DNA of 29,307 bases from a virus, in IMG/VR virus record IMGVR_UViG_3300018421_006875, positions 1 through 29,307 of that record; one strand, given 5' to 3'. Shown in pieces: positions 1 through 29,307 of the stretch. Numbering within the stretch: position 1 is the first letter of the stretch; every line of letters starts with the position of its first letter. The translations under genes and the position numbers were made by a program. The notes below the pieces were generated by a model. The model saw only the letters and a program-made list of their open reading frames with translations, was not told where the DNA came from and made no database searches.

Positions 1-10
1 ATACACACAC
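1..10. repeat. Short terminal direct repeat (contig ends)
   Basis: The first ten bases (ATACACACAC) are identical to the last ten (29298-29307). A related CA-rich/C-rich block recurs at about 29-43. Joining the ends puts the leftward genes at 66-1536 and the methyltransferase at 29244 on one strand about 120 bases apart, which suggests a circular or circularly permuted genome. Ten low-complexity bases are weak proof, so a cohesive end or a chance match remains possible. Confidence 0.55.
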
Positions 11-65
11 CCCCGCCCCTCTTTCTACTACACACACGCCCCATTTTATCGAGGCTGTAGGGCAT

Positions 66-422
66 TTATTCCTTTTCTCGTCGCTCTATTCGTCGTAGCT
101 CTCTATTTACCCATTTCTGCGCAGGTGTTCCGCCCCATAAAGCCCACGCTATCGCAGCTTTAGAGCTTTTATCTCGGCGAGCCTCAGCGCTGCCCTCTGC
201 TTTACTATGACGAGCAAACCACGCCCGCATTAGTAATAGCTGCTCTTTATCGATCTGACCCTTGACTAGGCGTCTAGCTGTCCTCATACCTGTACCGGCT
301 ACTCGCTTGCCGCCCTCATCCTTATAGGCAGCGCGGCGCGACATCGGCAGAGAAATATTATAGTCAATAGCTCGCATCGCTATTAGCTGGATCTCTTTTG
401 GTACTCTAATATTTTTTGGCAT
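66..422 (-). CDS. Small basic phage protein with ARH/AWALWGG motif, function unknown
   Basis: This 118-residue basic protein begins at an ATG 7 bases after a CGGAGG ribosome site. Its second half reads GTGMRTARRL (43-52), then MRAWFARHSK (65-74), then KAAIAWALWGGTPAQKW (88-104). I recognise this pattern (RAR-arm, FFARH-like, AWLLWGGD-like) from many otherwise uncharacterised phage proteins and phage-protein C-termini, but I know no proven role. It is the last gene of the 1536-66 group, one base from its upstream neighbour, and lies just before the contig end and the methyltransferase. The positive charge and the spacing of the motif suggest nucleic-acid or capsid contact, which is inference only. 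Confidence 0.8.
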   Translation of the reverse strand: MPKNIRVPKEIQLIAMRAIDYNISLPMSRRAAYKDEGGKRVAGTGMRTARRLVKGQIDKEQLLLMRAWFARHSKAEGSAEARRDKSSKAAIAWALWGGTPAQKWVNRELRRIERREKE

Positions 423-423
423 G

Positions 424-699
424 TTATCCTCCGAGTATTGTAGTCCGCTGCTCAGCTAGCGGCGGTAATCTCATAGTTATTAATGTTATCGAGCCGCTGT
501 ATCTGTAGCTCATACATTCCATTCTATCACACCATTGTTTAACCCGCTTGCCTGCTAATAGACGCTCGAAATCCTTCCAAGATATGGATAGCTCGTACTG
601 TGTAGTATCGGCTCGCCACGTGATCAAATCAGTGATCTCTACGTCGTTATCTGCGAGGTATTGACACGCGTTAGCTAATTGCTGAGATGGTTTAATCAT
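424..699 (-). CDS. Hypothetical protein (91 aa)
   Basis: I do not recognise this protein. I chose the ATG at 699 because it forms an ATGA overlap with the stop of the resolvase gene (698-696) and has GGAG about 9 bases upstream. The longer version starting at 723 has no comparable site. The protein has a Trp-containing acidic middle (ITDLITWRAD, WKDFERLL), one CDRMEC segment and no clear membrane span. It is translationally coupled to the RuvC-like gene, so a helper role in DNA processing is possible but unproven. Confidence 0.75.
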   Translation of the reverse strand: MIKPSQQLANACQYLADNDVEITDLITWRADTTQYELSISWKDFERLLAGKRVKQWCDRMECMSYRYSGSITLITMRLPPLAEQRTTILGG

Positions 700-1268
700 T
701 TCTTGCTCTCCTGTATCGCCCATAAAGCTACCCCGCAGGCGTCGGTAATATGATCCAATTGCCCGCAGAGATCTAGATAGAGAACTATCTCAGGGCATAG
801 AATCGGAACCATAGACAGCGACGCCTCTTTACATTTTGCTCGCTTAGTAAAATGAGGAACGTCTAATAGATCTTTGCGCCACTGGCTAGCCATTACCCAT
901 GTAATCGGGCAAGTAGATAGATGAGTCATAATCGCCCCTCTTACACCGCCTACAATCATTCCCGCCCGCTTCGCTACCTGTCTGCCTGCATTAGGCGATC
1001 TAGGGTTAATATAGGCGTCCTCGCTAACAATAGGCAGAGATAGCCCCGCACCGTAGTTATCTCTAATCTTATTCCCGATGTACAGCCCTATCTCGGCAGC
1101 GTCCGCTAGTATGACCTCGATAACTCTATTACCCGTACAATACGATAGTTTATAGACTCGCTGCTTATTTCTAGTGACCTGCCGCCAGTGATAGACCGCA
1201 GCAGGTTTATCGTAATCATCTAGTAGGACGGCGCCGCCCTCGTTAGCTGGATCAATACCGAGTAACAT
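696..1268 (-). CDS. RuvC-like Holliday junction resolvase
   Basis: This 190-residue protein has the layout of phage RuvC-family nucleases (RNase H fold). It opens with LLGIDPANEGGAV (Asp6, first metal-binding acid), has IVSEDAYI with Glu83, and ends with DHITDACGVALWA (Asp172 and Asp176, the C-terminal acids). A conserved-looking SQWRKDLL lies at 128-135. The expected reaction is metal-dependent cutting of branched DNA, resolving recombination or replication forks and trimming DNA before packaging. The ATG at 1268 has a strong GGAGGGG site and overlaps the upstream HTH gene by 17 bases. It is co-transcribed with the small genes below it and, across the contig ends, probably with the terminase. 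Confidence 0.85.
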   Translation of the reverse strand: MLLGIDPANEGGAVLLDDYDKPAAVYHWRQVTRNKQRVYKLSYCTGNRVIEVILADAAEIGLYIGNKIRDNYGAGLSLPIVSEDAYINPRSPNAGRQVAKRAGMIVGGVRGAIMTHLSTCPITWVMASQWRKDLLDVPHFTKRAKCKEASLSMVPILCPEIVLYLDLCGQLDHITDACGVALWAIQESKK

Positions 1269-1536
1269 CGTCGCCCCTCCAATGTATAGTAATTGCCTGT
1301 ATGCAATCTATGAGCAGATACGAGGCATCTACGCGCCGCTCTGTAGCTAGGATAACAACGATCCGTAATAGCATCGGCAGCGTTAGCTTTACCTCGCCCT
1401 GCTGTAGATAGCGGCGGATATGCCTAGAGGAGATCCCGATCATCTGCGCGAGCCATTGAGGATCCCGCTCTGCCTCGAATAGCTGATCCTCTACCCATAG
1501 CCCGAATAATGATTTATCTAGCGCTTTACCGCCCAT
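1252..1536 (-). CDS. Small helix-turn-helix DNA-binding protein
   Basis: This is a 94-residue protein. The segment DPQWLAQMIGISSRHIRRYLQQGEVKLTLPMLLRI (about 25-59) fits an XRE/Cro-type HTH: helix, turn at GISS, recognition helix, then a third helix. It is the first gene of the leftward unit, 21 bases behind a consensus promoter and just after an AGAGGGG site. Its position next to the divergent control region makes it the natural candidate for a Cro-like regulator of one or both promoters. It lacks any peptidase or dimerisation domain of a CI-type repressor. It shares the HTH layout with the proteins at 6796-7038 and 26379-26660, though sequence identity is low. The target site is unknown. 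Confidence 0.82.
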   Translation of the reverse strand: MGGKALDKSLFGLWVEDQLFEAERDPQWLAQMIGISSRHIRRYLQQGEVKLTLPMLLRIVVILATERRVDASYLLIDCIQAITIHWRGDDVTRY

Positions 1537-1556
1537 AATAGCCCCTCTTTTGTAGA

Positions 1557-1585
1557 ATTGTATCGGAAAAGACGAGTTTTGTCAA
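1557..1585 (-). promoter_or_regulatory. Sigma70-like promoter of the leftward unit
   Basis: On the minus strand TTGACA (1585-1580) is followed by 17 bases and TACAAT (1562-1557), almost the full consensus. The AGAGGGG ribosome site and the ATG of the HTH gene follow closely. No CTGTAAAA operator of the rightward promoters overlaps it, so it is probably controlled differently. Confidence 0.85.
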
Positions 1586-1712
1586 TATGTTTATGTATGA
1601 TAAAGTAGAGATCGCTCTAGTATTGGCCGGCCTAATGGCATCGGGTAAAAACGGGTAGAATTTCGCCTATATTGGCCTACGCGCCGGGATAAAGTACAGA
1701 ATAGGCCAGAAA

Positions 1713-1730
1713 ATAAGTTTCTAAACTTAT
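1713..1730. repeat. Perfect palindrome, 8-base arms
   Basis: ATAAGTTT and AAACTTAT are separated by CT. It is the first of the palindrome series in the control region and could be a dimeric protein-binding site or part of the origin. Confidence 0.7.
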
Positions 1731-1746
1731 AGATATATATAGCTCC

Positions 1747-1791
1747 GTATATAGCCCCTATATACTAAGGCTAATAATACTTTAGTATATA
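1747..1791. repeat. Two competing inverted repeats
   Basis: GTATATAG (1747-1754) pairs with CTATATAC (1758-1765) across a CCC loop. The second arm also belongs to TATATACTAA (1759-1768), which pairs with TTAGTATATA (1782-1791) across 13 bases. The two hairpins share bases and cannot form together, so this looks like a two-state element or two overlapping binding sites. Confidence 0.65.
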
Positions 1792-1800
1792 TAAATATAG

Positions 1801-1816
1801 TAATTATATATAATTA
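1801..1816. repeat. 16-base perfect AT palindrome
   Basis: TAATTATA is followed directly by TATAATTA. It consists wholly of A/T and would melt easily, as expected of an unwinding element. In AT-rich DNA such palindromes also arise by chance. Confidence 0.5.
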
Positions 1817-1879
1817 TAGCTGATTATAGGCTTATACCCTAGCATATCGAAGATCGATCTACTTGTTTTTTCCCGATGC

Positions 1880-1896
1880 TACCTATTTAATAGGTA
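1880..1896. repeat. Palindrome TACCTATT-T-AATAGGTA
   Basis: Two perfect 8-base arms flank a single central T. With its G/C bases it is more specific than the AT palindromes and resembles a dimeric repressor operator. It lies about 110 bases upstream of the first rightward promoter. Confidence 0.6.
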
Positions 1897-2003
1897 TTTA
1901 ATGACCTCGATAAATAGGGGCTACTCTGTGATATAGCTGTATTCTGTTAGTTGCTGTTTTCTATGGGTCACCCGATGCAAATTATTTTTTTTGAAAATAA
2001 TCC

Positions 2004-2032
2004 TTGACACACTGTAAAAGACATTATACAGT
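2004..2032 (+). promoter_or_regulatory. Early promoter P1 with built-in operator-like repeat
   Basis: TTGACA (2004-2009), a 17-base spacer and TACAGT (2027-2032) form a good sigma70 promoter. CTGTA (2012-2016) and TACAG (2027-2031) are an inverted repeat inside it, so a bound dimer would cover the -10 box. About 50 bases around it, from TGAAAATAATCC to AAGAGAG, recur nearly unchanged at P2 (3603-3650). Confidence 0.85.
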
Positions 2033-2064
2033 AAGAGAGTAACAACTAACCGAAGAGGTACAAT

Positions 2065-2283
2065 ATGCAAGTAACTAGAAAAGAAATGCAAGCACTACAG
2101 GCGATCGGAGCTAAATTATTTAAAATGGGCTATGACGAATCAGAGGTAGAGGAATACTGCGACATCCATGAATATATTGAAAATGCAGAATATACAGATA
2201 GAGGCTATTACATCTATTTAGGATGGATCGAAGCCCGCGAGGATTTTACAGCAGAAGATAAATACTACTCTATGTATCAATAA
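2065..2283 (+). CDS. Hypothetical acidic protein (72 aa)
   Basis: This is the first early gene, 33 bases after P1, with an AAGAGGTA site before its ATG. The product is short, strongly acidic and rich in Tyr (EVEEYCDIHEYIENAEY, DKYYSMYQ) with no membrane span or known motif. Small acidic first early proteins of phages often bind and inhibit a host protein, sometimes mimicking DNA. That is a general pattern, not evidence for this one. A duplicated hairpin element follows its stop. Confidence 0.75.
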   Translation: MQVTRKEMQALQAIGAKLFKMGYDESEVEEYCDIHEYIENAEYTDRGYYIYLGWIEAREDFTAEDKYYSMYQ

Positions 2284-2299
2284 TCACTAACTATTTTTT

Positions 2300-2330
2300 G
2301 ACCTGAGCATGTCGTTAAACTGCTCATTTT
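2300..2330 (+). promoter_or_regulatory. Intercistronic hairpin element, copy A
   Basis: TGAGCA (2304-2309) pairs with TGCTCA (2321-2326), followed by TTTT. GAC (2300-2302) could additionally pair with GTC (2311-2313) in the loop, giving a pseudoknot. Copy B at 4345-4375 matches 28 of 31 bases. It sits between two genes, before the next ribosome site, so it is likely a weak terminator/attenuator or a protein-binding RNA element. Confidence 0.6.
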
Positions 2331-2354
2331 AACTAATAAACAAGAGGTAACAAA

Positions 2355-2780
2355 ATGATTAAACTAAAACTAGGAATGATACTAAGAGCAAAAAAAGACC
2401 TAAGAACAGGATCTATTTTTGGTTGCAATGATGATAATATATGCAAAAAAAACACTATTGTTTTTCCAAAAAACCCCACTAGTAAAGGCGACGTAACATG
2501 CAAAGAAATAGGAAGAATCGAAGCAGATAATTTTATTCCGTTCGATGGAAAAGATGATTTTTTCAAAGAAGGACATAGCACTACTCGCCCCTATGATCTA
2601 GGCTATATTGATCCTACAAAATGGGAAATAATTGGTGAAATATATGATGCCGATTTCTTATATCGATACAAAAGACAAGCGCCCCACAAAAAAGAGAACC
2701 CTTTAGTCATAATCAGAGATAATCAGGGTAAATTCACTTTTACAGAAGGCACATGGAACCATGCAAAATGGACTCTATAA
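2355..2780 (+). CDS. Hypothetical protein (141 aa)
   Basis: I do not recognise this protein. It is Lys-rich, with a hydrophilic N-terminus (MIKLKLGMILRAKKDLRTG), a central Asp/Gly loop region and several aromatics. No membrane span, zinc motif or catalytic signature is visible. The ATG follows an AAGAGGTAACAAA leader shared with most early genes. It lies in the P1 operon after the hairpin element at 2300-2330 and 37 bases ahead of the next gene. Its A-rich codon use is slightly stronger than that of the replication genes downstream. Confidence 0.75.
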   Translation: MIKLKLGMILRAKKDLRTGSIFGCNDDNICKKNTIVFPKNPTSKGDVTCKEIGRIEADNFIPFDGKDDFFKEGHSTTRPYDLGYIDPTKWEIIGEIYDADFLYRYKRQAPHKKENPLVIIRDNQGKFTFTEGTWNHAKWTL

Positions 2781-2817
2781 ACATAGACAATAACTAACAA
2801 CTAACAAGAGGTACAAA

Positions 2818-3138
2818 ATGCTAAGATACAGAGGACATGAAATCTATTATTCCGGACGTGACACTAAAAAAACGATGCTTTGCTATGGTGTAAAATACGA
2901 GGCAGAGGCAGCTATTTATTTGATCGAAGGTTGGCAGGTCAATAAGACTAACCCATTCCATAATCAATACTATCTAACATCGATCGCAGCATGTAAGGCA
3001 TTCATCGACGAGCAAATAGCTAGCGCAGGCTATGAGATAGTACAGCAAGAGAGCAAAGAATATATAGCTACACTTGATAATGAGATCGTAGCTCGAGCTA
3101 TGAGCCTCGGGAAACTTTACGAACAATTGAATAGCTAA
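2818..3138 (+). CDS. Hypothetical protein (106 aa)
   Basis: This is a third small protein of the P1 operon. The start is supported by the repeated leader AACTAACAAGAGGTACAAA directly before ATG. The N-terminus (LRYRGHEIYYSG) and the central helix-rich part (AEAAIYLIEGWQV, AACKAFIDEQIASAGYEI) suggest a compact alpha/beta protein. I see no catalytic motif. It has two isolated cysteines and no zinc pattern. Function is unknown. Its neighbours are the tiny membrane protein and the SWIM zinc protein. Confidence 0.75.
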   Translation: MLRYRGHEIYYSGRDTKKTMLCYGVKYEAEAAIYLIEGWQVNKTNPFHNQYYLTSIAACKAFIDEQIASAGYEIVQQESKEYIATLDNEIVARAMSLGKLYEQLNS

Positions 3139-3149
3139 GAGGTGACACT

Positions 3150-3299
3150 ATGACTAATAAACTACTCGATACTCTAGGATTAACTCGCGACGATTTCCGC
3201 TATTGCCCGTATGTACTTTACGCTGCGGGCGCCTACGCTGCATACTATGCTTATTTCCATCTACTCGCATACGCGGCGGGCGTTATTGGCGGTTATTAA
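3150..3299 (+). CDS. Tiny Tyr/Ala-rich membrane protein (49 aa)
   Basis: This short ORF starts at an ATG with AGAGGTGA 5 bases upstream and ends in a TAATG overlap with the next gene. The first 20 residues are polar (MTNKLLDTLGLTRDDFRYCP). The remainder (YVLYAAGAYAAYYAYFHLLA and then YAAGVIGG) is a hydrophobic, Tyr/Ala/Gly-rich stretch long enough for one membrane helix. It could be a host-membrane effector or a small holin-like/superinfection protein. There is no family match that I know. A longer ORF in another frame that begins at 3203 lies over it but has no ribosome site. Confidence 0.7.
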   Translation: MTNKLLDTLGLTRDDFRYCPYVLYAAGAYAAYYAYFHLLAYAAGVIGGY

Positions 3300-3598
3300 T
3301 GATCTGGGCTAATATAGGCTCAATAATCGATTACTGGGCGATTCTATACTCTAAGGCTGACGAAAAGAAACGAAGCGTATTAGAGGCTAGAATCGCCCTT
3401 GTTATTGATACTCAGCGCGTACGGATGGATCAGGATTACAATATACTAGGCAGCGCAGGCGATCACTATCAAGAGATTACCCGAGAGGGCTATTATTGTA
3501 GCTGTACCGCCTTCGGTACCTCTGCGCCTACGGGCGAGCAGAAGAAACCCTGTAAGCATCTCTACGCGCTAGCGAGCGGAATAATTAAAAATTACTGA
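3299..3598 (+). CDS. SWIM-type zinc-finger protein
   Basis: This is a 99-residue protein. I chose the ATG at 3299, which overlaps the preceding stop (TAATG), over an upstream ATG at 3203 that has no ribosome site and would cover the tiny membrane gene. The C-terminal part has C67-x-C69, then C85-x-H87 (YCSCTAF...KKPCKHLYAL), the CxC-xn-CxH pattern of SWIM zinc fingers. SWIM domains mediate DNA or protein contact in recombination and ATPase proteins. The N-terminal helix-rich half (ADEKKRSVLEARIALVID) has no known match. It is the last gene of the P1 unit. Confidence 0.75.
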   Translation: MIWANIGSIIDYWAILYSKADEKKRSVLEARIALVIDTQRVRMDQDYNILGSAGDHYQEITREGYYCSCTAFGTSAPTGEQKKPCKHLYALASGIIKNY

Positions 3599-3614
3599 AA
3601 TATGAAAATAATCC

Positions 3615-3643
3615 TTGACTCTGTGTAAAAGACATTATACAGT
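3615..3643 (+). promoter_or_regulatory. Early promoter P2
   Basis: TTGACT (3615-3620), a 17-base spacer and TACAGT (3638-3643). The block from TGAAAATAATCC (3603) to AAGAGAG (3650) is nearly identical to P1. The repeat arms are GTGTA...TACAG, so the left half-site differs by one base from P1 and may bind the regulator more weakly. It drives the replication operon. Confidence 0.85.
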
Positions 3644-3694
3644 AAGAGAGCGGGCTACTTCTGGCTCGTGTTCAATTAACTAAGAGGTAACATT

Positions 3695-4330
3695 ATGATT
3701 AATCATAACGAATATAGCTCAGATCCTAAAATCAGAGCATTACAATTACAAGGCATGGCCCTAATACAAAACATATATAGAGCGAGTTATGCACAATGGC
3801 AGACTAAAAGACCACGCGGAAAAGTAACTATCGTAGAATGGGCTGATCTACCAGATGTAAATGATGCTAACTATTGGCTATATAGCCCCCATGATGGATT
3901 ATATCTAAAGCTAAGATCTGATTTCTTTAACCCTATCCCTGTAGGCCTAGAAAAAAGCTTTGCTAGACTCGAGAAAGAAGCAGGTTTATCGCTCCATTGG
4001 ATCTATTTTGCCGATCACTCAGAAAGAGATAGCTCTATTATTCTAGCTAACGAGCTAGGCGAGGAAATTGTAGAGATCAAGCTAACCGACATCTACGAAG
4101 GCGATTACGTAGAATATATCTACATCCTAGACGAGGAAATAGCTAACTTTATCGATACAGATACTCTATTTGAGCCTAGCATGTCTAATCATCGATGGAT
4201 CCACCTAGAGCAAGCCATTGAGAACATAATCAAGTATCTAGGCGACGTCGTTATTAGAGATGTCTATGATAAAAATAACCCTGTAGATAACCGAGGCCGC
4301 GCGAAATGGGCCGCCGGTGTAAAAGCATAA
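3695..4330 (+). CDS. Hypothetical protein (211 aa)
   Basis: This is the first gene behind P2, with TAAGAGGTAACATT before the ATG. The product is soluble and acidic with many aromatics (HDGLYLKLRSDFF, GDYVEYIYILDEEIANFIDTD). The N-terminal 45 residues are helical and basic, and the middle looks beta-rich. The C-terminus has DVYDKNNPVDNRGRAKW. I see no catalytic motif and do not recognise a family. Its place directly upstream of the primase-helicase genes suggests an early replication or host-takeover function, which is inference only. It is followed by copy B of the duplicated hairpin. Confidence 0.75.
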   Translation: MINHNEYSSDPKIRALQLQGMALIQNIYRASYAQWQTKRPRGKVTIVEWADLPDVNDANYWLYSPHDGLYLKLRSDFFNPIPVGLEKSFARLEKEAGLSLHWIYFADHSERDSSIILANELGEEIVEIKLTDIYEGDYVEYIYILDEEIANFIDTDTLFEPSMSNHRWIHLEQAIENIIKYLGDVVIRDVYDKNNPVDNRGRAKWAAGVKA

Positions 4331-4344
4331 CTACTAACTTTAAC

Positions 4345-4375
4345 GACCTGAGCAAGTCCCTAAACTGCTCATTTT
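4345..4375 (+). promoter_or_regulatory. Intercistronic hairpin element, copy B
   Basis: This is a second copy of the element at 2300-2330: TGAGCA (4349-4354) pairs with TGCTCA (4366-4371), then TTTT. GAC (4345-4347) and GTC (4356-4358) are kept. The three differences from copy A all lie in the loop, so pairing is conserved. It lies between the 211-residue gene and the next ribosome site. Confidence 0.6.
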
Positions 4376-4395
4376 CAACTAACTAAGAGGTAACA

Positions 4396-4599
4396 ATGAG
4401 TAACATCATAAAAGTACAACGTGAGCAGATGATACAAGGAATCATTATTGGATTACGTAACAGCGTTAAACGATTCGGAATGTCTTATACGCGCCAATCT
4501 ACCAGCAAGCTAATGACTACACTAGAGCAAGCAGGCGATAGCTATTTAATCGAAGCATATAAAGAAGCATGGGCGCTCTGCGGATGGGGGCAGCTATGA
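4396..4599 (+). CDS. Hypothetical protein (67 aa)
   Basis: A small, mainly helical, basic protein (VQREQMIQGIIIGLRNSVKRFG, KLMTTLEQAGDSYLIEAYKEAW) with no recognised motif. The ATG is preceded by CTAAGAGGTAACA. Its stop overlaps the start of the primase gene (ATGA at 4596-4599), so translation of the two is coupled. That coupling suggests a partner or accessory of the primase. Confidence 0.75.
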   Translation: MSNIIKVQREQMIQGIIIGLRNSVKRFGMSYTRQSTSKLMTTLEQAGDSYLIEAYKEAWALCGWGQL

Positions 4600-5534
4600 T
4601 CGAGTTTTCTACATTTAAAAATATCAAGTCTAATAAGCCGCAGCTACATAGCTTAGATCTATCTACATTTATTAAAGGGATGATTACCCCTATATCAGAA
4701 TCAGCAGAGAATAAAAGCGATCTGCCTCTGTGGTCCCCTACTATCTTCGATGGTACGCGCTGCGCTGAGAATGCAGTGAAAATAACCTGTCTAGTATTCG
4801 ATGTAGATGACGGAATTACCCCATTTAATACATGGCAGCTATTCGCCCGCGAATGGAATGTTATAGCCCATACATCCTTTAGCTCTCGCCCTAATCATCA
4901 TAAATATAGAATAATCCTACCACTAGCTCGCCCTATTCCGGCGGATGATTGGACTAGAGCATCGATCGCAGCTAATGAGCTATGGGCTAAGGTTGTAGGA
5001 CGTAAAACAGAGATAACTAGAGAGGAGGAAAGAGCATGGAAACGAGCAGCGTTAAACGATGTAGATCATCCTCTAATCTGGCGTCGATTCTATGATCGAG
5101 GCGAGGCAGATCAAAAAGCTATCAAGGATAGAGCGCGCATCTATTACCGCTTCGCGCTGCCAGCGTCCAGCTACGCCCCTACTCATCCGCTCGCCCCTCG
5201 CTATTATCATTACTGCGATGCATGGGACGGTGGGATCAATATGACCCTAGACTATTCGCATGTCGAGCTACCTAAGCGCAAAATTAAACAAATTGACCGC
5301 TCGAAGCCCGTCGGAATGCGCGAGGCACTAACCGATCCACGTTTGCGAATGGAGATCGCTATATTGTCTAGCGCGTCGATTAATGGCAATACCGCCCGCC
5401 GCATAACTTGCCCGCAATGTAATCGTAATTCGGTATGGTTTGCGATAGACATAGATAACACTAAACAACAATGGGCGACATGTAACCATGTAGAATCCTG
5501 CGGATGGTGGGGATCATTGGAGGCTTTAGCATGA
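4596..5534 (+). CDS. Primase-like protein (AEP-type) with C-terminal zinc ribbon
   Basis: This is a 312-residue protein. I chose the ATG at 4596 because it forms an ATGA overlap with the previous gene; an upstream ATG at 4569 lies inside that gene. CLVFDVDDG (Asp69-x-Asp71) and NVIAHTSFSS...HKYRIILPLARPIPADDW (about 89-119) match the catalytic DxD and the following S/H and Arg region of archaeo-eukaryotic-type phage primases. The end carries C272PQC275...C296...C302GWWG, a zinc ribbon. It should lay primers for the VapE helicase encoded by the next gene, with which it overlaps. In many phages and plasmids the two are one polypeptide; here they are split. Catalytic activity is inferred. Confidence 0.78.
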   Translation: MIEFSTFKNIKSNKPQLHSLDLSTFIKGMITPISESAENKSDLPLWSPTIFDGTRCAENAVKITCLVFDVDDGITPFNTWQLFAREWNVIAHTSFSSRPNHHKYRIILPLARPIPADDWTRASIAANELWAKVVGRKTEITREEERAWKRAALNDVDHPLIWRRFYDRGEADQKAIKDRARIYYRFALPASSYAPTHPLAPRYYHYCDAWDGGINMTLDYSHVELPKRKIKQIDRSKPVGMREALTDPRLRMEIAILSSASINGNTARRITCPQCNRNSVWFAIDIDNTKQQWATCNHVESCGWWGSLEALA

Positions 5535-6769
5535 GCAATAAAATTACAGAAATAGCTAACAAGGTAGGATTAAAAATAGCTGCGCTAGAGGCTCCTATTA
5601 ATTCCGATCCAGCTACATGGGCTAAGCTATCAACCGATAAAAACGGCGCACCTCATAAAAGCGTAGATAACCTAGCTACGATCTTCGAAAATGACCCTAA
5701 ATATTCTAGCCTCTGCTACTGCGAGCATTCGAGCCGCGTACTATGGCAAGGCGAGCTAATCGAGGATTACAAGATCGAGATCATCCGCAGAGATATAGAA
5801 ATTAGATACTTTCTTTCTCGCCCCTCCTCAGAAATCGAGCGTATTGCTCTAATGGTAGCTCATACTCGAATCGTAGAGCCGATCAAGGATTATCTACTCG
5901 ATCTAGAATGGGATAAGGAGCCTAGAATAGCTAATCTACTGCGCGATGTAGTACATGCAGAGATACCGAAGGGCGCAGAGAATCTAATAGCTGAGATCTC
6001 TCAGAAATGGCTAATCTCCTGTGTAGCTCGTATTCTAAACCCCGGATGCAAAATGGATAATTGCTTGATCTTAGTAGGCAATAAAGGCATGTGGAAAAGT
6101 ACATTTTTCAAGGTACTATTTGGTAATGATCTCGTTAGCGATAGCCCCCTAGCTATTGGAAAGAAAGACGGCTACGAAAAGCTACACCAGAGCGGCGCAT
6201 GGATCTGGGAACTCGCAGAAATGGATAGCTTGCAAGGAAGGAGCGCAGCTACTACTAAGCAATTTTTAACATCTTCTGAGGATACCTATAGACCCTCATA
6301 CGGTAGATTACCCGTACGAAGAAAGCGCCGTACTGTATTCGTAGCTACTACTAACGATTTCCAATTTCTCAGCGACGGACCAGAGCGCCGATTCTGGACG
6401 ATCCGCATCACTAAACCGATCGATCTAGCTTACATTCGCGAACATAGAGAGAATTTACTCGCTGAGGCTGTACATCTCTATAAACAGGATGTTCCATGGT
6501 GGCTCGATTATAAGCAAGAGCAGAAACTAGCCCTCTACCAATCTACATTTATCATTGACGATCCATGGGCTATGTCTGTAGTAGAGAAATTAGAGAGAGA
6601 TGCTAACGCGATGATGAAAACTACCACCGCCGATCTAATGCAGGCGATCGGTATTCTGCCATCACAGCAGCATGTAGGGAATGCTAAGAGAATAGCCCAG
6701 ATATGCAGAGATTCAGGCTATGAGCAGAAAGCGAGCCGAGGCATGAGATACTGGAAAAAAACAAAATGA
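5531..6769 (+). CDS. VapE-family replicative helicase (superfamily 3-like ATPase)
   Basis: The protein has 412 residues from the ATG at 5531, which overlaps the primase stop (ATGA) and has GGAGG 7 bases upstream; an in-frame start at 5504 has no such site. The ATPase core is clear: Walker A VGNKGMWKSTFF (about 182-193), Walker B WIWELAEMD (224-232), sensor FVATTN (270-275) and the arginine-finger segment PERRFW (284-289). This order fits virulence-associated protein E (VapE) helicases of phages and phage islands, which unwind DNA at the origin with a primase. The N-terminal 180 residues (DNLATIFENDP..., LPLDLEWDKEPR-like linker) are typical for the family. It is a strong candidate to act at the palindrome-rich region at 1700-1900. 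Confidence 0.88.
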   Translation: MSNKITEIANKVGLKIAALEAPINSDPATWAKLSTDKNGAPHKSVDNLATIFENDPKYSSLCYCEHSSRVLWQGELIEDYKIEIIRRDIEIRYFLSRPSSEIERIALMVAHTRIVEPIKDYLLDLEWDKEPRIANLLRDVVHAEIPKGAENLIAEISQKWLISCVARILNPGCKMDNCLILVGNKGMWKSTFFKVLFGNDLVSDSPLAIGKKDGYEKLHQSGAWIWELAEMDSLQGRSAATTKQFLTSSEDTYRPSYGRLPVRRKRRTVFVATTNDFQFLSDGPERRFWTIRITKPIDLAYIREHRENLLAEAVHLYKQDVPWWLDYKQEQKLALYQSTFIIDDPWAMSVVEKLERDANAMMKTTTADLMQAIGILPSQQHVGNAKRIAQICRDSGYEQKASRGMRYWKKTK

Positions 6770-6795
6770 CTACTAACAACAAAAAAGAGGTAACT

Positions 6796-7038
6796 ATGAA
6801 TTTACTAGGATCATATATCGCGGACTTTCTGCGAATTCACAATATAACCCAGACAGATCTAGCCCGTAGAATGGGAAAGAGTAGAGCTACTATTAACAAT
6901 TGGATTACGAATAGAAATAGATTAGATTCTGTGGATTTCTGCCAGCTAGCTAAAATTATAGCTGTAGAAAGAGGCATGTCTATTGCTGTAGTATTATTCG
7001 AGATGCATGTATGCCTTATAGGCGGTGCTCATGAGTAG
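6796..7038 (+). CDS. XRE-type helix-turn-helix regulator
   Basis: This 80-residue protein consists mostly of a HTH: IADFLRIHNITQTDLARRMGKSRATINNWITNRNRLDSVDFCQLAKI. It is a typical XRE/Cro fold with TQTDLARRMG, SRATINNW as the recognition helix, and a following helix. I chose the ATG at 6796 because AAGAGGTAAC stands just before it, as in other early genes. An alternative ATG at 6766 overlaps the helicase stop and would add ten residues. It has no oligomerisation domain. As a mid-operon early regulator it could bind the CTGTAAAA-type sites in P1-P3 and shut off early transcription, but no direct evidence shows this. Confidence 0.82.
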   Translation: MNLLGSYIADFLRIHNITQTDLARRMGKSRATINNWITNRNRLDSVDFCQLAKIIAVERGMSIAVVLFEMHVCLIGGAHE

Positions 7039-7207
7039 AGTCTATTCTTTTGATGAGATCTCTCGTATGAGATACGAGCAGGCGCATATATGCGATTTCT
7101 GCGGCCATCTACTACAGCTATGTAGCTGCGAGGCAGAGGAGGCTAAAATAGCCCCTTCTGCGCCTCGTAAAGAAACTAAGAAGAAAGGGGGCGACGATGA
7201 TAACTAA
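7031..7207 (+). CDS. Small Cys-rich (zinc-knuckle-like) protein (58 aa)
   Basis: The ATG at 7031 overlaps the HTH stop, with AGGCGGTG as ribosome site; a GTG six bases earlier is a weaker choice. The pattern C21-x2-C24-x6-C31-x-C33 (HICDFCGHLLQLCSCEAEE) suggests one bound zinc. The tail is charged and low in complexity (APRKETKKKGGDDDN) and probably disordered. Function is unknown. A similar CxxC...CxC pattern appears in the ORF at 26434-26727. Confidence 0.75.
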   Translation: MSRVYSFDEISRMRYEQAHICDFCGHLLQLCSCEAEEAKIAPSAPRKETKKKGGDDDN

Positions 7208-7502
7208 GGCAGAATATACTAGATGTTTAAATTATCTCAACGCAGGGCGTAAATTTCCGATCGATCGAGATGAGTATATTAACAACCTCAGAGAGGATCT
7301 AGATATAGCCCTACCGCATAAAGATAGCTGCGGCGGGCGGTATAAGATTATGACCCTGAGAAAAGAGATCGAAAAGGCTCGGCTATTTCTGCGGTTACAA
7401 GCTAGATTCGAAGAAAAGCGATCGATGACGAAAGAGCAGGCGCTAGAGTATGCAGAGCAGACCGTAGCCGAGTATAGACGGATAACATGGGGCGATAAAT
7501 GA
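7197..7502 (+). CDS. Hypothetical helical protein (101 aa)
   Basis: It overlaps the preceding gene by 11 bases, with AAAGGGGG before the ATG. The product is highly charged and helix-forming (EYINNLREDLDIAL, RKEIEKARLFLRLQARFEEKRSMTKEQALEYAEQTVAEYRR), likely a helical bundle or a partial coiled coil. No family is recognised. It belongs to a tightly overlapping group of small genes behind the helicase. Confidence 0.75.
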   Translation: MITKAEYTRCLNYLNAGRKFPIDRDEYINNLREDLDIALPHKDSCGGRYKIMTLRKEIEKARLFLRLQARFEEKRSMTKEQALEYAEQTVAEYRRITWGDK

Positions 7503-7669
7503 GCGATATATTTCAGCAGCTATTTAGTATCTGGATCTCTGAGGTAGGCGAGGAAATAACCCGCCGCAGAGTCAAGGCATACATTAGCAAGCTAACCGCT
7601 AATAATGATACTCGTATTTTGCTAGCAGTATTAGAGGCAGCGCAACGCCTCGATCTAATCGATCAATAA
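7499..7669 (+). CDS. Small hypothetical protein (56 aa)
   Basis: A short ORF that starts in an ATGA overlap with the stop of the previous gene (7500-7502). It encodes a helical protein beginning MSDIFQQLFSIWISEVGEEI and ending AVLEAAQRLDLIDQ, with a basic TRRRVKAYISK in the middle. It ends 19 bases before a rho-independent terminator, so it is the last gene of the P2 unit. The overlap and codon use like its neighbours support it. Function is unknown. Confidence 0.65.
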   Translation: MSDIFQQLFSIWISEVGEEITRRRVKAYISKLTANNDTRILLAVLEAAQRLDLIDQ

Positions 7670-7687
7670 AAAATAAAATTATTTTTT

Positions 7688-7728
7688 CCGCAGATAACGC
7701 CCATCTCCTCGGGACTATCTGCGGTTTT
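7688..7728 (+). terminator. Rho-independent terminator of the replication operon
   Basis: CCGCAGATA (7688-7696) pairs perfectly with TATCTGCGG (7716-7724), followed by TTTTCTTTATTT. The loop of 19 bases is long. The T-tract is on the plus strand side only, so it acts on the rightward operon ending at 7669. Confidence 0.8.
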
Positions 7729-7740
7729 CTTTATTTATCT

Positions 7741-7782
7741 CTGTAAAATGTATTAGACAGGCTGTAAAAACATTGCTACACT
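7741..7782 (+). promoter_or_regulatory. Early promoter P3 with tandem operator-like sites
   Basis: TAGACA (7754-7759), 17 bases and TACACT (7777-7782), then AAGAGAG as at P1 and P2. Two operator-like repeats follow each other: CTGT-N12-ACAG at 7741-7760 (covers the -35 box) and CTGT-N12-ACAC at 7762-7781 (covers the -10 box). Both keep CTGTAAAA as left half. The weaker -35 and doubled sites suggest tighter control than at P1. Confidence 0.8.
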
Positions 7783-7812
7783 AAGAGAGTAACAACTAAC
7801 AAGAGGTACAAA

Positions 7813-8157
7813 ATGTTCACAGCAAAAATTACATACTACAATAGATATAACCCCGCAGAACTAAAAACAATGTATAAGCGATTCTATACCGATACGGATC
7901 TAATCAATTATTGCAATGGTGTTATGAATTATAGCCCCGATCGATTCATTCTAAAAGCTGAGTATAGCGAAGGCGTATTTATTACCCGCAACGGCAAGAG
8001 ATTCTACGATCGCGAGCCTGAAAATAGAACCCCGCAAACCATCGATACAATAATCAAGTACATCGATTATATGACTACACCGCAAACCAAGCATCTAACC
8101 GCTGACGATTGGAAATTGTACCGCGAAGCTAAGCTAAGAGAGCATCGAATCGATTAA
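7813..8157 (+). CDS. Hypothetical protein (114 aa), monocistronic
   Basis: It is alone in its own transcription unit between P3 and the terminator at 8178, with the repeated leader AACTAACAAGAGGTACAAA before ATG. The product is basic and rich in Tyr, Asn and Arg (ITYYNRYNPAELKTMYKRFYTD, CNGVMNYSPDRFILKAEYSEG). No membrane span or known motif is visible. A private, doubly operated promoter suggests a product that must be regulated separately from replication, for example a host-takeover protein. The function remains unknown. Confidence 0.75.
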   Translation: MFTAKITYYNRYNPAELKTMYKRFYTDTDLINYCNGVMNYSPDRFILKAEYSEGVFITRNGKRFYDREPENRTPQTIDTIIKYIDYMTTPQTKHLTADDWKLYREAKLREHRID

Positions 8158-8177
8158 CATCCGAGGCGCAGAAAAAG

Positions 8178-8215
8178 AAAAGCCCCGATAGCCTTTTACA
8201 GCTATCGGGGCTTTT
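8178..8215. terminator. Bidirectional rho-independent terminator
   Basis: AGCCCCGATAGC (8181-8192) and GCTATCGGGGCT (8201-8212) form a perfect 12-base stem around an 8-base loop, flanked by AAA on the left and TTT on the right. T-tracts therefore follow the hairpin on both strands. It separates the converging rightward (ends 8157) and leftward (ends 8239) units. Confidence 0.92.
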
Positions 8216-8238
8216 GTGTGTTCAACTTAACCAGAAGA

Positions 8239-8445
8239 TTACAATTCCTCTAGTATTTCCTCTATCACTGGGATCGCATCTGTCAAGGAATTAAAGATAA
8301 TTTCTGACTTTTCGCTCTTAGTTACCTTCTTACCGCCTTCTGAATCGGCTTTTTTAGCCTCTGCGATGTCCTCTACAATAGAGACAATAATGGGGCGGAT
8401 CTTCTGTAGGATCTTGATTACGAGGGTTATTTTCTTGATGTTCAT
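8239..8445 (-). CDS. Small hypothetical protein at end of lysis module (68 aa)
   Basis: It is the last gene of the leftward unit, with GGAGCTAAC before ATG, 9 bases after the holin-like gene. The N-terminal 26 residues (MNIKKITLVIKILQKIRPIIVSIVEDIA) form a basic, amphipathic to hydrophobic helix. A Lys/Glu/Ser linker and an acidic helix (SLTDAIPVIEEILEEL) follow. It may attach to the membrane or to its neighbour. A lysis accessory role is inferred only from position. Confidence 0.7.
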   Translation of the reverse strand: MNIKKITLVIKILQKIRPIIVSIVEDIAEAKKADSEGGKKVTKSEKSEIIFNSLTDAIPVIEEILEEL

Positions 8446-8454
8446 GTTAGCTCC

Positions 8455-8817
8455 TTATTTATTTTGTACATGGTAAAGTATTTGATCTAGCTTCTGACTA
8501 TGGATCGCGCCTTGCTTTTTAAATTCATCTACTAGATCCTCCATCGAGGCGATATGCGCCTCTTGATTCTCTCGTACTAGCGCTTTATACATTTCGCGAT
8601 CTTCCTCGGATTTCTGCATTAGATCTTTATTCTGCTGTGTTATGTTACGTACCTCTGTAAGAAATGCCGTTACCCATTTATCGATCCGCCCGCCGAGCCA
8701 TACGATAACAGCAGAGGCGCCGCGAGCTACCCAGACTAGAGTAACAATAGCAAGCGCTAGAGCGCCCATAGGACCGAAGATCAAGCTAACAAGATCATTA
8801 ATGTTAATGTCTATCAT
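8455..8817 (-). CDS. Holin-like membrane protein with coiled-coil tail
   Basis: This is a 120-residue protein. Residues about 8-45 are hydrophobic (LVSLIFGPMGALALAIVTLVWVA, then SAVIVWLGG), enough for one or two membrane helices. The rest is a charged coiled coil (LTEVRNITQQNKDLMQKSEEDREMYKALVRENQE). The gene overlaps the amidase stop by 4 bases (ATGA type) and has GGGGG before its ATG. Next to an amidase, a small membrane protein is usually the holin that lets the endolysin out. The long cytoplasmic coiled coil is also seen in other phage membrane anchors, so a spanin-like or anchor role cannot be excluded. Confidence 0.65.
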   Translation of the reverse strand: MIDININDLVSLIFGPMGALALAIVTLVWVARGASAVIVWLGGRIDKWVTAFLTEVRNITQQNKDLMQKSEEDREMYKALVRENQEAHIASMEDLVDEFKKQGAIHSQKLDQILYHVQNK

Positions 8818-9380
8818 TCTAGCCCCCTAAACCAGCGATGAATGCCATCCGCGAGCGCGAAACCGATCTTTTGTAATCCTGCTTCTGTCTTTAGATGGCT
8901 ATGTTCGAATCGATCAATAAAAAAAGGCTCGAAGCAAATAGCCGGCGGGCGTACGCTCTTTATGGTAGCGAAGGCGTTACGCGTCCAATCAAAATGCGAG
9001 CATTCCATACTTTTAGAGGTACCTACGATCGGTTTAACAGCCTTCGAAATTTCGCGCGCCAGATCCTTACCTGCCGACGTAGATCGATAATCGTAAAAAC
9101 AGACAGAATAATCACCGCCGCCAGCATTGACATGGCAAGCGACATAACAGGCTTGCCGCTCTCGATCTCTTGTGTAGTCATTAACTCGCTTGTGTCGCTC
9201 ATAATAGCCCCCATCGGATAATATACAAACATCTACCCCTAGCTGACGTAGCCTAACCTCCGCCCAATAGATATAGCGAGCGGTTAGCATTACTTCGAGA
9301 TTACCCGCCTCGTCTGTAGCTCCGCTATCATTCCATTTATTCGGCTTGCCGACATGCTGCCGGTCTAAAAAAACTAACAT
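8814..9380 (-). CDS. N-acetylmuramoyl-L-alanine amidase endolysin (Amidase_3 type)
   Basis: This 188-residue protein is about the size of a bare Amidase_3 domain without a wall-binding module. The metal ligands and catalytic residues are visible: His9 in LDRQHVGKP, Glu29 in GNLEVMLTARYI, His83 in ACHVNAGGGDYSV and Glu151 in ICFEPFFIDR. It should cut the bond between muramic acid and L-alanine in peptidoglycan at lysis. There is no signal peptide, so a holin (the adjacent membrane protein) is needed for export. Its ribosome site AAGAGAG (9391-9385) lies in a predicted hairpin, suggesting delayed translation. Confidence 0.88.
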   Translation of the reverse strand: MLVFLDRQHVGKPNKWNDSGATDEAGNLEVMLTARYIYWAEVRLRQLGVDVCILSDGGYYERHKRVNDYTRDRERQACYVACHVNAGGGDYSVCFYDYRSTSAGKDLAREISKAVKPIVGTSKSMECSHFDWTRNAFATIKSVRPPAICFEPFFIDRFEHSHLKTEAGLQKIGFALADGIHRWFRGLE

Positions 9381-9384
9381 AATA

Positions 9385-9423
9385 CTCTCTTGTCTGGTAT
9401 GACCTCAGCATAACAAAAGAGAG
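9385..9423 (-). promoter_or_regulatory. Hairpin masking the amidase ribosome binding site
   Basis: On the minus strand CTCTCTT (9423-9417) can pair with AAGAGAG (9391-9385), the purine-rich ribosome site 4 bases before the amidase ATG. An inner TATG/CATA pairing supports the same fold. It would hold back translation of the endolysin until the structure opens. Confidence 0.5.
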
Positions 9424-9445
9424 ATGATAAAGAAATTGCCCGCTC

Positions 9446-11092
9446 TCAAGTATTGACTAGTTTATTGTCCTCAATATGTACGATGAAATGCCATCGATTA
9501 GATTGCCATGCCTTAGATACTACTTGGCATTTATGTGACTCTAGCCCTAATCGGCTCGAGGATAGGCTCAGAACGTCCCCGATCTCTATGTAGCCATACT
9601 TAGCCGCGGCACTTATTTCGATGCCGTATGCGCCTAATGAGCGGATTCTAATTATATCCTCCGCTATCTTTGTAGCTGTGTAGTAGTCATAGAGGTGATT
9701 TATCTCTAGTGTGACCTCTTGTAATCCGTATTTTTGATAGCTCGTTACAGCTAGAGGATTATTGTACAGAGTACCCGCCTCTTTAGCAAAATTACCCGCT
9801 ACTACTATCGTAGATTTATACCGCTCGAATTTTGCCTCGTAGCTGTATCGGATCGTGACTCGGTTTATAATCTCTGTGTCTAATGGCTGTATTCCGGTAA
9901 TGATCTCGAATTCTCCGCTATCCGTTACATGGTGCGAGGTCTGGATCTGCTGAGAGTAGAAATAGAGGTTTAATACTGGCTTGATCCCGTTTCCGCCGTT
10001 AATAACCTCGATCGGTAGATACTGGATAATGCTCTCTTGTAACCACGTCCATATATTAGTATCGGTATCATTAACATAGCCCGCAAACTTATAGCCATTG
10101 AGCAGAGATCGGAGGCTGTACCATTCCGCATAATCATACTCGAGCCCTGATAGCTCGAGGAAATACAGGCAGAGATCACCGGCGCCCGTTAATGTCCCGT
10201 CGCTGTATGGTGATAGAACGCCCCCGCCATAGCTCGACCATTCTATGAAAAATCGCTCGCTATTGACATCGAAGCCGCTGCCGCTGATGGAATTCAATAT
10301 ATCGAGATAGCTATATATTCGCCCCTCTGCATCTGTTTCGATCTCTACAGGGCAGACGCTATAACCCCCTGTATAATCCCAGACCTTTAGAAAGTCCGCC
10401 TCTATGAGTCCATAGCAGACGCTAAAACGTACCTCGAATAATGCTATATCTCCGATGCTATAGGACGGTGTAGCCTCTAATCTTTCGTAGATCTCGATCT
10501 GAAAAGGCGTCCGCTCGGCAGGGTATCCGCCCGGCTTGCCGAAAACGAACGGGATCACTTTACCGATAGAATCATCCTTGATCCCGCTAAATTCTTTCTC
10601 GGTTATGATCTGGTAATTCTCGATTAATTTCTTCTGGGTAATCGAAATATCATTTTCGATTGTAAAGGCTATATGTCCCTCTGGTTTATCCGGTGATCCG
10701 AATATACCCGCGTAGGCTTTACCCTTGAATAGAGTCACGCGATCCTGTATTGTCTGGATCGTCTGGTTATCTGTTACGATTACCATAGACAGCAGGCAAT
10801 TAGAATTATCTAGGATTCTGCCCGCCTTCCATTCGCTTACCCAATTTATATTATAGAAAATTAGCTCTGTAGAGATAGTATTCGCCTCTATGTCAATACC
10901 TAGAATTTCCGTCTTTTGTAGAATGTCCGGATCATTTAGCCCGCCATTGTATCGGATCGTAGTATTCTCTGCGATGTCCTCTAGATCGATCGGGAATGTA
11001 GAAAAGCGATGTATTACACCCTGATAATCTACATCCAGTAGAAAGCAAATTTGACCGCCCTGTAGCTGACTGTATTTTAATCTCTTGCTCAT
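9446..11092 (-). CDS. Tail tip hub-like protein
   Basis: A 548-residue, beta-rich protein encoded after the sialidase-like gene, starting in a TAATG overlap. The C-terminal segment (about 490-545: YGYIEIGDVLSLSSSRLGLESHKCQVVSKAWQSNRWHFIVHIEDN) resembles the last domain of baseplate/tail hub proteins that form the central tip ring. The central region (SYEAKFERYKSTIVVAGN) contributes further beta strands. There is no peptidoglycan hydrolase motif. It probably closes the tail tube and joins the receptor-binding protein. The family call rests on position and general sequence character. Confidence 0.6.
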   Translation of the reverse strand: MSKRLKYSQLQGGQICFLLDVDYQGVIHRFSTFPIDLEDIAENTTIRYNGGLNDPDILQKTEILGIDIEANTISTELIFYNINWVSEWKAGRILDNSNCLLSMVIVTDNQTIQTIQDRVTLFKGKAYAGIFGSPDKPEGHIAFTIENDISITQKKLIENYQIITEKEFSGIKDDSIGKVIPFVFGKPGGYPAERTPFQIEIYERLEATPSYSIGDIALFEVRFSVCYGLIEADFLKVWDYTGGYSVCPVEIETDAEGRIYSYLDILNSISGSGFDVNSERFFIEWSSYGGGVLSPYSDGTLTGAGDLCLYFLELSGLEYDYAEWYSLRSLLNGYKFAGYVNDTDTNIWTWLQESIIQYLPIEVINGGNGIKPVLNLYFYSQQIQTSHHVTDSGEFEIITGIQPLDTEIINRVTIRYSYEAKFERYKSTIVVAGNFAKEAGTLYNNPLAVTSYQKYGLQEVTLEINHLYDYYTATKIAEDIIRIRSLGAYGIEISAAAKYGYIEIGDVLSLSSSRLGLESHKCQVVSKAWQSNRWHFIVHIEDNKLVNT

Positions 11093-14000
11093 TATTCGAT
11101 CTCCACTAGATTAACGGTAGCTACTCGAAATGCCTCGTCTATACTCTCGTCACCCAGTACAGATTCGATCGTAACGGCGCCAGTAGAGCGGGCTAATATA
11201 TGATCGTGATACCTGTTAATAACCTGAGTATCAGAAAGCTTTATAGAAGGCAGATATACGAGAGGATCCTTATTTGCTAGCTGTTGATATAGCCCCATCA
11301 TCTGAAAAGGCGCATCTCCGTAATTAGCGATAGGCTGAGCGCCTGCTGTAGCTGATAGCTGCCAGTAATCCGGATCGGCAGACTGTACTAGAGTAGTATC
11401 TACTGGCTCCGTCCAAGCGATCGAGGCTGTACGGCGGCCATCGCTCATTTTACGCGCGAAATACATGCCGTCTAGCGTTTCCTCCTCTGCTATATTTGGC
11501 TCGTAGGATATAGAGCGCCCTCTTTGGTATTGAGGAGCTATAGCTACTAGATGCCCGTAGAGCATAGTACCGATCTGAAAATAGCCCTCTAATGTAGGCT
11601 GAGTAGGGATCTCGAGGCGTAAAGCAGAATCGCCGAGCGTTACATCGTCCAGAGCATCGATTAGAATAGTAGCTCGATCGGGTATTAGCTGGATCTGTCC
11701 GCTGGTAGGCAGCGTAGAGTAATCGCTTAGATCTGTATCGATCATTAATACGGCTCGCTTCGTATCGCTATTTTTACCCCAGACGCCTTCGCTGTTCTGC
11801 TTGATTTTTACGACGTGCTTAGTTTCGCCTACTTGCAAGATCGCCCGCCAGCCTACACACTCGTTATAATGCAGATAGAAACCATTACCCGCGACATCTG
11901 GCATGATAGAATGCCCTGATCTAGTAAAGGTACCTTGTAACCCCTGAGATATATCGATCGCAGCTACTAAAGACCACGCCGATCCCGTCCATCTTTTGAG
12001 GTTAGCTTTCTGAAAATTGATATTAGAGAGATGTAGCCCATAAACATCGTTTAGATGATAGGATCGCTCGTTATCTTCGACATTCTGATCGATAAAGAAA
12101 GCTATGTTATTGTCTGCTGTATCTGTTTTCGATCTCCATACGATACGGGGCGATAATGCGACATCTGGAAAGATCGCCTGTATCGGGAAATCATACCGCG
12201 GGGCTATAGTGTATTCGTCCTCGCCGCGAGCAGGGCTAGAGATCGTAGTAATTGATAGCCCGCCGTCTATGTATAGATACTCGCCGAAAGGCGGATAGAT
12301 TACCCCGCGCTTTTGCATTTCATCGGAATAGCCCGCAGTAGTCCCGCTCGATACGTGGAATTCTTGCCAGTAGCTTTCCAAATTACCCGTAAATAAAGCG
12401 ACATGCCCCCATCGTAGAGTATTACCGGCGCCCGTCGCGTACGTAGGGATCGTTACGCTTATTTTTGTCCAGTCCTTAGCCTGCGCGCCATCTACAGTCC
12501 TATAGAATATATCAGCGTTACCACCGCGCCAACCGATCAAGATCTCAGTTTCTGCGGTCATGTCATGTGTTACTGATTGCAATACGCCCGCATTACTACG
12601 GATCTCGAAGCCGCCCGTTTTAAATCGGAGGTTTAACATCCGAGAATTAACCCCGCTATCCTGAGTAGCTACCATCGCAATATAATCGTTAATTGTAGAA
12701 TTACCCGTAACTACTCGAAGCCTCATTCTAAACAATTGCCCCTCATCGAAATAGCTACCCGCTGCGCCTGTGTAGGTATAGGCTCTAATAGCTGTAGAGG
12801 TCTGGATACGTAGCCCGTACTCGCCTATCGTATGAGTACCTAGCCCGCCCGCTGTCCAGTAGGTGGATCCGCTCGGTAGATTAACAGGGATCCATGAGGC
12901 GTCCCATCTCGCGAATTGGCTCTCGTCTGGATTCTCTACGATCGCAGGATAGCCCGTAGTAGAGTAGCCGCCTAGATAGATCGCATGTGCGCTGTTTCCT
13001 TCGTGACCTATGATTACAGATCGCCCCTCGAATTGGCAGGCGCTTAGATTCTTTAATCGGCTCGCGTTATCGCCCCCTGCATAGATGATCCCATCGTTAG
13101 CGATAGGCAGATAGCCCCCGCTAATTATATTCCAATTATCGCCCAGATCAGAACTATAGAATCCGTATAATGCACCGGTTCCGTATTCCTGAGCTACGAC
13201 AAAAATACGCCCGTCCTCATACCACGCGCAAACTTGACCCTCTTGTAATTCAGAGGATACAACATGCGCCCAATTTACCGCGCCCGAATAAATGACTTTT
13301 TCTTGACTAGCCCATCCTGCACCGGATAGCCGGATCGATGAATTAGGAATTCTACGGAACTTTAGCCCGCTCGCAGAATCAAGGAACGCTACGCCCGTAC
13401 TGCCATCGGGTAGAGAGATCGGCGTAGGCTGATGAAAATAGCCCTCTGCTGTAGTAGAGATTACATCGATCAAGCGAAATGATAGCCCTGAGTCCAGAGA
13501 TCGATACTGAGCTAATCGATTTCTCGAGGTTCCGCTTTTCGCTACTAGCTCGAGCCATAACGCTACAATATTATTACCCTGTGCAAATTTCATTTTTCGC
13601 ACGTTGTACCCGCTCGCAGATATATCTATGTTATCTATGAGCGCTCTCTGTGTTATCTTTTGCCACGTATCCCCGTTATCATAGGATCGATGTATCGTTA
13701 TATTCGTCTGATCCTCTGTTGTATAATTAACGTAGGCTACGAGTAGAGATTCGTCCGGCATACGTATAATAGCAGGATGAGCAGTTTCTGATGGAGCTAC
13801 AGCAAGGATCGCAGAGTAGAAAGTATGTACTAGAGTAATAGCTCCGTCGCGCTTCTTTTTACGTAGTGAGATAGTATAGCGTCCTGCGCTGTCTAATACC
13901 TCAGATACTACAAATAGCTCGCCTAGACTGCTCGATACTGCATCACTATTAAACCAGCTACCCGCAGCGGCAGAGGCGGACCATTTCCAATAATCCCAAT

Positions 14001-14295
14001 GGCTAACGATGTTATTCCAATCCCGCCCGTATTGATTGCCCGCTGTATCTACCCAATTAAATCTAGCTGTTTCGCCTGCTGTACCGCCCTCGGTAGTTAT
14101 GATCGTTAGATCTGACTCTTGATCGCCTACAGCATTTACGAGCATACCGCTACTTATCTGCGATGATTCCGGAATACCGGCGCGCGGGTTTTTCTGTGTA
14201 AAAGTAGATTGCTGATCCCAGATGCTATTATTATCGATGCTCTTAGTACCTACTAAGAAACCTCTGATTCTGTCCGGTGTTACGTTATTACCCAT
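11092..14295 (-). CDS. Large sialidase-like/lectin-like tail tip or receptor-binding protein
   Basis: With 1067 residues this is the longest protein in the window, directly downstream of the tape measure. The N-terminal half has Asp-box (BNR) motifs S204YDNGDTW211, S266LDSGLSF273 and S382DLGDNW388, which mark a sialidase-type beta-propeller. The segment about 470-700 (FRMRLRVVTGNSTINDY, RSNAGVLQSVTHDM, WTKISVTIPTY) looks like a concanavalin-type lectin sandwich. The C-terminal third is beta-rich without motif. It likely binds, and may cleave, host surface glycans. Asp-boxes alone do not prove enzyme activity; I could not identify the arginine triad. Confidence 0.7.
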   Translation of the reverse strand: MGNNVTPDRIRGFLVGTKSIDNNSIWDQQSTFTQKNPRAGIPESSQISSGMLVNAVGDQESDLTIITTEGGTAGETARFNWVDTAGNQYGRDWNNIVSHWDYWKWSASAAAGSWFNSDAVSSSLGELFVVSEVLDSAGRYTISLRKKKRDGAITLVHTFYSAILAVAPSETAHPAIIRMPDESLLVAYVNYTTEDQTNITIHRSYDNGDTWQKITQRALIDNIDISASGYNVRKMKFAQGNNIVALWLELVAKSGTSRNRLAQYRSLDSGLSFRLIDVISTTAEGYFHQPTPISLPDGSTGVAFLDSASGLKFRRIPNSSIRLSGAGWASQEKVIYSGAVNWAHVVSSELQEGQVCAWYEDGRIFVVAQEYGTGALYGFYSSDLGDNWNIISGGYLPIANDGIIYAGGDNASRLKNLSACQFEGRSVIIGHEGNSAHAIYLGGYSTTGYPAIVENPDESQFARWDASWIPVNLPSGSTYWTAGGLGTHTIGEYGLRIQTSTAIRAYTYTGAAGSYFDEGQLFRMRLRVVTGNSTINDYIAMVATQDSGVNSRMLNLRFKTGGFEIRSNAGVLQSVTHDMTAETEILIGWRGGNADIFYRTVDGAQAKDWTKISVTIPTYATGAGNTLRWGHVALFTGNLESYWQEFHVSSGTTAGYSDEMQKRGVIYPPFGEYLYIDGGLSITTISSPARGEDEYTIAPRYDFPIQAIFPDVALSPRIVWRSKTDTADNNIAFFIDQNVEDNERSYHLNDVYGLHLSNINFQKANLKRWTGSAWSLVAAIDISQGLQGTFTRSGHSIMPDVAGNGFYLHYNECVGWRAILQVGETKHVVKIKQNSEGVWGKNSDTKRAVLMIDTDLSDYSTLPTSGQIQLIPDRATILIDALDDVTLGDSALRLEIPTQPTLEGYFQIGTMLYGHLVAIAPQYQRGRSISYEPNIAEEETLDGMYFARKMSDGRRTASIAWTEPVDTTLVQSADPDYWQLSATAGAQPIANYGDAPFQMMGLYQQLANKDPLVYLPSIKLSDTQVINRYHDHILARSTGAVTIESVLGDESIDEAFRVATVNLVEIE

Positions 14296-14296
14296 G

Positions 14297-16255
14297 TCAA
14301 TACCTCGCTATCCCTGTCTGCTTAGGTTTTTTAAATCCGATCTCTCGCGCGAAGCGCCCGAAATGTTTAAACGGCTGTATTATAACCACAGTTTCGTTAT
14401 CCTGCTTGCCCTCTTGTAATTTTTGGACGCCTTGCTCTCCGCCTATCCTGCGGACGGTAGCGCGATCTAGTACAGCCTCGCCACGTAATACGCGGGCGTT
14501 AGCCTCATCCGGAGCTAGTCCCCCCATGTGAAATGAGGGCTGTTGTTGTACTACAGTAGCAAGCTGTGCCGCCCCTGTAGCTGCCGCGGCAGCTATGGGA
14601 ATAGCATTGAGAGGAGGCGGAGCCGATAGCGCAGCGGTCATAATTGCCTCTGCTGTTTTCATCGTTACAGATGCTAACGATAATGCCTTCTGGATATAAA
14701 AAGCCTCCTCAGCATATTTATAATTCTCGTTAGCGAAGGCGCCCGCCAGATCTGACATCGAAGCGTAGAGATCACCTGTAGCCCCTACCGTCTTTTGTAT
14801 TCGCTCCATTTCCTTCTTAGTTTCTTCGTCGATCTGCTTCTTTCTAGCGTCTGAGATCTCTTTATCTCGGTTTTTCTTGGCTATGTCTATCGCTTCCTGT
14901 GCCGCTGCTTGATCGCCTGTTAATATGGCTAGCTCTTTAATTCGATCAAATTCCTTCTTATATTTTTCTTCTATTTTAAAGATCTCTAGCTCGATACCCT
15001 CAGAGCGGCGCATAGCTAATTCTCTCTCTGCATTTAGTAAGAGTAGCCCCTTTCTGATTTCCTCATCTACGAATTTATCTAGCTCTGCCTCTGCCTTAGC
15101 CTGTTCCTCTAATAAGCGTAGGCGCTCCGCCTCTAGCTCTGCCGCCTTCTGTGCCGCCTTATTTAGGCGCTCTTTCTGAGCGGCGATCCTTTTTTCCTCG
15201 TCTGCTTGCTCTTTTTTATACTCTACGATCTGACCGGCTATATTTACAGCCTCTTCCTGCATTCTATTTAGACCCTCTAGCCCGTATTCGATGGCGCCTA
15301 CTTCGCTCAATAATTGATTATAGATAGCCGTTAATGATTCGTTTTCCTGCTTGCCTCTACGAGTAAGATCTAAATTATTTTTGGCGCCCTCTGTAAGCAA
15401 TTGCAAGTTTCTTAGCTGGTTAGTCTGTTCCTCTGATAATACTACAGCCTGCTTTCTGTTATCGATCGCCGCCGCTCTCAAGTCTTTAACCATTGCTATC
15501 TCTTTTTTCTTTTCGATTAGCAATTGTTTCTGATAGTCTATATTATCCTGTATTCCATCGCTAGCGGCTCGCTGTGCTTGTCTTAATTGCGCTTCGTATT
15601 CCGTCATAACGCCAGTAGCTAGATCTAATTCATCTCGTAGATCGTTAATTGTTCTGGCGGCGTCCATCATATTCTGACGATGTTCTTTCTGCGCTTCTGA
15701 TAGGCTTTTCTGAGCATCGCGCATATCTAGCGTTAATTGACGAGCTTTTTCTATCGATTCCTGATAGGCAAAAAAGCCGAGGGTTAAAGTACCTAGTGCT
15801 GCCGCGCCTGCGAGCATAGCAGGGTTTAACGATTTAAAGGTCAATACTAGCCCCTCAGCTACCGCGAAAGTATCCGCTAGTCCATCCGCTGCCTCTGCTA
15901 ATTGAGGATTAACCTCTCGTAAAGCTAGCCCTACAGAGCTAAAACCTCTATCGATCTCGCCTGCATTATCAGCTACTTCCTCTAATTGCTTTTCTGCCCG
16001 TTGCGCAGAATCGGATAGACGATCGAAATCCTTAGACCCGCGACGCGCTGCCGCTGCTGTAGCCTTCGCTGCTTTCTTCGATGCCTCTGCGCTCTTTTTC
16101 GCGGCTTTCTCTGTCTGTTTTAGCTGGCGGTCGAAGGCTTTAGCCATCTTCTTAGCTTCTTTTGAGGTAATACCCGGTATCGATTCTAAATTTCTAATCA
16201 GATCTTTAACGTCTAGCTTAGCCGAGATTTCGATCGATCTTTCTTCTGTAGCCAT
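14297..16255 (-). CDS. Tape measure protein
   Basis: A 652-residue protein that is mostly alpha-helical and coiled coil (EKAAKKSAEASKKAAKATAAAARR at 53-76, LEAERLRLLEEQAKAEAELD). It has a hydrophobic stretch at about 130-165 (LNPAMLAGAAALGTLTLGFFAY) and an Ala-rich hydrophobic segment near 555-580. Near the C-terminus SFHMGGLAPDEANARVLRGEAVLDR matches the conserved end often found in phage tape measure proteins. Such proteins set tail length and travel into the host envelope. At about 0.15 nm per residue its length would suit a tail of roughly 100 nm. It lies between the chaperone/completion genes and the tip genes as expected. Confidence 0.88.
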   Translation of the reverse strand: MATEERSIEISAKLDVKDLIRNLESIPGITSKEAKKMAKAFDRQLKQTEKAAKKSAEASKKAAKATAAAARRGSKDFDRLSDSAQRAEKQLEEVADNAGEIDRGFSSVGLALREVNPQLAEAADGLADTFAVAEGLVLTFKSLNPAMLAGAAALGTLTLGFFAYQESIEKARQLTLDMRDAQKSLSEAQKEHRQNMMDAARTINDLRDELDLATGVMTEYEAQLRQAQRAASDGIQDNIDYQKQLLIEKKKEIAMVKDLRAAAIDNRKQAVVLSEEQTNQLRNLQLLTEGAKNNLDLTRRGKQENESLTAIYNQLLSEVGAIEYGLEGLNRMQEEAVNIAGQIVEYKKEQADEEKRIAAQKERLNKAAQKAAELEAERLRLLEEQAKAEAELDKFVDEEIRKGLLLLNAERELAMRRSEGIELEIFKIEEKYKKEFDRIKELAILTGDQAAAQEAIDIAKKNRDKEISDARKKQIDEETKKEMERIQKTVGATGDLYASMSDLAGAFANENYKYAEEAFYIQKALSLASVTMKTAEAIMTAALSAPPPLNAIPIAAAAATGAAQLATVVQQQPSFHMGGLAPDEANARVLRGEAVLDRATVRRIGGEQGVQKLQEGKQDNETVVIIQPFKHFGRFAREIGFKKPKQTGIARY

Positions 16256-16722
16256 TACATGCCCCTATCTAGCTCATTCGCTATTACTTTTACAATTTTA
16301 TTAACCTGTTTGCGCATAGGTTTAACTAGCAATTCAGTAGAGGCTCGCTTGCCTCTGGGCTGTAATATACCCTCATTATCTTTATTTACCGAGTCATAGC
16401 CGAATTTAATCGCCCATGAGTACGGCGCTGTATTGCGCAGATAGATAACAATTTGCCCTTTTTCAAGTCTTTTACCTAGCTCAAATTTTTTCCACGATTC
16501 GCCCGATCGCTCTTTGTAAAAGACTACTTTACCGTCTTTATTTTTACGTATGAGAGGAGCCTGACGAGGCCATTCTTTAACAGCCTCGCGCTCTATTTCT
16601 TCGAAGGTAGAGGAGATCAGGCGCTCCGCATCGGGTACTACTTTCTTTAGTACGCTGTCTAGCATTTTCCCGATCGTATCCTCTACATTTAGCTGAGTTT
16701 TACCCGTTGTTATCTTAGCCAT
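16255..16722 (-). CDS. Hypothetical tail-module protein (HK97 gp10-like?)
   Basis: This 155-residue basic protein lies between the frameshifted chaperone and the tape measure. It starts 1 base after the stop of the fusion frame and shares TAATG with the tape measure start. The centre (ERSGESWKKFELGKRLEKGQIVIYLRNTAPYSWAIKFGYDSVNK) resembles small neck/tail-completion proteins of the HK97 gp10 group, where an aromatic ...YxxxIEfG motif is usual. Such genes normally lie ahead of the tail tube gene, so the position is unusual. It might instead be a tail assembly helper. Only a weak family call is possible. Confidence 0.7.
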   Translation of the reverse strand: MAKITTGKTQLNVEDTIGKMLDSVLKKVVPDAERLISSTFEEIEREAVKEWPRQAPLIRKNKDGKVVFYKERSGESWKKFELGKRLEKGQIVIYLRNTAPYSWAIKFGYDSVNKDNEGILQPRGKRASTELLVKPMRKQVNKIVKVIANELDRGM

Positions 16723-16723
16723 T

Positions 16724-17277
16724 TTACATCCTGTTTCTATCTGCTTTTCTCTGCATTTCGAGATCCATATTTCTCTCTCTGCGAGCCTCTAGATCCTTAG
16801 ATGACTCTTGAGAGAGTATATACTCAGCTATTATATCAGATCGAACATGGCTATCTAGGGTATAGAGCCAATGGGGATCCTTTCCCCATCGCAGCGCTAC
16901 CCGCAGAAAGAGGAGATCTAGCCTTCCTCGCCCTGCGAAAAATTTGCTTTTTCCTCTGCCTCATCGAAGGAGATCGCCCGTAGCATCTCGGTTAATACTA
17001 GTGATCCCATCTCATAGATAGAGCCTACAGACACCCCCGCCTCTAATAATCGATCGAGCACTTTATGCCCGAATTTTATCGGATCGCCCGTCGCGACATT
17101 ATACGCGGGTAGTACTCGTTTATGATCGAGAGCTACAGCAATAGCAGCGGCAGATAATCGCCCCAGATGAGCGCGGTTTAAATCCGATCCCCATAATGAT
17201 ACGAAATCGAGGCATGTAGCCATAGATAGCGGCAATTTGCCCTCGTGCTCGCCTAATTTTCTTAGATCTAATTTCAT
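16724..17277 (-). CDS. Tail assembly chaperone fusion made by -1 frameshift (gpG-T type)
   Basis: If ribosomes slip back one base at AAATTTT (16945-16939), the 119-residue chaperone reading frame continues from Phe113 with 71 further residues to a TAA at 16726-16724, two bases before the next ATG. The added part runs FAGRGRLDLLFLRVALRWGK, then DPHWLYTLDS, and contains IIAEYILSQE and a charged helix. A W-G-x-D-P segment and an AEY helix are typical of the T part of siphovirus G/GT chaperones. The extension has no start codon with a ribosome site near its beginning, so frameshifting is the likely expression route. The product would be 184 residues and guide tape measure and tail tube assembly. 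Confidence 0.8.
16918..17277 (-). CDS. Tail assembly chaperone, short form (gpG type)
   Basis: This is the 119-residue unshifted product. It starts with GAGGTAACAGAA before ATG, right after the tail tube gene and its hairpin. The protein is helical (LSAAAIAVALDHK, VGSIYEMGSLVLTEMLRAISFDEAEEK) and ends in a Glu-rich tail, as gpG proteins do. With the frameshifted form it should bind the tape measure protein and recruit tail tube subunits; neither form is expected in the virion. Stop TAG at 16920-16918. Confidence 0.8.
   Translation of the reverse strand: MKLDLRKLGEHEGKLPLSMATCLDFVSLWGSDLNRAHLGRLSAAAIAVALDHKRVLPAYNVATGDPIKFGHKVLDRLLEAGVSVGSIYEMGSLVLTEMLRAISFDEAEEKANFSQGEEG
16939..16945 (-). 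other. -1 ribosomal slippery heptamer AAATTTT
   Basis: Read in frame as A AAT TTT, it fits X XXY YYZ, allowing both tRNAs to re-pair after a -1 slip. Nine bases downstream GAGGA (16929-16925) pairs with TCCTC (16914-16910), and an outer CGCAG/CTGCG pair (16937-16933, 16906-16902) could extend it, a plausible stimulatory hairpin that contains the zero-frame stop. Confidence 0.75.
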
Positions 17278-17299
17278 TTCTGTTACCTCAAAATGTAGC

Positions 17300-17319
17300 G
17301 GGGGGCTTTATCGCCCCCC
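17300..17319 (-). terminator. Strong G/C hairpin after the tail tube gene
   Basis: On the minus strand GGGGGGC pairs with GCCCCCC around a 6-base loop, 14 bases after the tail tube stop. No T-tract follows directly, so it is more likely an mRNA 3'-end stabiliser or partial terminator than a full stop. It separates a high-copy protein from low-copy chaperones. Confidence 0.6.
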
Positions 17320-17332
17320 TGATTGTAGTATG

Positions 17333-17854
17333 TTATACCGGTCCTACTTCGACAGCGCCGCCGTAGCAGTTAAAATTAACGGTAAAAGTACCCGGATCGC
17401 CCTCGCTCCATCCCATAGAGGTAATAGCGCATTTAGACAGGGTAATTTTATGATCTGCATCGTCACCATTAGCGGTTCCTGCGGCTAAGTATTCTAGATC
17501 GATACAATGGATCGATTCGTCGATACGAGGGGATCCAGCTAGCCCAGTAGAAATATTAGCAGCATAGAACGCTCTACCTTTTACGAAATCGCGTACAGAT
17601 CCGGCTTGAGTAGCATCTGTAAATTGGCGAAATTGGAAAGAGAAAGATCCTGTAATAATTTGATCGTCTGTTCCGCGTACATTGGTAATAGCTCCGCGAT
17701 CTCGCATCTCGGTAAATGTACGGGCGCTAGGCTCGTCAATAGATAGATCGCCTTCCTCGTAGGCTACTTCTAGAGTTACGGCGGTCGGTGTAGTTCCGTC
17801 GATCAGAGTAATAACCCCGTCGCGGCGAATTTTTGGTACAATTGAGTATGGCAT
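17333..17854 (-). CDS. Major tail tube protein
   Basis: A 173-residue beta-rich protein with AGGAGG before its ATG, the best ribosome site of the tail module, consistent with high expression. The pattern (PKIRRDGVITLIDGTTPTAVTLEV..., DQIITGSFSFQFRQFTD, GTFTVNFNCYGG) fits siphovirus tail tube subunits, which stack as hexamers around the tape measure. It lies directly between the tail terminator and the chaperones, the normal place. Two acidic segments (YEEGDLSIDEPS, GTANGDDADHK) are likely loops. Confidence 0.8.
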   Translation of the reverse strand: MPYSIVPKIRRDGVITLIDGTTPTAVTLEVAYEEGDLSIDEPSARTFTEMRDRGAITNVRGTDDQIITGSFSFQFRQFTDATQAGSVRDFVKGRAFYAANISTGLAGSPRIDESIHCIDLEYLAAGTANGDDADHKITLSKCAITSMGWSEGDPGTFTVNFNCYGGAVEVGPV

Positions 17855-17862
17855 GCTGCCTC

Positions 17863-18291
17863 CTATATGGTATTGAGTGTAGTAAAGAGTAGGGTTATTA
17901 TAATGTATTCTTGCGAGTCTATGACTTGCCGCGCGGAACTTTCATATTTTATCGAGAATTGATTATCTCCGGTGTAAGACTCTAGGACCTTGCTAATAAT
18001 CGCTTGCTCAGCATCTAGCGCAGCGTCATAATCTACCGGATATATATCAAGAGGGCGCAGGCGGTACGAAAATATAACCCGCAGAGGCGAGCTAATATAA
18101 ACCCCTACCCCCCTGCGCTGACGCTCATTAAAGGCGGTAGAACTCTCGAAACCTACAGAAAAGGCTTTATGTGCGATGGTGTTCTGCGTACGTCCGAAAT
18201 ATTGCGGCGGTAGCTTCGCTAATTTAAAGCCGCTGATTTCTTCGATCTTAGCTGTGACCGCCTGCCGCAATTGAGATAGAGATACAGACAT
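17863..18291 (-). CDS. Tail terminator/completion protein
   Basis: This 142-residue protein shares a TAATG overlap with the preceding connector gene and ends 8 bases before the tail tube gene. The layout (N-terminal helix SQLRQAVTAKIEEISGF, then VGVYISSPLRVIFSYRLRPLD, a helix DAALDAEQAIISKVLES, and a strand YIIITLLFTTL) matches small alpha/beta tail terminators of the lambda gpU kind. These cap the tail tube and join it to the head. The call relies on size, order and fold-like pattern. Confidence 0.65.
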   Translation of the reverse strand: MSVSLSQLRQAVTAKIEEISGFKLAKLPPQYFGRTQNTIAHKAFSVGFESSTAFNERQRRGVGVYISSPLRVIFSYRLRPLDIYPVDYDAALDAEQAIISKVLESYTGDNQFSIKYESSARQVIDSQEYIIITLLFTTLNTI

Positions 18292-19055
18292 TAGCGCCGC
18301 CTTCTGTAGTTTCTCGGTGGATTCGATAGATAGATTACGGGCTGTTTTGCAATACGATCGTTAGCTGTGTCCGCTGTACCATTATGATCCTTGTCATAGA
18401 CAAAAGATAAAGATTTCCAATCATATTTGAATTGGTTGTAATGCTCAGTAGCTAGATCCAGATACCGCCCGTTACTCTGCCCTAGAGAGCTATGGAAATC
18501 GCGGAAAATATAATAGAGCGTTAGATTCTGATGTACTGCCCTAAATGACTCGCTGCTCATTACCAGATACTCTAGCCCGCCGCCTTCTGTGCGCATCTTC
18601 TGAATTATGGAATACCATGCCTCGTCTATATAGCTCTGGTATGACGTCATACTAGAGGGGCGTAGATCTGCTAGCTGGCTATATGTAGCTGTGAGATCTC
18701 CATCGGATACGACAGGATACAGGCGACGCTTTACGATGGCAGCACCGCGCCGAAATACTTTAACCGCTCCGCCAATAGTGATCGCCCATTCCTGTAAATA
18801 GCCCTCGCCTAGATTGAGATCGTTGTTTAGGATCGCTGCTGTATGCGTATATTCTGGAATGTTAGCCGGAAAGGAAGCTAGAGCGTTATCTACTAGCTTA
18901 GTACCGTTAGGGGCTATGAGAGTATAGCGTACCTCGGTAGGCGCCAATAAAGAGCCATCTCTATATACTGGTAGGGTACTGGTTTGCGATTTCCCGCGCT
19001 CTAGTAGCTCAGGTATTTTAATCTGCGGTGCGTATGGTATAGATGAGCTAGTCAT
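18291..19055 (-). CDS. Head-tail connector-like protein
   Basis: A 254-residue protein between the capsid and tail terminator genes. The first half is beta-rich (TSTLPVYRDGSLLAPTEVRYTLIAPNGTKLVD, YLQEWAITIGGAVKVFRRGAAIV). The second is helical (SYIDEAWYSIIQKMRTEGG, LATEHYNQFKYDWKSLSF), as in adaptors that dock under the portal. Near the end D221KDHNGTAD229TAND resembles an EF-hand-type calcium loop. It overlaps its upstream neighbour by 4 bases (ATGA). The C-terminus is very basic (NPPRNYRRRR). Calling it a connector is inference from order. Confidence 0.6.
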   Translation of the reverse strand: MTSSSIPYAPQIKIPELLERGKSQTSTLPVYRDGSLLAPTEVRYTLIAPNGTKLVDNALASFPANIPEYTHTAAILNNDLNLGEGYLQEWAITIGGAVKVFRRGAAIVKRRLYPVVSDGDLTATYSQLADLRPSSMTSYQSYIDEAWYSIIQKMRTEGGGLEYLVMSSESFRAVHQNLTLYYIFRDFHSSLGQSNGRYLDLATEHYNQFKYDWKSLSFVYDKDHNGTADTANDRIAKQPVIYLSNPPRNYRRRR

Positions 19056-19717
19056 TTTATTTCTTGATAAACCTCTAGCCCTCTTTCCTCAAAATCTTTT
19101 AGGGCTTTTTTCATGTCGCTAATTATTTGATAATCGGCGTCTATTTTCTTCTTGACCTCTGGGATATGCTGATCTCGTAGAAATCGCTCAGGGCGCTTCT
19201 GATAGTCGATAATCATTAGTTCCCAAAAATGAGTTTCTGGAAATGGTAGATCTCCATTTACGAGCAGCGATACATTCCACTTTAATTTAGCGATGTTGTC
19301 CATCTTCGTGATTAGGCGCCCCGCGATCGCTTTAGGCTGTAGCCATTTAGGGACGTGATAACGCCCGCCGCGTACAGGATACACTACCATATAATCATAT
19401 TTACGAGGATCGAGATATGTCCAGCCTTGAGATTGTAATGTACCGATGCGAGATGAGGGATTACCTAGCTCTTTTTCGATCTGATGAATTCCATTAGCCC
19501 CGGGTACGATGCGCTCCATACGTACATGCGGCACGAAGAAACCTTTTTTTACTACCTCGGTTTTCTTGCCCTTTTCTACTTCGACGTCGAAATACTGAAA
19601 TAGCCAATTGCTCGGATGGCATTTATAATAAAAAGGATGATTAGGCTTCGCGGGTAGATACTGCTGTTGGTGATTCTGGATCGGCGTCCATTTTTGCGCG
19701 TTCATGTTATTATTCAT
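19052..19717 (-). CDS. Hypothetical head-module protein (221 aa)
   Basis: It is the first gene after the capsid protein and its downstream hairpin, with AGAGGTACAAAA before ATG. The N-terminus is Asn/Gln-rich (MNNNMNAQKWTPIQNHQQQ). The middle (FFVPHVRMERIVPGANGIHQIEKE, YDYMVVYPVRGGRYHVPKWLQP) is beta-like. The C-terminus is helical and charged (RFLRDQHIPEVKKKIDADYQIISDMKKALKDFEERG). I do not recognise a family. From position it could be a head completion or neck protein. It overlaps the next gene in ATGA fashion. Confidence 0.7.
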   Translation of the reverse strand: MNNNMNAQKWTPIQNHQQQYLPAKPNHPFYYKCHPSNWLFQYFDVEVEKGKKTEVVKKGFFVPHVRMERIVPGANGIHQIEKELGNPSSRIGTLQSQGWTYLDPRKYDYMVVYPVRGGRYHVPKWLQPKAIAGRLITKMDNIAKLKWNVSLLVNGDLPFPETHFWELMIIDYQKRPERFLRDQHIPEVKKKIDADYQIISDMKKALKDFEERGLEVYQEIK

Positions 19718-19750
19718 TTTTGTACCTCTACATTATTTTTTGAAAAGTAA

Positions 19751-19773
19751 GCAGGGGGAAAGATCCCCCCCGC
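19751..19773 (-). terminator. G/C hairpin after the capsid gene
   Basis: On the minus strand GCGGGGGGG pairs with CCCCCTGC around ATCTTT (core GGGGG/CCCCC at 19754-19758 and 19765-19769), 15 bases after the capsid stop, followed by TTACTTTT. It is a likely partial terminator or 3' stabiliser, giving the capsid gene a short abundant transcript. Confidence 0.65.
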
Positions 19774-19788
19774 TCTAGTGTGTATAGA

Positions 19789-20724
19789 TTAATCTACAGA
19801 GATTAGATTAACACCGCGATCGTTATCGATAACAGCCATACCGAGGTATGCATGTCCGACTACGCGAGTTAATGCTCTAGTCGCATCGCGATCCATCTCG
19901 ATCAATACTTCGCCCATTTCCATAGACTCAGCAGCACCGGGCAAGCCTTGAGGCATACCAGTAGCATAACCGATAGCACCGGGCGCAAACATGGCGCCTT
20001 GGTAATCTGTACCATCGCTCTCGATATGAGATGATGTATAGATCTCAACGCCCATGAATGTACCTTTATAATGAGATCCTTTAGCGCCCATAGCCTCGAA
20101 GGATGCAGGGGCGAAAGCGAGAGCATTATTAGACTCTGAACGAATAGAATCCTGTAGCTCTCCCCATTGTTTAGGATGCAATACAGCCACGTATGGACCA
20201 GGAGCGCCTTTAAATGTAGCGGCTTGCTCTAATGCTTGGAAAGCATCGATAAAAGCATCTACGTCGAGAACTACACCGGTAGATCCTTTAGTTACAGTAA
20301 ATCCACCGTTTAAAGTAGCCCCTGTAAGATCTGCGAATAGATTTTCGTATGATCTAGCGATGTCCTCAGCTAGACGGAAAGGATCGATGTCACCGCCTAA
20401 ACCAGTCATGGAAGCGAGATCAGAGATAGAACGCGCCATAGCTTGTCTTTTTACGACAATATCTACATGATCGTCTGTTAAAGCGCTATCGCTTACAGCG
20501 TCGATTTCGTTAGCTCCGGTAAAAGATGAGAATCCATCGTATCCATCTAGCCCTGCTTTACGTACTCGAATAGTTTGCGATCCGCTGCCATTAATAGATC
20601 CGCAGAATTCCATAAATGGCGTATTACGTAGGTTAGCCACGTCGGTTAATAGTAATTTGATTTCTTGACTAATCATCTCTTGCATTCGCAAGTCGCCGAT
20701 TAGTGAATTGTTAGTAATAGTCAT
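19789..20724 (-). CDS. Major capsid protein (HK97-like fold)
   Basis: A 311-residue protein of the size of HK97-fold capsid subunits without a long delta domain. It follows scaffold and portal and precedes connector genes. Segments fit the fold: an N-terminal helix (LRMQEMISQEIKLLLTD), an E-loop-like region (INGSGSQTIRVRKAGLDGYDGFSSFTGANEID), the spine helix (DIDPFRLAEDIARSYENLFADLTG), and the P-domain/A-loop region (GPYVAVLHPKQWGELQDSIRSE, ... GVEIYTSSHIESDGTDYQGAMFAPGAIGYA). The separate scaffold gene argues against a built-in scaffold. The ribosome site is weak (GGTG), but a private promoter and flanking hairpins suggest strong expression. Confidence 0.85.
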   Translation of the reverse strand: MTITNNSLIGDLRMQEMISQEIKLLLTDVANLRNTPFMEFCGSINGSGSQTIRVRKAGLDGYDGFSSFTGANEIDAVSDSALTDDHVDIVVKRQAMARSISDLASMTGLGGDIDPFRLAEDIARSYENLFADLTGATLNGGFTVTKGSTGVVLDVDAFIDAFQALEQAATFKGAPGPYVAVLHPKQWGELQDSIRSESNNALAFAPASFEAMGAKGSHYKGTFMGVEIYTSSHIESDGTDYQGAMFAPGAIGYATGMPQGLPGAAESMEMGEVLIEMDRDATRALTRVVGHAYLGMAVIDNDRGVNLISVD

Positions 20725-20783
20725 TATCGCACCATTATTTTATTAGTTAAATTTTGAGTTTAAATTAGAGAACTTTCGATCGG

Positions 20784-20816
20784 GTTAATCTGCTATTAAC
20801 GGGCGCGACCCTGCCC
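20784..20816 (-). promoter_or_regulatory. Structured 5' leader of the capsid gene
   Basis: Two adjacent stem-loops lie between the capsid promoter and its ATG: GGGC/GCCC (20801-20804, 20813-20816) and GTTAAT/ATTAAC (20784-20789, 20795-20800). About 60 unpaired bases rich in A/T follow before the start codon. They may stabilise the mRNA or offer a site for autoregulation. Confidence 0.5.
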
Positions 20817-20833
20817 ATGTCGGTTCGAGAATT

Positions 20834-20862
20834 ATTTTATATCATATTTCTCTAAAATGCAA
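20834..20862 (-). promoter_or_regulatory. Candidate promoter of the capsid gene
   Basis: On the minus strand TTGCAT (20862-20857), a 17-base spacer and TAAAAT (20839-20834). It lies just downstream of a terminator, in a 211-base gap between the fibre-like gene and the capsid gene, where a new promoter would be needed. Confidence 0.65.
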
Positions 20863-20875
20863 ATTGCTAAAAATG

Positions 20876-20901
20876 AAAACCCCCGCCAATAAAGGCGAGG
20901 G
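20876..20901 (-). terminator. Rho-independent terminator before the capsid gene
   Basis: On the minus strand CCCTCGCC (20901-20894) pairs with GGCGGGGG (20887-20880), one G-T pair, around TTTATT, followed by TTTTCATTTTT. It ends the transcript of the packaging/scaffold/fibre genes 35 bases after their last stop. Confidence 0.82.
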
Positions 20902-20935
20902 AAAACATGTGAGGTAACAGTTTTTAAGGAAAAAC

Positions 20936-22312
20936 TTAGATAGATACCACTACGTCCGCGCCTGTTACAGCGATAGCAGAGCGAATTTTACAGTTATTAG
21001 CATCTACCAATTGTACGTCCAATTGTACCAAGTTACCGCTTGAATCATAACAAGATACATGTACAAGTTGCTCAGCTAATGCATGGTTCAATGTTAGCCA
21101 TGTATTAGCGCTCAAGTTTTGAGCAGAGAATACTTTACGGAAATCATTTTTAGATACGAGAATGTCACCGTTAGCGTATGTAACCATGTTATGGGAAGCA
21201 GGATCGGCTTGGATACTATTTTGTGCTCTTGCTTCGGTAAAATAGAGATTTAAAGATCCCTCGCCCACTAGATCCGTATCAGCGTCAAGAGAGATCTGTC
21301 CGCCAGTTTTAGCAAGCCCTGATCCTACTGTGATAGCTGCCGCTGCTCTTGCATCGGTAAAGAATAAATTAGTAGCGCCGGCTAGCTCTTGGATGTCATC
21401 TGTATTAGCATCGAGAGAGTACTCTCCGCCACCATCGAAAGATAGACCTTGACCCGCTGACAATTGATTAAATACGCCAGAAAGAGGAACAGATAAAGCA
21501 CCTGTAGAGGAGCTATAGCTCAACAATTGAACATCTGGACCGGCTACAGTAGCGGCAGATAGAGCAGCGCGAGATCTTGCATCTGTGTAAAATAACGCTG
21601 TTTCTTCTGTGATATCATCGGTTCCGACAGCGATAGAGATAACACCAGTAGCAGCGTCATAGCTAAGGCCAGCACCGGATACAGAGAGCGCATTTCTAGA
21701 TCTTGAATCTGTATAATAGAGATTAGTAGATCCTTCGCTCACGTCGTCAGAATCTCCAGCAAAAGAGAAAGCACCGTTAGAACTATCATAGGCTACTACA
21801 CCGTCGCCAGAGAATAACCCGCGAATGTCTGCATTAGTTACAGCGATCTCGCCTGTAGATGAGTTATAGCTGATTCCATATCCACCAGACAAAAAGCCGC
21901 GAATTTCTGAGGCTTCGACGTCTGATCCTGTGATCTCGGTAAAGTCGGCAGATGTACCAGCGTTTCCGCCGTTATGAATGTAAGTTTCTGGACGGGCTGA
22001 CGCTGTACCTGTAAGAATGATCATGTCACCCTCTTGTACTTCGTTGCCATTAGTATAATTTGCAGTTACCCATGCAGAGAGAGAGGCGCTAGCGCTATCT
22101 ACTTGTACGTCTGTAATCGCAAGGGATTTAATTTTGAGTTGTTTCTCTCCATTAACTACGACAGTTTCCGCATGTACTTGAGAGTCTGAATGAATACCCA
22201 TAATAGCGGCACCTTCGACCCAGGATTTATTTACAGCATGTGACGCTGCGGTCGGTGTAGCGTTTAATTCTACTACGCCCTCGAATGTATTAGTTGTATT
22301 TAAAAATTGCAT
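20936..22312 (-). CDS. Fibre-like protein with repeated LYYTDARA motifs
   Basis: A 458-residue protein with GGAGCTAAAACA before ATG. Four repeats end in NLYYTDSRSRNALS (about 197-210), ALFYTDARSRAALS (239-252), NLFFTDARAAAAIT (315-328) and NLYFTEARAQNSIQ (355-368). Between them are GAGLSYDAATGVISI-like blades. I know such YFTDARA repeats from phage tail-fibre and marine phage structural proteins. The C-terminus (TWLTLNHALAEQLVHVSCYDSSGNLV) resembles the 69-residue neighbour encoded at 22360. Its place between scaffold and capsid suggests a head fibre or decoration rather than a tail fibre. Confidence 0.72.
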   Translation of the reverse strand: MQFLNTTNTFEGVVELNATPTAASHAVNKSWVEGAAIMGIHSDSQVHAETVVVNGEKQLKIKSLAITDVQVDSASASLSAWVTANYTNGNEVQEGDMIILTGTASARPETYIHNGGNAGTSADFTEITGSDVEASEIRGFLSGGYGISYNSSTGEIAVTNADIRGLFSGDGVVAYDSSNGAFSFAGDSDDVSEGSTNLYYTDSRSRNALSVSGAGLSYDAATGVISIAVGTDDITEETALFYTDARSRAALSAATVAGPDVQLLSYSSSTGALSVPLSGVFNQLSAGQGLSFDGGGEYSLDANTDDIQELAGATNLFFTDARAAAAITVGSGLAKTGGQISLDADTDLVGEGSLNLYFTEARAQNSIQADPASHNMVTYANGDILVSKNDFRKVFSAQNLSANTWLTLNHALAEQLVHVSCYDSSGNLVQLDVQLVDANNCKIRSAIAVTGADVVVSI

Positions 22313-22359
22313 TGTTTTAGCTCCATTAATGATTAATGAGGATCGCCCTCGTCTGTATA

Positions 22360-22569
22360 TTATCTAAGGTAGATAGTGCCGGAAATTGCATTTACGAAAG
22401 TCACGATCAATTCATCCGGCGATGTATGGCTAACATCGCCCATAACTAGAGCGCCATTAACGATAATTTGTACTAGAGGAATGTAGCCGAGGTTATGCGT
22501 AATGGTTACCGAGTTGCTATTAACGAACATATACGAGCGGGGGCGCATCGAGCTAGTGATCTGAGCCAT
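22360..22569 (-). CDS. Small beta-rich fibre-domain-like protein (69 aa)
   Basis: A short protein with GAGGATTAGAG before ATG, 2 bases after its upstream neighbour. The core SVTITHNLGYIPLVQIIVNGALVMG...ELIVTFVNAISGTIYLR is the compact beta fold that often ends phage fibre proteins (H-x-L-G-x-x-P, then strands). The last 60 residues of the next protein (20936-22312) show the same pattern, so the two may interact or come from a duplicated domain. A virion surface role is likely but inferred. Confidence 0.72.
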   Translation of the reverse strand: MAQITSSMRPRSYMFVNSNSVTITHNLGYIPLVQIIVNGALVMGDVSHTSPDELIVTFVNAISGTIYLR

Positions 22570-22571
22570 CT

Positions 22572-22877
22572 CTAATCCTCCTCAAATAATAGCGCGATAG
22601 TACCCGATCCAGCTACAGAGGCTACATAGATCTCTCGAGCGCGGTTTTTCCCCTTCGCGATCTTGAATTCCATAGATTGCCCTTGTTCTAGTTTTAGCTT
22701 ATTGACTACGGGCGCCCCTGCATCCTCGCCAGAAAAGGAAAGATACATATCTGTCTTGATGTCTGTTATTGTTATACGCTTCGATGTACTCGGTAGCTCG
22801 ATTAATGTATTTAGAGTATTGAGCGTAACTACTCTAATACTCGGATACGAGTTTAAACTACTGTAATTTAGCGACAT
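22572..22877 (-). CDS. Small beta-rich protein, possible capsid decoration (101 aa)
   Basis: It starts with GGGGCGATC before ATG, 9 bases after the scaffold gene. The protein is almost all predicted strands (IRVVTLNTLNTLIELPSTSKRITITDIKTDMYLSFSG, REIYVASVAGSGTIALLF) with no cysteine and no long helix. Its size, fold character and position next to the scaffold resemble small head decoration or stabilisation proteins. No specific family is recognised. Confidence 0.7.
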   Translation of the reverse strand: MSLNYSSLNSYPSIRVVTLNTLNTLIELPSTSKRITITDIKTDMYLSFSGEDAGAPVVNKLKLEQGQSMEFKIAKGKNRAREIYVASVAGSGTIALLFEED

Positions 22878-22886
22878 GATCGCCCC

Positions 22887-23531
22887 CTATCGTCTATTTT
22901 TCCACGCGTTGCGGATCGCGTCGCGGTTCTGTCTATAAAAGTCGAAATCGGAGCCGGCTCTCTTGAGTAAATCAGAGCTAGCAGAGGGCGCGGGAATTGC
23001 GCCGGCATTAGTCCGCGGGGGGATAGGCGGCGGGGCTTGCTCTACTTGAGTAGCCGGCTCTAATTTCGATTCTGTATTCTCTGGGGCGGGCGCTGTTGAT
23101 TCTGCGCTAGTTTCTGCTGTAGAGAAATGAGGGCGCAGCGATGCAGGCGCTAACGATGGATCGGCTTTAATGGAATTGACCCACTCGAGCAAGCTAGGCG
23201 CCTCCTCTTGATCTTTTGTAGCTCGTGAATAGGACCAGTCTATTAACTCTCTAAGATCGTCATCCTGAAAACCTAATTTAGAGAGAGCCATATCTCGAGA
23301 GTAGCGGCTTTCTGATTTCGTCAATTGCTCGCCTAGCTGCTTGATCTGCTCGTTGAGATTATCGATCGTGCCTAGCTTGCCAGACTGTAGATCGATCTGC
23401 TCTTGTAATGTAGAATTGTCATTCTCTAGGGCGCTGATCTTCGTTGTTAGTTTCTGAATTCGTGACTTGATCGCGGTATCCATATCTGATTTTAATACGT
23501 AGATCTTGCCCTCTATTTCTCTTTCTTCCAT
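22887..23531 (-). CDS. Scaffolding protein
   Basis: A 214-residue protein with AGAGGTAACAAC before ATG, between portal and capsid genes. Residues 15-80 form a coiled coil (TAIKSRIQKLTTKISALEND, LNEQIKQLGEQLTKSESRYS). The centre is Pro/Ala/Glu-rich and probably disordered (STAPAPENTESKLEPATQVEQAPPPIPP), and the basic C-terminal tail (FYRQNRDAIRNAWKNRR) is the usual capsid-binding end of phage scaffolds. It should direct capsid assembly and then leave. No protease gene is visible nearby. Confidence 0.8.
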   Translation of the reverse strand: MEEREIEGKIYVLKSDMDTAIKSRIQKLTTKISALENDNSTLQEQIDLQSGKLGTIDNLNEQIKQLGEQLTKSESRYSRDMALSKLGFQDDDLRELIDWSYSRATKDQEEAPSLLEWVNSIKADPSLAPASLRPHFSTAETSAESTAPAPENTESKLEPATQVEQAPPPIPPRTNAGAIPAPSASSDLLKRAGSDFDFYRQNRDAIRNAWKNRR

Positions 23532-23553
23532 GTTGTTACCTCTGTTTTATTGG

Positions 23554-25008
23554 TTAAAGAAATTCAGCCCGCTCTTTACGGACTAGTATTAAATATTGCA
23601 TCGCCTCGTTTCTGTCCATGTCTGGATGCATGATCATTACTGCCTCTACCGGTGAGATTAATCCGGCGTTTAGCTTCGCTATGATGTCCTCTCTCTGCGC
23701 TCGCATTTCCTCCGGTGTTAGCGGCATAGATTGATACGATACTCTATAGCCTGACTCAGGTAAAGAAGCGCCTAGATAGCGATTAGCGAGCATAGCAGTT
23801 TTAGCTAGTAATTCCTCGTCTCCCATCCGGAAAACAGGGGCGTATTTCTTTTGAGCCTCGCGCTGGCCTGATTTCGATACAGCAAGGGCATAGCCCGATC
23901 TACTATCTCCTGATTGCCTAGATATATCTGACGGGGATAATCCAGAAGATAGGGCTACTCGCATCTCGTATTTTGAGATCGATTCTAGCAATGCATGCGG
24001 ATCTGTAGGAATCGAAAAGGAGCCTACGAGGGGCTGACCCTGAGCGTCTGGATCCTGAGTAAATACGAGGATCGAGCTAGGATCGGTAGCAATAGCAGAG
24101 CGACGAGCTATATCATTTTGATCTAGCTGATTTAATCCAGCTACAGATAGCCCCGCTACATACTTCTGAGCCCAGCATGCATCCTTGACGAGATGGCACC
24201 ACATTGTATAAAGGGTACTCGACGTTAAAGAGCCGAAAACTCGAGATGATCCGTTAAAAGTATCCCATAAACGCCCGGTTTTTTCTGCATGATACAATAC
24301 CAGAGGTAGAAACGGGTAGCCGTTGCTATCTCTATACGGGTAATCGTCTCCCGTCTTAGCAGGGGATCCCATGTAGATCTGGCTAACATCGGCGCCTAGC
24401 GATCCATCATTATTGATAATGTACATCCCGAAGCTAGGATTCTTTACGTTTCGTACGTCGAGTACATCCGCTACCCAGATATAGCCGCCATCGGGATTTT
24501 TACGTAGTCGATACTCGCAATAATAGACAGGTATATCAGGCTGATCCGGATGGCTCTCGCAATACAAAAAATCAGGCGTTACGATCCTGTACTGGATCGC
24601 AGGCGCTTTAATTTCTGAATCTGGATCGTATGGATTAACATCGATGCGCACTACTGCCTCATTTAAACCGAGGATTAGCTGCTGCCCTCTCTGCATTAGC
24701 TGCCATAGCCCCGCCTGCGTTACTAGTCCCTCGCGAGCTACTAGGGCGTCTATATTTCCGTTCAAATTCGTGACGGTAGGCGTTTCATGGTAGAGTACGG
24801 ATAGCTGGCGCGTAATCTGTTCGAATGGATTACTAGACATATCAGCAGCGCCCCATGCCTCTCTGCGGTCTGCGGGTAGATGGCGGGCTAATTCATCCTC
24901 GAGATCGTCCTCCCAATTTCCAGTAATGAGCCGGTGCCGCAATCCTGAATGAGTAAATCTACGCTGATCCTCTTGAGTCGGTGCTAGCGGTTTTATTGGT
25001 TTCTGCAT
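23554..25008 (-). CDS. Portal protein
   Basis: The protein has 484 residues from the ATG at 25008, which follows AGGATGTACTAAA and lies one base past the terminase stop. A longer version starting at 25092 would lie inside the terminase gene and was rejected. Size, order and sequence (QLSVLYHETPTVTNL, IQYRIVTPDFLYCESHPD, SGLSPSDISRQSGDSRSGYALAVSKSGQREAQKKYAPVF at 370-410) fit dodecameric portals of siphoviruses, through which DNA is pumped. The C-terminal SMPLTPEEMRAQREDIIAKLNAGLISPVEAVM is a common portal tail motif: a helix then GLIS-EA. Confidence 0.85.
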   Translation of the reverse strand: MQKPIKPLAPTQEDQRRFTHSGLRHRLITGNWEDDLEDELARHLPADRREAWGAADMSSNPFEQITRQLSVLYHETPTVTNLNGNIDALVAREGLVTQAGLWQLMQRGQQLILGLNEAVVRIDVNPYDPDSEIKAPAIQYRIVTPDFLYCESHPDQPDIPVYYCEYRLRKNPDGGYIWVADVLDVRNVKNPSFGMYIINNDGSLGADVSQIYMGSPAKTGDDYPYRDSNGYPFLPLVLYHAEKTGRLWDTFNGSSRVFGSLTSSTLYTMWCHLVKDACWAQKYVAGLSVAGLNQLDQNDIARRSAIATDPSSILVFTQDPDAQGQPLVGSFSIPTDPHALLESISKYEMRVALSSGLSPSDISRQSGDSRSGYALAVSKSGQREAQKKYAPVFRMGDEELLAKTAMLANRYLGASLPESGYRVSYQSMPLTPEEMRAQREDIIAKLNAGLISPVEAVMIMHPDMDRNEAMQYLILVRKERAEFL

Positions 25009-25009
25009 T

Positions 25010-26437
25010 TTAGTACATCCTGATTTTAGTAGCCTGAGGCGAGTTAAATCTATATCGATCGACAGTCGGCACGATCGTATAACGGAGGGCATCTACACAA
25101 TGACCCCACTCGTCCGTAGATCTTTCTGACTGGGTTTTTTTCATTGTCCATCTCTGTAACGACATTATCGTACGCTTGCAATTTGGACTAATAAAAAACT
25201 GCCCGCGCGCCATGATCGAATGAATTAGCGCGCTGCCATAATATACACTATAACGCGGCTTTTTGATAGTACGAATTCGGAAAGGCAGATGAGGCATGCC
25301 GAGAACTTTCTCGAATGCTCGCATTAATAGCGAATTCGACATTTTCCCCGATCCCCCTGTTCTGGATCCGAAATGAACGTTATCCCCTGTCCAATTTGCC
25401 TGTGCTGGCTCGATGTTATGACGAGCTAACATAGCTAAAATACCACGCACATGGGTTTCTGGCGGAGCGGCGCCCGCTATATACTCATCGAGTACATAAC
25501 ACCATGGATTCTGAGGATCTGCCATATCGAGAGCCGATACTATCGCTACCTGTGTATTAGGCTTCGAGCCATGATCGATCCCGATCGCTATCTGGTAGTT
25601 TCTGCCATGCGGCGGTGGCTCTGCCGAGATCATATTTTCCGTAAAGCAGTCGAAGATCCTACCCTCTGGAATTCCTACATTCCAATCCCCATTTAGCCGC
25701 GCTGCCCGGTCTATGGGTAGATAGGTTCGGGCTATATCGTCTATTTGATTCTGAGATATGATCGGATCGCAAAATTTAGGCGTAGTCATTTCTACCGTTA
25801 AAGGTGCCTGAGTACAGCTAACTACTCCATCCTCTACTAGCTTCTGTAGATAGCTGACGTCCTGTCCAACGGGCGTCATAGTTACGCCGATCGTACCCGT
25901 TGATCCGCCCGATCCTCCCCGTAAAACTCGAGCCGATAGCTCGCCCCATACGTCTTTACTAACAGGCTCGTCGATAGCTACGTAGCTAACCGTCGCCGAG
26001 GCTAGCCCTAGCCCCTGATTAGCTGTTTTTACGTGTATTATCGAGCCATTATTAAACCTTACTACGGGATGAATTCCGCGAAATCCGCGACCCGGTACGA
26101 ATTCGCAAGAGGGATGTAGCGAGTCTTTAGGGCACATGCTATAAAGTTTCTCTTGTATCGTTATGCTCTGCTGATGGCTATGTGTAATTAGAAAAGCCTG
26201 TATCGGCGGAGGATCGGTTTTTAGGTACGGATGAGTACCGAGGCAGCGATATAATAGCTCGGCGGTCTGCGCGTAGGTTTTCCCTACCTGATTGCCGCCT
26301 AGCAAGAGTTTAATTTTTTTCGGATCACGTAGCCATGCCTCCTGCGGCGGTGTAGGGCAAAAGTACTTTAGCGGATCTCTATCTGTGCGATCTCTTAGTA
26401 CTCTTAGTTTCTTTGTAGCTGTCTGTATTGCCCTCAT
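25010..26437 (-). CDS. terL: Terminase large subunit
   Basis: A 475-residue packaging motor. Walker A is LLLGGNQVGKTY (45-55) and Walker B VSYVAIDEP (150-158) with the catalytic Glu157. The nuclease domain shows IAIGIDHGSKPN with Asp288 and DEWGHCVDALRY with Asp449 as metal ligands. It pumps DNA into the prohead with ATP and cuts the concatemer. It starts in an ATGA overlap with the ORF ending at 26434 and overlaps the HTH gene by 59 bases, with AGGGA before the ATG. The overlap with a regulator gene is unusual. Confidence 0.93.
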   Translation of the reverse strand: MRAIQTATKKLRVLRDRTDRDPLKYFCPTPPQEAWLRDPKKIKLLLGGNQVGKTYAQTAELLYRCLGTHPYLKTDPPPIQAFLITHSHQQSITIQEKLYSMCPKDSLHPSCEFVPGRGFRGIHPVVRFNNGSIIHVKTANQGLGLASATVSYVAIDEPVSKDVWGELSARVLRGGSGGSTGTIGVTMTPVGQDVSYLQKLVEDGVVSCTQAPLTVEMTTPKFCDPIISQNQIDDIARTYLPIDRAARLNGDWNVGIPEGRIFDCFTENMISAEPPPHGRNYQIAIGIDHGSKPNTQVAIVSALDMADPQNPWCYVLDEYIAGAAPPETHVRGILAMLARHNIEPAQANWTGDNVHFGSRTGGSGKMSNSLLMRAFEKVLGMPHLPFRIRTIKKPRYSVYYGSALIHSIMARGQFFISPNCKRTIMSLQRWTMKKTQSERSTDEWGHCVDALRYTIVPTVDRYRFNSPQATKIRMY

Positions 26438-26660
26438 AAATCCCTAATACCTCTATCGCCTCGGCTATGATTTCCATCGTTGAAACATTGCTTTCTCGAG
26501 CTATCGCAGCGCATACGCCGATAAAATAATCTACTCTCGGCATCGATCCGGCTCGCCACTTTACAAGAGTACTCTGACTCGTCCCCACTTCGCGAGCTAG
26601 CCATGCCATATTTTTTCCTAGACGTACTACCCGCCGGCGCGCCCACTCTCCGAAAGTCAT
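26379..26660 (-). CDS. XRE-type HTH protein between terminase genes
   Basis: A 93-residue protein. Residues 17-52 (MAWLAREVGTSQSTLVKWRAGSMPRVDYFIGVCAAI) form a clear HTH with SQSTLVKW as recognition helix. The basic first 15 residues (FGEWARRRVVRLGK) could also touch DNA. The tail is hydrophilic (YEGNTDSYKETKSTKRSHR). The ATG has only a modest GGGG site and a TAA directly before it. It lies where some phages encode an extra packaging or HNH protein, so it may recognise the packaging site or regulate late genes. It shares the layout of the HTH at 1252-1536. Confidence 0.78.
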   Translation of the reverse strand: MTFGEWARRRVVRLGKNMAWLAREVGTSQSTLVKWRAGSMPRVDYFIGVCAAIARESNVSTMEIIAEAIEVLGIYEGNTDSYKETKSTKRSHR

Positions 26661-26727
26661 TTAAAAGCCCCATATCCTCGCAATCGCAGGGATCGCAATT
26701 GCATATTTCACAGTAATTATATCTCAT
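26434..26727 (-). CDS. Possible Cys-rich ORF overlapping the HTH gene
   Basis: This 97-codon ORF begins inside the end of terS and ends in an ATGA overlap with terL. Its first 22 residues precede the HTH gene and read MRYNYCEICNCDPCDCED, with Cys6, 9, 11, 14 and 16 in a zinc-like pattern. The remaining codons run in another frame through the HTH gene and have low-complexity Arg/Ser character, typical of shadow translation. There is no clear ribosome site. It may be a short real peptide, a dual-coded gene or chance. Confidence 0.35.
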   Translation of the reverse strand: MRYNYCEICNCDPCDCEDMGLLNDFRRVGAPAGSTSRKKYGMASSRSGDESEYSCKVASRIDAESRLFYRRMRCDSSRKQCFNDGNHSRGDRGIRDL

Positions 26728-27376
26728 TTTTCGAAATCGCTATTACGTTTCTCGTAGATAGTATATCATTCTCTAATTTCTGCCTATGTATCGGAGGTAA
26801 AGACAGAATAGCCCCCATAATCTCTGCGATTAGTTGATCGTCTGTAAAGCCGTCCATTTCATCGCCCATATTTTCCTCTGCTTCGATCTGTCTGATCTGA
26901 GCTAGAATCGAAATAAATTGCTTCTGGAGCGCTGCGTAGGCTTGCCACGATTGAGCCTCTTTTGCCTGCGCGATCGAGCCTCGTAATTCGTCCGCCTGTA
27001 ATCGTAACACGTCTATGATATTTTTAGGTAGAGGAGCTAGCTCTTTCTCTTTCTGCTGATTCTGAAAATAGGCATCTTTTGTATAGCCATGTCGCCTTTC
27101 TAATCGCCATGCCGCTGCTTTCCAGTCCCCCGCCTTCGCGGCAGTTTCTACGAGAGCTAGATTAGCGATCGCCCCTTTCGCGTCTGCCTGTTTTATACTG
27201 TCCAGAAATGCCCTATATTCGCCCGTCTTTTCTCTCTGCCCTCTCTCCATCCAATTATAGAGGGTAGAGCGGGAAATTCCCGCATATTCTGCCGCGATCT
27301 CATACGTAGCGCCTAGCCTTAGAGCCTGTACAATAAGATCTCGTACTGGTTTAACAAATTTCGATTTTCTAGCCAT
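26717..27376 (-). CDS. terS: Terminase small subunit
   Basis: A 219-residue protein. An N-terminal HTH (VQALRLGATYEIAAEYAGISRSTLYNWMERGQ, about 16-47) is typical of small terminases that bind the packaging site. A helical centre (AAAWRLERRHGYTKDAYFQNQ) and a long coiled-coil-like C-terminal half (LRLQADELRGSIAQAKEAQSW...FISILAQIRQIEAEEN) suit ring formation. The start shares TAATG with the methyltransferase stop and has AAGAGGCGG upstream. It feeds DNA to terL two genes downstream. Confidence 0.85.
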   Translation of the reverse strand: MARKSKFVKPVRDLIVQALRLGATYEIAAEYAGISRSTLYNWMERGQREKTGEYRAFLDSIKQADAKGAIANLALVETAAKAGDWKAAAWRLERRHGYTKDAYFQNQQKEKELAPLPKNIIDVLRLQADELRGSIAQAKEAQSWQAYAALQKQFISILAQIRQIEAEENMGDEMDGFTDDQLIAEIMGAILSLPPIHRQKLENDILSTRNVIAISKNEI

Positions 27377-29244
27377 TATTCCGCCTCTTGATCTTGATCT
27401 CTATATTCTTTTTTCGCCCAATTGATACGACCCTCTATTATAGGGTAATAGTCCGCGGTCATTTCGCAGCCTACCGCATTAAAGCCCTCTAATATAGCCG
27501 ATACTGCTGTGGTACCGCTACCCAGAAAAGGATCGAGTACAGTACCCCCCGCAGGCGTTAATAATCTACATAACCACCGCATTAATTTTATCGGCTTTAC
27601 GGTAGGATGGAAATTTTTAACCTGATCCGCAGTACGCCCCGCGCCCGCTCTGGGCGAATTCAAGCCGTCCGATCCCTCTTTTCGCTGTGTAGCCTCTGCG
27701 CCTGTTTTCCCTTGTATATGTTCTAGCCCTGCCTCTTTCTCGGCGCGCTGCGGCTTCGAGCACTGATAGACATTAGCAGGCCAGCGCCCGCCCTGCGGCT
27801 TATAGGTATTTAAGTCAATACTTTTCTGTGATACGATCGGAACTGATCCGCCTTTTGATTCTGATTGTATCCGATCCCACTGATCCGAACAGTCGGAGCT
27901 ATCCCCGAAATGACAATCATCGCCATAGGGGAAACGCCCCGCGTCTATATTGATCGCCCCTGTTCCCCACTTTAGAACATTCTCAGCAATACTAGAGCAG
28001 TCCGGATCGATAGGCTTGCGAGCTAGTACGGCGGGCTCCTGAGCAGGCTTTAACGCTGTACCCCATCCTTGCCATTTTTGCGCTTGTAGGCTGTGTGGTT
28101 CTGTGATGTTAAAGTTATCTTTAAAGCCATAGGCGCCCTGCTGTCCACAATGACTTGATCCAATTCCTTTAGTCTTGCTTGCGATAACTTTACGCTTTTT
28201 CATATTCTCGCTTTCTACTGTTCTATGATTCACATAATCCTCGACCCAATCAGGAACAGGGATCGAGATATATGGGCGCATCTTCTCAAATAGATCCCTT
28301 GTAGGTATTGCGGGCTGTAATTTACTAGAAAGATAATGCGATCCCATATTTGTATCAGTGTATTGATTGATCTGCTTTGCTTTTAATCCTGTTGATCTCA
28401 TCCATTCAGTAAAACGCAATTGCATTTCTCTTTTTGGTGCTAGTCCTGTTATTTTTTCTAATGCCTTAGATATATCTAGACTTTTCGGAAATCCGGACGT
28501 GTAGATCCAGCTAATCATATCGCGCACCTCGAAGCCTGCATCCTGTAAAGCTACGCCCATCGGAAAGACAGTACGAGATCCAGAGAAAGCTACCAGATGA
28601 CCGCCGGGCTTTAATACTCGCAGGCATTCCGCCCATAGCTCTACAGAGTAGGCGATCCCTGTGCTATCCCACGCTTTACCCATAAAGCCCAATTCGTACG
28701 GGGGATCGGTTACGATGCTGTCTATAGAGCAGTCGTCTAGCTCTTGTAATTTCTCGAGGCAGTTACCCTTTAATAGCTTAAAATCGAGATTTATCTCTAC
28801 TGGCTCTAATTCGATCGGCTCTCTCTCGCTTTCTTCCTCGCTCTCTAGGTTTTCCAGAAAGTTATTTAGCTCATCATCATCGAATCCTAGATTACTTAGA
28901 TCCTCGTCTGCTAGCTCGTTTAATACTTGCTCTAATAGCTCCGTATCCCATTCTGCCCTCTCATTCAATTTGTTATCGGCTATGGCTAATAGCTGCGCAT
29001 CTACCATATCAAGATCCATAAATCGAACGGGGATCTCTACGAGTCCTAATTTCTTCGCTGCCTTATAACGAGTATGACCCGCTATAATCATTTTGTCCTC
29101 TTTTCGAGCGATGATCGGCGCAGAGAATCCGAAGCGTTTTATGCTCTCGGCTACCTCATCTACAGCGCTGTCATTTTTGCGCGGGTTATTTTCCCACTCG
29201 TTTAATTCATCGATTTTTACGTATTCTGCGGCTATTTTCGCCAT
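27376..29244 (-). CDS. ParB-domain/DNA methyltransferase fusion
   Basis: This 622-residue protein starts after TTAGGAGGTAAC. Residues 8-105 are a ParB/Srx-like domain (NNPRKND..., VAESIKRFGFSAPIIAR, IIAGHTRYKAAKKLG with GHTR 56-59). An acidic linker at 110-150 follows. The methyltransferase has motif IV DPPY (180-183), LRVLKPGGHLVAFSGSRT, SGFPKSLDISKAL, a variable region of about 250 residues, and HPTVKP (546-551) with DPFLGSGTT (571-579). The order (DPPY before FxGxG) is the beta class, N6-adenine or N4-cytosine. It probably shields phage DNA from restriction. The recognition site is unknown. Confidence 0.88.
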   Translation of the reverse strand: MAKIAAEYVKIDELNEWENNPRKNDSAVDEVAESIKRFGFSAPIIARKEDKMIIAGHTRYKAAKKLGLVEIPVRFMDLDMVDAQLLAIADNKLNERAEWDTELLEQVLNELADEDLSNLGFDDDELNNFLENLESEEESEREPIELEPVEINLDFKLLKGNCLEKLQELDDCSIDSIVTDPPYELGFMGKAWDSTGIAYSVELWAECLRVLKPGGHLVAFSGSRTVFPMGVALQDAGFEVRDMISWIYTSGFPKSLDISKALEKITGLAPKREMQLRFTEWMRSTGLKAKQINQYTDTNMGSHYLSSKLQPAIPTRDLFEKMRPYISIPVPDWVEDYVNHRTVESENMKKRKVIASKTKGIGSSHCGQQGAYGFKDNFNITEPHSLQAQKWQGWGTALKPAQEPAVLARKPIDPDCSSIAENVLKWGTGAINIDAGRFPYGDDCHFGDSSDCSDQWDRIQSESKGGSVPIVSQKSIDLNTYKPQGGRWPANVYQCSKPQRAEKEAGLEHIQGKTGAEATQRKEGSDGLNSPRAGAGRTADQVKNFHPTVKPIKLMRWLCRLLTPAGGTVLDPFLGSGTTAVSAILEGFNAVGCEMTADYYPIIEGRINWAKKEYRDQDQEAE

Positions 29245-29297
29245 GTTACCTCCTAAGTTTTTTCAAAAAAATTTTTCAATATCAAAAAAAAGCGGCA

Positions 29298-29307
29298 ATA
29301 CACACAC
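29298..29307. repeat. Right copy of the terminal repeat
   Basis: These ten bases are identical to 1-10. When joined to the left end, GCGG (29292-29295) can pair with CCGC (13-16) and an 8-base A-run (29284-29291) becomes a T-run on the minus strand, giving a weak terminator-like structure before the methyltransferase gene only in the joined form. Confidence 0.5.

Follow-up and report, generated by a model that had tools for sequence, protein, structure and literature searches.

Published replication origins of PICI and SaPI elements consist of two iteron sets that flank an AT-rich region and lie beside rep. The authors who described the PICI origin stated that they knew of no other bacterial replicon with this organisation, and a layout of iterons around a weak AT-rich stretch has so far been described mainly in small phage parasites. 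In SCCmec, the D5-type helicase Cch2 binds, through its C-terminal DNA-binding domain, direct repeats in the intergenic region beside its gene, according to the portion of the account cited here (PMC7581432). For the pRN1-type plasmid (PrimPol/SF3 helicase), the cited excerpt places the origin beside the replication gene and describes an element that works when moved (PMC4234260). Here we compare with these systems a non-coding gap in the DNA of an uncultivated phage. The gap is probably the replication origin of this phage and PICI-like, with inverted iterons around an easily melted AT-rich core of ~200 bases.

The window, that is the whole stretch of DNA analysed, is a virus contig of 29,307 bases. 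The 10-base repeat atacacacac is present at both ends of this record (1-10 and 29298-29307). A second contig, L029 (IMGVR_UViG_3300022935_002831), bridges both ends with 100% identity; it is collinear with the record without mismatch from 2500 to 1 and then from 29307 to 27245, including the 10-base end repeat. The record is therefore a closed circular or permuted map. The gap at 1537-2064 is the junction of two divergent operons (Table 1). The leftward operon runs from 1536 through the record ends to 8239 and contains HTH94, a RuvC-like resolvase, p118, the ParB-methyltransferase, terminase, and structural and lysis genes, and the rightward operon (2065-8157) encodes the primase-like protein, VapE and HTH90. 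In agreement with the initial annotation, which had found nothing coded between the promoters, the gap contains no ORF of at least 60 aa; among ORFs of at least 30 aa, only a 56-aa TTG frame (1921-2091) extends into it. Virion genes are represented by matches to the large and small terminase subunits, tape measure, minor tail protein and endolysin, and no integrase was matched among 30 proteins scanned against PHROGs. The longest inverted repeat of the record (8178-8215, 15-base arms) lies in the convergent early/late gap and is probably a two-way terminator. GGCC is rare across the record (14 copies vs ~75 expected from base composition), with 4 of the 14 inside the gap at 1537-2064, and GATC is common (337 vs ~112 expected).

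Table 1. Positions of the features of the non-coding gap and of the genes discussed, in coordinates of the 29,307-base record.
Feature	Position	Strand	Basis or remark
Non-coding gap, candidate origin region	1537-2064		528 bases; leftward late vs rightward early operon; ORF list
Leftward late-operon sigma-70-like promoter, TTGACA-17-TACAAT	1557-1585	-	11/12 consensus bases
Direct repeat TATTGGCC, copy 1	1621-1628	+	
Left iteron arm, GCATCGGGTAAAAACGGGTAGA	1638-1659	+	two CGGGTA half-sites, 10 bases apart
Core between iteron arms, candidate melting region	1660-1857		31% GC
Direct repeat TATTGGCC, copy 2	1670-1677	+	
Perfect inverted repeat, 8-base arms	1713-1730		
Perfect inverted repeat, 8-base arms	1747-1765		
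Least stable 60 bases of the record	1758-1817		nearest-neighbour energy -0.92 per step
Perfect inverted repeat, 10-base arms	1759-1791		arm common with 1747-1765
Perfect inverted repeat, 9-base arms	1786-1812		absent from the initial annotation
Perfect palindrome, 16 bases	1801-1816		
Right iteron arm, inverted, GCATCGGGAAAAAACAAGTAGA on the minus strand	1858-1879	-	22-mer comparison
Perfect inverted repeat, 8-base arms	1880-1896		just beyond the right iteron arm
Third GCATCGGGT box, inverted	1970-1978	-	sequence search
Perfect inverted repeat, 8-base arms	1981-2001		absent from the initial annotation
Rightward early-operon sigma-70-like promoter, TTGACA-17-TACAGT	2004-2032	+	promoter scan
p118, small basic conserved protein	66-422	-	1.1 kb from the gap; p99, RuvC and HTH94 intervene
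HTH94, 94-aa HTH-like protein, first gene of the leftward operon	1252-1536	-	weak Pfam HTH_31, E 0.064
Primase-like protein	4569-5534	+	PHROGs 9765 DNA primase, E 5e-6; gene precedes vapE
VapE-family helicase, candidate initiator	5504-6769	+	PF05272, E 2.8e-61
HTH90, small HTH protein	6766-7038		rightward operon

The informative feature of the gap is an inverted 22-base pair and not the palindromes. The initial annotation had omitted this pair as well as the GCATCGGG boxes. The two arms (1638-1659 and the reverse complement of 1858-1879) are identical at 19 of 22 positions with an inner spacing of 198 bases; both contain two half-sites 10 bases apart, CGGGTA occurring twice in the left arm. 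When every pair of 22-mers at a spacing of 185-230 was compared over the whole record, 1638/1858 was the sole inverted pair with at least 19 matches, and the next, unrelated pair reached 17. Dinucleotide shuffles of the gap reached 19/22 in 1 of 1000 cases. Three of the four GCATCGGG copies of the record are located in the gap, at 1638 (+), 1872 (-) and 1971 (-), and the other at 16628; two of the three belong to the inverted pair. The gap contains two or three iteron boxes, one or two per side, and the arrays of most relatives are stronger and many are longer. Between the iteron arms is the 60-base stretch with the lowest stability in the record. Nearest-neighbour energy averages -1.347 over the record (sd 0.087), and the second-weakest stretch has -1.08 vs -0.92 at 1758-1817.

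Searches with VapE and terminase led to a group of uncultivated phages in which TerL is ~70% and VapE ~50% identical to the proteins of the record. Their usual gene order is primase, VapE, a non-coding gap, p118 on the opposite strand, and terminase. In these relatives the iteron region is located 3' of vapE, adjoins the 3' end of p118 and in most cases has no divergent promoters at its sides. It contains short tandem iterons, often with a 10-base period, which are inverted on both sides of an AT-rich core, and the iteron class varies between groups (AATACACGTA, AATACACCA, GATACACGT, CAGATAAAAT, AAAAGCAGAT and others). At all 15 discovery loci, which exclude near-duplicates, the best inverted 22-mer had 19-22 matches at 197-227 bases, and shuffles (40 for each locus) gave at most 15-17. 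Further support for a fixed geometry is provided by VapE relatives fetched after the rule had been set, where 7 of 8 new contigs with vapE and p118 carried the pair. Taken together, and counted by hand, the pair was present at 185-230 bases in 26 of the 27 contigs with both genes, L098 being the sole miss; these 27 include near-duplicates (L003/L011, L008/L009, L018/L020, L019/L021) and correspond to fewer independent lineages. VapE contigs without p118 on the piece examined, several of which end just after vapE, had no pair (0/16), and neither had loci lacking both vapE and p118 (0/26; 271,886 bases, loci partly overlapping). In the records covered over their whole length (G002, G003, G004, G005, G007) the pair was found only in the vapE/p118 region, and the partial record G006 had no inverted pair.

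The core of the record could not be aligned to those of the relatives: an HMM of 13 relative cores, run against the record with nhmmer, gave a best gap match of E 13. As the palindromes are not common to the group either, the link between the origin layouts of the record and its relatives is architectural and not one of sequence homology. The nearest relative by VapE (L002, 54%) has early and late operons that converge at the lysis genes as in the record, and four ATCTCCACCC repeats immediately precede its early operon, where the contig ends. A search with the ATCTCCACCC pattern returned only this contig again. One group of relatives (L055, L057, L059, L016, L022) has, besides the inverted iterons, arrays of exact copies of the DnaA-box consensus TTATCCACA immediately 3' of vapE. 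A search of viral contigs with the iteron pattern of the record gave four matches; one was L029, the same phage, and the other three were discarded as relatives, having no gene in common with the record by tblastn. No relative was obtained from a TerL search of genome contigs, and a nucleotide search of record positions 1-24000 against phages gave no match.

The five perfect inverted repeats on which the initial annotation was centred are all present where it had placed them, and two more were found. Counted with arms of at least 8 bases and a loop of at most 20, the gap contains seven against a mean of 0.36 in dinucleotide shuffles, of which 0/500 reached seven; the whole record contains 17. 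The direct repeats were likewise recovered, with TATTGGCC twice and CGGGTARAA at 1642 and 1652, and TTGGCC occurs in the record at 1623 and 1672 on the plus strand only and nowhere on the minus strand. The number of repeated GC-containing 8-mers in the gap (14 vs 2.6 in gap shuffles) was set aside as evidence, since such a count is not unusual elsewhere in the record (mean of 7.9 and maximum of 27 for other windows). It is extremely unlikely that the gap is non-functional AT-rich intergenic DNA with repeats that result from composition. Palindromes arise easily in AT-rich DNA, and an equally good inverted pair did appear once among the 1000 gap shuffles, but no shuffle reached the count of perfect inverted repeats, and the inverted pair is unique in the record and has the spacing of the relatives.

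As a conserved element, the palindromes were rejected. Among the cores of relatives, 9 of 21 are without any perfect inverted repeat (arms of at least 8 bases). The initial annotation had proposed conservation of the arms in related phages as a check, and by this measure its palindrome argument weakens; support for an origin rests on evidence other than palindromes. It had also offered a two-state switch, in which the mutually exclusive hairpins at 1747-1765 and 1759-1791 would control a transcript or extruded DNA. The two hairpins do have a common arm, and the gap also has a weaker promoter-like match in leftward orientation (1850 to 1823, 10/12), from which transcription could still pass through them. 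However, both strong promoters, which begin outside 1586-2003, point away from the hairpins and have them upstream; an Rfam scan of the 29-kb record returned no family, and there is no such hairpin in the 9 of 21 relative cores. While inverted iterons, conserved spacing, the weak core and the kinship of VapE argue for the origin half of that proposal, the switch half is scarcely credible.

The divergent promoters reported by the initial annotation were confirmed as sigma-70-like matches that point outward from the gap (Table 1). As a class, promoter-like matches between 1250 and 2400 are not clearly above shuffles (7 vs 4.3 +/- 2.1). The stretch with the early promoter (1992-2039) recurs at 3603-3650 (94% over 48 bases), and the early promoter is also repeated near 7756-7815 within the early operon (86% over 63 bases). 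The main rival to a replication origin is that iterons and palindromes are operators for an HTH94 or HTH90 repressor or activator which balances the divergent promoters, with no role in replication. We regard this as unlikely. It would fit with the two strong outward promoters at the flanks of the gap, with the two small HTH proteins encoded by the phage and with palindromes, which are typical of operators. On the other hand, GCATCGGG is absent from the other copies of the early promoter and is found outside the gap only at 16628; the boxes therefore do not travel with the promoter. The relatives show the same geometry next to the 3' ends of vapE and p118, where there are no divergent promoters to be controlled, and operators leave the 185-230 spacing around an AT-rich core unexplained. 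HTH94 itself had a weak match to the DNA polymerase III psi subunit (E 2.7e-4), far below the cut-off.

The VapE helicase/primase pair that the initial annotation had placed on the early strand was supported by profile matches to both proteins (Table 1). A profile of 18 VapE proteins matched PDB 7pds ('Similar to D. nodosus vapE') with E 1.7e-40. An AlphaFold2 model of VapE (mean pLDDT 81) was used for a fold search, in which 7pds ('The structure of PriRep1 with dsDNA') was again best (E 3.3e-21), followed by the SaPI5 primase-helicase 7ola (2e-6). By sequence as well as fold, VapE of the record is nearest to the PICI/SaPI initiator PriRep1, which loads itself, and belongs with the Rep/PriRep initiator helicases. 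In the model, the C-terminus (~371-419) has the order helix-helix-helix-strand-strand, which may be read as a winged helix and would be compatible with C-terminal DNA binding. The p118 protein is well conserved (74% mean column identity over 18 sequences; L026 was left out of the alignment as it has a stop codon in the match region). It had no match in Pfam or NCBIfam, only an unknown family in PHROGs (E 0.005), and no credible match in a fold search against the PDB (best E 0.89).

The unique inverted pair, the weak core, the geometry of the relatives and the kinship of VapE to PriRep1 are the reasons for which we read the gap as an origin. VapE, or VapE together with the primase, would bind both inverted iteron clusters, perhaps via the putative winged helix and as two hexamers that face each other. 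It would then open the AT-rich core and load itself, whereupon the primase would start synthesis at both forks, and replication would start in the gap. Binding of the initiator might also affect the early/late switch, the candidate origin lying between early and late promoters. Several observations argue against an origin. Its core is unaligned with the cores of the relatives, the arms agree at only 19/22 positions with two or three boxes and a score equalled in 1/1000 shuffles, and L098 has both genes and no pair. In the record the element is found 5' of the early operon, in the interval that separates early from late promoters and ~3.5 kb from vapE, whereas it is 3' of vapE in most relatives. 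Exact DnaA boxes (TTATCCACA) are absent from the 29-kb record, which thus has no DnaA-box cluster. GC skew, suggested as a check by the initial annotation, was dropped as an origin locator, because it turns with the gene strand and an origin signal is unreadable; in those relatives whose genes are nearly all on one strand, the skew is close to monotonic.

A pac or partition site, with inverted repeats recognised by the small terminase or a ParB-like protein, was also considered and is very improbable. In the relatives TerS follows p118 within ~1-2 kb, and the DNA methyltransferase of the record (27376-29244) carries a fused ParB_N domain. The gap of the record, however, is ~3.5 kb from terS, it is the replication genes and p118, and not terS, that accompany the iteron region, and no ParA family was found among the proteins scanned.

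Compared with the described systems, the probable origin of the record is closest to the Pri-Rep-ori of PICI/SaPI (SaPI1 with PriRep1; E. coli EcCICFT073), with which it shares an inverted pair around a weak AT-rich stretch; the likeness is one of layout. The PICI/SaPI origin lies immediately 3' of rep, unlike the element of the record, which is located 5' of the early operon between divergent promoters. Moreover, a PICI is a satellite that lacks full virion genes and has int and alpA/stl control, whereas the record represents a tailed phage that is complete, with genes for terminase, tail and lysis. Cch2 of SCCmec is a helicase of another branch; its binding needed direct and not inverted repeats, and the cited portion of that account reports no inverted arrays ~200 bases apart (PMC7581432). 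In pRN1 a stem-loop of ~100 bases is essential, as given in the cited excerpt (PMC4234260), while in the group of the record short inverted iterons ~200 bases apart are conserved and hairpins are not.

Of 25 named VapE phages listed, eight were examined. In three of them the non-coding gap that follows the VapE-domain gene carried inverted 22-mers, and five had none. The matches and spacings were 22/22 and 134 in Marinobacter phage PS3, 20/22 and 100 in Pseudomonas phage vB_Pae_U5, and 19/22 and 100 in Pseudomonas phage Haddon, vs 185-230 in the uncultivated group, and these three phages appear to encode primase and helicase in a single long reading frame. Leuconostoc phage LN25 had no inverted pair above the threshold; its VapE-like gene is the first after a divergent AT-rich non-coding gap with repeated TACACACCATTT (L107 1720-2146), a layout like that of the record.

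We tentatively propose a wider reading, which is possible but somewhat doubtful: uncultivated complete tailed phages may use a PICI-type origin with a fixed geometry of ~200 bases, in which the iteron letters are free to differ between groups, and in the phage of the record this origin may have moved into the early/late promoter gap, where binding of the initiator could tie the onset of replication to the transcription switch. If true, the 'unique' PICI replicon would be a common phage replicon, shared or taken over by satellites. Searches of open-licence literature returned no paper that describes the arrangement in complete phages. A PICI layout in complete phages bears on the source of the satellite replicon and on how satellite and phage compete for the initiator. 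The constant spacing of 185-230 with changing iterons gives a simple rule that can be tested, in which two helicase rings would be loaded at a set distance from each other, and a way to find origins in uncultivated VapE phages. With PS3, vB_Pae_U5 and Haddon, three cultured phages of the same plan make the layout testable at the bench.

A duplicated leader was also observed in the early operon of the record. The stretches 2280-2353 and 4327-4396 (78% over 74 bases) consist of a TGAGCA...TGCTCATTTT hairpin and then a common ribosome-site stretch, and could be intergenic terminators or a regulatory leader.
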